From: an uncultured Sutterella sp.
Lineage (GTDB): Bacteria; Pseudomonadota; Gammaproteobacteria; Burkholderiales; Burkholderiaceae_F
Direction of reading: 5' to 3'
NCBI GenBank assembly: GCA_949282745.1
Contig: CASDQM010000003.1
Location: 1-48,712 of the forward strand
Length of the DNA stretch: 48,712 nt
Of the stretch, positions 1 through 48,712 are shown in pieces. The first letter of the stretch is position 1. Every line of letters begins with the position of its first letter. The notes below the pieces were generated by a model that saw nothing but the letters and a program-made list of their open reading frames with translations, had not been told where the DNA came from and did no database searches. Position numbers and translations under genes: made by a program.

Positions 1-632
1 AGGGCAATCGTGAGATGCGCGGCGGCGAGAACGGCGGAGCGGCCGTCCTGCGGAGCGTTGCCGGCGTGCGCGGAGACGCCGTGAACGGCGATGTCCCAGA
101 CGGTGCGGCCCTTGCGGGAACGAACGAAACCGCCGTTGGCGCGGCCCGGTTCGCAGACGATCGCATACTTGGCGGTCTTCGCTTGTTCGACGAGCCAGCC
201 GCGCGAGCTGATCGAGCTCACTTCTTCGTCGGGGTTGTAGCAGACGAGAATGGCGAGACGGTCAAGGTCTTCCTTGCGGGCGGTCTTGAGCGCGTGAAGA
301 ATGGCGATGACGCCCGCCTTGCAGTCGGCGCAGCCCGGACCCGTGACGCGGTCGCCTTCGATCTTGAAGGGACGTTCGGCGACGGTGCCTTCGGGGAAGA
401 CCGTGTCGAGGTGGGCGTTGAACATGATGTCGTAGTGATCGGCACCGGGCTTGTTCGTGGCGCGAAGACCCTTGCCCGCCTTCGGGCCGAGGTCGACGAG
501 TTCGGTCGCAAAGCCGAGTTCGTCATAGTGACGCTTCATGATTTCGGCGACTTTCGTGACGCCGTCGACCGTGGCGGAGCCGCAGTCGATGTTCACCACT
601 TCTTCGAGGTCCTTGAGATAGGCTTCGAGCAT
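1..632 (-). CDS. M20 family metallopeptidase (CPG2-like), C-terminus outside window
   Basis: About 210 N-terminal residues are present; the gene runs off the left edge. The protein begins MLRAYLKDLEEVVNIDCGS. It carries the M20 zinc-peptidase signatures: H-L-D in FNAHLDTVFPEG, a G-C-A-D-C-K-A-G stretch supplying the bridging Asp, and NPDEEVSS with the catalytic Glu pair. A later SAHAGNAP segment matches the dimerisation-domain start of glutamate carboxypeptidase-like enzymes. No signal peptide is visible, so a cytosolic di- or oligopeptidase or amidohydrolase is likely. The start at 632 is supported by GGAGAGAAG a few bases upstream. A terminator-like hairpin (644-672) lies immediately before this ribosome site, which is odd for the first gene of a unit. 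Family assignment is firm; the exact substrate cannot be told. Confidence 0.85.
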   Translation of the reverse strand, partial: MLEAYLKDLEEVVNIDCGSATVDGVTKVAEIMKRHYDELGFATELVDLGPKAGKGLRATNKPGADHYDIMFNAHLDTVFPEGTVAERPFKIEGDRVTGPGCADCKAGVIAILHALKTARKEDLDRLAILVCYNPDEEVSSISSRGWLVEQAKTAKYAIVCEPGRANGGFVRSRKGRTVWDIAVHGVSAHAGNAPQDGRSAVLAAAHLTIA

Positions 633-643
633 TCTTCTCTCCA

Positions 644-672
644 TGAAAAAAGTCTTCGGAGCGCCTCCGAAG
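644..672 (-). terminator. Intrinsic terminator or attenuator between ttrR-like gene and M20 peptidase
   Basis: Perfect 8-bp arms CTTCGGAG (654-661) and CTCCGAAG (665-672) enclose a 3-base loop. On the minus strand they are followed by a run of T (645-651). It ends only about a dozen bases before the peptidase start codon, so it may terminate the upstream response-regulator transcript or act as a leader attenuator. Confidence 0.6.
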
Positions 673-775
673 GGGATCTTCGGAGAACGCTTCCGTATCG
701 GGTCGGAGAGTATTGTCGCCGATGAGCCCGCCCCCGGCATTGCACCAAGGTACTAGGAGCCCGAAAAAAAATGCC

Positions 776-1411
776 TCAGGGAAGAACGCCGATTTCCGTG
801 AGAAAGTGATGAATCTCGAGGGCCGAACGCACTTCGAGCTTTTTGCAGGCGTTCGAGCGGTGGATCTTGACGGTGTGCTCCTGAATGTCGAGATCGATCG
901 CAATTTGCTTATTCATCTGATCGAGCGCGACGCGGCGGAGGATTTCCTTCTCGCGGTCGGTGAGGGTTTCGTACTTCGCGCGCATCCCTTCGACGCGGAT
1001 CGCGTGCCGACGCTCGGCGATGTTGCGCTCCGTCATCCTTTTTACCGCCTCGCGAAGTTTCGCGGGCTCGATGGGCTTTTCGCAGAAGTCGTCGGCGCCG
1101 AGCTTCAAAGCCGAGACCGCCATCCCGACGTCTCCGTGCCCCGTGAGAAAGAGAATCGGAAGGTCGATCCCTCGGCGAAGCATTTCCTGCTGGAGTTCCA
1201 ACCCGCTCATTTCGGGCATGCGCACGTCGAGCACCACGCAGCCGGGGTGCCGAAGGTCGTCGCGGTCGAGAAAGTCGCGTGCGCTCTCATAGGTCACGGC
1301 GTTGAAACCCGCGACGCGAAGCGTGAAGGAGGCGGAGCGGCGCACGCTCTCTTCGTCGTCGACGATGCGCACGAGCGGCGGATAGAGGTCGGGAGACGGC
1401 GTGGGGGTCAT
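776..1411 (-). CDS. TtrR-like LuxR/FixJ-family response regulator
   Basis: This 211-residue protein is a two-domain response regulator. An N-terminal receiver domain (about 13-130) has the acidic pair DDE at 18-20, the phospho-acceptor D62 in VVLDVRMPEMSG, T/K switch residues in LTGHGD and a CEKP motif. A C-terminal LuxR/FixJ helix-turn-helix (about 145-205) includes LTDREKEILRRVA and EHTVKIHR. It lies 21 bp downstream of a sensor kinase with a PhnD-like periplasmic domain, the architecture of tetrathionate sensor pair TtrS/TtrR. Co-transcription is likely. Its targets are not obvious: no ttrA-length reductase is adjacent, and dcuC is the nearest upstream unit. Family is certain; the specific signal is inferred. 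Confidence 0.88.
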   Translation of the reverse strand: MTPTPSPDLYPPLVRIVDDEESVRRSASFTLRVAGFNAVTYESARDFLDRDDLRHPGCVVLDVRMPEMSGLELQQEMLRRGIDLPILFLTGHGDVGMAVSALKLGADDFCEKPIEPAKLREAVKRMTERNIAERRHAIRVEGMRAKYETLTDREKEILRRVALDQMNKQIAIDLDIQEHTVKIHRSNACKKLEVRSALEIHHFLTEIGVLP

Positions 1412-1432
1412 GAGTCGGTTCTCTTCAAAAAA

Positions 1433-3346
1433 TCAGTCGTCGTTCAAGGAGGTAGGCGCAGCCTCGCTTCGCTGCGCAAAACTCAGGGCCGCGCAGAGGC
1501 CGCAGGGCTCAAGTCTGCGGAAAAGAAGTTTCGCGGAGTGGCGCTCAGCGATGACGCGGCAGATCGAGAGCCCGAGTCCGAGCCCTTCGAGCTTGTCGCT
1601 CGAGATCGGATGGGCGAGGTTCTTGAAGGCTTCGTCCGAAACGGGCGCACCGTTGTCGCGGATTTCGAGAATCCAGCGCGGATCGTCCGAGAGAACGCCG
1701 TCGGCGAAGAGTCGGATCGAAATTCTCCCCTTCCCTTCGGGCGACTTCTGCGCGGCGTGGAGCGCATTTTTGAGAAGGTTCACGATGAGAAGCTCGAGTT
1801 CGAGAGGATCGCCTTCGATCGGGGCCGACTCGACGAATTCGGACGTGATGCGAACGCCCGTCTGGTCTGTGCTCGAACGGAAGGTCGTGAAGGCGCGCTT
1901 CGTCACTTCGCAGAGGTCGATCGGGGCGTGCACCTGGCTCTTTTGCTTGGCGTAGCGGCGCACGCGCTCGACGATTTCGGAGACGCGCTCGGCCTCCTTC
2001 GCGATTTCGCGGGTCGCCTCGTCGATCATCGGGTCCTTCCCCTTCCCGCCCAAATAGAGCTGCAGGCCGTCGGCGTAGTTGACGAGGGCCGCCACGGGCT
2101 GACGGAGTTCGTGCGCGATCATGCTCGAGAGTTCCGAGACGATCCCGGCGCGTTCGAGCTGCGAGAGGCGCGTACGGTTTTCCTTGTCGCTTTCTTCAAG
2201 CTCCGTCTTTTCGTCGATGATTTTGACGAGGGCCTTCGTGCGGCTCGCGACGACGCGGCTCACGAGCACGTTGTAGCCGACCGACCCCGCGAGAATGAGA
2301 AAGCCGATGAGAAGCGCGTACTGATAGCGCGACTTGGTCGCATCGTTCGTATCGGTGGACGTCATGACGTCGGCGAAGCGGTGCACGGTGCGGCGCGAAT
2401 CGAGGAAATGATTCGCCGCGCTCCAGCCCCAGCCGTCGGGTGTGTGCGCCATGGCAAGCAGAACCGAACCGATTCGCCTCGCCCATTCGTCGGGAAGATC
2501 GGGCCGGGCCGCAAGCACGGTGTCCGGATAGAGCTTCGTCGAAGTGCGGCAGGCATAACCCTCGACCTGCCGCTCGCCGAGAACGCGGAATTCGTCGGGA
2601 CGCACGTCACCCGAGAGCCGCAGCGCTTCGAGGTCGCAGGTCGTGAGAACGCCCGCCTCGACGCGTCCCATGCGAAGCAGTTCGATCACGTTTTTGGAGG
2701 AGCCGCCGGGGAAAAAGGTTTTTCCGAAGTAGTTTTCAGGATACTGCGTAATGTTGGCAACCTCGGCGAGGGCCGTGAGCCATCCCGCGAAGGAATAGTG
2801 TCCGGTCGCGGCCACCCGGGCCGTGCGCAGGTCCGAAATTTCCTGGAATTTCTCGTCTCCGGCCCGGACGATGAAGACGGACCCGACACCCTTGAGCGCC
2901 GAGGTCGTGACGGGGGACTTGCGGGTCGCAAGCCAGATTGCGCCCGAACCCGCGTCGGTGAGATAGGTGTAGTAGCCGCTCGAAATGAGAAAGAGATCGT
3001 ACTTTCGTTCGACGACGCCCACCTGCAGATCGAATTCGCTCGCCTCCTCGAGTTCAACCCGAAGCCCCGGAAAAGCCTTCCGGAGAGCCTCGGCCGTGGG
3101 TTCGAGAAGCCGCTCGCGCATTCTCGTGGAAGAGGGCTCGAAGTAGCCGAGCCGCAGCGTTTTGGACGGCTTTTCGGGCAAAGCGGGAAGCCCCTCGGCC
3201 GCGAGCGCTTCGGACGCTTCGATTTCGTCGTCCTCGACGACCGCGGCGGACTGCGCCGAAGCGAGGCCCATCGCGAAAAGAAGTACGAACGAGAAGGCGA
3301 GACGCCGTGCGGCGGGACGAAGCGGAAAACCGGAGGAAAGCGTCAT
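1433..3346 (-). CDS. TtrS-like sensor histidine kinase with PhnD-type periplasmic domain
   Basis: This 637-residue membrane sensor has an N-terminal signal or anchor (about 12-32). A periplasmic binding-protein domain of the phosphate/phosphonate (PhnD) type follows (about 45-335; LRLGYFEPSS, FFPGGSSKNVIELLRMGRVEAG). One transmembrane helix lies near 345-365. After a short coiled-coil come the HisKA helix with phospho-acceptor H412 in IAHELRQPVAA and an ATPase domain with N-box NLLKNALHAA and G-box LEGLGLGLSICRVIAE. This is the architecture of TtrS, which senses tetrathionate in Salmonella. Two cysteines (TTCDLE, YACRTS) occur in the sensor domain. No clear Shine-Dalgarno precedes the start at 3346. 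The ligand may be tetrathionate or another anion. Confidence 0.85.
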   Translation of the reverse strand: MTLSSGFPLRPAARRLAFSFVLLFAMGLASAQSAAVVEDDEIEASEALAAEGLPALPEKPSKTLRLGYFEPSSTRMRERLLEPTAEALRKAFPGLRVELEEASEFDLQVGVVERKYDLFLISSGYYTYLTDAGSGAIWLATRKSPVTTSALKGVGSVFIVRAGDEKFQEISDLRTARVAATGHYSFAGWLTALAEVANITQYPENYFGKTFFPGGSSKNVIELLRMGRVEAGVLTTCDLEALRLSGDVRPDEFRVLGERQVEGYACRTSTKLYPDTVLAARPDLPDEWARRIGSVLLAMAHTPDGWGWSAANHFLDSRRTVHRFADVMTSTDTNDATKSRYQYALLIGFLILAGSVGYNVLVSRVVASRTKALVKIIDEKTELEESDKENRTRLSQLERAGIVSELSSMIAHELRQPVAALVNYADGLQLYLGGKGKDPMIDEATREIAKEAERVSEIVERVRRYAKQKSQVHAPIDLCEVTKRAFTTFRSSTDQTGVRITSEFVESAPIEGDPLELELLIVNLLKNALHAAQKSPEGKGRISIRLFADGVLSDDPRWILEIRDNGAPVSDEAFKNLAHPISSDKLEGLGLGLSICRVIAERHSAKLLFRRLEPCGLCAALSFAQRSEAAPTSLNDD

Positions 3347-3420
3347 GGGTGGCGTTGGATTTGCTCAGTGAATCCAATGATTATCGCGAATTTCAGAGTC
3401 CGCGGGAACCTTCGGGCGAA

Positions 3421-3458
3421 AAGGAAAAGCTCCGGCGCCGCGCGAGCGGAACCGGAGC
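3421..3458 (-). terminator. Intrinsic terminator after dcuC
   Basis: Minus-strand hairpin with arms GCTCCGG / CCGGAGC (3452-3458 and 3429-3435) and an inner CCGC/GCGG stem, followed by a T-rich tail TTTTCCTTTT. It separates dcuC from the sensor-kinase pair downstream. Confidence 0.75.
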
Positions 3459-3504
3459 CGGAGGTTCCCCCGCCCCCGCGTACGGGGGCGGAAAGCTTGG
3501 GGGA

Positions 3505-4896
3505 TCAGTTGAGGATGATCGTCATGAGGACCATCACGATGAGACCGCCCGTCATCGGGATCGCGGTTCGGCGAACGAGTGCGAAGGGATTGATCCCGGA
3601 GCACCCCGCCACCGCCACGACCACGGCCGTAATCGGGGACATCACGCGGGCAAGACCCGTCGAGAGCTGCATCGGCATGAGAAGAAGGATGGTCGAGACG
3701 CCGAATTCCTTGGCAAAGTCCGGAACGAGCGGAGCGAAGGCGTAGAAGGGAGCGTTGCCCGAGCCCATCACGACGCTCGCCACCGAGATGAAGGTCACCA
3801 CCACGATCATGATCGCGTAGGCGGGAAGACCGAGGTTCTTCGTGGCTTCGATGAGGTAGTCGATCGTGCCCGTGGCGATGAGGCCCTTGGCGAAGAGTTC
3901 GCCCGCGACGATCAGCGTCACGACGGTCGCGAATTGCTTACCCATCATGTTGAAGAACTCCATGCCCTGGGCGAGGACTTCCTTCGGGGCCTTGCGCACG
4001 AGTTCGCAGACGAGCGAGATCGCAAACGAGATGAACATCGCGGTCGGGACGTCGAGCTTGACGCTGTCGATCACGAAGCGGTTGAAGACGATGAGAAGAA
4101 CGAGCGGGATGGTCGGAAGGATGCCGTACCAGGCCGGAGCGCCCTTGCTGTCGAGGTCGTCGTTCTTGACGACGGAGAGGTCGACTTCGTTGGCCTTTTC
4201 GCCGTCCTTGGCGTCGAAGTAGCGCTGCGTGAAGAAGTGCAGAGCCGCCACGGCGATCGTCACGACGATGCCGACGGGGATCTGGTACTCGAGGAAGTAG
4301 GTCATCGTGTCCATGCCGGCCACCTGGGCGGCATAGTTCGCGGCGCCCGAGGTCGGACCCATGTCAAGGCAGGAGACCGTCGCGATGAGGGCCGCGGCCG
4401 AAAGACGGGAGGCGCCGAGACGCACGAGGACCGGGTACATCGTCACCATGAGGAGCATGGCGAGGCCCGAAGCCGACGGAATGAAGAGGTCGGCGACGGC
4501 GCCCACGAAGTAGCTCATCGAAAGGACTAGGTACGGGGACTTGAAGACGCGAAGCGGACGCGAGAGGTAGTCGGCCATGATCGCCGAAGCGCCGATCATC
4601 GACATGTACTTCGAGTAACCGGCGGCGGACATGATCAGAAGACCGATGCCGGCCAAGCGCGAGGACATGATCGAGGAGATGGCCTTGAAGAGGTCGAACC
4701 CGACGAAGCCGGTGCTCGAGACGCCTTTCGGGAGGAGATGCGCGCCGTTGGGGAGAAGACCGCAGAGGTCCATGATGACGGCAGCGGTGAGCAAAATGAG
4801 GCCGCCGAAGAAGAGGACGAACTGCGCCTTCATCTTCTTGAGAAGGATCTTGACGACGAGAATGGTCGTCAAGAGGGAAATGATTACGCCGACCAT
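3505..4896 (-). CDS. dcuC: DcuC-family anaerobic C4-dicarboxylate transporter
   Basis: This 463-residue polytopic inner-membrane protein matches the length and pattern of DcuC carriers (about 460 residues). It starts MVGVIISLLTTILVVKILLKK and has about 12 hydrophobic helices, with conserved stretches such as SAAGYSKYMSMIGAS, GPTSGAANYAAQVAGM and VMGSGNAPFYAFAPLVP. DcuC proteins exchange or export succinate, fumarate, malate and aspartate during fumarate respiration. The start at 4896 is chosen because AAAGGAA lies just upstream and the hydrophobic N-terminus begins here; a longer frame up to 5046 has Arg/Pro-rich residues that look non-coding. It is divergent from pepT and is followed by its own terminator. 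The C4-dicarboxylate role is family knowledge, and the exact substrate is not proven. Confidence 0.9.
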   Translation of the reverse strand: MVGVIISLLTTILVVKILLKKMKAQFVLFFGGLILLTAAVIMDLCGLLPNGAHLLPKGVSSTGFVGFDLFKAISSIMSSRLAGIGLLIMSAAGYSKYMSMIGASAIMADYLSRPLRVFKSPYLVLSMSYFVGAVADLFIPSASGLAMLLMVTMYPVLVRLGASRLSAAALIATVSCLDMGPTSGAANYAAQVAGMDTMTYFLEYQIPVGIVVTIAVAALHFFTQRYFDAKDGEKANEVDLSVVKNDDLDSKGAPAWYGILPTIPLVLLIVFNRFVIDSVKLDVPTAMFISFAISLVCELVRKAPKEVLAQGMEFFNMMGKQFATVVTLIVAGELFAKGLIATGTIDYLIEATKNLGLPAYAIMIVVVTFISVASVVMGSGNAPFYAFAPLVPDFAKEFGVSTILLLMPMQLSTGLARVMSPITAVVVAVAGCSGINPFALVRRTAIPMTGGLIVMVLMTIILN

Positions 4897-5014
4897 AGCG
4901 ATTCCTTTGGTGTGGGTCTGGAAGGTGGATGGGGTTTCGGTTCGAAAAGGACCTCTTCTCGGGCCCTTCCCGTTCGCCGCAGTCGCGGGGATTGCGGCGG
5001 TTGCGTGGAATTCT

Positions 5015-5032
5015 GCCCGTCCGCGGGCGGGC
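5015..5032. promoter_or_regulatory. GC-rich inverted repeat between dcuC and pepT
   Basis: GCCCG (5015-5019) and CGGGC (5028-5032) form an 18-bp inverted repeat inside the 253-bp divergent control region of dcuC and pepT. It may be an operator or a leader hairpin. No clear FNR-type box was seen here. Confidence 0.3.
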
Positions 5033-5149
5033 GCACCATGTACCAAGGTTCAATACGCCGCGGTCCGACCCTCGCCGATAATGCTCGGAACGCTTTCCGC
5101 GGAGGGTTCCGCGCAAGCCAACCCGAAACTCATCAAAGGAGTGAGACCC

Positions 5150-6403
5150 ATGTCCCGTCAAGACGCCCTTCTCGAGCGCTTCCTTCGCTACGTCGCCGTG
5201 CCCACGCAGAGCGACCCCAAGGCCAAGGTCGTTCCGAGCAACCCGAACGAATTCAAGCTTGCCGAACTCCTCGCCGAGGAACTGCGTGCGCTCGGCCTCG
5301 TCGACATCGAAATTTCCGAGTACGCCGTCCTCACGGCGAAGCTTCCGGGGAATCTCCCCGAAGGCCGCAAGGCGCCCGTGATCGGCTGGATGGCGCACAT
5401 GGACACGGTGAACACGGGGCTCTCGCCCGAAATCCATCCTAGGGTCGTGAAGAACTACCAAGGGGGCGACATCTGCCTCAACAAGGAAAAGGACATTTGG
5501 CTCCGCACGGCCGAACACCCCGAAATCGAGCGCTACATCGGAGACGACATCGTGGTGTCGGACGGCACTTCCGTCCTCGGCGCCGACGACAAGTCCGCGA
5601 TCGCGAACGTCATGACGGCGCTCTCGATCGTGGTCGAAGAAAACCGTCCCCACGGCGACATCTACGTTGCCTTCGTGCCCGACGAAGAGCTCGGCGAAAA
5701 GGGCGCGCGAAAGACCGACCTCAAGAAGTTCCCCGTCGACTTCGCCTACACGATCGACTGCTGCGAATTGGGCGAAGTGGTTTGGGAGACCTTCAACGCC
5801 GGGAACGCCAAGCTCACCGTCAAGGGCGTCACCGCCCACCCGATGGCGTCGAAGGGCGTACTCGTCAATCCCATCCTCGTCGTGCACGACTTCATCAACA
5901 TGCTCGACCGAGGCGAAACGCCCGAATACACGGAAGGCCGTGAAGGCTTCATCGTTCTGAAGACGCTCGAGGCGAATCCCTCGACCGCGGTCCTCACGAT
6001 GAAGATCCGCGACCACAACAAGAAGCTCTACGAAGCGAAGAAGGCCAAGCTCGTCGCCGCGGCCGAATACCTGCGCGTCCGTCACCCGAAGGCGAAGATC
6101 GAGATCGAACTCTCCGACTCCTACGCCAACATCGCCGACGCCGTACGCGACGACAACCGCATGGGCATCGACTACCTCTACAAGGCCCTCGAAACGGCGG
6201 GCGTCGAAGCGAAGACGACCGCGATGCGCGGCGGCACGGACGGCTCCTACCTCTCGGTCGTGGGACTTCTCACGCCCAACTACTTTACGGGCGCCCACAA
6301 CTTCCACAGCAACTGCGAGTTCCTGCCGATGAAGTCCTGGGAAAAGAGCCTTGAAGTGACGCTCGCCCTGATCGACATCGCCGCGAACGCGGAGAAGGCC
6401 TGA
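5150..6403 (+). CDS. pepT: Peptidase T (M20B tripeptidase)
   Basis: This 417-residue cytosolic zinc aminotripeptidase is near the usual 408-415 residues. It begins MSRQDALLERFLRYVAVPTQSD, characteristic of PepT. Zinc and catalytic motifs are present: H83-x-D85 in MAHMDTVNTG, GADDKSAIANV with the bridging Asp, PDEELGEKGARK with the catalytic Glu pair, and the late GTDGS and TGAHNFHS motifs. The start at 5150 is preceded by AAAGGAGTGAG; a longer upstream reading frame lacks conserved sequence. PepT removes N-terminal residues from tripeptides. The gene is transcribed alone, divergently from dcuC, and ends at a strong terminator (6436-6480). Assignment is high confidence. Confidence 0.95.
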   Translation: MSRQDALLERFLRYVAVPTQSDPKAKVVPSNPNEFKLAELLAEELRALGLVDIEISEYAVLTAKLPGNLPEGRKAPVIGWMAHMDTVNTGLSPEIHPRVVKNYQGGDICLNKEKDIWLRTAEHPEIERYIGDDIVVSDGTSVLGADDKSAIANVMTALSIVVEENRPHGDIYVAFVPDEELGEKGARKTDLKKFPVDFAYTIDCCELGEVVWETFNAGNAKLTVKGVTAHPMASKGVLVNPILVVHDFINMLDRGETPEYTEGREGFIVLKTLEANPSTAVLTMKIRDHNKKLYEAKKAKLVAAAEYLRVRHPKAKIEIELSDSYANIADAVRDDNRMGIDYLYKALETAGVEAKTTAMRGGTDGSYLSVVGLLTPNYFTGAHNFHSNCEFLPMKSWEKSLEVTLALIDIAANAEKA

Positions 6404-6435
6404 TCGCGAACCGAAGTCTTTCGGAAACTCCATTG

Positions 6436-6480
6436 AACCCCCGCCGCTCCTTTGACCGGAACGGACGGGGGTTTGCCGTT
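6436..6480 (+). terminator. Intrinsic terminator after pepT
   Basis: Arms AACCCCCG (6436-6443) and CGGGGGTT (6466-6473), followed by a T-containing tail (TTGCCGTTTT). Confidence 0.7.
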
Positions 6481-6602
6481 TTCGAGAGATTCGGCGCAAG
6501 GCCCGCGCCGATCGGGCAATTCAGGGGCGAACCGTTTCGCTAGAGTGAGGTTGACGGCGCTCCACATCGGGCGCTCCCGTGCAATTTTCTCGGAGTTACC
6601 TC

Positions 6603-7176
6603 ATGTCCCGCTTCTCCCGCCGCACCTGTCTCAAGGCCGCTTCCTGTGCGACGGCGCTCTCGATTTTCGGCGGCGCCCGCGCGGCCGACGCCGCGGATCA
6701 TAGGATTCTCATCGTCTACTTCTCGTGATCGGGGAGTTCCAAAACCGTCGCCGAAGAAGAACACCGCATCGCGGGCGGCGACATCCTCCGTCTCGAAACG
6801 ACGGAGCCCTATCCCGAGTCCTACGACGCCACGGTCGAGCGCTCGAAAAAGGAACGGGAAGCTGATGCCCGCCCGGCCCTCAAGACCGCCCTTCCCGACC
6901 TCGGCAAATACGAAACGATCGTTCTCGCCCACCCGATCTGGAGCGGCCGCATGCCGATGCCGGTGCGGACTTTCCTCGACGTCGTCGATCTTTCCGGCAA
7001 GCGCGTCGCGCACGTGACGACCCACGGCGGAAGCGGTCTCGGGCGAAGCCACGACGAACTCGAGCAAATCGAACCCAAGGCCTTGCTGCTCGAGCCCCAC
7101 GACGTCTATGGTTGGCACGGCGTGCGGGATTTGGAGCGTGGGCGCGTGGTTGAAGCGCATCGGGCTTGCCCGATAA
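6603..7176 (+). pseudogene. Broken Tat-exported flavodoxin-like gene (in-frame TGA plus frameshift)
   Basis: The reading frame starts MSRFSRRTCLKAASCATALS, a twin-arginine signal peptide (S-R-R-x-x-L-K), and reaches ILIVYFS before a TGA at 6726-6728. Reading past it gives SGSSKTVAEE and then convincing flavodoxin sequence (LRLETTEPYPESYDA, AHPIWSGRMPMPVRTFL, THGGSGLGRS). The flavodoxin FMN-loop normally reads YFS-x-SGNT, so the TGA replaces the variable residue, often Trp. Near 7100-7125 homology jumps to the next frame, which ends VGAWLKRIGLAR with a stop at 7174-7176. Two lesions argue for decay rather than selenocysteine. The ancestor would be an exported FMN electron carrier or reductase. 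Sequencing error cannot be excluded. Confidence 0.8.
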
Positions 7177-7199
7177 GGCCGTCGTGGAAAAGATGTGAC

Positions 7200-7231
7200 A
7201 AAAAGGGCCGCCTCCCGGGGAGAAACGGCCC
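7200..7231 (-). terminator. Intrinsic terminator after the downstream pRiA4b-like gene
   Basis: Minus strand: GGGCCG / CGGCCC arms (7226-7231 and 7205-7210) followed by five T (7200-7204). It also lies just past the flavodoxin remnant on the other strand. Confidence 0.75.
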
Positions 7232-7250
7232 ATGAGAGTGGAGAGACGTC

Positions 7251-7874
7251 TCAATCCTTGTCGAGACTCTCCCATTCGGGACGGTAGTACGGATCCTTGG
7301 GATCGAAGTTCGTGCCGAGCGACGCCACGGCGTAGTCCAAGTGGGTCTCGGGATACTCAAAGTTCACCGTCCTCAAGTCCACGCCGTCCTTCTTCGCCTG
7401 AACAATCAGATCGCGCTTGTACAAGAATTCGTAGATGCCGCCGCAGTCTTCCGCCGGCGACGCCCCGCGACGCTCCGAAATTTCGTAAAAATAGTAGAGT
7501 TCGTCGTCTTCCCAGGATTCGACGGTCAGGGTGTGCACCCAGTCGTCGCCGAAATCGTAAACGTACTCGAGTGTTTTCGGATATCGCGGCAACACCGAAT
7601 CCAATCGCAAGCCTTCCTCGTCGATTCTTTCGCAGAAGAAGGAAATCATGTCATCTTCCGTCGGACCGATTTGGAAGGCCGGACGACTGAAGCGGACCCG
7701 TTTCGGTTGGAAAACGTGAAGATGATGGCCTTCCCATTCGAATGCCGCCTGCAGAGCCTCGTGCAGCTGACCGAAGCTTGCGCCTCCGACAATGCGGATC
7801 CGCCGCCACACGGGCGGCTTGGTGATGCCTTTGAGTTGGGCCTTGATCGTGAAAACGCCGTCACGCGGGGCCAT
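7251..7874 (-). CDS. Plasmid pRiA4b ORF-3-like family protein, copy 2
   Basis: This 207-residue protein belongs to the pRiA4b ORF-3 family (PF07929). It opens VFTIKAQLKGITKPPVWRRIRI and has the conserved stretches LHEALQAAFEWEGHHLHVF, YVYDFGDDWVHTLTVE and AEDCGG, followed by LDYAVASLGTNFDP near the end. The biochemical role of the family is not established; members are frequent on plasmids and near mobile elements. The start at 7874 begins the conserved domain; a longer frame upstream lacks homology. It lies 143 bp downstream of a clear paralogue on the same strand, so the pair is a tandem duplication. A terminator follows at 7200-7231. Family assignment is firm, function unknown. Confidence 0.85.
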   Translation of the reverse strand: MAPRDGVFTIKAQLKGITKPPVWRRIRIVGGASFGQLHEALQAAFEWEGHHLHVFQPKRVRFSRPAFQIGPTEDDMISFFCERIDEEGLRLDSVLPRYPKTLEYVYDFGDDWVHTLTVESWEDDELYYFYEISERRGASPAEDCGGIYEFLYKRDLIVQAKKDGVDLRTVNFEYPETHLDYAVASLGTNFDPKDPYYRPEWESLDKD

Positions 7875-7980
7875 GGTTTGTCTTCGAATTAAGGTGTTGC
7901 GGTTCCCAGTGTACGGGAGCGTCGCAGTCGCTTCCATGCAGTGAGATGCGCATCGAATCCTTTGGTAAATGGGACTTACC

Positions 7981-8019
7981 GAGCCTTCGGGGAAAGGCAC
8001 GATAAGTATCCGAAGGCTC
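7981..8019 (-). terminator. Inverted repeat overlapping stop codon of pRiA4b-like copy 1
   Basis: Perfect 10-bp arms GAGCCTTCGG (7981-7990) and CCGAAGGCTC (8010-8019) overlap the stop codon of the upstream paralogue. No T-run follows, so it may be a partial terminator or mRNA-stabilising hairpin between the two copies. Confidence 0.45.
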
Positions 8020-8674
8020 AGTCTTCGCTCTCCGGCTCCTTGACATCGCGGTACCAATCGGGGGCCCAGTTCGCATTACGCGGATTGAAGTTCGAACCCA
8101 AGGCCGCAACGGCATAGTCGAGGTCGCAACGCAGGTCGCTCGGATCGTAAGCTTCGAGGTCAACCCCTTCTTTCTTCGCTTGGGCGAGGCAGTCGCGCAG
8201 TTCGCAGAAACGCCAGGGACCTCCGCAGTCTTCGGGCGGGGCCGCCCCGTGGCGCTCGAGGATTTCGTATTTGGCGCCCCGGACGGGCGTCGCCTGCCAG
8301 GCCTCAACGGTCAGATGGTGATACCAGTCGTCGCCGAAATCGTAGAGGTAGTCGAGATGTCTCGGGTAGTGCGGCAGAATCGCATCGAGTCTCGTCTCGG
8401 CCTCGTCCTCAGGCAGATTGGCGAACTGGTCGAGCCACTCGTCGTCTCTCAAGTAGAAGGGGCCGATTTCAAGACGGTCGGCAGTGCCGGGCTCGGCGTC
8501 TCGCTCCTGGAAAACGTGAAGGTGACAGTCGAGCCAGCCGAACGCCTCCTGCAGGGCGTTGTGCAGGTCCTCGAACGTGGCCGTTCCGTTGATGCGGATG
8601 CGGCGCCAGACGGGCGGATTCTTGATGTCGGCGAGCTGCGCCTTGATCGTGAAGGCGCCCTTGAGACGTGTCAT
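8018..8674 (-). CDS. Plasmid pRiA4b ORF-3-like family protein, copy 1
   Basis: This 218-residue paralogue of the next gene shows the same order of motifs: FTIKAQLADIKNPPVWRRIRI, LHNALQEAFGWLDCHLHVF, YLYDFGDDWYHHLTVEAWQ, PEDCGGPW and LDYAVAALGSNFNP. The start at 8674 is supported by TTAGGAAC about ten bases upstream. The C-terminus is acidic. Like its neighbour it is probably a small soluble cytosolic protein. The two copies share motifs throughout but are far from identical, so the duplication is old or the genes arrived separately. Function is unknown in the family; association with mobile elements is common, but no transposase is seen here. Confidence 0.85.
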   Translation of the reverse strand: MTRLKGAFTIKAQLADIKNPPVWRRIRINGTATFEDLHNALQEAFGWLDCHLHVFQERDAEPGTADRLEIGPFYLRDDEWLDQFANLPEDEAETRLDAILPHYPRHLDYLYDFGDDWYHHLTVEAWQATPVRGAKYEILERHGAAPPEDCGGPWRFCELRDCLAQAKKEGVDLEAYDPSDLRCDLDYAVAALGSNFNPRNANWAPDWYRDVKEPESED

Positions 8675-8817
8675 GGCAGTTCCTAAATCATAATGGATGA
8701 TTCTCTGTGTCGGAACTTTCCGGAAGATATCCGACAGCGGATTTCCAAGCAGTGTACCGAACCGTCGGTTTGCGTGCGCAAGAATTTGAGTCGTGGCGTT
8801 ACGCGGAAGAAAGGAGA

Positions 8818-8851
8818 TGGAAAAAGGGGCGAAACCCGAAGGCTGCGCCCC
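8818..8851 (-). terminator. Strong intrinsic terminator after the amino-acid binding protein
   Basis: Minus-strand arms GGGGCG / CGCCCC (8846-8851 and 8826-8831) followed by five T. Confidence 0.85.
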
Positions 8852-8911
8852 TTTCCCTGACAAAGCACGCTCAGACGGCCGGTCAGAGAAGACCGTCCGC
8901 CGGTCGGATCG

Positions 8912-9724
8912 TCAGTTGCCGAACCACTTGCGGTAGATCTTGTCGAACGACCCGTCCGCCTTCATGGCGTCGAGCGTCGAGTTGAGCTGCGCAAGGAGTT
9001 CGCCGTTCTGCTTGTTCACGGCAAAGCCGTACTGATCTTCGGAAAGAACGTAGGGCATCTCGGTGAGTCCCATCCCCTTCGACGACTTCTGAGCGAGGAA
9101 GTACTCGTTCACGGGTCGGTCGTTCACCATTGCGAAGCACCCGCCCTGACTCAATTCCATAAAGGCTTCGGCCGCGGAATTGAAGGTGCGGATGGTCGTG
9201 CCGGGAATGCGCTTCATGTAGACGGCGCCCGCGGACCCGATCTCGGCGCAGAGGCACTGGTTTTCCAGGCTTTCCGGACCGGTGATCTTGGGAGCGTTGG
9301 CCTTCGTCGTCATGATCGTGAGACCCGCGTCGTAGTAGGGTTTCGTAAAGTCGACCTTGGCCGCGCGTTCGGGCGTGATGGTCAGGGCCGAAACCGCCAC
9401 GTCGACGGATTTCGCGAGAAGCGCGGGAACGAGCGCGTCCAGACCCATGGAGACGATTTCGATTTCGCGGTCCATCCGCTTGCCGACCTCACGGATGAGG
9501 TCCATGTCGAAACCTTCATACCGACCGCTCTCGGTATCAAGATATTCAAAGGGCGGATAGGCCGTGAGCGATCCAACGCGCAGCACCTTCTGGGCGGCGG
9601 GTCGGGTTTCGTCGACGGGTTTGGCGAACGCGTCCTGCGTTTCGGTGGAGAGGGACGCAAACAAGGAGCCGATGATGACGGCGGAGACGGCTGCGACGGC
9701 AGCAAACTTTTTGGTGTTAGCCAT
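8912..9724 (-). CDS. Amino-acid ABC transporter substrate-binding protein (SBP_bac_3)
   Basis: This 270-residue exported protein has a signal peptide (MANTKKFAAVAAVSAVIIGS, cleavage probably after an Ala near 34). A family-3 solute-binding fold follows: LRVGSLTAYPPFEYLD, YEGFDMDLIREVGKRM, VDVAVSALTITPERAAKVDFTKPYYDAG and DRPVNEYFLAQ, ending with the helix MKADGSFDKIYRKWFGN. These features fit polar amino-acid receptors of ABC importers such as those for Arg, Gln, His or cystine. No permease or ATPase gene is adjacent, so it is an orphan receptor that must share a transporter encoded elsewhere or act in sensing. No lipobox is visible, so it should be soluble in the periplasm. Ligand unknown. 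Confidence 0.9.
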   Translation of the reverse strand: MANTKKFAAVAAVSAVIIGSLFASLSTETQDAFAKPVDETRPAAQKVLRVGSLTAYPPFEYLDTESGRYEGFDMDLIREVGKRMDREIEIVSMGLDALVPALLAKSVDVAVSALTITPERAAKVDFTKPYYDAGLTIMTTKANAPKITGPESLENQCLCAEIGSAGAVYMKRIPGTTIRTFNSAAEAFMELSQGGCFAMVNDRPVNEYFLAQKSSKGMGLTEMPYVLSEDQYGFAVNKQNGELLAQLNSTLDAMKADGSFDKIYRKWFGN

Positions 9725-10313
9725 GATGAAGGGCCTCGATATAACGGGCGGATTGTGCAGCCTGTACTCGTCCCTCTAGGTATCGTTCACATGCTTTGCG
9801 GTCTCGACAAACGGAAACCGCGCCGCGGGGACTCTCATACAGCCGGACCCTCCTCGGGTGGCCGTTCCGTTCAGTGCCGGACACAAGCGGCCTCAAACGG
9901 AACTTTAAGTGCGGATTGTCTATGTACGGAGACGGGATCGTCCGTCTCCGGAAGGCTCGGTCGGGCGGAAGCACTTCCGAACTCCTTCCCTCGGCCGAGA
10001 GGCGACTCCCGTCCGGATCCTCAGCGCCTTCACGGGCGTTTCGGATGGATCCATCCTACTTCGGTTTTTGTGCGGCGCAACCGAAGAATCCCCTCTTTTT
10101 CGTGAAGAAAACGTCGTTTCTTGATTCTCATCAAAAATACCTTTCCAAACGTCGGAGCGTCGGTGCGTAAGTTTGCCGTAAGCCTTTGCCGCAAAGCGAC
10201 GGTTATCATAGAAATGTCGCCGGCGCGCCGCACATTGGGAGAACGGTGGGCGGCAGCCCTACGGGGAGAATCGAACGGCCGGCGTCACAAAAAACACACT
10301 CAAGGGAGTCTTC
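9725..10313. other. 589-bp intergenic region upstream of assT
   Basis: No convincing gene. It contains the control regions of two divergent genes: the binding protein (minus) and assT (plus). Inverted repeats GTTCCGTT/AACGGAAC (9864-9871, 9896-9903) and GGAGACG/CGTCTCC (9928-9934, 9943-9949) are visible. A hairpin CTTCGGTT/AACCGAAG (10059-10066, 10079-10086) is followed by a T-rich stretch. Together these could mark a small plus-strand RNA ending near 10100, but this is speculative. An FNR-type box follows at 10121. Confidence 0.4.
10121..10134. promoter_or_regulatory. FNR/ANR-type box upstream of assT
   Basis: TTGATTCTCATCAA matches the FNR consensus TTGAT-N4-ATCAA exactly. It is centred about 186 bases before the assT start. 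A possible -10 element TATCAT lies at 10204-10209. Anaerobic activation of assT is the straightforward inference; distance from the promoter is uncertain. Confidence 0.6.
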
Positions 10314-12110
10314 ATGAACTGCAAAAAATCCCTTCTGACCGTTGCGGTCGCTCTCGCCCTGCCCCTTTCCGTCATGGCTTCGGGCGGCGCTTCCGGCACG
10401 AAGATCGACTGGATCGTCGAGGGCGAACTCGGCACGATCGTCATCAATCCCTACGACATTGCGCCTCTGACGGCCGTGATCCGCAACGGCGGCTACGTCC
10501 TCACGAAGGCCTCGGTTCGCATCGTCCCGAAAAAGGACGGTCAGGAAATCCGCTACGACGTGGGTCCCCAGACGCTTTTGACCCACGGCGGCATCCCGGT
10601 CTGGGGGCTCTACGCCGACTACATGAACACGGTCGAAGTGCGCTATACGCGCGTCTTCCAGGGGAAGAGCGAAGAAAAGACGGAAACCTACAAGATCCGC
10701 ACCGCTCCCGTCTACTTTGAAGCGACGGGCAACCGCGCGCAGTCCCCGGGCGCCTTCCAAGTCGACGTGAAGACCCGTCCCTCGAAGGAATTCAAGGACC
10801 GTCTCTACTTCATCAACAACCTCCTCTCTCCGGGCCCGAAGTCGCAGCAGGTCGTCTGGAACAACCCGGTGGGCGGGGCCCAGGAATGGGCCAACTATCC
10901 GCAGAACGCCGTCGTCGACACGACGGGCGAAACGCGCTGGTTCATGAAGCCCGACGCCATCTACGATCCGCGCGACCCGTTCAAGTCCGGGATCATGATG
11001 GGCTTCCATCAGAACGCCGACGGCACCCTCACCTGGGGCTACGGTCAGCGCTACGTGAAGTACGACATCATGGGGCGCGAAGTCTACAACCGTCTGATTT
11101 CGCCCAACTACAACGACTTCTCGCACGCCTTGAGCGTCGGGGAAAACGGACATCAGTTCCTGCGCGTGGGGTCGTCCGACCTTCGCCGCGCCGACAACAC
11201 GCACGTGCGCACGGTGCGCGACGTGATCATCGAAGTGGATTCCGAATCGGGGAACGTCGTCGACGAATGGCGTCTCTTTGAAATCCTCGATCCGCAGCGC
11301 AACATCGTCTTGAAGTCGATCGACCAGGGCGCGGTGTGCCTGAACGTCGACCTCTCGAAGTCGGGCCAGACCTTGACGGCCGAACAGATCGCCAAGCTCG
11401 AGGCGCAGCACGCCTTCGGCGACATCACCGGCACGGGCGCGGGCCGCAACTGGGCGCACGTGAATTCGGTCGACTACGACGCCGAGGACGACTCCATCAT
11501 CATTTCGTCCCGTCATCAGTCGGCCGTCGTCAAGATCGGCCGCGACAAGAAGGTGAAGTGGATCCTCGCCGCCCCGAACGGCTGGCGCGGCGAATGGAAG
11601 GACAAGGTCCTCACGCCCGTCGACAAGGACGGAAAGCCGCTCAAGTGCCGTCTCGGCAAGTGCGAAGGCGACTTCGACTGGACCTGGACGCAGCACACCG
11701 GCTGGAAGATCAACGAAATGAGCAAGGGCGACATCATCTACGTGTCGGTCTTTGACAACGGCGACGGACGCGCCTTCGTGCAGCCCGACGATCCGAAGGA
11801 AAAGTACAGCCGCGCGGTCGTCTACAAGATCGACCAGAAGAAGATGACCGTTCAGCAGGTTTGGGAATACGGCAAGAACCGCGGCCACGAACTCTACGCT
11901 CCGATCACCTCCTCGGTCGAATACTGGAAGGACAAGGATTCGCTCCTCGTCTACTGGGCTTCGATCGGCGTGGGCTCGAAGGAAGGTCCCGCTCCGGTTC
12001 TGACCGAATTCAAGTGGGGCGAATCCAAGCCCTCGATCGAACTGAAGTTCCACAACACGCTCGGCTACCGCGCTCTGCCGATCGACGTGCAGAAGGCCTT
12101 CGCCAAGTAA
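10314..12110 (+). CDS. assT: Arylsulfate sulfotransferase AssT
   Basis: This 598-residue periplasmic enzyme moves sulfate from one phenolic sulfate ester to another phenol without PAPS. It matches the size of E. coli AssT. The signal peptide MNCKKSLLTVAVALALPLSV is clear. Active-site residues can be aligned with the characterised enzyme: H271 in DFSHAL, H382 in NWAHVNS, R400 in SSRHQS and the transiently sulfated H461 in WTQHTGW. The pair C-R-L-G-K-C before it matches the structural disulfide loop. In uropathogenic E. coli the gene is followed by dsbL-dsbI; no such genes are present here, so folding must rely on DsbA from elsewhere. It follows an FNR-type box, has its own terminator (12150-12190), and is monocistronic. 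Confidence 0.95.
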   Translation: MNCKKSLLTVAVALALPLSVMASGGASGTKIDWIVEGELGTIVINPYDIAPLTAVIRNGGYVLTKASVRIVPKKDGQEIRYDVGPQTLLTHGGIPVWGLYADYMNTVEVRYTRVFQGKSEEKTETYKIRTAPVYFEATGNRAQSPGAFQVDVKTRPSKEFKDRLYFINNLLSPGPKSQQVVWNNPVGGAQEWANYPQNAVVDTTGETRWFMKPDAIYDPRDPFKSGIMMGFHQNADGTLTWGYGQRYVKYDIMGREVYNRLISPNYNDFSHALSVGENGHQFLRVGSSDLRRADNTHVRTVRDVIIEVDSESGNVVDEWRLFEILDPQRNIVLKSIDQGAVCLNVDLSKSGQTLTAEQIAKLEAQHAFGDITGTGAGRNWAHVNSVDYDAEDDSIIISSRHQSAVVKIGRDKKVKWILAAPNGWRGEWKDKVLTPVDKDGKPLKCRLGKCEGDFDWTWTQHTGWKINEMSKGDIIYVSVFDNGDGRAFVQPDDPKEKYSRAVVYKIDQKKMTVQQVWEYGKNRGHELYAPITSSVEYWKDKDSLLVYWASIGVGSKEGPAPVLTEFKWGESKPSIELKFHNTLGYRALPIDVQKAFAK

Positions 12111-12149
12111 GTTCCTTCCCCTTTCGGAGCGCCCCGCGCGCTCCGTGAT

Positions 12150-12190
12150 AAGCCTCCCTCGGCCGATGAGACCGTTGGAGGCTTTTTCTT
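12150..12190 (+). terminator. Strong intrinsic terminator after assT
   Basis: Arms AAGCCTCC (12150-12157) and GGAGGCTT (12177-12184) followed by a T-run. A second GC-rich hairpin CGGAGCG...CGCTCCG sits just upstream (12125-12145). Confidence 0.85.
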
Positions 12191-12352
12191 TGCGAAGCCC
12201 CCTCGGCCCACCGTCGGGCGCTTCGTCAAAACCGTATCCCGAAGCGCTTCGGCCTCAGGGGCGCAGAGCCCGTACGTGTTATGATTGCTCCGCATTCTCG
12301 GGGGCACATCCGCCCTCTTTTCCATTGATTCGGACACAGTAAGGAGTCCACC

Positions 12353-13873
12353 GTGACGAAAGTTCTTCTCATGATTCTCGACGGCTGGGGCATCGGCCGC
12401 GGCGACAAGGCCGACGTGATCGGGACCGTGCGCCCGCCCTTCATGACGAAGCTCACCCACGACCACCCCCATGCGACGCTTCGCACCGACGGCCTCGCCG
12501 TCGGCCTTCCCGAAGGTCAGATGGGGAATTCCGAAGTCGGCCACCTCAACATCGGGGCGGGCCGCGTCCTCTATCAGGACCTCGTCAAGATCAACCGGGC
12601 CGTCGCCGACGGCTCCCTCGCTCAGGTTCCGGGCGTCGCGAAGATGCTCGAAACGGCGAAGCGGTCGGGACGTCTTCACGTGATGGGCCTTCTCTCGGAC
12701 GGGGGCGTGCACGCTTCGCTCGAGCACATCCTCGCCGTCGTGCGTCTTGCGCGCGAGGCGGGCGTCGAGAACGTGTATCTCCACGCCTTCATGGACGGCC
12801 GCGACACCGATCCCAAGAGCGGGATCGGGTTCGTGCGCGAAACCATCGACGCCTTGAAGGCCTGCGGTGCGCACTTTGCGACGATGACGGGCCGCTACTG
12901 GGCCATGGACCGCGACAAGCGCTGGGAGCGCATCCGCGAAGCCTACGGAGCGCTCGTCCTGGGCGAAGGCGTGAAGGCCGAGGATCCGGCCGCGGCGCTC
13001 AAAGAGTCCTATGAGGAAGGCGTCACCGACGAATTCGTGAAGCCCGTCGTGATGACGACGACGGACGGCGCCCCCGTCGGAACGATCCAAAACGGCGACA
13101 CGGTGGTCTTCTGCAACTTCCGCAATGACCGCGCGAAGGAACTCACGATCGCGCTCACGCAGCGAGACGTCGAAGAGGCGGGCATGAAGCGCCTTTCGCT
13201 CGACTACTACACGATGACCCCGTACGATCCGACCTTCGAGGGGCTCACGGTCCTCTTCCCGAAGGACGAGGTGACGAACACGATCGGCGAATACGTGTCC
13301 TCGCTCGGCCTCACGCAGCTTCGCATTGCGGAGACGGAAAAGTACGCCCACGTGACGTTCTTTTTGAACGGCGGGCGCGAAGCGCCCTTTGAAGGTGAAG
13401 ACCGCATTCTCGTCAACTCCCCGAAGGTTGCGACCTACGACCTGCAGCCCTCGATGAGCGCACCCGAAGTGACGGAGCGTCTCGTCGAGAACATCCGCGA
13501 GAAGGCCCCCGACCTCATCGTCCTCAATTTCGCCAACGGCGACATGGTGGGCCACACGGGCGTCTACGACGCGATCGTCGAAGCCGTGAAGACCGTCGAC
13601 GCCTGCGTCGAAAAGGTCGTGACGGCCGCGCGCGCCGCGGGTTACGACGTCGTGATCTGCGCGGACCACGGCAACGCCGACAACGCGGTGAACGCCGACG
13701 GCTCGCCCAACACGGCGCACTCGCTCAACCCCGTCCCGGTGATCGTGGTGTCGGAGCGCGTAAAGAGCGTTCGCGACGGCGTCCTGGCCGACGTGGCGCC
13801 CACGGTCCTCGATCTGATGGGCCTGGAAAAGCCCGCCGAAATGACGGGACAGTCGCTTGTCGAAAAGGCCTGA
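12353..13873 (+). CDS. gpmI: 2,3-bisphosphoglycerate-independent phosphoglycerate mutase
   Basis: This 506-residue cytosolic glycolytic enzyme interconverts 3- and 2-phosphoglycerate using two Mn ions. It opens VLLMILDGWGIG with metal ligand D10. It carries the phosphorylated serine S60 in GQMGNSEVGHLNIGAGR, the phosphoglycerate-binding DGRDTDPKSG and GRYWAMDRDKRW motifs, and late metal motifs NFANGDMVGHTG and CADHGNADN. The start is GTG at 12353, supported by AAGGAG at 12341-12346. Length matches the family (about 510). It stands alone between assT and an MFS gene, with a hairpin downstream at 13903. Confidence 0.97.
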   Translation: MTKVLLMILDGWGIGRGDKADVIGTVRPPFMTKLTHDHPHATLRTDGLAVGLPEGQMGNSEVGHLNIGAGRVLYQDLVKINRAVADGSLAQVPGVAKMLETAKRSGRLHVMGLLSDGGVHASLEHILAVVRLAREAGVENVYLHAFMDGRDTDPKSGIGFVRETIDALKACGAHFATMTGRYWAMDRDKRWERIREAYGALVLGEGVKAEDPAAALKESYEEGVTDEFVKPVVMTTTDGAPVGTIQNGDTVVFCNFRNDRAKELTIALTQRDVEEAGMKRLSLDYYTMTPYDPTFEGLTVLFPKDEVTNTIGEYVSSLGLTQLRIAETEKYAHVTFFLNGGREAPFEGEDRILVNSPKVATYDLQPSMSAPEVTERLVENIREKAPDLIVLNFANGDMVGHTGVYDAIVEAVKTVDACVEKVVTAARAAGYDVVICADHGNADNAVNADGSPNTAHSLNPVPVIVVSERVKSVRDGVLADVAPTVLDLMGLEKPAEMTGQSLVEKA

Positions 13874-13902
13874 TCGGGTCACAACTCAACAAACCGTACC
13901 GA

Positions 13903-13950
13903 GGGCCGGCCGGATCTTCCGCGTCGGCCCTTCTTCCCTCCTTTTTCATC
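13903..13950 (+). terminator. Terminator between gpmI and MFS gene
   Basis: Arms GGGCCG (13903-13908) and CGGCCC (13925-13930) are followed by a pyrimidine-rich tail with TTTTT. The MFS start lies just after, so some readthrough may feed it. Confidence 0.6.
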
Positions 13951-13953
13951 ACC

Positions 13954-15153
13954 ATGAGAATGGAACCGCAAATCGGCCCGCGCTTCTGGCCGGGCTTTCT
14001 GAAAACGCTGCCGCCGCTTCGCAACGTCACCTACGTCGTCTTCTTCGCGGCGGGCATGATCAGCGCCCTATGGGCGGGGCTCATTCCGAGCCTCAAGACG
14101 GCGCTGAACGTCGACGAGGGCGTCTTGGGGACGATGCTTCTGGGCCTTGGGATCGGGTCGCTCGTCATGATGCCGGTGACGGGGCGCCTCGTCGCCCGCT
14201 GGGGCTGCCGCGCGGTGCTGCGCACGAGCCTCCCGCTCATGGCCGTCTTCATCGTGACGCTCGCCTTCACGACGAACGTCTGGCTCGCCGCCGCGCTCGT
14301 CGTCCTTTTCGGCGGCGCCTTGGGCGTCACCGACGTCTCCATGAACGTGCAGTCGGTCGTCGCGGAAAAGCGCGAAAAGCGCGCGATCCTCTCGGGGTTT
14401 CACGCGGCCTACTCGTTCGGCGGCATGTCGGGGGGCTTCTTCTTCGCGGCCCTCGTCGGCATCGGTTTGCCCGTCTGGGCGGCGGTCCTCACCGGTGTGG
14501 TCCTGATCGTCGCGGTTGCGACCGCCTGGAGCCCCTGGTCGCTGGGTCCGGGAGAAACCGAAGACGACGGCGGGAAGGCCGAAGAGAAGCACGAGAAATC
14601 TTCGAAGAAGCCTCTGATCCTCTACGTCACCGCCTTCTTCTGCTTTGCATTCTTCCTCACGGAAGGGAGCCTTCTCGACTGGAGCGCGCTCTATCTGCGG
14701 GACCTCAAAAACGCCGACACGGCCGCGGCGGCGCTCGGCTACTCGGTCTTCTCGGCCGCCATGACGATCGGGCGCACCTTCGGGGACCGCATCATCGCGC
14801 GCTTCGGTCGGCGCCGCGTCTTCCTTACGGGGACGCTCTGCGCGATCCTCGGCTATGCGGTGCTCCTCACGATTCCGGGACTTTGGAGCGCCTACGCCGC
14901 GCTCTTCGTGATGGGGATCGGCTGCTCGAACCTCGTTCCGATCGCCTTCTGGCTCGCCGGCAACTGTCCGGGCGTCTCGGTCTCGAAGGGCCTCGCCTTC
15001 GTGGTGTCGACGGGCTACGCCGGGATTCTCGCGGGCCCGGCCGCGATCGGCTTCATCGCGCGCCACACAGGACTCGACACGGCCTTCCTCATGGTCGCCC
15101 TGATGACGACCGTGGTGCTCGTCATGAGCCTCAAGGTCTTTCCTAAGGACTGA
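13954..15153 (+). CDS. MFS transporter (YbjJ-like)
   Basis: This 399-residue membrane protein has about 12 hydrophobic helices in two halves, separated by a charged cytoplasmic loop near 195-215 (GETEDDGGKAEEKHEKSSKK). MFS features include the loop motif VTGRLVARWGCRAVLR between helices 2 and 3 and DRIIARFGRRRVF at the matching place in the second half. The second-half helix GFIARHTGLDTAFLMVALMTT fits YbjJ/fucose-permease-like carriers. Start may be ATG 13954 or 13960. No ribosome site is strong. The substrate cannot be read from sequence. The gene marks the last GC-rich unit before the AT-rich island. Confidence 0.85.
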   Translation: MRMEPQIGPRFWPGFLKTLPPLRNVTYVVFFAAGMISALWAGLIPSLKTALNVDEGVLGTMLLGLGIGSLVMMPVTGRLVARWGCRAVLRTSLPLMAVFIVTLAFTTNVWLAAALVVLFGGALGVTDVSMNVQSVVAEKREKRAILSGFHAAYSFGGMSGGFFFAALVGIGLPVWAAVLTGVVLIVAVATAWSPWSLGPGETEDDGGKAEEKHEKSSKKPLILYVTAFFCFAFFLTEGSLLDWSALYLRDLKNADTAAAALGYSVFSAAMTIGRTFGDRIIARFGRRRVFLTGTLCAILGYAVLLTIPGLWSAYAALFVMGIGCSNLVPIAFWLAGNCPGVSVSKGLAFVVSTGYAGILAGPAAIGFIARHTGLDTAFLMVALMTTVVLVMSLKVFPKD

Positions 15154-15326
15154 GTCCTCCCCTCACGGAACACCGCCCGCGGGCGGTAGGAAGCGAGATG
15201 ATCCTTCAGCACAATATCTCTTGTGGCGGATGGCTCCCTCCATTGGTTTTCTGTCTCCTTCCAATCGACGCTTTTGGTCGGGCGTCGGCCACACACAAAA
15301 TCACAAGGGTCTCTCCTTACCTTTAC

Positions 15327-15363
15327 GGGCGTCGAATCCACGGGTTCGGCGCCCTTTTATTTG
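15327..15363 (+). terminator. Intrinsic terminator at left island border
   Basis: Ten-bp arms GGGCGTCGAA (15327-15336) and TTCGGCGCCC (15345-15354) with one G-T mismatch, followed by TTTTATTT. No gene ends right before it, so it may belong to the MFS transcript or to an unseen small RNA. Confidence 0.6.
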
Positions 15364-15493
15364 TCTTGAGACTTGCTGCACAGACGAAGCAGACTTATCC
15401 GTTCTAAGACCAAGATTGTTAGCCGTTTACCCTACTGTGACCAGGGATCATCCCCTCTAGGGGCACAAATCAGGCAAAATGGATACTACTTGT

Positions 15494-15530
15494 CAAGACA
15501 GTCCGTGACTCGTCTTGCCTTTTGTTTCTT
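15494..15530 (+). terminator. Terminator-like hairpin upstream of helicase gene
   Basis: CAAGAC (15494-15499) and GTCTTG (15512-15517), extended inward by partly complementary bases, followed by CCTTTTGTTTCTT. It lies about 90 bases before the helicase start and might insulate or attenuate it. Confidence 0.4.
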
Positions 15531-15610
15531 GAGGGTTTCAGCATGTTTTTGAGCGCATTCGATGACGGCAATTTACCCTCGAAGTTGTTGCGTATAAGCG
15601 GTAGTTGAAA

Positions 15611-18600
15611 ATGATGACCGGCAATCAAAACTCAGAATCATTAAAGGATGCTCAGGTACGCTCGACCGGGAAGCAATTATTAGATTTCATTGACGCATAC
15701 AGTTCCATTCGATACAAAGTCAAAACTGACTATCGAACGTCCGGCCTTTCCGAATCTTTAGAGGATATTCGGAAGATGAACCTTCCCGGCGTGGAAGTTA
15801 ATACTCGTGGCGAAGGCGTCGTTCTGAGTGTTGTTCGTCCCCTGCTCCCCAAGTGCCCCGAGCCCCCTGCCGAGCTTCTTGTTTGGCTTAAAGACGGGTG
15901 GAGAGACCACACAAACCTCAACCCTACTCATTTCGAATCCTTGAGCCGCAAGTACTTGAAAGAGGAAGGCTTTTTCGAAGAAAGCGAAGACGGAGATGAA
16001 GACTGGTATGACGAAGAAGAATTAGAGGAAAGGAGGATTTTCTTTCAAGCAAATCCCGCAAGAGTCGAAAAATGGAAAAGTTGGGCTAAAAAACGAGAAC
16101 TGTGGATATCTGAATACAATCGGGCATACTCTTCTTTCTTACTGTACACAAAACTTTATGAGTGGAAGTCAACGCTTGATAAAGAAGGCTTTCAGAAAGG
16201 AAGTTTTTTGTGCAACGGTTTCGTTAGATCTGAAGATGAAAGCATCAATTACCCACTCCTGTTTCAAAGAGTTTCCTTTGAAATCGACACCACATCCGAA
16301 CATACAAAGATCAATGTAATCCTCACGGATGAAGAAAACACTAGGATTGCCAGCGAGATTCTTCGGCAAGTAAAAGACGAAGAATTCAATTTTGAAGCTT
16401 TTCGGATTTTACGAGATTCTATCGACGAGTTCGGAATCGATTTGCTCGATATCGAAAGGCTTAGCGAAAGTTTCCGGATTCTTGCCTCCAATTTATCGTC
16501 AAAATGCATATGGGTTGATGAGTACGACAAAAATGCCTTCAACCAGACCACGGCTTACCTCTTCTTTTCAAAACCTATACTCTTCCTTACAGATCTTCCT
16601 ACCGGCGTAAAGGATACGGTCGAAAAAATAAAGGACCTCATTGATGAAGGAGAACCAGTTCCCTCACCACTAAAACATTTGCTTTGTGGTTACGATATCG
16701 ACGAGCAGATCGAAGTACCCAAGGATCCTAACGAAAACGCGCCGATTGAGAGAATCGCTACGGTTGGGGGCGAATCAAAAGATGTTCTTCTTGCCTTGCC
16801 GGCGAACCGTGACCAACTAGAAATCGCGCGCAAGGTTTCATACGCTGATGCCATTTTGGTCCAGGGTCCTCCAGGGACAGGGAAAACACATACCATTGCA
16901 AATTTGCTTTGCAGTTTGCTTGCCAACGGTCAACGTGTACTTGTTACAAGTGCCACGGACAAAGCCCTTACAGTTCTTAGAGACAAGCTCCCAGAAGTAA
17001 TTCAACCGCTTTGTGTAACCTTGTTGAACACAAAGGGCGGGACTTCGGCGCAGGATTTGAAACGCTCCGTTGAAGGAATATGCGAGACTCTTGATCGTAG
17101 AGGATTTGATTCCGATTCTTTAACGAGAAAGGATCAGGTCTTAACGAAAGAGCGCCTTAAAATTATTCAAGAGCTTACTGAAATCAGAAAAGGTTCTTTT
17201 GATATTCGAAAAAACGAATGTTCACCATTCGAATGTGGTGGCGAATGGCGCACACTTACCGAATGGGCTAAATGGCTAAAGGAAAACTCGAGTCTTAAAG
17301 AAATTCTCCCGGATCCAGTAACGGAGAAGACACTACCTCTTTCACTTAAGGAACTGGAGTCTCTTTACCAAACCAATTCACAATTAACCCTTGAAGATGA
17401 ATCTGCTCTGAGAGGATGGTTGCCAACATCTCACAAACTGCCGACCCCAGAGACCGTTCAAGAGTATTTGTTGAACCAGGAAGAATATAACAAGCGGATC
17501 ATTGACTCCCGAGTTCACGAAAAACAATTCCGACATGCAATCGAATATCAAATCGATGAATACAGTTTCCAAATACCGACACAATCGATCCCTTGCTTTA
17601 GGTTCGATGAGAATGCCGCTACCCTTCTTTGCCCTGCATGGTTGAGAGCTGCTCAGGTCGACGGGATGGTTCCGGATGATGCGGGGAATACGATTTGGGA
17701 CAAACTGATTCAAAAGGCCGAAAACTTTATCAACATCACCAAGGAGCGTCATCGCAACCTTGATCAACCCTTCGTTAGCATCCCTCCCGACGCCAATCTT
17801 GAAGCCTTGACTGCGTCAGTCCACTGGCATCTCGAAAATGCTCCCGATGGAGAAATCAGCCTTCGTTACAGATTATTTGGCGGTAAAGAAGTAAAGAATC
17901 ACCAAATCGCTTTAAATCAGGTTCAGGTTGGAGAAAAGAAACCGCAAAGCAAAGAAGCATTCACAGCGATCTTGTCGGAGATTGCATGGATAAGATCCAG
18001 AAATGAGATCATTTGTAGTTGGGATAATCTTATCGCATCGTCGGGTGGCCCCAAATTCTCAGAATTAACAAACCGCCCCGAAGTTGAGATACCCAAATAT
18101 CTTGCTTTAATCAAAGAAGCACTACATTGGTGGCAGGACTTTGGTCTTCCGATTCTAAAGAAAGTTGCCTCACTCGGAATTGATACCAATAAGTTCTTTG
18201 GCGTCAGTCAGATGACGCCTAACGATGCCCTACGAGATGCCATTTGGAATCGAACACATCGAGTTCTGATTCCCGTTTCTCGTTATCTGGCGTGCAAACA
18301 ATCTGGTGAAGATCTGCAAAATCAGCGTCAGCGATTCATAAGTGCTGTGACTCCGCCTTCCGGGGTCACACCAGCTCCCATTGTGTATTTATTGCAAAAA
18401 AGCATTGTTGACAACGACAAAATATACGAAAAACAGTTAATCGAACTAAAGCGACTTCAACAATTGAAACCGATTGCGGAAGTTCGTGAGAAACTCCTGC
18501 GCCAACTTGCAACTGTTGCGCCCAACTGGTCGGAATTGCTCAGAACACACAAAGAAGGTTGGACGCAGAGTTTCGTACCAAATGAGGTTACGAAAGCCAT

Positions 18601-21091
18601 TCTTTGGAACACGGTCTACGCTTTGCTTGACACGTCTATTGATGGTTCGCAATATGAGTATCTTCAGAGCGAATCTCGACGTTTGGCAAAAGAATTCAGA
18701 TCGGTTAGCGCAGAACTGGCTGCCGTAAGGGCATGGCTTCATCTCGCTCGGAGACTCGAACGACAGCCCAATCTTCTGCAAAGTCTGCGAGGTTGGATGG
18801 CGACGGTTCAAAAAATTGGGAAGGGAACCGGGAAAAAAGCCCCTCGCCTCCAGGTCCAAGCTCGCCAACAGGCAAAAGATTGTCAATTGGCGGTTCCGAT
18901 TTGGGTGATGACGACCCAACGCGCACTCACCACACTGAATCCCAAGGAAAAATTCGACGTCATCATTGTGGATGAAGCCAGTCAATCGGACCTGACTTCG
19001 CTCGCCATTCTCTTCATGGGAAAACGCGTTATCGTCGTCGGCGACGATCAACAGGTCAGCCCGATGGGAATCGGCATTCAGGATAAGGACATCGCATACA
19101 TCCAACGTGAATATCTTAAAAATATTCGCAATGCACCTTTGTATGACGAGAATGCCTCGCTTTACGACATCATTAAGACCGTAAGCTCTCCGGTGCTCCT
19201 TCGTGAGCATTTCCGTTGCGCACCTGAGATTATCGGATTTTCCAATTGGTTGTCCTACGACGGCAAAATTATGCCGTTGCGAGACATGTCAAACTGCTCC
19301 GTTCGACCTCATTTGGTGTCCTATCGGGTCAAAGGCGAAAGAACCTCTGAGGACATGAATCTGGAAGAAGCCAAGGCCATCGTCGCTTTGATCGCAAGCT
19401 GCATTGAACAACCGGAGTATGAAGGCAAGACATTCGGCGTCATTTCGATGTTCAGCGGAAAAGGACAAGGTCAAGTCGAACTCATCGATCGCATGCTCAA
19501 GGAAGCGCTTACCCCGAGAGAGTACGAAAAACGACGGATTACCGTCGGCATTTCCGCAAACTTCCAGGGTGATGAACGGGACGTCATCTTCCTCTCACTG
19601 GTACAAAGCCGTATCGACCCAGACAAACTGATGCATAAGGAGGGCTTTGGCAGAGGCGACAGCACCAAGAAACGTTATAACGTGGCCGTGTCTAGAGCTC
19701 GAGACCAATTGTGGGTAATTCATTCATTTGAACCCGATGCTGACCTTAGTGGCGACGACATTCGCCGCCGTCTGCTGATGCACGTCCGTAATCCTTACCA
19801 GACAGAATCGCAGAGGGAATCAGTCACCGCCCGTACGGAGTCCCCCTTTGAAAAAGCGGTGGCCGAAGATCTATTGAGCCTGGGCTACAACCTGGAACCT
19901 CAACATTCTGTTGGCTGTTACCGTCTTGATTTCGTCGTTCGTGACGGAGACAGAGCCGTTGCACTCGAGTGTGACGGAGAGCGCTATCACGCCACAGCCG
20001 AGAAGATTGCCGAAGACATGGAACGGCAAGCCATCCTTGAACGTAGCGGTTGGACGTTCGTGCGAATTCGCGGCAGCGAATACTATCGCGATCCTAAGGC
20101 CGCGATCAGCCATATCTGCGCTAAGTTGGCTGATTTTGGTATCCACCCGAACTATGGACACACGGAAGAGACCTCTCAACCAACTGAGCTGCTGGATCGC
20201 GTCAAAATCAGAGCAAGTGAAATTCTCAAACAGAAAAACTTCGTTCAAATCGGTACGGGGCTTGATGATGAGATTTATGCCGACGACGGAATTCTAAAGA
20301 AAAACACAAAGGACGCTACTGAAGCAATCGAAAATATTAAAACAACATTAAATAAAATCAAGTCCACTAAAGAACAACTAACCGAAAACAGAAACATTGA
20401 AGATATCAGCATCAAACATCCGGACACCAATCAAGATCTGGCTTCAAAATCAGCAACACCGAACTCAACAAATATTTACATCCAGAAACGTAAACTAGAG
20501 ACAACTCACGCCAATACAGAAAAACCACTCCAACTCAATCACTCGACAGATACGCGGGAAAATAGAGAAAACACCATTTTCCCGGAAAAGAACGGTACTT
20601 TAACTGTCCAAAATGCACATAAAACCCAGAAAAACTCTTTCAGTCAAGGTGTATGCGTAAAAGCAGCATCTGAAAGTACGACAAATACCAACGAATCATT
20701 GTCGCAAGATCTTCCCGAAACCAATCCTCCCACCTTCAATACAAAGACAAATCAGCAAAAAATCACGACAACAAAAAAATCTCAAATCACCACAACTAAA
20801 GCATGGGAATGGAATACGATCGATAAAGAAAAACAAGTTAAGATTCTGGAACAAGATAGATACATGTTCAACATATTTGAGTCTCGTGGTTGGGACATCA
20901 GTGACCATCGCTCCACACCAGGTGGATGCCTTTGGGTCATAGCTCCTGAGAAAGAATTCATTCCCCTCGCGGATGAATTTTTCAGAAAGTTTGGATTGAG
21001 GTTTTGTTACACAGCTAATTACGGAAGACGAGGGAGAAAGCCAGGATGGTGGTTACAAGAAAGCATTCTTGAACGCGCAAGAAAACTGTGA
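15611..21091 (+). CDS. Giant SF1 helicase with C-terminal PD-(D/E)XK (MTES_1575-type) nuclease, likely anti-phage
   Basis: This 1826-residue protein has an unrecognised N-terminal region (1-about 370). A superfamily-1 (COG1112, Upf1-like) helicase core follows, with Walker A GPPGTGKT (419-426), a long insertion, Walker B DEAS (1121-1124), GDDQQVSP, EHFRCAPEI, QGDERDVIFLSL and VAVSRARDQLWV. A nuclease domain (about 1412-1515) then carries LDFVV, LECDGERYH and FVRIRGSEYY, matching MTES_1575/DUF559-type restriction-like endonucleases (D1440, E1453, D1455). A Thr/Asn/Lys-rich linker (about 1560-1730) leads to an unrecognised C-terminal domain of about 95 residues. The start may instead be TTG at 15605. 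The gene is AT-rich and uses codons unlike its neighbours, suggesting transfer. Related helicase-nuclease fusions act in phage defence; that role is inferred. Confidence 0.85.
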   Translation: MMTGNQNSESLKDAQVRSTGKQLLDFIDAYSSIRYKVKTDYRTSGLSESLEDIRKMNLPGVEVNTRGEGVVLSVVRPLLPKCPEPPAELLVWLKDGWRDHTNLNPTHFESLSRKYLKEEGFFEESEDGDEDWYDEEELEERRIFFQANPARVEKWKSWAKKRELWISEYNRAYSSFLLYTKLYEWKSTLDKEGFQKGSFLCNGFVRSEDESINYPLLFQRVSFEIDTTSEHTKINVILTDEENTRIASEILRQVKDEEFNFEAFRILRDSIDEFGIDLLDIERLSESFRILASNLSSKCIWVDEYDKNAFNQTTAYLFFSKPILFLTDLPTGVKDTVEKIKDLIDEGEPVPSPLKHLLCGYDIDEQIEVPKDPNENAPIERIATVGGESKDVLLALPANRDQLEIARKVSYADAILVQGPPGTGKTHTIANLLCSLLANGQRVLVTSATDKALTVLRDKLPEVIQPLCVTLLNTKGGTSAQDLKRSVEGICETLDRRGFDSDSLTRKDQVLTKERLKIIQELTEIRKGSFDIRKNECSPFECGGEWRTLTEWAKWLKENSSLKEILPDPVTEKTLPLSLKELESLYQTNSQLTLEDESALRGWLPTSHKLPTPETVQEYLLNQEEYNKRIIDSRVHEKQFRHAIEYQIDEYSFQIPTQSIPCFRFDENAATLLCPAWLRAAQVDGMVPDDAGNTIWDKLIQKAENFINITKERHRNLDQPFVSIPPDANLEALTASVHWHLENAPDGEISLRYRLFGGKEVKNHQIALNQVQVGEKKPQSKEAFTAILSEIAWIRSRNEIICSWDNLIASSGGPKFSELTNRPEVEIPKYLALIKEALHWWQDFGLPILKKVASLGIDTNKFFGVSQMTPNDALRDAIWNRTHRVLIPVSRYLACKQSGEDLQNQRQRFISAVTPPSGVTPAPIVYLLQKSIVDNDKIYEKQLIELKRLQQLKPIAEVREKLLRQLATVAPNWSELLRTHKEGWTQSFVPNEVTKAILWNTVYALLDTSIDGSQYEYLQSESRRLAKEFRSVSAELAAVRAWLHLARRLERQPNLLQSLRGWMATVQKIGKGTGKKAPRLQVQARQQAKDCQLAVPIWVMTTQRALTTLNPKEKFDVIIVDEASQSDLTSLAILFMGKRVIVVGDDQQVSPMGIGIQDKDIAYIQREYLKNIRNAPLYDENASLYDIIKTVSSPVLLREHFRCAPEIIGFSNWLSYDGKIMPLRDMSNCSVRPHLVSYRVKGERTSEDMNLEEAKAIVALIASCIEQPEYEGKTFGVISMFSGKGQGQVELIDRMLKEALTPREYEKRRITVGISANFQGDERDVIFLSLVQSRIDPDKLMHKEGFGRGDSTKKRYNVAVSRARDQLWVIHSFEPDADLSGDDIRRRLLMHVRNPYQTESQRESVTARTESPFEKAVAEDLLSLGYNLEPQHSVGCYRLDFVVRDGDRAVALECDGERYHATAEKIAEDMERQAILERSGWTFVRIRGSEYYRDPKAAISHICAKLADFGIHPNYGHTEETSQPTELLDRVKIRASEILKQKNFVQIGTGLDDEIYADDGILKKNTKDATEAIENIKTTLNKIKSTKEQLTENRNIEDISIKHPDTNQDLASKSATPNSTNIYIQKRKLETTHANTEKPLQLNHSTDTRENRENTIFPEKNGTLTVQNAHKTQKNSFSQGVCVKAASESTTNTNESLSQDLPETNPPTFNTKTNQQKITTTKKSQITTTKAWEWNTIDKEKQVKILEQDRYMFNIFESRGWDISDHRSTPGGCLWVIAPEKEFIPLADEFFRKFGLRFCYTANYGRRGRKPGWWLQESILERARKL

Positions 21092-21217
21092 TACTCCCAA
21101 GAGAAAACCCCACTGCCCTTGAGGAGTACGGCGGTCTCATACAAAAACATGCGTAGCCATTTCGTGGCCTTATCTCTTGATCGCTCGTTTCTTTTCCTCT
21201 CCTCTCTGTTTTCTTCC

Positions 21218-21253
21218 AAAACGACTAGGGCGACCCGATCGCTCGAGTCGCCC
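21218..21253 (-). terminator. Intrinsic terminator after decaheme cytochrome gene
   Basis: Minus strand: GGGCGAC / GTCGCCC arms (21247-21253 and 21228-21234), with TTTTGG a few bases after. It also marks the right border of the AT-rich island. Confidence 0.6.
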
Positions 21254-21333
21254 GATTGGTTCTGCCGAAACCACGGCGTCCGCCCCCGTCTCCCTCCGTT
21301 TGGGACGCCGCGGCATTCAGGGTTCCCCAACGA

Positions 21334-23163
21334 TCAGTTGGGCGCACCCTCCGGAATCGGCATGCGGTCCTTGAAGGCCGGATGCATGCCGAGCGGCGAC
21401 TCGTAGCCGCGCTCCTTGAGCTTGTGCGACTTCGCAAGCGATTCGCCCGAGTGGCAGGCCGCGCAGTTTTCGGGCTTCAGAGCGTTCTTTTCTACGCCGA
21501 GCGACCCGCCCATTTCGACGATGTGCTTCTTCGCCTTGTCGTTCCAGACGACTTCGCCCTTTTCGTTCGTCTTCTTCGCGTGGCAAGCGTAGCAGGTCGC
21601 CGACACGGGGCTCGCCCAGAGGTCGGGCGTGCCCGCCTTGGCCGGATACGAGCGGTCTTCGGCGTCGTACTTCATGTCGATCGCGAGGGGCTTACCTTCA
21701 CGCGCCAGACGCGCCGGATCCCAGGTACCCTGATAGTGACACTTGCCGCATGAAGCGGTCGAGGCGGCGTAGCTCATGTGGCGGACGTCGTCCTTCCCTT
21801 CGGCGCCCGGACGGGCGTTGTCGTGAATCGAATGCACGAAGACGTTCCAGGCGGGATGCGATACGAGGAGTTCGTCGATGAAGTGGGCGTCGTCCTTGGC
21901 GACGCGCTTTTCACGGATGGCCGAGGTCGGGACGGCTTCGGCGTTGTGACAGGCGACGCAACCCGTCACGTCCGTGTCGGCCGTGGAGAAAACCGTGGGC
22001 GCGGCGATGTCGCCCGAGCGAACCGCACGGGGCATGCCCTTGTCGTGGCCGGCGAAGTGCTTCTTCCCGGCAAGCGTTTCGGCCGTCCTCGTCTTTTCGC
22101 TGTGACAGCCGCCGCACTTCAACTTGGCGTTGTCGCTTCCCTTGTCGTAGTCGTGGCAGAAGCCGCACTTCTTGTTGTCGGTCACCTTGGCGCGAAGCGA
22201 ATGCGACCAGTCGATAAGGCCCGTGTCGTTGAAGTAGCGGTGCGTGGCCCAGGCGCCGTTCAGCATTGCGCCCGGCGCTTCGCAGGCGAGAAGCGAGAGA
22301 TCTTCCCCGTGGCAGAAGGTGAGGCTCGAAGTGACGAGGCCGGCGTCGGTCTTGCGGTCCTGCGGGAGCTCAAAGGCTTCGCCCGTGACCGTGCAGAGGC
22401 CGTCGGCGTCGCAGGTCACCTTCGTGCGGGCACGTTCCCCTTCGGGCGTCGTCTCGTCGCCGCGGTTGCGGATGTCGCGGAAGTCCGACTTCACGTAGAT
22501 CGGCGTGCCGCGGCCCGAGAGGAAGCCCTTGGTGACGCCCCAGTTCGTGTAGAAGACGAGGTTTCGCAGCCACTCGGCTTCGGCGGGATTCCCCTTCGTG
22601 AAGAGTGCCTTGCCGTCCTTCCCGGTCACGCGGAAGGTGATCTTCGTGTGGGCAGCGCCCTTTTCGTCGCGCACGATGCGCGCGTCCGTGATTTCGACGC
22701 GAACGAGATCGCGGCGACGCTGGGCCTCAATGCGCTTTTGTTCGCCGATGTGGGCGACTTCGACGCTCTTGGGCGTGTGGCAGCCCTTGCAGTCGGCGTT
22801 GGTGTACTTGTCGTGATTCAGAACTGACTGGACGTCGTGACAGCCACTGCAGGTGACGATTTCGACGTCCGTCTTCCAGTGGGCTTCCGGACCGTTGCCG
22901 TGGCAGTTCGTGCAGTCGGTGAGGTCCTTGCTCATGTGGCGGTGGTTCGCGTGGATGAGCGGCGCGAGCGTATGGTTCTTGGCTTCGAACTCGCGGTTTT
23001 TCTTGAGCCAGTCCTCCATGTCCTTGCGGGAGTCGTGGCACCAGAAGCAGTGCCCGTGACGGTCGATCCAGTTGTCGAGATCCTTGAAGATGCCGGCGGC
23101 CTGCGTCTGCGAGGCGGTGAGAAGTCCCGCCGCGAGAAGCGCCGCCCAAGTGGTGCGTGTCAT
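21334..23163 (-). CDS. OmcA/MtrC-family decaheme c-type cytochrome
   Basis: This 609-residue exported electron carrier has a signal peptide (MTRTTWAALLAAGLLTASQT). Ten CxxCH heme-attachment motifs can be counted: CFWCH, CTNCH, CSGCH, CKGCH, CGFCH, CGGCH, CVACH, CGKCH, CYACH and CAACH. They fall in an N-terminal group of four and a later group of six, separated by a domain of about 200 residues without hemes (about 140-340). Count and layout fit the OmcA/MtrC group. No lipobox Cys follows the signal, so unlike Shewanella MtrC it should be soluble in the periplasm or secreted. It lies 102 bp downstream of a porin gene on the same strand. A role in extracellular or periplasmic electron transfer is inferred. 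Confidence 0.92.
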   Translation of the reverse strand: MTRTTWAALLAAGLLTASQTQAAGIFKDLDNWIDRHGHCFWCHDSRKDMEDWLKKNREFEAKNHTLAPLIHANHRHMSKDLTDCTNCHGNGPEAHWKTDVEIVTCSGCHDVQSVLNHDKYTNADCKGCHTPKSVEVAHIGEQKRIEAQRRRDLVRVEITDARIVRDEKGAAHTKITFRVTGKDGKALFTKGNPAEAEWLRNLVFYTNWGVTKGFLSGRGTPIYVKSDFRDIRNRGDETTPEGERARTKVTCDADGLCTVTGEAFELPQDRKTDAGLVTSSLTFCHGEDLSLLACEAPGAMLNGAWATHRYFNDTGLIDWSHSLRAKVTDNKKCGFCHDYDKGSDNAKLKCGGCHSEKTRTAETLAGKKHFAGHDKGMPRAVRSGDIAAPTVFSTADTDVTGCVACHNAEAVPTSAIREKRVAKDDAHFIDELLVSHPAWNVFVHSIHDNARPGAEGKDDVRHMSYAASTASCGKCHYQGTWDPARLAREGKPLAIDMKYDAEDRSYPAKAGTPDLWASPVSATCYACHAKKTNEKGEVVWNDKAKKHIVEMGGSLGVEKNALKPENCAACHSGESLAKSHKLKERGYESPLGMHPAFKDRMPIPEGAPN

Positions 23164-23216
23164 GATGATCCTTGTTGTGTGAAGGCGATCCGAATGGATG
23201 CGCCCCCGAGGTCTTG

Positions 23217-23234
23217 CCCGCCCGGTCGTCCGGG
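23217..23234 (-). terminator. GC hairpin between porin and cytochrome genes
   Basis: CGCCCGG-TCGT-CCGGGCG is a perfect stem-loop in the 102-bp gap. It lacks a T-run, so it may be an RNA stability or partial termination element that adjusts the ratio of porin to cytochrome. Confidence 0.4.
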
Positions 23235-23265
23235 CGGACCGTGGAATGAAAGGGAAACGTCTACG

Positions 23266-24237
23266 TCAGAAGCGCGTCACAAGGCCCGCCGCGACGCCGA
23301 TTCGGTCGGCGTCCTGAATGTCTTCGCGCCCGTAGGCATCGTGCTGCCAGCCCGCGGCGGCGTAGAGGAAGGTTTTTTTGGAGAGCGTGTACTCAAACCC
23401 CGCCGAGACCGTGGCGCGGTCGATGTCGATCGACGAGTCGGCGGCGTTCTCGGCCGTCATGTAACCCGTCGAGAGCTTCACGAGGAAGGCGTTCACGGGA
23501 ATCGTGACGCCGACGTTGAGGCCCAGACCGTCGATCCCGTCGCGCGAGAGGTCGGACCGGCCCACGACCTTGTTGAGAAGGTTCGCGCCCGTGTCGAGTT
23601 CACCCATGGCGAGCTTTTGCACGCCCTCGAACCACTGGCCCGCGGCGAAGACCTTGACGGGCCCGAAGGAGTACTGCAGATGCGCCTGCCAGGCGCCGAA
23701 CTTCGGCGTCGAATAGACGACCATGTTGTCGTAGGGCGCGAATTCGCCCGTCATGACGGACTTGTGGCCCGGCACGTTGAGCCAGCCCGCGGAAAAGGGA
23801 GAGACCTTGGGTCCGAAAAGACCCGTCTGATTGAAGCCCGAAACGAAGGAAGCGAGGCGCCCGAGCTTGATCGTGCCGAAGCGGCCTTCGAGATAGACCT
23901 GCGCTTCGCGCCCGAAGAGCGCGCCGTGGAGGTTCTTCATGAGTTCGCCCGAATCGAGCGCCACGCCCGATTCGAGGACGAACCCCGCCTTGAGCGACGG
24001 AGAGAGGGTTTCGGAGCCCGAAAGACTCCAGCGCGACATGCCGTTCTGACCCGAAGCGAGCTGCAGGGTCGACGTGGATTCGCCCGCGACGTCGGTGACG
24101 GAGTAGTTGAGCCCCATGTCGAGGAGCCCGTGGATCGCGACTTCGCCCGCCGAAGTCCCGCCCGCTCCGAGGGCGGAAACCGCGAGGCCCGAGAGGACGA
24201 GCGCGTTTCGAAGAATGGGATTTTTGAGGTTGTGCAT
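23266..24237 (-). CDS. Gram-negative porin (beta-proteobacterial type)
   Basis: This 323-residue outer-membrane beta-barrel starts with a long signal region ending near ALGAGGTSAGEV. The mature start VAIHGLLDMGLNYSVTD, the stretch MSRWSLSGSETLSPSLKAGFVLESG, and REAQVYLEGRFGTIKLGRLAS are typical of general porins of Neisseria and Burkholderia relatives. Alternating hydrophobic strands run to a terminal Phe (GLVTRF), the assembly signal for the Bam machinery. A glycine and serine-rich loop 3 region (VSGFNQTGLFGPKVSPFSAG) would narrow the pore. It lies between a LysR gene (upstream, same strand) and the decaheme cytochrome. It is not an MtrB-type barrel, so it probably supplies substrate rather than sheathing the cytochrome. 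Confidence 0.9.
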   Translation of the reverse strand: MHNLKNPILRNALVLSGLAVSALGAGGTSAGEVAIHGLLDMGLNYSVTDVAGESTSTLQLASGQNGMSRWSLSGSETLSPSLKAGFVLESGVALDSGELMKNLHGALFGREAQVYLEGRFGTIKLGRLASFVSGFNQTGLFGPKVSPFSAGWLNVPGHKSVMTGEFAPYDNMVVYSTPKFGAWQAHLQYSFGPVKVFAAGQWFEGVQKLAMGELDTGANLLNKVVGRSDLSRDGIDGLGLNVGVTIPVNAFLVKLSTGYMTAENAADSSIDIDRATVSAGFEYTLSKKTFLYAAAGWQHDAYGREDIQDADRIGVAAGLVTRF

Positions 24238-24320
24238 GAGTGGTTTGGGGTCGTTTGCAGGAAACGTCCCAAATCCTACCGAGGCACCGAAGAAATCGTC
24301 AGTGTGACTTCTCCCTCAAC

Positions 24321-24339
24321 ATTCCCACTTTTCGGGAAT
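24321..24339. promoter_or_regulatory. Inverted repeat upstream of porin gene
   Basis: ATTCCC-ACTTTTC-GGGAAT is a perfect 19-bp inverted repeat in the 207-bp gap between the LysR stop and the porin start. A second repeat TCCCG/CGGGA lies at about 24387-24402. It is a candidate operator for the adjacent LysR protein or a terminator of lysR. Confidence 0.4.
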
Positions 24340-24444
24340 AGTGAGTGGGGAAATGCGAGACTCTTCAGGGAGAATACTCCTGTCACTCCCGTTTGACGGG
24401 AAAATGCGGAGCGCCGTTTATGCGCGTTCAGAGGCGAGACGCCG

Positions 24445-25419
24445 TCAGGCGGCATAGCCCGCGAGAAACTTCTCCTCCTCTTCGCGGTGGTTGACCGAAC
24501 GAAAGAGTCCCCGCAGCCACGCGCATTCGGGATCGTCCTCCTCTCTTTCGTGCCAGACGATGCGCACCGGATAGACGGGCGACTCTTCGTCGAGCGGGAG
24601 GACGACGAAACGCGGATCCGTTACAAGAAGGCGTTCCGCCGCGCGCCAGGAAAGCGACATCGTCATGTCCGAGCGAGAAAGAAGATCGAGCGCCGGCAAC
24701 AAATACGGAATGCGAAGAACGCACTCGCCCCCGAGGTGGGGTCCGTAGACGCGGTTCGACTCCTCGCGGTCGCTTCGCCGCTCGACCTGACGCAGGGCCG
24801 TCGTGACTTCGATGCGGGGGTAGCCGTTGACGGCTTCACGCGTGAGTTTTCCGAGTGCGGCGAGTTCCAAAAGAGCGTGTCCCTGACGAACGAGCGTGAC
24901 GAGTCGGTTCGCGGCGATCGTCATGGTGCGCATGGTTTCGGGCATCGGAACGACCGGCATGAAGGCAAGGTCGAGCGTGCCGCGCTCGAGTTCCTGAAAA
25001 ACCTGACTGCCGGGAACGAAGCCGATCGCCAGCCGCACGTGCGGAGCAAGTTCGGCAAGCCGCTCGACGACGGGCACGCAGAAGGCGTAGGCCGCGTTCA
25101 CGCCCGCGGCGATGCGAAAGGTCCGATCCATCGCGGTGGGCGTAAGCGTCTCGGCGGGCCGAAGCGCTTCCGTCTGGGCGAGCATGCGCCGCACGAAGGG
25201 CTGCAGACGCTCCGCCCGGGGCGTGGCGATGAGATGCGGGTTCGAGCGCACGAACAAGGGGTCGCCAAGGGCTTCGCGCAGTCTCGCGAGAATCCGGCTT
25301 GCGGCGGACTTTCCGACGCCGCACTCGCGGGCGGCGTCCTTCAGGGTGCGAAGACGCAGCGCCGCCTCGAAAAAGCGCAGGTCGCCGAGGCTCAGTTCGT
25401 ACAGTCGGTCGTCGGACAT
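24445..25419 (-). CDS. LysR-family transcriptional regulator
   Basis: This 324-residue regulator has an N-terminal winged helix-turn-helix (about 10-70) reading LGDLRFFEAALRLRTLKDAARECGVGKSAASRILARLREALGDPLFVRS. A periplasmic-binding-like effector domain follows from about 95 to 300. The helix-turn-helix is more diverged from the LysR consensus than that of the regulator at 42910. The start at 25419 has AAGGAG upstream. It lies upstream of the porin and cytochrome genes and is divergent from the DUF362 gene. Either unit could be its target; the usual LysR rule favours the divergent gene, while the short same-strand gap favours the porin. Effector unknown. Confidence 0.88.
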   Translation of the reverse strand: MSDDRLYELSLGDLRFFEAALRLRTLKDAARECGVGKSAASRILARLREALGDPLFVRSNPHLIATPRAERLQPFVRRMLAQTEALRPAETLTPTAMDRTFRIAAGVNAAYAFCVPVVERLAELAPHVRLAIGFVPGSQVFQELERGTLDLAFMPVVPMPETMRTMTIAANRLVTLVRQGHALLELAALGKLTREAVNGYPRIEVTTALRQVERRSDREESNRVYGPHLGGECVLRIPYLLPALDLLSRSDMTMSLSWRAAERLLVTDPRFVVLPLDEESPVYPVRIVWHEREEDDPECAWLRGLFRSVNHREEEEKFLAGYAA

Positions 25420-25574
25420 GGCGGAAACTCCTTGGGGTCACCCCGTCAAGCATAACGAACCGACGCGCCCCGCGAAAGTTCGGGGAGAAGCCCCTGAGAA
25501 ACGAGCGGATCGGGCAACGCTCGCGGGGAATGCGAGAAGAACGCGCGCAGAGACTTCGTTAGGCTGAAAGCATG

Positions 25575-25589
25575 GGCTCCGCAGGAGCC
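25575..25589. promoter_or_regulatory. Palindrome GGCTCC-GCA-GGAGCC before DUF362 gene
   Basis: A perfect 6-bp inverted repeat with 3-base spacer lies about 30 bases before the DUF362 start. It could be an operator or a 5'-leader hairpin. Confidence 0.3.
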
Positions 25590-25619
25590 GACAAGCGATC
25601 CCACTCCAAGGAACAGACC

Positions 25620-26585
25620 ATGCAACGCCGCACTTTCCTCCAGACCTCCGCCGCCCTCGCGGTCACCGCGAATCTGCCGACCCTTTCGTCGGCCGCGGGC
25701 GCGAACCCCTTCCCCTATCCCCTTACCCACGCCGTGGCCGACGCGTCCGCCCCGGAAGTGTTCTTCACGAAGGACATTTCGCCCGAGGGCCTCATCAAGA
25801 TCTACGAACGCCTCGGCCAGAAGCGCCAGGGCAAGGTCGGCGTCAAGGTGTGCTTCGAAACGCCGAACGGTCCGCATCTCGACCCGAACCTCGTTCACGC
25901 CTTTGCCGACCACGTGAACGGGAAGCTTCTCGACTGCACCTACTACCCGCCCCGCGACACGGTGGCAAAGCACCTGGAAGTCGCCAAGGGGAACGGCTTT
26001 GACACCTCCCGCATCGACATCATCGACGCCGAAGGGACGGTGGACCTTCCGATTGAAGGCGGCAAGCACCTCAAGTTCTCGCGCATCGGCTCGCACTACA
26101 ACGACTACGACACGATGATCGGGCTCATCCGCTTCAAGTCGCACCACATCGACTTCTACGGCGGGATGCTCAAGAACCTCTCGATCGCCATTGCGCCCCT
26201 GCAGGGCAAATGGCTCATCCACAGCGTCGGCCGCACGGATCAGAGCTTCGTTTCGAGCGACGACCAACCTACGACGCAGGCTATGGCCGACTACGTGAAG
26301 GGCGTGATGGACGCGAAGAAGGGCCGCTGGGTCTTCCTCACGGTCCTCGACGCCGTCGATCCGACCGACGGTTGCGAAGGCGCGAAGAACCTCGGCAACA
26401 TCGGCATTCTCGCGAGCACGGACCCGGTCGCGATCGACCAGGCCGCGATCGACATCACCTTCGGTGCGGCCGCTACGCCCGAACTGCGCCGCGAATGGGA
26501 AGAGCATCACTCAACCTTCCTCACGAGCAATGCTGAAGCCATCGGCGTGGGTAAGACCCACTACCGCTTCACGCCGATCGACTGA
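25620..26585 (+). CDS. Tat-exported DUF362 domain protein
   Basis: This 321-residue protein begins MQRRTFLQTSAALAVTANLP, a twin-arginine signal (R-R-T-F-L-Q), so it is probably exported folded, perhaps with a cofactor. The body matches DUF362 proteins: GKVGVKVCFETPNGPHLDPNLV, DCTYYPPRDTVAKHL and LKFSRIGSHYNDYDTMIGLIRFKSHH. A late segment reads ILASTDPVAIDQAAIDI. DUF362 proteins often accompany iron-sulfur clusters, but no ferredoxin CxxCxxC motif is present here. The start at 25620 has AAGGAA upstream. It is divergent from a LysR gene and shares a bidirectional hairpin (26626-26651) with the convergent transporter. The biochemical role is not known. Confidence 0.82.
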   Translation: MQRRTFLQTSAALAVTANLPTLSSAAGANPFPYPLTHAVADASAPEVFFTKDISPEGLIKIYERLGQKRQGKVGVKVCFETPNGPHLDPNLVHAFADHVNGKLLDCTYYPPRDTVAKHLEVAKGNGFDTSRIDIIDAEGTVDLPIEGGKHLKFSRIGSHYNDYDTMIGLIRFKSHHIDFYGGMLKNLSIAIAPLQGKWLIHSVGRTDQSFVSSDDQPTTQAMADYVKGVMDAKKGRWVFLTVLDAVDPTDGCEGAKNLGNIGILASTDPVAIDQAAIDITFGAAATPELRREWEEHHSTFLTSNAEAIGVGKTHYRFTPID

Positions 26586-26625
26586 ACGGCTCTTGAAACT
26601 ATGATTCCCTCTCGGGAATGAAAGG

Positions 26626-26651
26626 AAGGGGTCGCCCACAGGCGGCCCCTT
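26626..26651. terminator. Bidirectional terminator between DUF362 and AEC genes
   Basis: AAGGGG-T-CGCC and GGCG-G-CCCCTT arms (26626-26636, 26641-26651) lie between convergent genes. Tails are only moderately T-rich. Confidence 0.6.
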
Positions 26652-26678
26652 CGCATTTCGGCAGAATTTTCTCTGTGA

Positions 26679-27632
26679 TCAGACGACGGGCGCCACGTCG
26701 AGGAGAGTGAGTACGAGCGGCACCCCGGCGGCCGAGAGAAGCGTCGAGAGGAAGATCGCGTTGCTCGCCGCGCCCTCCTCCGCCTCGAATTCGTTCGCCA
26801 TCAAAAAGACGTTGATCGCGACGGGAAGCGCGGAAAGAAGCACGGTCGCGTTCGTCTCGAGCTCCCCAAGACCCATCGCGCGGCAGAGCACCCAGACGAA
26901 AAAGGGCTGTACGCCGATCTTCACGAAGGTCACGACCGAACCCTTCGGCAAAGAAGCGAAGAAGCTGTGGCGCGCCAGTCCCATCCCCACCGCCAAAAGG
27001 CACATGGGGGTCGTGCTCGCGGCGACGAGACCGACGGTCTGATCGACCACCTTGGGGAGCTGCCAGCCCGTGAGGCCCCAAGCCGTGCCGCAGAGAATCC
27101 CAAGCACCACGGGGTTCTTCACAACTTTGAAGAGCGACCGAAGGATCTTCCGCATGTCGGGCTTTCCGTCCTCGCGCCCGAACTCGACCGACGCGATCGC
27201 AAGCGTCCAGAGAAGGAGCACGTTGAAGACGATCAGAAGCGAGATCGTAGGCATCGCCGCGGACCCGAGACTCACCTCGACGATCGGGACGCCCAACTGC
27301 ACGTTGTTGCCGAAAATCCCCGCCATCGCGAGGACCGTCGTCCCAGCGGCACCCGTGCGAAAGAGCTTTCCGTAGAGCCCCCGCGCGAGGAAGAAGAGGA
27401 GAAAGCAGGACCCAAAGAACGGGATCAGCACGCGCCAGTCCGCGGGCGGCATCTCCGACAAGTGCGAGAGCATCTTGAAGAGAAGCGCGGGCATGAGGAG
27501 CTTGAAGGTGACGCTCCCCAGAGCCTTTTGCGCCGCTTCGGGGATGAAGTGGATCTTCGCGAGCCCCCAGCCGATGAAGACGAGCGAAAAGAGCGGCGCG
27601 CAAAGCTCGAGATGGTAGAGAAAAAGCGACAT
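26679..27632 (-). CDS. AEC-family (auxin efflux carrier) transporter
   Basis: This 317-residue membrane protein has about 10 hydrophobic helices arranged as two bundles of five around a central hydrophilic loop (FGREDGKPDMRKILRSLFKVVKNP). The early FKLLMPALLFKML, the stretch GIFGNNVQLGVPIVEV and the late LSALPVAINVFLMANEFEAE match AEC/MdcF-type transporters of small organic acids. Its start lies 14 bases after the racemase stop, with GGAAAG as ribosome site, so the two are co-transcribed. The pairing suggests import or export of an amino acid or dicarboxylate handled by the racemase. Family assignment is strong; substrate unknown. Confidence 0.88.
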   Translation of the reverse strand: MSLFLYHLELCAPLFSLVFIGWGLAKIHFIPEAAQKALGSVTFKLLMPALLFKMLSHLSEMPPADWRVLIPFFGSCFLLFFLARGLYGKLFRTGAAGTTVLAMAGIFGNNVQLGVPIVEVSLGSAAMPTISLLIVFNVLLLWTLAIASVEFGREDGKPDMRKILRSLFKVVKNPVVLGILCGTAWGLTGWQLPKVVDQTVGLVAASTTPMCLLAVGMGLARHSFFASLPKGSVVTFVKIGVQPFFVWVLCRAMGLGELETNATVLLSALPVAINVFLMANEFEAEEGAASNAIFLSTLLSAAGVPLVLTLLDVAPVV

Positions 27633-27646
27633 CTGGGCTTTCCGCT

Positions 27647-28339
27647 TCAGTCGGAGACGGCGAATTCCGCGGCCTTCGCGGCATGCAGAATCGTCGTGTC
27701 AAAGACGGGCAAAGGCGAATCCTTCTGCGAAACGAGAAGACCGATTTCCGTGCAACCGAGGATCACCGCTTCGGCGCCCTTCCCCTGAAGATCCCGGATG
27801 ATGCGCACGAATTCCTGTCGGGATTCGTCGCGGATCACGCCAAGGCAGAGTTCGTCGTAGATCACGCGGTTGACGACCTCGACGTCTTCGGCCTCCGGAA
27901 TCAGGACATCGAGTCCGCGGGCGAGAAGGCGCGACTTGTAGAAATCCTGCAGCATCGTGTACTTCGTGCCGAGAAGCGCCGTGCGGCGAATGCCTGCGGC
28001 CAAGAGTGCATCGGCCGTGGCGTCGGCAATGTGCAGAAGCGGGACGCCCGCGGCGCGCTCGACTTCGTCGGCGACCTTGTGCATGGTGTTCGTGCAGATC
28101 ACGATCGCATCAGCCCCGGCGGCGACGAGTCCCTTGGCGGCGCGGCCGAGCAGTTCGGCGCTTCCCGCCCAGTCGCCCTTTGCCTGCTGTTCTTCGACCT
28201 CGGCGAAGTCGACGCTGTAGAGGTAGATCTTCGCGGAATGAAGGCCGCCCAAAGCTTTGGCGACGCGCTCGTTGATTTCCTTGTAATAAGTGACGGTGCT
28301 CTCCCAGCTCATGCCGCCCAAGAGTCCCAGCGTTTTCAC
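27647..28339 (-). CDS. Aspartate/glutamate racemase family protein
   Basis: This 230-residue cytosolic enzyme is cofactor-independent. It begins MKTLGLLGGMSWESTVTYYKEIN, typical of the YgeA-like aspartate/glutamate racemase branch. The two catalytic cysteines appear in VICTNTMHK (near 82) and VILGCTEIGLLV (near 195), one for each half of the fold. The start is GTG at 28339 with AGGGAGA upstream. It leads a two-gene unit with the AEC transporter. YgeA-type enzymes racemise several amino acids such as homoserine; the substrate here is not determined. Confidence 0.9.
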   Translation of the reverse strand: MKTLGLLGGMSWESTVTYYKEINERVAKALGGLHSAKIYLYSVDFAEVEEQQAKGDWAGSAELLGRAAKGLVAAGADAIVICTNTMHKVADEVERAAGVPLLHIADATADALLAAGIRRTALLGTKYTMLQDFYKSRLLARGLDVLIPEAEDVEVVNRVIYDELCLGVIRDESRQEFVRIIRDLQGKGAEAVILGCTEIGLLVSQKDSPLPVFDTTILHAAKAAEFAVSD

Positions 28340-28459
28340 GATCAGTCTCCCTAAGAAAACGAAAACATGCCCATCATCCCAAAAAGAACGCGGCCGGGCA
28401 ATAAGGCGAAAAAGCTAGTGGCCGCACTCGGGATCGACGGTTCGCCAGTCGAAACCGCA

Positions 28460-28501
28460 AATAAGACACGAGCTTCACTTCCTTAGGAAGCAAAGCTCGT
28501 G
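28460..28501 (-). terminator. Intrinsic terminator after molybdoenzyme operon
   Basis: Minus strand: CACGAGCTT / AAGCTCGTG arms (28493-28501 and 28467-28475) with an inner CTTCC/GGAAG stem, followed by TCTTATTT. Confidence 0.8.
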
Positions 28502-28524
28502 CAATTACGCAGGGTTGTCGCGAT

Positions 28525-29154
28525 TTACGCCTTGAGATCGAACTTGGTGAAGTCCACCCCCGAGCTGCGGTAGCGAACCTTGGGTTCGGTGCCGGCCTTT
28601 TCGGTCATCTTCTGAGCAACCTCCCAAGCCTTTCGTTCTTCCAGCTTCTCAAGGTCGACAAGCTTCAAAGCCCCCGTCGGGCAATGTTCGACGCAGGCGG
28701 GCTTGCGGCCCTCCTTCAGCCGGTGAGAGCAAAGCGTGCAATGCTCGGCCTTGCCGGGCGTGCGCGTCTGATGCGCTTCAAAAACCCGTTCGACCAGCGG
28801 CGTCTTGTCGGGCCAGTAGCTCGTCACCCCCTCGGTGTTGAACTGCGGAGCGCCGTAGGGACAAGCCGCGAGACACCGTTGGCAACCGATGCACTTGGCC
28901 TGATCGACGAGCACCTCGCCGAAGGGGCCCTTGTAGACGGCCTTCGTGGGACACGCGGCCATGCAGGCCGGATTTTCGCAGTGCTGGCAAGACTTGCGGA
29001 AATAGTTGATGCGCATGGCTTTGCGGTCTTCCACACGATCGATGCGGTTCCACGCGATGCCGGGTGCGACCTGATTTTCTTCCTTGCACGCGACGAAGCA
29101 GGCATGACAGCCGATGCAGGCGTCGACGTTAACCAAGAGACCATATTTCGCCAT
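28525..29154 (-). CDS. Four-cluster ferredoxin subunit of molybdenum oxidoreductase (DmsB/TtrB-like)
   Basis: This 209-residue iron-sulfur protein carries four cysteine groups: CIGCHACFVACKEEN, CQHCENPACMAACP, CIGCQRCLAACPYG and CTLCSHRLKEGRKPACVEHCP. They fit four [4Fe-4S] clusters that pass electrons to or from the catalytic subunit. No signal peptide is present, which is normal when the partner carries the Tat signal and both are exported together. Its start is 4 bases past the stop of the catalytic gene, with GGAGGC as ribosome site. No membrane-anchor gene (PsrC/TtrC/DmsC type) follows; a terminator does. Confidence 0.95.
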   Translation of the reverse strand: MAKYGLLVNVDACIGCHACFVACKEENQVAPGIAWNRIDRVEDRKAMRINYFRKSCQHCENPACMAACPTKAVYKGPFGEVLVDQAKCIGCQRCLAACPYGAPQFNTEGVTSYWPDKTPLVERVFEAHQTRTPGKAEHCTLCSHRLKEGRKPACVEHCPTGALKLVDLEKLEERKAWEVAQKMTEKAGTEPKVRYRSSGVDFTKFDLKA

Positions 29155-29157
29155 GAT

Positions 29158-31368
29158 TTACGCCTCCTTCTTCGTGACCGACACGGGCATTTCGAAATAT
29201 GCGGGATAACCGCTCATCGGATCCCAGTGACCGCGGCAGACGAGCTGCTGGGTGTTTTGTTTACCGAGCCATCCGTACTGACCGTCGATGAGGCCGGGCG
29301 GAACGAGGATGGAGACCATGACGCGAGCTTCGACGGGACCGCCGAAGGGCGAGCGGATTTCCACCGTGTCCCCTTCGCGGATTCCGCGTTTTTCAGCATC
29401 GTCCGGGTGCATGGAAATCGTAAGACGGTCTTCGATTTCCAGGAGGTACGGCTGATCCGAACGGGTCTTCGAGTGCGTGATGTACGGCTTGCGCGCGCCG
29501 TTCAGGAAGCGCAGATCGAATTCCTTCGTGAGCGGCATCATCGGAACATAGGCGGGAATGCCGGGATAGCCGAATTTTGCAGCCCGCTCGGAAAAGAATT
29601 CGCACTTCCCGGAGGGCGTGTTGAAGCCGGGTTTGCCGTCTTTGCGCAGTCCGCCCGTTTCGTACTTGCGGAAGGCCTTTTTCGGAGCGTCGAACTGCGT
29701 CAGGGCGGGCAGGTCCGCTACGGCCTTCTCAAGGCGCCGATTCCACTTCTGCAGGAGCCAGTCGAGCGCCTTTTCCGGGTCGCCGTCAAAGAAGTTTTCG
29801 GGCTTGTCGATGAGGCAGCCGAGTTCGAGTGCGATGCGCCAGTCTTCCTTCGCTTCTCCCAAGGGTTTGACGGGCGTGCGCACGGCCACGCTCGAGGCGT
29901 AGATGCCGAAGGGAGCGTGTCGTTCGAAGTTCATCGCGGCCGGTAGGATGATGTCAAGCACATCGTGACTGTCGGGACGATAGAACATGTCGCAGGCAAA
30001 ACCGAATTCCAGCTTTTCAAAGGCCTTGCGGTATTCTGACGGCTGAGGCCAAATGTTGACGTTGAAGCCGAAGCCCGCGAACGCCTTGATCATGCCCTTC
30101 TCCACCCATTCGGGGAAGAGATTCGGCGAGACGGCGTCCTTCATGTCGTTCCAGAGCGGCACGTTCTTCGCGTCATAGCGCGTGAGACGACGTTTCTTGT
30201 CGTTCCACCAGGCCCCGTCCTTCATGTCGGGGTGAATGCCCGAACTCGGATTGCCGAGGTTCTTCGGTCCCTTGTTGAAGGGAACGCCGCCGGGAATGTC
30301 GATGTAGCCCATGATGATGGGCAAAAGAAGGAGCGCCCGGGTGTTGTTGATGCCGTTCGAGTTGTGCGAGAGCGATTGCGTCGTCAGCGTGTAGCTGCCC
30401 GGCCCCTTCGCCCAAAGGCGAGCCGCCTCCACAATGAGTTTGGCGGGAACGCCCGTTTCCTGTTCGGCATATTCGGGCGTAAAGCGCTCGCAGTATTCGC
30501 GGAGTTCGGCAAAGCCGTGGGTCCACTTCTCGACGAATGCCTTGTCGTAGAGATTTTCCTTGATGATAATGCGGATCATCGCCATGGCCAGCGCCACGTC
30601 CGTACCGATGCGCGGTTGCAGGTGGATGTCCGCGATTTCGGCGGTCTTCGTGCGGCGCGAATCGATCGTGATGATCTTGCAGCCGCGTTCCTTGGCGGCG
30701 ATGATCTTTTGCCACCATCCCATCGGCTGAGCCCAGACGTTCGTGGCGAGAATCAGGAATACCTTGGTTTCGGGCGAAGGCGGCGCGCCGACGTTGGGAG
30801 AGCCGAAGTTGAGTTCTTCGGCCATAGCGCAACCCTGACGGCAGGAAACGGAAGATTCCGTCGCATAGTGGTGCGAACCGTAGAAGCGCGCCAAACGCTG
30901 CACGGCCGGACGAGGTTCCTTCGGGTCGCCGCAGTAGAAAAGCGTTTTCTCCGGACCGTACTTTTCACGCACGCGCAGGAGTTCCGAAGCGATGGTCTTA
31001 TAGGCTTCATCCCAAGAGATGCGCACCCAGCCCGGGTCCTTCGAACCCTTGGGGTTCGTGCGTTTCATCGGGTAGAGAAGACGGTTGGGATTGTAGAGAC
31101 GCTGAAGCGTCGAGAGGCCCTTCGAGCAAAGGATGTGGTTGGGGTTTTCCTTCCAGTTGTCGATGCGGGTGATGACGTTGCCGCGGGCCTCAAAACGCAC
31201 GCCGCACATCGGCACGTGATTGCAGGCGTCGCAAATGGAATAGCCGGTCCAGACCTTTTCGGAAGAATCGGCCGCCTTTGCGACGGTGAAGACGGAGGGT
31301 GCCAGAGCACTTGATGTGACGAGTGAGACGCCCTGAAGAAGCGAGCGTCGAGAGAGTTTGACTGTCAT
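29158..31368 (-). CDS. Tat-exported molybdopterin oxidoreductase, catalytic subunit
   Basis: This 736-residue enzyme of the DMSO-reductase superfamily begins with a Tat signal, MTVKLSRRSLLQGVSLVTSS. An N-terminal [4Fe-4S] site C-x2-C-x5-C (CDACNHVPMC) is completed by CSKG. The likely Mo-ligand is the Cys in SSVSCRQGCAMAEELNFGSP. MGD-binding stretches such as WGWWQ-like PMGWWQKIIAAKERG and the C-terminal ISMHPDDAEKRGIREGDTVEIRSPFGG are present. It is shorter than TtrA (about 1000) and closer in size to PhsA/PsrA and to gut catechol dehydroxylase-type enzymes. It forms an operon with the ferredoxin subunit. Terminal reductase or dehydroxylase activity is plausible; substrate unknown. Confidence 0.92.
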   Translation of the reverse strand: MTVKLSRRSLLQGVSLVTSSALAPSVFTVAKAADSSEKVWTGYSICDACNHVPMCGVRFEARGNVITRIDNWKENPNHILCSKGLSTLQRLYNPNRLLYPMKRTNPKGSKDPGWVRISWDEAYKTIASELLRVREKYGPEKTLFYCGDPKEPRPAVQRLARFYGSHHYATESSVSCRQGCAMAEELNFGSPNVGAPPSPETKVFLILATNVWAQPMGWWQKIIAAKERGCKIITIDSRRTKTAEIADIHLQPRIGTDVALAMAMIRIIIKENLYDKAFVEKWTHGFAELREYCERFTPEYAEQETGVPAKLIVEAARLWAKGPGSYTLTTQSLSHNSNGINNTRALLLLPIIMGYIDIPGGVPFNKGPKNLGNPSSGIHPDMKDGAWWNDKKRRLTRYDAKNVPLWNDMKDAVSPNLFPEWVEKGMIKAFAGFGFNVNIWPQPSEYRKAFEKLEFGFACDMFYRPDSHDVLDIILPAAMNFERHAPFGIYASSVAVRTPVKPLGEAKEDWRIALELGCLIDKPENFFDGDPEKALDWLLQKWNRRLEKAVADLPALTQFDAPKKAFRKYETGGLRKDGKPGFNTPSGKCEFFSERAAKFGYPGIPAYVPMMPLTKEFDLRFLNGARKPYITHSKTRSDQPYLLEIEDRLTISMHPDDAEKRGIREGDTVEIRSPFGGPVEARVMVSILVPPGLIDGQYGWLGKQNTQQLVCRGHWDPMSGYPAYFEMPVSVTKKEA

Positions 31369-31801
31369 GCGGGGTCTCCTTGGAGCGGACGATTGTCCTG
31401 CAACCAGGGTAACGCCTCGATCACTACTCTCACAATCGTATGAACCACAACCGCCGTATCAAATTTGAGAGATCGTCATTGTTGCAAATGACGTTTTTCA
31501 AATAAGGAATAGCGCCCAAGGCCCGACGTGTCCGTCGTTGACACGGTAACCAACAGCGATGACGGCATCGGGGATGTAGCGCCCGACCCTTTTGATTGAC
31601 CGTCCGAAAGCCTTCCTGGCGAACTGCCGAGAAATCCTCGGTAGTTGCAGATCCCTCCGGCACACCTTCAGCACTGACGATATGGAGGCGTAGGCAAATA
31701 TTTTCGATCCCGTCTTCGAACCAATCCGCCTCGTCAAACGGCGTTTCGTCGCGGCGAGGCGATAGAATGTCGCGGCGTCCCGCACTCTCTTTTCAATATC
31801 C
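31369..31801. other. 433-bp divergent region between molybdoenzyme operon and nucleotidase
   Basis: It contains the promoter of the molybdoenzyme operon, with AAGGAG before its start. A palindromic pair TCAAATTTGA (near 31460) and GTCATT-GTTGCA-AATGAC (31475-31492) are present, followed by a degraded RhuM-like gene on the minus strand (31500-31803). Composition is more AT-rich around 31440-31500. Confidence 0.45.
31475..31492. promoter_or_regulatory. Inverted repeat upstream of molybdoenzyme operon
   Basis: GTCATT and AATGAC flank a 6-base centre. It is located about 110 bases before the catalytic-subunit start and could bind a regulator. Confidence 0.3.
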
Positions 31802-31803
31802 AT
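31500..31803 (-). pseudogene. Degraded RhuM-family gene fragment
   Basis: Two overlapping minus-strand frames together resemble the conserved core of RhuM (virulence-associated, KilA-N/Fic-neighbour type) proteins. One frame reads DETPFDEADWFEDG and later EGSATTEDFSAVRQEGFRTVN. The second continues with YIPDAVIAVGYRVND, matching the RhuM core YNLDAIIAVGYRV. A frameshift near 31575-31590 separates them, and the region after it lacks the expected RIWAT motif. This is a remnant, not a working gene. RhuM genes are common on genomic islands, so it hints at an old insertion beside the nucleotidase. Confidence 0.55.
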
Positions 31804-33433
31804 GCGTTACTCCGCCCTCTTTTGCGCCCTCCTTGCCCTGCCGATTGTCTCGCAAGCGTCCCGAGCCTCCGACTTTGAACTCACGATCGTGCACGCCAAC
31901 GACACGCACTCGGCCGCGGCCGGGATCGACGGCCGCTACGCCGCCTGCCGCGAGGACGACGCCTGCACGGGCGGCTACGCCCGCATCGTGGAGGCGGTCG
32001 AAGCCCTGAGAAAGGAAAATCCGGCCGTGCTCGCGCTCGACGCGGGGGACTTCTGGCAGGGAACGCACTTCTTTCGAACGGGCGGACCCGAGTGGGCGCT
32101 TGCCGCGATGAAGCGCATGCCCTGGGACGCCGTGACGCTCGGAAATCACGAGTTTGACGCGGGCTGCGCGGAGACGGTGCGTTACGTCGAGAACCTCCCG
32201 ATGCCCGTCGTCGCGGCGAACATCCTCCCGAACCCGAAGTGTCCGATGAGCCGGGCGCCGCTCAAGCCCTACGTCGTGAAGACCGTGGGCGGCGTGCGGG
32301 TCGGCGTCGTGGGACTCGCGAACGACGAAGGAAAGGAAGTCTCGGCCGCCTGCCCCGCCACGACCTTTGTAGACCGCGCCGAAGCGCTTCGAAAGGCCGT
32401 CTCGGCGCTCGAGAAGGACGGCGTGCGGCACATCGTCGCGCTCACGCACGTGGGCTACAAGGCGGACGTGGAACTTGCGCGCGCCGTCCCCGAAATCGAC
32501 GTTATCGTGGGCGGACATACGCACAGCGTGCTCGGCAACCATCCGGACTCCGAAGGCCCCTACCCGACCGTCGTTAAGCACCCGAACGGGAATGAAACGC
32601 TCGTCGTGCAGGCGGGGCGCTCGACGCGCTATCTCGGCGTGATCCAAGTCCGCTTCGACGAATCCGGACGCGTGACGGGCTCGACGGGGGACCTCACGGA
32701 ACTCAAGCCCACGATGCCGCGCGACGACGCGACCGAAACCTTCGTGCGCCGCTCGGGCGAAAAGGTGGAGGCGGAACGAAAGCGCGTCCTCGCGACGAAC
32801 CGGGAAGACTTCTATGACGGTCTCGACGACTGCCGCGAAGGCGAATGCCTCGCCGGCATGTGGACGGCGGACGCCCTCCTCGACTGGGGACGGCAGTACG
32901 GCGCGAAGGCGGCCTTCATCAACGGCGGAGCCCTTCGGGCGCCCCTTCCGATCGGGCCCGTCACGCACGCCGACATTCTCGACGTGCACCCCTTCGGGAA
33001 TCACGCGGCGGTGGTGGAGATGCCCGGAAGCGTGGCGCTCAAGGCGCTCGAACACGGTCTCTCGGAGCCCGACCTCAAGAGTCCGCGCCTTCTGCAGACG
33101 GCGAATCTTCGCTATCGGGTCGATCCGAAGCGGCCGATCGGCACGAGAGTCGCAGAGGCGAACATCCGTGAGGACGGAGTGTGGCATCGGATCGAGCCTC
33201 AAAAGACCTACCGGATCGTCACGACCGCGTATCTTCTCGACGGGGGCGATCAGTTCAGAATGCTCAAGGCCCTTCCTGCGGCCCTCGCGCGCGGCCCGCT
33301 CGAAGCGGAACTTCTCGAGCGCCATCTCGAAGCCCGCCGCGACGCCGCGGGCAATCTGCCGCTTCCCGAAACCGGACGCATCCTCGGCATGCCCTTCCGA
33401 GACGATTTGCAGTCGAAGCAGCGGAAATTCTGA
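31802..33433 (+). CDS. Exported 5'-nucleotidase / metallophosphatase (UshA-like)
   Basis: This 543-residue periplasmic enzyme has a signal peptide (MRYSALFCALLALPIVSQAS). An N-terminal calcineurin-type metallophosphatase domain carries two-metal motifs LTIVHANDTHS, DAGDFWQGT, LGNHEFDAG, ALTHVGYKAD and VGGHTHS. A C-terminal 5'-nucleotidase domain (about 335-520) includes FINGGALRAP and the substrate-stacking TAYLLDGGDQF. Such enzymes strip phosphate from extracellular nucleotides and sometimes UDP-sugars. No Shine-Dalgarno is visible before ATG 31802; an earlier ATG is out of frame. It is followed after 120 bp by an alcohol dehydrogenase. The exact substrate range is not known. Confidence 0.92.
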   Translation: MRYSALFCALLALPIVSQASRASDFELTIVHANDTHSAAAGIDGRYAACREDDACTGGYARIVEAVEALRKENPAVLALDAGDFWQGTHFFRTGGPEWALAAMKRMPWDAVTLGNHEFDAGCAETVRYVENLPMPVVAANILPNPKCPMSRAPLKPYVVKTVGGVRVGVVGLANDEGKEVSAACPATTFVDRAEALRKAVSALEKDGVRHIVALTHVGYKADVELARAVPEIDVIVGGHTHSVLGNHPDSEGPYPTVVKHPNGNETLVVQAGRSTRYLGVIQVRFDESGRVTGSTGDLTELKPTMPRDDATETFVRRSGEKVEAERKRVLATNREDFYDGLDDCREGECLAGMWTADALLDWGRQYGAKAAFINGGALRAPLPIGPVTHADILDVHPFGNHAAVVEMPGSVALKALEHGLSEPDLKSPRLLQTANLRYRVDPKRPIGTRVAEANIREDGVWHRIEPQKTYRIVTTAYLLDGGDQFRMLKALPAALARGPLEAELLERHLEARRDAAGNLPLPETGRILGMPFRDDLQSKQRKF

Positions 33434-33553
33434 GACCGGGCGACGTTTTTCGAGAGAATCGGGCAATTCCCGCGTACGTTTTCCCAACCTTTCCCTTCGG
33501 ACGGCCGCTACACTTTTCCCCGTTCATCGGCCTCAATTCCAAGGAGAAAGACA

Positions 33554-34729
33554 ATGGCTTACGCCGTGCACAATTTCGACTACAACACGCCGACCCGCCT
33601 TCTTTTCGGACGCGGCAAGATCGACCGCCTCCCCGAAGTGGCGGCGGAATTCGGGAAGAAGGTCCTCCTCGTCTACGGCGGGGGTTCGATCAAGAAGCTC
33701 GGCATCTACGACAAGGTGAAGACGCTTCTCGCCGACTGCGAAATCTACGAATGCGCCGGGGTTGAACCGAACCCCAAGGTAACGAGCGTGAACGAAGGCG
33801 CCCGCCTTTGCCGCGAACACGACGTCGACTTCGTCCTCGGCGTGGGCGGCGGCTCCGTGATCGACTGCGCCAAGGCGATCTGCGCCGCGCGCTACTACGA
33901 CGGCGACGCCTGGGACATCGTGACGGATCCCTACAAGATCACGAAGGCCCTTCCCCTCGTGACGGTTCTTACGCTCGCCGCGACGGGGAGCGAATACGAC
34001 CCGGCCGCCGTCATCTCGAACATGGACGAAAACAAGAAGATCGGCGTCCTGACGCCCGTCTTCTATCCGCGCGTTTCGATCTGCGATCCGGAATACACCT
34101 TCTCGGTTTCGAAGAAGCAGACGGCCGCAGGCTGCGCCGACATCATGTCGCACATTTTCGAGCAGTACTGCGTCAAGGATTCGAACCTCGTCTCCGACGG
34201 TCTCTGCGAAACGGTGCTGCGCGCCGTCCTCGGGATGGGGAAGCGCGCCTATGACAAGGGCGACGACTACGAAGCCCGCGCGACCCTCATGTGGGCGAGT
34301 TCGCTTGCCTGCAACGGGATCTGCGTGACGGGGAACTCCTTTGCCGCCTGGGTCTGCCACGGGATCGAACACGAACTCTCGGCCTTCTACGACATCACGC
34401 ACGGCGAAGGCCTCGCCATCGTGACGCCCGTCTTCTTCCGCTACAGCCTGAACGACGAGACAGTCGGCCGCTTTGCGACGCTCGCGAACCGCGTCTTCGA
34501 CGTGCCGTTTGAGGCGGATCTCTACGCGATGGCCGAAAAGGGCTTCCGGAAGCTCGAAGCCTTCTTCGCTTCGATCGGTCTGCCGTCCAAGCTCTCGCAG
34601 GTCGGCATCACGAGCGACGAACACTTCGAAGCCATGGCCGAAAGCTGCATGAAGCTCTGGGACTTCTCGCAGACAATCCGCCCGCTCAAGAAGGAAGACG
34701 TCGTCGAAATCCTGAAGCGCTGCCTCTGA
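33554..34729 (+). CDS. Iron-containing alcohol dehydrogenase (BDH/YqhD-like)
   Basis: This 391-residue cytosolic NAD(P)H-dependent enzyme opens NFDYNTPTRLLFGRGKIDRLPEV, characteristic of the YqhD/butanol dehydrogenase branch. The nucleotide-binding GVGGGSVIDCAKAI loop and LAATGSEYDPAAVI are present. Metal ligands should come from GCADIMSHIFEQY and from the histidines in CHGIEHELSAFYDITHGEGLA. AAGGAGA at 33541-33547 sets the start. Likely roles are reduction of butyraldehyde, methylglyoxal or similar aldehydes during fermentation; the substrate cannot be fixed. A strong terminator follows. Confidence 0.92.
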   Translation: MAYAVHNFDYNTPTRLLFGRGKIDRLPEVAAEFGKKVLLVYGGGSIKKLGIYDKVKTLLADCEIYECAGVEPNPKVTSVNEGARLCREHDVDFVLGVGGGSVIDCAKAICAARYYDGDAWDIVTDPYKITKALPLVTVLTLAATGSEYDPAAVISNMDENKKIGVLTPVFYPRVSICDPEYTFSVSKKQTAAGCADIMSHIFEQYCVKDSNLVSDGLCETVLRAVLGMGKRAYDKGDDYEARATLMWASSLACNGICVTGNSFAAWVCHGIEHELSAFYDITHGEGLAIVTPVFFRYSLNDETVGRFATLANRVFDVPFEADLYAMAEKGFRKLEAFFASIGLPSKLSQVGITSDEHFEAMAESCMKLWDFSQTIRPLKKEDVVEILKRCL

Positions 34730-34750
34730 TCGACGCGCACTGATGACCCC

Positions 34751-34790
34751 AGCCCGCTTCTCCCGCATGACCCGGGAGGGCGGGCTTTTT
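34751..34790 (+). terminator. Strong intrinsic terminator after alcohol dehydrogenase
   Basis: AGCCCGC (34751-34757) pairs with GCGGGCT (34780-34786), and CTCCCG with CGGGAG inside, followed by a T-run. Confidence 0.88.
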
Positions 34791-35263
34791 CCTGGACGCA
34801 AAAAAAAACGGGTGAGCCGCGAGCGACCCACCCGATCCAAGGAGACCCGGAAGCGGTCGGACTTCTCTGTCCGCCGCGCCGCTACAACCCGACCCCTCAG
34901 GTTCCATCCTTGCGGCGCACCGTTTCCATGTCTCGTATCTTATCGCAAATGCGAATCGTTTTCAATACCAAGAATGAAAATTTTTCGCATCTGGCGCAAC
35001 CGATCGATGCTCCGGAGACGACTTTTCTGCAAAAACCTCCTTTTCTGCAAACGAATGCTTCATGCCCTCCCCTTCGGCTCGCACCCGGAACCGAAGCGAA
35101 AACCTAATCCAAACCACCTATTTTCAAGGTTTTTTCCTTCCTTTCCTTGACGAGAGGACCTGAAATCCGTAGAGTTCTCTTCTGTGCAATAGCGGTTCTT
35201 CTGCAAAAGAGAGCCGAAACGAAAACTTAGGGTGCCGCGAGGCACTTTCTCTACGGAGTCAAC
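34791..35263 (+). promoter_or_regulatory. Leader and control region of leuA, possible attenuator
   Basis: The region is AT-rich after 34950. A short frame at 34974-35150 (58 residues) holds six leucines within 21 residues (MLRRRLFCKNLLFCKRMLHAL). Its 3' part overlaps two hairpins: CTTCGG/CCGAAG (about 35072-35096) and AAAACCT (35099-35105) with AGGTTTT (35127-35133), the latter followed by TTTCC. This resembles a leucine-leader attenuation layout, but no leucine codon run and no good ribosome site are present. TTCTGCAAA occurs three times (near 35027, 35043, 35196). Otherwise no gene is seen. Confidence 0.4.
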
Positions 35264-38021
<2,758 letters not shown>

Positions 38022-38036
38022 CGAAGGAGATACGAC

Positions 38037-39446
38037 ATGGGCAAGACACTCTACGAAAAGGTCTACGAAGCGCACGTCGTGCGCCGGGTCGAAGGAGAAC
38101 TTCCGCTTCTCTACATCGACCGTCATCTCGTGCACGAAGTGACGTCGCCGCAGGCCTTTGCGGGCCTGCGCGCCGCGGGCCGTCCGATGCGCCGGCCCGA
38201 CCTCACGCTCGCGACGATGGACCACGACATTTCGACGCAGGTGCAGACGCTTGAGGCCTGCTCGCCCCAAGCCTACGCGCAGGTGACGACCCTCATGAAG
38301 AACTGCGGGGAGTTCGGCGTGACGCTCTACGGACTCGGCCATCCGCACCAGGGGATCGTGCACATCATCGGGCCCGAAACGGGCTTCACCCTCCCCGGCA
38401 CGACGCTCGTCTGCGGGGACTCCCACACGGCGACCCACGGCGCCTTCGGAGCGCTCGCCTTCGGGATCGGCACGTCGGAAGTCGAACACGTTCTCGCGAC
38501 CCAGACCCTGAAGCAAGGCAAGTTGAAGACCATGAACGTGAAGACGGTCGGAAAGCTCCCCAAGGGGCTCTCCGCCAAGGACCTCATCCTCGCGATCGCG
38601 GGCAAGCTCACGACCGCGGGCGGCACGGGCTACGCCATGGAATTCACGGGCGAAGCCGTGCGGGATCTCTCCATGGAAGGCCGCATGACGCTCTCCAACA
38701 TGGCGATTGAAGTGGGCGCCAAGGCGGGCATGATCGCTCCCGACGAGACGACCTTCGCCTATCTCAAGGGGCGCCAATTCTCGCCCAAGGGCGAAGATTG
38801 GGACCGCGCGGTCGAATACTGGAAGACCCTCCGCACGGACGAGGACGCCGTCTACGACAAGACCGTCGAAATCGACGTCTCGAACCTCGCCCCGCAGGTG
38901 ACCTGGGGGACGAACCCGGGCCAGGTGATGGGCGTTGACGAACGCGTGCCCGTCCCCGCCGACATGACGGATCCCGTCGAGCGTGCGGGCGCCGAAGCGG
39001 CGCTTCGCTACACGGAACTGAAGGCGGGCGAACCGATTCAGGGCACTCCGATCGACACGGTTTTCATCGGCTCCTGCACGAACGGGCGCATCGAAGACTT
39101 CCGTGCCGCGGCCGAAATCGTTCGGGGCCGCAAGGTGGCGCCGGGCGTGCGCGCTCTGGCCGTTCCGGGAAGCGGCGAAGTGAAGCGCCTCGCCGAAGAG
39201 GAAGGCCTGGACAAGGTCTTCAAGGAAGCGGGCTTTGAGTGGCGGCTTCCGGGCTGCTCCATGTGCCTTGCGATGAACGACGACAAGGCGGAACCCGGCT
39301 CGCGCGTCGCGTCGACTTCGAACCGCAACTTCGTCGGCCGTCAGGGACGCGGCAGCCGCACCCACCTCATGAGCCCCGCCATGGCGGCCGCGGCCGCCGT
39401 CACGGGCGTGATCACCGACGTACGCACTCTCTTGGGGGACAAGTAG
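38037..39446 (+). CDS. leuC: 3-isopropylmalate dehydratase large subunit
   Basis: This 469-residue aconitase-family subunit isomerises 2- to 3-isopropylmalate with LeuD. The [4Fe-4S]-binding cysteines appear in [15 protein letters not shown] and in [11 protein letters not shown]; substrate motifs include [27 protein letters not shown]. The C-terminus [20 protein letters not shown] is normal. The stop codon is TAG at 39444-39446, and the left end of the IscB element begins at this very codon, so the element may have supplied the stop. AAGGAG precedes the start. Length matches the family (about 466), so the gene appears intact despite the insertion. Confidence 0.97.
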
Positions 39447-39700
39447 TCAATAACCCCTGTCTAAAGACAGAGGCTTGATAGCCCTTGTGGCTTTCGAGCC
39501 TTGATTGACTAGCCCCAGGCCGCCGTAAGGCGGACTACGTTGGTTGGGAATGTATAGGCACCGCGGGATGTAGATCCTAGTCCCGCGCCCTGCGGCCGGC
39601 GGTTAAAAGCTCTGAGAGGTAGGAGCGGTGCCGTCGGTGAAAACCTCTTCCAACATTGGCGAAGGATCATTACCGGTCAATAGACCGCGAGGAAACTAAC
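39447..39700 (+). ncRNA. Candidate omega RNA (HEARO-type) of IscB
   Basis: The roughly 250 bases before iscB are rich in pairings and have no coding sense. They include CTGTC-TAAA-GACAG (39457-39470), a helix AGGCT/AGCCT (39471-39475, 39497-39501) enclosing AGCC/GGCT, CCGCC-GTAA-GGCGG (about 39522-39535), a long-range pair GGCACCGC (39557-39564) with GCGGTGCC (39625-39632), and GAGAGGT (39614-39620) with ACCTCTT (39643-39649). The last would form a pseudoknot-like crossing. Position directly upstream of iscB matches HEARO/omega RNAs. The guide would lie at its 5' end, possibly reading into the leuC 3' end. Confidence 0.7.
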
Positions 39701-40936
39701 TTGAGAGTATATGTTTTGAACAAACGAGGAGAACCGCTGATGCCTTGCTCTGCGGCCAAGGCGCGCATTCTGCTCAAAGAAAAGAAGGCGGTGGTGAAAC
39801 GACGAACGCCCTTCACCATTCAGCTTACGATCGCCACGGGTGAAACGACGCAGCCCGTGACCCTCGGCGTCAACGCAGGATACAAACACATCGGTCTTTC
39901 GGCCTCCACTGAGAAGGCCGAGCTCTATGCGTCTGAAATCGAACTTCGTCAGGACGTTTCCGAGCTTCTTGCGGCCCGCCGCGCTCTGCGAGGAGCCCGT
40001 CGATCCCGCAAGACCCGTCACCGCGCTCCGCAGTTCGACAACCGCAAGAGGGAAAAGGGATGGCTTGCGCCGTCCGTGGAGAACCGCATCGGCGCACATG
40101 TCTCTCGCGTTGAGGCGGTCCTGCGCATCCTGCCGGTCACGAAGATCGTCGTGGAAACGGCGTCCTTTGACGTGCAGCGTCTGAAGAATCCCGACGTTCA
40201 GGGTGTCGAGTACCAACAAGGCGAACAGCTCGGCTTCTGGAACGTCCGCGAATACGTTCTCTTCCGAGACGGACACGAGTGCCAACACTGCCACGGAAAG
40301 TCCAAGGACAAGGTTCTCAACGTACATCACATCGAGAGCCGACGCACGGGGGGCGACGCTCCCAACAATCTGATCACGCTCTGCGAGACGTGCCACAAGG
40401 CATTCCACCGCGGCGAGATCGAGTTGAAAGTGAAACGAGGTCGGTCGTTCCAGGCGGAAACCTTCATGGGTGTCATGCGTTGGACGTTCTTCGCGCGGCT
40501 GCAGGCGAGTCATCCCGAAATTGAGGTGCGAAACACCTACGGTTATCTCACGAAGGACACCCGTATCGCCAACAAAATTGAAAAATCTCACTGCGCGGAC
40601 GCCTTCTGCATTGCGGGAAACCTCAAAGCGAAGCGGCTCGGATACTACTTCTTCCAGAAGCAGACCCGTCGCCACAACCGACAGATCCACAAGCTCACGA
40701 TCCTCAAGGGCGGCGTTCGCAAACGCCATCAAACGCCTTACGAAATCAAAGGATTCCGTCTTTACGACAAGGTCCTTTATCGAGGCAAAGTGGCTTTCAT
40801 TTTCGGCCGTCGCTCTTCGGGGTACTTCGACATCCGAACGTTGGACGGAGAGCGGATTTCCGCCAGTGTTAGTTACAAAAAACTACGGCTCTTGGAAAAA
40901 CGTCGGACATTTTTGATTGAACTAAGACGCAACTAA
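39701..40936 (+). CDS. iscB: IscB-type RNA-guided nuclease with substituted RuvC-I Asp
   Basis: This 411-residue IscB protein starts at TTG 39701 with GAGGAAA upstream, giving MRVYVLNKRGEPLMPC, the family's usual start. Domains: PLMP (1-about 50), RuvC-I (VTLGVNAGYKHIGLS), Arg-rich bridge helix (LLAARRALRGARRSRKTRHR), RuvC-II with E152 (VVETASFD), HNH (zinc Cys pair from C194, catalytic H209-H210, NNLITLCETCHKAFH), RuvC-III (H297, D300) and a C-terminal target-recognition region. The RuvC-I catalytic Asp is replaced by N58 (AAC codon), so only HNH cutting is expected. IscB, ancestor of Cas9, uses an omega RNA guide. It sits within leuABCD on the coding strand, so leu transcription passes through it. 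Confidence 0.92.
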   Translation: MRVYVLNKRGEPLMPCSAAKARILLKEKKAVVKRRTPFTIQLTIATGETTQPVTLGVNAGYKHIGLSASTEKAELYASEIELRQDVSELLAARRALRGARRSRKTRHRAPQFDNRKREKGWLAPSVENRIGAHVSRVEAVLRILPVTKIVVETASFDVQRLKNPDVQGVEYQQGEQLGFWNVREYVLFRDGHECQHCHGKSKDKVLNVHHIESRRTGGDAPNNLITLCETCHKAFHRGEIELKVKRGRSFQAETFMGVMRWTFFARLQASHPEIEVRNTYGYLTKDTRIANKIEKSHCADAFCIAGNLKAKRLGYYFFQKQTRRHNRQIHKLTILKGGVRKRHQTPYEIKGFRLYDKVLYRGKVAFIFGRRSSGYFDIRTLDGERISASVSYKKLRLLEKRRTFLIELRRN

Positions 40937-40942
40937 CCATAC

Positions 40943-40989
40943 AAGGAGCGGCGCTTCCTCCCCTACATGAATGCAGGGGTTTCCGCGCC
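40943..40989 (+). promoter_or_regulatory. Element right-end hairpin with AAGGAG ahead of leuD
   Basis: AAGGAG (40943-40948) is followed at once by the compound right-end hairpin (40950-40989). The leuD start lies 10 bases after the hairpin. Without folding, no Shine-Dalgarno is near ATG 41000. With the hairpin formed, AAGGAG would be about 11 bases from it, a possible bridged ribosome site. Confidence 0.45.
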
Positions 40990-40999
40990 GAAATCATCT

Positions 41000-41611
41000 A
41001 TGAAAGCGCTCAAAACACACACCGGCATTGCGGCCCCCTTCGACGCCGCGAACGTCGACACGGACCAGATCATTCCGAAGCAGTTTCTCCTGGCGGTGGA
41101 CCGCAAGGGCTTCGGAAAGCACCTCTTTCACGAGCGCCGCTACCTCGACGCCGCGGAAACGAAGGAGAACCCCGATTTCGTGCTCAATCGGGAACCTTAT
41201 CGAAAGAGCTCGATCCTGGTTGCGCGAAGCAACTTCGGAAACGGGTCGTCCCGCGAACACGCGCCCTGGGCGCTCCTTGACTGGGGCGTGCGGGTCGTGA
41301 TCTGCGAGAGCTTCGGAGACATCTTCAAGAACAACGCCCTTGGAAACGGTCTCTTGACCGTGGAACTTCCCGAGGCGCAGATCTCCGAGATCTTCGACGC
41401 CCTCTACGTGCAACCGGGCATGACGATCACGGTGTCGCTCGAAACGATGACGGTCGAAGCGGCCGGGAAGACCTATCCCTTCACGCTCGACCCCTTCCGC
41501 CGTCGCTGCATCATGGAGGGGCTCGACGCGATTTCGCTCACCCTTGAGCACGAAGACGAAATCGCGGCCTTCGAAGCGAAACGCCCGAGCTGGGCGAACC
41601 GCAACGAGTAA
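41000..41611 (+). CDS. leuD: 3-isopropylmalate dehydratase small subunit
   Basis: This 203-residue swivel subunit pairs with LeuC. It begins MKALKTHTGIAAPFDAANVDTDQIIPKQFL, the standard LeuD start, and contains the substrate-binding loop SNFGNGSSREHAPWALLDWGVRVVI and SFGDIFKNNALGNGLL. An upstream in-frame ATG at 40967 would add 11 unconserved residues encoded by the element hairpin, so 41000 is preferred. The gene is separated from leuC by the IscB element and depends on readthrough or an internal promoter. A strong terminator follows, so it closes the operon. Confidence 0.95.
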   Translation: MKALKTHTGIAAPFDAANVDTDQIIPKQFLLAVDRKGFGKHLFHERRYLDAAETKENPDFVLNREPYRKSSILVARSNFGNGSSREHAPWALLDWGVRVVICESFGDIFKNNALGNGLLTVELPEAQISEIFDALYVQPGMTITVSLETMTVEAAGKTYPFTLDPFRRRCIMEGLDAISLTLEHEDEIAAFEAKRPSWANRNE

Positions 41612-41663
41612 GTCGCCCCCGGATCCTCCTCTTCTCGGGGCGGATCCGAGACTCCGAAAAGAC

Positions 41664-41700
41664 GAAACCCCGACCGGTTTGATTCCCGATCGGGGTTTTT
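41664..41700. terminator. Bidirectional terminator after leuD
   Basis: AACCCCGA (41666-41673) and TCGGGGTT (41690-41697) flanked by A- and T-runs, serving convergent leuD and the hydrolase gene. Confidence 0.85.
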
Positions 41701-41714
41701 GTCATGGCACGAAA

Positions 41715-42749
41715 TCAGGCGAGATAAGTGCGGTAGAACTTCTCGATCTCATCGAACGGAATGATGTCCTTTCGGTCGTAGAGGTCCGTGTGGATCGCCC
41801 CGGGAACAAGGAGAAGACGCTTGTTGTCGGCCTTCAACTTCGGGAAGATGTCCTTCGAGAAGTAGACCGAGTGGGCCTTCTCGCCGTGCACGAGCATGAC
41901 GGCGTTTCGGATTTCCTCGGGACGGCCGAGCAGCGTCGACATGACGAAGGGGAAGAACGAAGTGACGTTCCAGCCCGCGTTCGAGTTGAGCGAACGCGGA
42001 TGGTAGCCGCGCTTCGTCTTGTAGTAGTCGAAATAGTCCTTCACGAACCAGGGCGCATCGTCGGGGAGCTTCTCGGGCACGCCGCCCGCACGGGCCGGAG
42101 CGCCGTTCTTCACGTCGACCGTACGCTGCGCGTTCATCTTTTCGAGCATTTCCCAACGGCCGTTCGCGTCGATCGAGTCGAAGTAGCCGTTCCCCGTCGC
42201 ACGGCACATGTCGTACATGGTCGAGGTGACGGTCGCCTTGATGCGCGTGTCCATCATCGCGGCGCGAAGCGCAAAGCCGCCCCAGCCGCAGATGCCGCAG
42301 ATGCCGATTCTCTTCGGGTCGACGTCGTCGCGAAGCGACAGATAGTCGACGGCCGCGGAAAAGTCTTCCGCATTGATGTCGGGCGACGCGACGTTGCGCG
42401 CGACGCCGCCGCTCTCGCCCGTAAACGAGGGATCAAAGGCGACGGTGACGAAACCGCGAATCGCGAGTTCCTGGGCGTAAAGACCCGAAGACTGTTCCTT
42501 CACGGCGCCGAAGGGACCCGAGACGGCGATCGCGGGAAGTTTCCCCGTGAGGTTCTTCGGACGATAGAGGTCGGCGGCGAGCTCAATGCCGAAACGGTTC
42601 GTGAAGCGGACCTTTTCGTGCGAAACGCGGTCGTCAAGGGCAAAGGTCTTGTCCCAAACTTCGGCGGAGGCGGCCTTCGCGGCCGGAGCGTTAACGGTCA
42701 TGAGCGTGGCTCCCAAAACAGTGGTTCCCAAAAAAGTTCTTCTCTGCAT
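41715..42749 (-). CDS. Tat-exported alpha/beta hydrolase
   Basis: This 344-residue enzyme begins MQRRTFLGTTVLGATLMTVN, a twin-arginine signal. The body is an alpha/beta hydrolase of the dienelactone-hydrolase/acetyl-xylan-esterase type: NRFGIELAADLYRPKNL, AVSGPFGAVKEQSSGLYAQ, TVAFDPSFTGESGG and a nucleophile-elbow region RIGICGICGWGGFALRAA. A Cys rather than Ser seems to occupy the nucleophile place, as in dienelactone hydrolase. A late VPGAIHTDLYD could carry the catalytic His. GGAAGAACGCC before 42749 sets the start; a longer frame adds 13 residues ahead of the signal. A LysR gene lies divergently upstream. Substrate unknown. Confidence 0.85.
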   Translation of the reverse strand: MQRRTFLGTTVLGATLMTVNAPAAKAASAEVWDKTFALDDRVSHEKVRFTNRFGIELAADLYRPKNLTGKLPAIAVSGPFGAVKEQSSGLYAQELAIRGFVTVAFDPSFTGESGGVARNVASPDINAEDFSAAVDYLSLRDDVDPKRIGICGICGWGGFALRAAMMDTRIKATVTSTMYDMCRATGNGYFDSIDANGRWEMLEKMNAQRTVDVKNGAPARAGGVPEKLPDDAPWFVKDYFDYYKTKRGYHPRSLNSNAGWNVTSFFPFVMSTLLGRPEEIRNAVMLVHGEKAHSVYFSKDIFPKLKADNKRLLLVPGAIHTDLYDRKDIIPFDEIEKFYRTYLA

Positions 42750-42853
42750 GGCGTTCTTCCTAAGTGCGTGAGGGACGCGTGAACGCATCCTTTGCCAAGA
42801 ATGCTACGCCCGGGCCTTGGGAGTTCGCGAATGGTATTTCGCGCTATCATGAT

Positions 42854-42868
42854 ATTCCCAAAAGGAAT
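42854..42868. promoter_or_regulatory. LysR-type operator candidate (T-N11-A) between hydrolase and LysR gene
   Basis: ATTCC-CAAAA-GGAAT is a perfect inverted repeat with the T-N11-A spacing typical of LysR sites. It lies in the 160-bp divergent region, 42 bases before the LysR start. Confidence 0.5.
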
Positions 42869-42909
42869 GACACTCCTCCTCCGATTTCTCCTTCATCATC
42901 AGCCGAATC

Positions 42910-43824
42910 ATGGACTTCACGACGCTTCGCTACTTCGTGGAAATCGCCCGGGAAGAGAACATGACGCGGGCGGCCAACCGCCTGCACATCTCGCAGTCCG
43001 CGCTCTCCAAGCGCCTTGCCTCGCTAGAAGAGCGGCTCGGCACCAAGCTCTTTCGGCGCAGGAGCTTTTCGATCGAACTCACGGACGAAGGACGGCGTCT
43101 CCATGAGCGCGCGCAGGAACTCCTGCAGCTCCACGACAAGATCGAGTCGGAATTTCGGGACCTGCGCGAGCCCCTCGGCGGCACGCTCGCCTTCGGGATG
43201 GCCGAGTCGCGCTCGGTGCGCCTCATTGCCCGCGCGGTGCGGCGATTGAAGGAGACGGCACCGAAACTTCTCTGCCGGATCGAGAGCGGCGACACGTCGC
43301 TCGTAACGATGCTCCTCGAAAAGGGGATTCTCGATTTCGGCCTCGTCGTGGAGGAGCCCGATCCGCACAAGTTTCAGGCGATCGAACTTCCCGTCGTCGA
43401 TCAATGGGTTCTGATGCTTCCCAAAAATCACGCCCTGACACAAAAATCCGCCCTCACCTTCCGGGATCTCAAAGGACTGCCGCTCTTTTGCTCGGCCCAG
43501 GGCTGGCGCGGCGACATCGAACGTTGGTCGGGCGGTCGCACCGAGGAACTCTCGCTTGAGAGCCACGTGACGCTTCCCACGAACGGCGCCGTCTTCGTGC
43601 GCGAGGGTCTAGGCTTTCTTCTCACCTTCGACGGTCTCGTCGATGCGGGTGAGACGAGCCCCCTCACCTTCCTTCCGCTCGATCCGCCGCTCACCGCACA
43701 CTCCTACCTGATCTGGCGCAGGAACGCAACGGTCACGCCCATTGCCGAGCGCTTCCTCACGGTTCTGCAAACCCTTCTCGCCGAGAAAAACATAAAGGCG
43801 AACGACCTGGCCGAAAAAAGCTGA
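42910..43824 (+). CDS. LysR-family transcriptional regulator
   Basis: This 304-residue regulator has the classical N-terminal helix-turn-helix MDFTTLRYFVEIAREENMTRAANRLHISQSALSKRLASLEERLGTKLF. An effector-binding domain of the CbbR/AlsR type spans about 90-295 (GTLAFGMAESRSVRLIARAVRRLKE). It is divergent from the Tat-exported hydrolase and has a T-N11-A inverted repeat between them, the usual arrangement of a LysR protein and its target. The inducer is likely a substrate or product of that hydrolase, but this is inference. Confidence 0.93.
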   Translation: MDFTTLRYFVEIAREENMTRAANRLHISQSALSKRLASLEERLGTKLFRRRSFSIELTDEGRRLHERAQELLQLHDKIESEFRDLREPLGGTLAFGMAESRSVRLIARAVRRLKETAPKLLCRIESGDTSLVTMLLEKGILDFGLVVEEPDPHKFQAIELPVVDQWVLMLPKNHALTQKSALTFRDLKGLPLFCSAQGWRGDIERWSGGRTEELSLESHVTLPTNGAVFVREGLGFLLTFDGLVDAGETSPLTFLPLDPPLTAHSYLIWRRNATVTPIAERFLTVLQTLLAEKNIKANDLAEKS

Positions 43825-43991
43825 AAAGAACCCGAGCGGGAATCCAACTCGCCTCCCCCTTACCAGCATTCCTCCGACAATGGGCAACGGGCGAGGATCA
43901 GGCGGCGTAGCGCCCGGATCCTTCGCCCACAGTGCAGTTCCCAAACCCTCATCGAAGGAAAACGCCCCGAAGCGGGAGGCTGCGGAGCGTT

Positions 43992-44021
43992 GGGAAAACG
44001 TCGGGGACGCGGAAGGTCCCC
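43992..44021 (-). terminator. Terminator after GldA-like gene
   Basis: Minus-strand GGGGAC / GTCCCC arms (44016-44021 and 44003-44008) followed by GACGTTTTCCC. Confidence 0.6.
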
Positions 44022-44034
44022 TGAGTTTCGAAGA

Positions 44035-45126
44035 TCAGTCAAGCGTGCGGCCGAAGGCGTCGGCCTTGAGAATCGCCGAGCGGAAGCTTTCGGGCGTCAC
44101 CGTCACGCCCTCGGGAACGCAGGTCCATTCGCGAAGCGTCCGGGCGCGTTCGATGACGGGGTCGAGATCGGCTTCCGTCATGTCCAGGTCGGCGAGCTTT
44201 ACGGGGAGCCCCAGAGACTTGTTGAAGCGGGCGAGGCGCTCGAGCCCTTCGTCGTCGCCGGCAAAGGCCATGAGAACGAGGCAGCCGAAGCTCACCGTCT
44301 CGCCGTGCAGGTGCTTGTGGCCCGCGGGGAGGACCATGGTCGAGTTGTAGAAGCAGTGCGCAAGGGACGAGTTGTAGTAATAGTCGTGCGCGGTCGTAAG
44401 AAGGTTCGAGGCGATGCCCGTAGAGATGATGATGTCGAGCACCGTTTCGGAGAAGGCGTCCGTCACGCGTCCCGCGCGGAAATCGTCGAGCGCGGTCTTC
44501 CCGTAGCGAAGAAGCGGCGCTTCGCAGATCGCCGCGACCTGAACGCCCAGCATCGGGGTGTGCGCAAGCGCCTTGCCTCGCGAAGAGAAGGCCGATTCGC
44601 ATTCCTTCGAGAGGGCGTCGCCGATCCCGGCCCAGAAGAGCTCCTCCGGACTGTCGAGCACCACGGTGGTGTCGATGAAGCAGTGGTTCGGGCAGCGCTT
44701 CGTGAAGTGATAGCCGTCAAGCGAACCGTCCTCCTTGTAGAGAACCGCGATCGCGGAGACCGGCGCGCAGTTCGAGGCGAGCGTCGGACAGGTGAAGAAG
44801 GGCTTGTCCATCAGGTCCGCCGCGGTCTTCACGGTGTCGACGGCGCGGCCGCCGCCCACGCCGAAGATCATGTCGGCCTGCTGCACCGCCGGATTCGTGC
44901 GGATTTTCTCGACGTTCGCGCGCGTCGCGTCCTTCCCGTAGACTTCGACGCAGGTGACGGCGAGGCCCGCACGCTCGAGCGCCGGAAGCAGACGGGGCGA
45001 AGCCTTCTTCAGAGCCGTTTCGCCGCCCACGACGGCGACGCTTTTGCCGTAGAACTTCGTGACGAAGCCGATTTCCCCGTAGGCGTCGGGACCCACGGAG
45101 TAGGAAGGGAGAAATGTGGTGGACAT
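44035..45126 (-). CDS. Iron-containing (GldA-like) dehydrogenase
   Basis: This 363-residue cytosolic enzyme is a glycerol-dehydrogenase-type member of the iron alcohol dehydrogenase superfamily. It opens FLPSYSVGPDAYGEIGFVTKFYGKSVAVVGG. The NAD loop GVGGGRAVDTVKTAADL and the FTCPTLASNCAPVSAIAV segment are typical of GldA. Metal ligands are expected in GIGDALSKECES (Asp), SSLAHCFYNS (His) and HKHLHGETVSFG (His). AAGGAGACC sets the start. It is monocistronic with its own terminator and sequence-distinct from the dehydrogenase at 33554. Glycerol or another small polyol or hydroxy acid may be the substrate. Confidence 0.88.
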   Translation of the reverse strand: MSTTFLPSYSVGPDAYGEIGFVTKFYGKSVAVVGGETALKKASPRLLPALERAGLAVTCVEVYGKDATRANVEKIRTNPAVQQADMIFGVGGGRAVDTVKTAADLMDKPFFTCPTLASNCAPVSAIAVLYKEDGSLDGYHFTKRCPNHCFIDTTVVLDSPEELFWAGIGDALSKECESAFSSRGKALAHTPMLGVQVAAICEAPLLRYGKTALDDFRAGRVTDAFSETVLDIIISTGIASNLLTTAHDYYYNSSLAHCFYNSTMVLPAGHKHLHGETVSFGCLVLMAFAGDDEGLERLARFNKSLGLPVKLADLDMTEADLDPVIERARTLREWTCVPEGVTVTPESFRSAILKADAFGRTLD

Positions 45127-45297
45127 GACGGTCTCCTTGTTTGATGCAGACGAAATCCCATTCTACGCAGGGCATTTCGATCGGACGGCGGACACTCGGA
45201 AATATTCGACTTCCCTTTGCCGTATTCCCAAACGTCTACCCAGAACGCCCTAGCCTCGCTCGTCGATGAAAATCGGAACGGGATGGCCCCCGTCTAC

Positions 45298-45328
45298 AAA
45301 AAAGGCCCCGAACACCGTGTCCGAGGCC
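45298..45328 (-). terminator. Strong intrinsic terminator after aminotransferase gene
   Basis: Minus strand: GGCCTCGGACAC pairs with GTGTTCGGGGCC (one T-G pair), followed by six T (45298-45303). A second GC hairpin (CCCGTCC/GGACGGG) lies nearer the gene. Confidence 0.85.
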
Positions 45329-45369
45329 GAAGAGCCCGTCCCCGAGGACGGGCCGTCATCATGGAATCG

Positions 45370-46536
45370 TCAGATCCAACCCTTCTTGCGGAAGTCCTTG
45401 AGGACCTTCACGAAGGCCTTCATTTCACCCGGCGTGCCGAGCGTGAGGCGGTTCCAGTCGTCATAGGGCGGGAAGGCGCGGCCGACCATGATGTGGGCTT
45501 CGGCCATCTTGGCCTTGTAGTCGACACCCTTCTTCGTCTTGTGGAAGATGAAGTTCGCCTGGCTCGGGAGGTATTCGATGCCGAGTTCGTCGAAGGCGTC
45601 GGTGACGATCTTCTTCGAGAGCTTCGTCGCTTCAAGCGAGAGCGTGAGATAGGTCTTGTCGGCAAGCGTCGCGCTCGCGGCGGCGGCGCCCATGGCGTTC
45701 GTGTTGTCGATCGATGCGAAGGCGTCGACGGCCTTGGCGGTCGCGGCCGTGCCGATGCCGTAGCCGATGCGAAGGCCCGCCAGGGCGTAGAGCTTCGAGA
45801 AGGTGCGCGAGACGATGAGGTTGTCGAGGCCCTTCTTCACGAGCTCGATCCCGGAGACGAACTTCGGATCTTCGACGTATTCGCCGTAGGCTTCGTCGAC
45901 GAGGAAGAAGACGTTCGCCTTCTTGGCGGCGGCTTCTTCGACCCAGGCGTTGAATTCCGTCGCGGGCGAGACGACGCCCGTCGGGTTGTTTGGGTTGCAG
46001 AAGTAAACGACCGTGAGACCGTCGAAGGCCTCGGCCTTGGCCTTGAGGGCGGCGACGTCGGCCTGCAGGGTCTTATCCATGAGGGGAACCGGAACGTAGG
46101 GAACGCCCGCGGCTTCGGTGTAGGCCTGCGCGACGCCGAACGTAGGATCGGGCGCGATCACCTGCACCTTCTGACCCGCCTTGGCGGCCTTGTGGAACTG
46201 CGACTCCAGGGCCGCCTGAATCGTCTCGGAAGAGCCGTTGCCGAGCGTGACGTTTTCGGACTTGAGGCCGAAGTGCGCCCCGATGTCGGCGATCAACTTC
46301 GAGCGCACGGCGTCGGGATAGCGGAAGGCCGTCGCCATCTGCTGATGAATGGCGTCCTGCGCGGACTTCGCAAGGCCGAGGCTGTTTTCATTGAAGTTGA
46401 GAAGGATCGGCTTTTCGGCCGTGGGCGTCACTTCCTTCGCGGCGGAAGCGGGAACGGCCGCAAAGACGGAGGGCGAGAGCGTGAGGCCCGCGAGGGCGCC
46501 GGAACCGGCGAAGAAGAAAGCGCGGCGATTGAGCAT
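45370..46536 (-). CDS. HisC-like aminotransferase with Tat signal peptide
   Basis: This 388-residue fold-type I PLP aminotransferase resembles histidinol-phosphate aminotransferase (ILLNFNENSLG, TLGNGSSETIQAA). PLP residues are visible: NPNNPTG at 181-187, D214 and Y217 in FLVDEAYGEY, K248 in SRTFSKLYALAGLRIGYG, and a late Arg in WNRLTLGTP. Unusually it begins MLNRRAFFFAGSGALAGLTL, followed by an Ala-rich cleavage region, which is a Tat signal. A folded PLP enzyme would thus be exported to the periplasm. CAAAGGAATT sets the start, and its own terminator follows, so it is not part of a his operon. Its true substrate is probably an exogenous amino acid. Confidence 0.88.
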   Translation of the reverse strand: MLNRRAFFFAGSGALAGLTLSPSVFAAVPASAAKEVTPTAEKPILLNFNENSLGLAKSAQDAIHQQMATAFRYPDAVRSKLIADIGAHFGLKSENVTLGNGSSETIQAALESQFHKAAKAGQKVQVIAPDPTFGVAQAYTEAAGVPYVPVPLMDKTLQADVAALKAKAEAFDGLTVVYFCNPNNPTGVVSPATEFNAWVEEAAAKKANVFFLVDEAYGEYVEDPKFVSGIELVKKGLDNLIVSRTFSKLYALAGLRIGYGIGTAATAKAVDAFASIDNTNAMGAAAASATLADKTYLTLSLEATKLSKKIVTDAFDELGIEYLPSQANFIFHKTKKGVDYKAKMAEAHIMVGRAFPPYDDWNRLTLGTPGEMKAFVKVLKDFRKKGWI

Positions 46537-46707
46537 GGTGAATTCCTTTGTTCGAGTCTTCGGTGATGTGACGCGGCCCTTTTCTCCGCGCCCGATGACT
46601 CCAACATATCGGAAGACGAGCCCCCTCGTCTAAGGCATTTTCTCTACCCGATTCCCATTCTCTCAGAAGGAAGAAAGAAAATTTCAAATGGTAGAAAGTA
46701 AAGCGTT

Positions 46708-46734
46708 CATTGGTCGACGAAAGGTCGATCAATG
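46708..46734 (-). terminator. Inverted repeat overlapping tilS stop
   Basis: CATTG-G-TCGAC and GTCGA-T-CAATG form 11-bp arms with one mismatch around GAAAG. The stop codon of tilS lies in one arm. No T-run follows. Confidence 0.4.
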
Positions 46735-48120
46735 AGGAAGATTTGGTTCCCGTTCGGGAGTGCGCGTCGCCCAAACGAACTTCACGAAGGGAGGCTTTCG
46801 ACGCAGTTTCGCGGCGGTTTTTCGGTCGGTTCCGAGAGCGGCAACGGACAACACTTCGCCTCCCAGCCGAAGGACGGGAAGCGTCGGACGGTCAAAGGCG
46901 GGCACCCCCGATTCGGCCCAAAGATCCTTCAGAATCCGCCCCGGACCGTCGGCCGTTCTGTGCAGCCGATCTCCGCCACGGCGCGGTCCGACGGTGACGC
47001 CCGACGCGACGAGGTCGGCGAGCGACACGGCGTCCGGATCGTTTTCCTTCGTTTCCTCGAGCACCAGGGAGAGCGTTTTGTCGGGACTCCTCCAAACGAT
47101 TCCGAGGGCGGGTTCAAGCGTCGTTTCTTCAAGCGCCGTACAGTGCGCGGGCCGCACGAAAATCCGTCCCCGATGGAGGTGCACCACCCTGTCGCCGAAT
47201 ACACGGAGACGCTCGACCGTCTTTTGCTGAGCGATCAGTGCTTCCCACTCGTCCGTCAGGATGCTCGATACCGTGACGCTGAATGTGATCGAGAGCCACC
47301 GGCGCAGTGCGTTCTTTCGTCTGGCCGGGGTGAGGTCCGAAAAGTCGAGCGAGCCGTCCCCGCAACGGGCAAAGGCGATGTCCTCATCCGCCCTTTCCGC
47401 GAGGATTTCGGCCGCTTCCCCGCACCAGCGGACGCTGCGCGCGGCCGGCACCTCGGCATGGGGAAAGGCTTCCTTCAGAACGGGCAGGACGCGGTTTCGC
47501 ATGCGGTTGCGGTCATAGCGGTCGTCGGCGTTGCTCTCGTCCTCCACCCATGGGAGGTTCGACTCGGTGACAAAGCGCGTTACGTCTTCTCGGGAGAGAG
47601 ACAGGAAGGGACGGCCGAGAAGCAGCTCGGGCGCGCCCCAACGCGAAAGCGTCGAAAGAGTTGGCATGGCGGCGAGTCCGTCGACGCCGGCGCCGCGCAC
47701 CCACTGCAAAAGGAAAGTCTCAAGAAGGTCGTCCCGATGGTGTGCCGTAAGGAGCATCTGCGCCTCGTGTCTTCGCATAGCCTCAATCAGGGCTTCGTAG
47801 CGCACACGCCTGGCGGCCGCCTCAATCCCCTCTCCCTTCGCGTCGACCGTGACGTACAGTACCTTCACGGGCACGTTGAATCGCCCGCCGAGACGAAGAG
47901 CGAAGTCGCTCCACTCGGTCGCATGGGAACTCAGCCCGTGATGCACATGCAGCCCCATGATGCGTACACCCCGTTCCGGGTGCGAGCGCACCCAGCCGAC
48001 GAGCGCCGCAAAGAGCGCCACGGAGTCCCGTCCGCCCGACAGTCCCACGGCCACGACGGGGGCGGCTGGAAGGCGCGGGTCGGAGAAAAAGGCGTCGAGT
48101 GCGTCGATGGGGTTCGGCAT
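46729..48120 (-). CDS. tilS: tRNA(Ile)-lysidine synthase
   Basis: This 463-residue cytosolic enzyme puts lysine on C34 of tRNA-Ile(CAU), changing its decoding from AUG to AUA. The N-terminal PP-loop ATPase has SGGRDSVAL (about 25-33), HVHHGLSSHATEWSDF, and LLTAHHRDDLLETFLLQWVRGAG, which is diagnostic for TilS. Mid and C-terminal TilS domains follow (EDESNADDRYDRNRMRNRVLPVLKE; late VTVGPRRGGDRLHRTADGPGRILKDL). The conserved start begins MPNPIDALDAFF at 48120; a longer frame to 48234 adds unconserved residues. No clear Shine-Dalgarno is seen. The gene is essential in most bacteria. Confidence 0.93.
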   Translation of the reverse strand: MPNPIDALDAFFSDPRLPAAPVVAVGLSGGRDSVALFAALVGWVRSHPERGVRIMGLHVHHGLSSHATEWSDFALRLGGRFNVPVKVLYVTVDAKGEGIEAAARRVRYEALIEAMRRHEAQMLLTAHHRDDLLETFLLQWVRGAGVDGLAAMPTLSTLSRWGAPELLLGRPFLSLSREDVTRFVTESNLPWVEDESNADDRYDRNRMRNRVLPVLKEAFPHAEVPAARSVRWCGEAAEILAERADEDIAFARCGDGSLDFSDLTPARRKNALRRWLSITFSVTVSSILTDEWEALIAQQKTVERLRVFGDRVVHLHRGRIFVRPAHCTALEETTLEPALGIVWRSPDKTLSLVLEETKENDPDAVSLADLVASGVTVGPRRGGDRLHRTADGPGRILKDLWAESGVPAFDRPTLPVLRLGGEVLSVAALGTDRKTAAKLRRKPPFVKFVWATRTPEREPNLPH

Positions 48121-48270
48121 GAGGAGGCGGAAGAAAGAACGATGGTGCAGGTACGATAGCACGTCAGCGAGACAAACCGTTTTCACCTCCGTTATTAGGG
48201 CGAAAAGATTTGTGCGGGTGCGGCAGGAATCCATACCATGAAGACGCCATAGGGGTTAGCCCCATGTACT

Positions 48271-48332
48271 GTTCGCAAAACTTGAGCATTTTGGGATTAC
48301 GTTCCCAAAAAAGCTGAACAATTTGGGATTAG
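48271..48332. repeat. Tandem imperfect 30-32-bp repeats, possible IS21-type end
   Basis: Two adjacent units (48271-48300 and 48301-48332) each begin GTTC-C/G-C-AAAA, pass through a TGA(G/A)CA core and end TTTGGGATTA. A third, weaker copy may follow to about 48357. Multiple terminal repeats of this kind occur at IS21-family ends, but no istA/istB is present in the window. Confidence 0.45.
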
Positions 48333-48617
48333 GGTAACAAATTGTTTGCATTTTGACTTTTCGCAAGCCAAAAGATTCCTGAGAAAAGAATTTTCCAGCG
48401 AAAAACACCACCTGCTTTTAGATCCCTTTCGGGATCTATTTTGGATTCAAGGAAGTTCGCACCAAGTGCTGAACCGGATTTTTGCTCTCGGAAGGAGCTG
48501 GTACGGACGTGGCGGACAGGTCCTAACGAAGAAAAGTCGCAGAGGCGAATGAGACAAAGCCCGGCGCTCCAACTTGAACTCCCGTAAATTTCATTCAAGC
48601 TAGTTGTAAAACTTAGT

Positions 48618-48667
48618 AAGGCCCTTGCGACACAAAGGATTTGTCCGCGAGGGCCTTGTTTTTTTTT
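48618..48667 (+). terminator. Strong intrinsic terminator near right edge
   Basis: AAGGCCCTTGCG (48618-48629) pairs with CGCGAGGGCCTT (48646-48657) with one mismatch, followed by a run of T. No obvious gene precedes it. Confidence 0.8.
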
Positions 48668-48712
48668 AAAAAATCTAGCTTATAATCAGATCAATACATA
48701 AATGCTAGACAG

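Follow-up and report, generated by a model that had tools for sequence, protein, structure and literature searches.

IscB/OMEGA elements (RF02033; ISC group, IS200/IS605) are the closest described systems to the locus studied here, which shares with them an omega RNA upstream of iscB, an RRXRR/RuvC-HNH protein and hairpin ends, as well as the absence of a target duplication, a guide in the left flank and a TAM in the right flank. HEARO elements, reportedly described by Weinberg in 2009, are said to integrate before ATGA/GTGA. For the IsrBs, which are likewise RNA-guided, the accessible part of the published description gives a TAM of NTGA, NTG or NTGG (PMC9581776). Initiation from a Shine-Dalgarno (SD) sequence separated from its AUG by a hairpin is established in phage T4, where the sections available report that folding restores the spacing from 22 to 5 nt in gene 38 and from 27 to 11 nt in gene 25 (PMC3014915).

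The window, that is the whole stretch of 48,712 nucleotides analysed, contains a leucine operon with the order leuA-leuB-leuC-element-leuD, as the original prediction had stated, and its leu genes are supported by Pfam and NCBIfam. The features of the operon and of the inserted element are as follows.

35264-36850: leuA, supported by Pfam and NCBIfam models
about 36933-38021: leuB, with the same support
38037..39446, + strand: leuC (TIGR00170, 779 bits); its TAG stop ends at 39446, on the base with which the element begins
39426..39445, + strand: predicted guide, the 3' end of leuC in the host flank, 5' of the scaffold and placed by the IscB/IsrB layout
39446..40999, + strand: whole IscB/OMEGA (HEARO) element, GTCAA...ATCATCT, delimited by the RF02033 left end, the family right ends and the empty site of a sister genome
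39446..39673, + strand: HEARO/omega RNA scaffold, full length over model positions 1-211 (RF02033, 120.3 bits, cut-off 83)
39701..40936, + strand: iscB, 411 aa with a TTG start (NF040563 guided_IscB, 354.8 bits, cut-off 175)
41000..41611, + strand: leuD (TIGR00171, 248 bits); its ATGAAA doubles as the presumed target/TAM (ATG[A/G])

A mobile IscB/OMEGA element of 1,554 bp occupies the leuC-leuD junction on the + strand, and the RF02033 and guided_IscB scores bear out the identity originally proposed for it. The location given in the original prediction was correct, while its span of 39444-40990 is replaced by 39446-40999, based on the RF02033 start and on right-end comparison. The element does begin at the leuC stop codon, as had been described, but it supplies only the last base of that stop (TA from the host, G from the element); the gap of 10 bases proposed before leuD was not found, as the last base of the element is immediately followed by the leuD ATG (41000), in the manner of its relatives. 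The left end corresponds to position 1 of the RF02033 model, and GTCAA is also present at the left ends of most other copies. A sister genome (G060) that is 94% identical across leuC and leuD carries the empty site, TA/ATGGAA, and both reading frames are unbroken in the window, in agreement with the predicted clean insertion on the coding strand that leaves leuC and leuD intact. No target duplication accompanies the insertion, with the guide at the left flank and the presumed TAM at the right. The omega RNA lies directly upstream of iscB on the same strand, and the G060 empty site repeats the 20 guide bases except for a single mismatch, directly before ATGGAA (also found as a 17-base pattern match).

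In the sister allele leuC and leuD overlap by one base (TAATG), a feature that had gone unmentioned earlier. An ordinary intergenic insertion was rejected because of this overlap. The empty-site comparison proposed with the original prediction came out in its favour: in addition to the empty allele in G060, the element is missing from 29/29 further leuC-leuD junctions that were read, taken from the best matches among 66 genomes. The assembly (2.5 Mb, 92.5% complete) yielded no second copy. An order-wide search at E 1e-60 gave matches in 3/399 genomes, all belonging to the same family. The element is best explained as a non-autonomous IS200/IS605-type element carrying an omega RNA and iscB.

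The best explanation overall, to which we assign a probability of about 0.6, is that an RNA-guided element lands at start codons and re-supplies translation. The element inserted directly before the leuD start codon, splitting the TAATG overlap, and leuD would thereby have lost an SD sequence formerly located in the leuC tail. Carried on the leu operon transcript, leuD would be initiated from the AAGGAG of the element, which the hairpin would bring to about 9 nt from the AUG, and the insertion would thus bring its own portable split ribosome-binding site. The omega RNA would carry the leuC tail as guide, such that IscB may act on empty leuC/ATGRAA alleles, for example that of the sister. The right-end features on which this explanation draws are the following.

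40943..40948, + strand: AAGGAG, SD-like, at the foot of the hairpin, assessed by anti-SD duplex energy
40949..40990, + strand: right-end hairpin with a CGGCGC/GCGCCG outer stem and a CCCCU/AGGGG inner stem, -20.4 kcal/mol when folded alone
40991..40999, + strand: 9-nt tail between the hairpin and the leuD ATG, from folding

The AAGGAG stretch has an anti-SD duplex energy of -7.7 kcal/mol, compared to +0.1 for the 20 nt directly before the leuD ATG. The hairpin is also predicted in context (outer pair probability 0.95), and the predicted fold reduces the spacing between AAGGAG and ATG from 51 nt to 9. The window therefore combines an SD, a stable predicted helix and a modelled collapsed spacing within the range of about 5-11 nt that characterises a split translation initiation region. 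Stretches in G058 and G062 match this right end at 77-85% identity. An SD-like motif is present in 45/52 family right ends tabulated, and also in the Desulfovibrio, Thermotogota and two Eubacterium copies and in a viral contig (L122); the Lachnoclostridium copy and two viral ones (L120 and L121) showed no such motif at their ends. Folding of 37 distinct right ends gave a mixed picture: 13 have a predicted collapsed SD-AUG spacing of 7-17 nt, in 10 the SD itself is predicted to be paired, either with the tail or with the start region, and the other 14 lack a usable SD or stem in the prediction. For the window the mean unpaired probability of the SD is 0.69, within a range from 0.08 to 0.91 across right ends. 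The iscB frame includes the motif in 11 of the 12 SD-bearing representatives read, and the motif follows the stop in the window alone, so its conservation could partly serve the protein.

Ending at ATG[A/G] is a habit of the whole family, which had not been recognised in the original prediction. The iscB C-terminus is present in 41 copies (one more is cut by a contig end), three of them having no recognised hairpin, and in 38/38 with a hairpin an ATG[A/G] occurs within 30 nt downstream. Host genes often start at this ATG[A/G] (lepB, serC, nrdG, ntrC), and copies are also found at the starts of lolC/E. Both ends are available for 39 insertions out of 52 right ends, with six false pattern matches removed by hand. 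Of these 39, 22 are start-like, whereas in the background 102/1,804 ATG[A/G] sites (5.7%) are (binomial p 7e-18); the left flank contains an SD in 13/39 versus 8% of the background (p 6e-6). Start-like insertions make up 21/33 of those with an SD in the right end and 1/6 of those without. A scan of 40 downstream proteins gave NCBIfam matches at 1e-20 or lower for 27, and for 25 of these the start of the best match in the protein and its start in the profile are no more than 15 residues apart. Evident gene starts are missing downstream of some copies that have the SD, those of Eubacterium and Thermotogota among them, and recognisable starts (nikR and a repressor/antitoxin gene) follow two of the seven right ends that lack it. 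The leuD insertion itself fails the start-like test because the leuC tail stays open in the leuD frame for 69 codons. As the target ATG[A/G] is a start codon that fixes orientation, the co-orientation of element and operon needs no special reason.

The 38/38 occurrence of ATG[A/G] and the similar IsrB TAMs in the accessible part of PMC9581776 can also be read without any portable ribosome-binding site: such a TAM would cover many start codons, insertions elsewhere would be lost by selection, and leuD would be either weak or buffered by a paralogue. A second LeuD-like gene does exist in the genome (G000:C25:56256-56813, 44% identical), and the SD is predicted to be buried in many right ends. 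We consider this account unlikely, as the excess of start-like insertions over background, the copies at the starts of lepB, lolC/E, nrdG and serC, which presumably require expression, and the recurrence of the SD-like motif in copies from other phyla all argue against it. The leuD genes of the window and G060 differ by dN 0.026 and dS 0.293 (NG86), a low dN/dS that counts in favour of the best explanation.

The hairpin has a counterpart in a TnpA-bearing element of another genome, G011. There, the left end of an IS605 TnpA/TnpB element and the right end of the IscB element are reverse complements of each other; the hairpin at that left end is of the same kind and the TTCAT target is shared. 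An IS200/IS605-type subterminal hairpin is thereby recognised via G011, to which the window end is similar in kind. The G011 IS605 end with the same hairpin is without AAAGGAGG (AAGGAG is absent), and therefore TnpA need not require AAAGGAGG. A role of the SD motif as a guide for TnpA is disfavoured for this reason, and also because the pairing possible in the G011 copies, between an upstream AGAAA and the TTTCT at the cut, is not apparent by eye at the ends of the window element and of the G049 copy. Frames of 80 or more codons follow 19/24 IscB right ends in G011 versus 3/9 IS605 ends (Fisher p 0.033); two further IS605 copies in G062, outside this test, both have such frames, one of which reads like the interior of an oxidoreductase gene. 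This contrast is small and loose. The genome of the window has three Y1 transposase genes, and the window right end has no second copy there.

Instead of relying on AAGGAG, leuD might be translationally coupled to iscB or re-initiated once iscB ends, or it might be translated from an in-frame ATG at 40967. In several relatives the iscB frame ends within the hairpin, some 30 nt upstream of the ATG that follows the element, and the ATG at 40967 lies in the hairpin loop in the leuD frame and would add 11 residues. However, iscB in the window stops at 40936, 63 nt before the leuD ATG, and AAGGAG is kept outside its reading frame, which makes this route improbable in our judgement.

The IscB protein itself contains PF14239 (RRXRR/RuvC, 208 bits) and HNH (33 bits) domains, with one substitution in RuvC-I that the original prediction had overlooked.

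39872..39874, + strand: codon 58, AAC (Asn), at the position of the RuvC-I catalytic Asp in a 19-sequence IscB alignment

The catalytic Asp is present in 18/19 aligned IscBs, with the window protein as the sole exception, and in every fetched family copy covering the motif; the Asn variant was seen in no relative. Asn58 aligns with the Asp of the LGIDPG motif of OgeuIscB, and two family loci (L003 and L023) have GAT at the matching position. The HNH residues H209, H210, N223, H232 and H236 are invariant across the 19 proteins, the RuvC-II Glu and RuvC-III His/Asp are retained, and the frame is open across 411 codons. The window IscB accordingly has an intact HNH and an incomplete RuvC catalytic set. 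With this combination it may be a nickase, assuming that RuvC activity is lost through the Asp-to-Asn change, and it would either nick the target strand or be inactive, making no double-strand break. The substitution rests on one assembly, and saturated dS values between the window protein and its two nearest IscBs preclude dating it by dN/dS. As the only change among the catalytic motifs inspected, in an otherwise open frame, it might be a step of domestication towards an HNH-only nickase or a guided DNA-binding protein occupying the leuC-leuD junction of empty alleles. We regard this as quite unlikely, since a single codon in one genome, found in no relative, is indistinguishable from recent decay or assembly error.

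Transcription of the element was assessed by a consensus scan, in which one site is of relevance.

41674..41693, + strand: terminator-like hairpin after leuD, from a consensus scan with site totals at chance level

This is the only + strand terminator-like site in 34800-41800 in that scan, and neither a promoter-like nor a terminator-like site that might isolate leuD was found on the + strand within the element, at the same chance-level totals; the operon transcript would thus be expected to carry the element, in support of the original prediction. A sub-cut-off Rfam match to ylbH (41569-41705), on the opposite strand and spanning the operon terminator region, was ignored. That the insertion is adaptive and couples the supply of omega RNA and IscB to leucine demand, as first proposed, is very improbable: it agrees with the shared strand and the lack of internal sites, but the family precedes many unrelated genes, no leucine-rich leader peptide was seen by eye upstream of leuA and the other 29 junctions read lack the element.

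A fuller form of the best explanation, in which a class of transposons has ATG[A/G] as target, a right end that is both transposase hairpin and portable ribosome-binding site, the leader as guide and, here, an HNH-only nickase, is put forward tentatively, as possible rather than probable. If true, IscB elements could settle harmlessly in essential operons, with the leader of the invaded gene as their guide against empty alleles. Gene architecture would then be connected to the TAM used by the IscB/IsrB group, these elements would have a host-sparing device open to direct testing, and the natural IscB described here, altered in RuvC-I, would be a candidate strand-specific nickase.

Compared to known systems, the locus differs from IscB/OMEGA elements in its RuvC-I Asn and in its insertion at the TAATG overlap of two biosynthetic genes, and a right end of the SD-hairpin-AUG type was not found described in the portion of the IscB/OMEGA literature covered. 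In the available part of its description, IsrB shares RNA guidance, an NTGA/NTGG-type TAM and possibly single-strand nicking, but it keeps RuvC without HNH and nicks the non-target strand (PMC9581776); for the window IscB, in which HNH is kept and RuvC-I changed, nicking of the opposite strand would be predicted. The stem-loops beside Borrelia lipoprotein genes are, in the accessible text, likewise IS605-type end hairpins kept beside host genes at the RNA level, although they occur at gene 3' ends and without a transposon (PMC2775950). The T4 regions share the SD, the hairpin and the AUG according to the sections available (PMC3014915), but belong to resident phage genes, whereas here the end of a mobile element would meet the start codon of its landing site across a linear spacing of 51 nt. 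Finally, IStrons also have a transposon-borne RNA device that renders insertion harmless; they self-splice from the RNA, as stated in the part of PMC4227781 consulted, whereas the device here would be a ribosome-binding site.

The leucine operon reads leuA, leuB, leuC, element, leuD, with every part on the plus strand. An IscB/OMEGA element between leuC and leuD, as in the original prediction, was recovered through RNA and protein matches above their cut-offs. The predicted extent of 39444..40990 was correct in placement but not at its ends, as the element covers 39446-40999 and its right end adjoins the leuD ATG.

39446-40999, plus strand: IscB/OMEGA element, starting GTCAA... and ending ...ATCATCT
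within the element, plus strand: HEARO/omega RNA (RF02033, full-length match, 120.3 bits against a cut-off of 83)
within the element, plus strand: iscB, 411 aa (NF040563, 355 bits against a cut-off of 175)
40934-40936, plus strand: iscB stop codon, followed by CCATAC
40943-40948, plus strand: AAGGAG
40949-40990, plus strand: right-end hairpin, followed by AAATCATCT and the leuD ATG at 41000

A search of the same genome (2.5-Mb assembly, 92.5% complete) found no copy besides this one. A second LeuD-like gene with 44% identity to leuD occurs in the genome (G000:C25:56256-56813), and the sister genome G060 has one too. Directly 5' of the leuA start (window:35232-35256) lies a small hairpin (GTGCC-GCGA-GGCAC), with TTTCTCT after it; inspection by eye revealed no leucine-rich leader peptide upstream of leuA.

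The empty site sought among relatives was found in G060, the closest relative found (nucleotide identity 94.4% in leuC and 92.4% in leuD), where the junction GGGGGACAAGTAATGGAAGCG has a one-base overlap of the leuC TAA with the leuD ATG. The window reads GGGGGACAAGTA, the element (GTCAA...ATCATCT) and ATGAAAGCG, and the insertion has therefore split this overlap; the first G of the element completes a new leuC stop, TAG, and the leuD ATG is kept. The element is absent from all 29 other leuC-leuD junctions read (L033-L061, including G060; the best matches among 66 family genomes, of 67, that matched LeuD), being too long for any of their gaps (2 to 161 bases). With a single sister compared, the G060 junction may represent either a site not yet invaded or one from which the element was cleanly excised.

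Judging from the element layout, the guide is predicted to correspond to the last bases of leuC. The 17-base leuC-tail pattern was compared with the 12 genus genomes, allowing at most 2 mismatches, and the only exact match was the G060 empty site. The genome of the window has a single match, with 1 mismatch, at the occupied site, and there the element stands in place of the side of the target-adjacent motif (TAM). In four further genomes of the genus the pattern occurs once, with 2 mismatches.

The 67 genomes of the family were screened for IscB and HEARO matches, of which many, though not all, were fetched. Forty-one fetched copies had the iscB C-terminus and enough sequence behind it, with no condition on what follows. 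The right-end hairpin was found in 38 of them, all 38 with ATG[A/G], the presumed TAM, within 30 nt behind it; no hairpin was recognised in the remaining three, namely one copy from G014, a distant one from G048 and the inner portion of a nested copy. One further copy, cut by a contig end, was left out. A wider pattern, itself requiring ATG[A/G], gave 58 right ends, or 52 once six false matches were dropped by hand. A Shine-Dalgarno(SD)-like motif is present in 45 of these 52, the copies being related to each other, and open frames of at least 80 codons begin at the right-end ATG in 38 of the 45 ends with the motif and 3 of the 7 without. Two further SD-bearing ends in G011, identified afterwards, have short frames (22 and 25 codons).

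A site counted as start-like when its frame ran for 80 or more codons and the left flank held an in-frame stop no more than 30 codons upstream. Of the copies with both ends, 22/39 are start-like compared with 102 of 1,804 ATG[A/G] sites in flanking DNA (p 7e-18), namely 21/33 with an SD at the right end and 1/6 without; a left-flank SD occurs in 13/39 against 8% of the background (p 6e-6). The leuD insertion itself is not start-like because the leuC tail is open in the leuD frame for 69 codons. When 40 downstream proteins were scanned against NCBIfam, 27 had a model match of 1e-20 or better. For 25 of these 27 the best match starts at positions in protein and model that differ by no more than 15 residues; the other two are a CopA-like and an UmuD-like protein. 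Genes downstream include lepB, lolC/E, serC, nrdG, ntrC, lplT, metC, mtnA, mfd and nikR. The genomes are partly incomplete, and gene starts were judged from open frames and profile models without a gene caller. The leuD insertion is therefore one case of a general placement pattern, from which its orientation follows. Neither start-codon landing nor an SD is described for IscB elements in the parts of the open-access literature searched, which did not include the founding HEARO, ISC and OMEGA papers.

Two family loci have unusual arrangements. The 757-codon IscB frame of L076 (G011:C22:466516-472727) comprises residues 1-401 followed by a repeat of about 105-410, and by its sequence is a duplicated or nested iscB. 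L083 (G062:C4:5598-12523) holds a tandem pair of elements about 1.7 kb apart, with equal HEARO scores and N runs beside the ends.

In the empty allele, the leuD SD sits in the leuC tail (computed at -8.4 kcal/mol with the anti-SD). In the occupied allele, no SD is present in the 20 nt preceding the leuD ATG (+0.1 kcal/mol), and the AAGGAG stretch gives -7.7 kcal/mol. The AAGGAG lies 51 nt from the ATG linearly and would lie 9 nt away with the predicted hairpin folded. This hairpin alone has -20.4 kcal/mol and is also predicted in context; the fold of the entire 106-nt right-end stretch is only a little more stable than that of shuffles (z -1.33). Predicted folds of 37 distinct right ends give a mixed picture: a collapsed spacing of 7-17 nt in 13, an SD that pairs with the tail or the start region in 10, and no usable SD or stem in 14. 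Outside the family, the SD-like motif was observed in Desulfovibrio, Thermotogota, two Eubacterium copies and viral contig L122, and was not seen in a Lachnoclostridium copy or in viral contigs L120 and L121. L121 (IMG/VR, 1485-2442) carries a ROOL RNA, a tRNA and a HEARO RNA with its iscB in a row, the three RNAs within one kilobase.

An IS605 element (TnpA and TnpB) in G011 starts, after TTCAT and the insertion boundary, with AGAAATTCCGCGAGGAAACCCGCG, which matches the hairpin and tail of the IscB right end in reverse complement. This identity ends at the hairpin foot, which reads CTGAGAAAGGAGG in the IscB element and AAAATAAAAACAG in the IS605 element. Presumably one transposase moves both; as the hairpin is common to both ends and the SD belongs to the IscB end only, the transposase accounts for the hairpin and not for the SD. 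Frames of 80 or more codons follow 19/24 IscB right ends against 3/9 IS605 ends in G011 (Fisher p 0.033), a contrast that is weak in numbers. Long frames also follow two IS605 copies in G062 that were outside this comparison, one of them apparently within a gene: at L182 (G062:C4:267500-271000), an IS605-type end without an SD precedes a 664-codon frame resembling the inside of a molybdopterin oxidoreductase (named by eye), which the copy apparently disrupts.

The RuvC-I motif of the window IscB is LGVNAG. In an alignment of 19 IscBs, other phyla included, all 18 others have D where this one has N; the position is Asp in all fetched family copies covering it, and aligns to the Asp of OgeuIscB. 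Loss of the RuvC-I Asp in Cas9 and IscB mutants leaves an HNH nickase. The window protein retains the RuvC-II Glu, the RuvC-III His/Asp and the HNH residues, and would be expected to be an HNH nickase as well. The Asn could also be a recent decay or an assembly error.

The right-flank ATG[A/G] of the window and family elements agrees with the TAMs measured for IsrBs (NTGA, NTG and NTGG; PMC9581776). For T4 genes 38 and 25, folding is documented to shorten the SD spacing from 22 to 5 and from 27 to 11 nt (PMC3014915), and the window right end may work in the same way.
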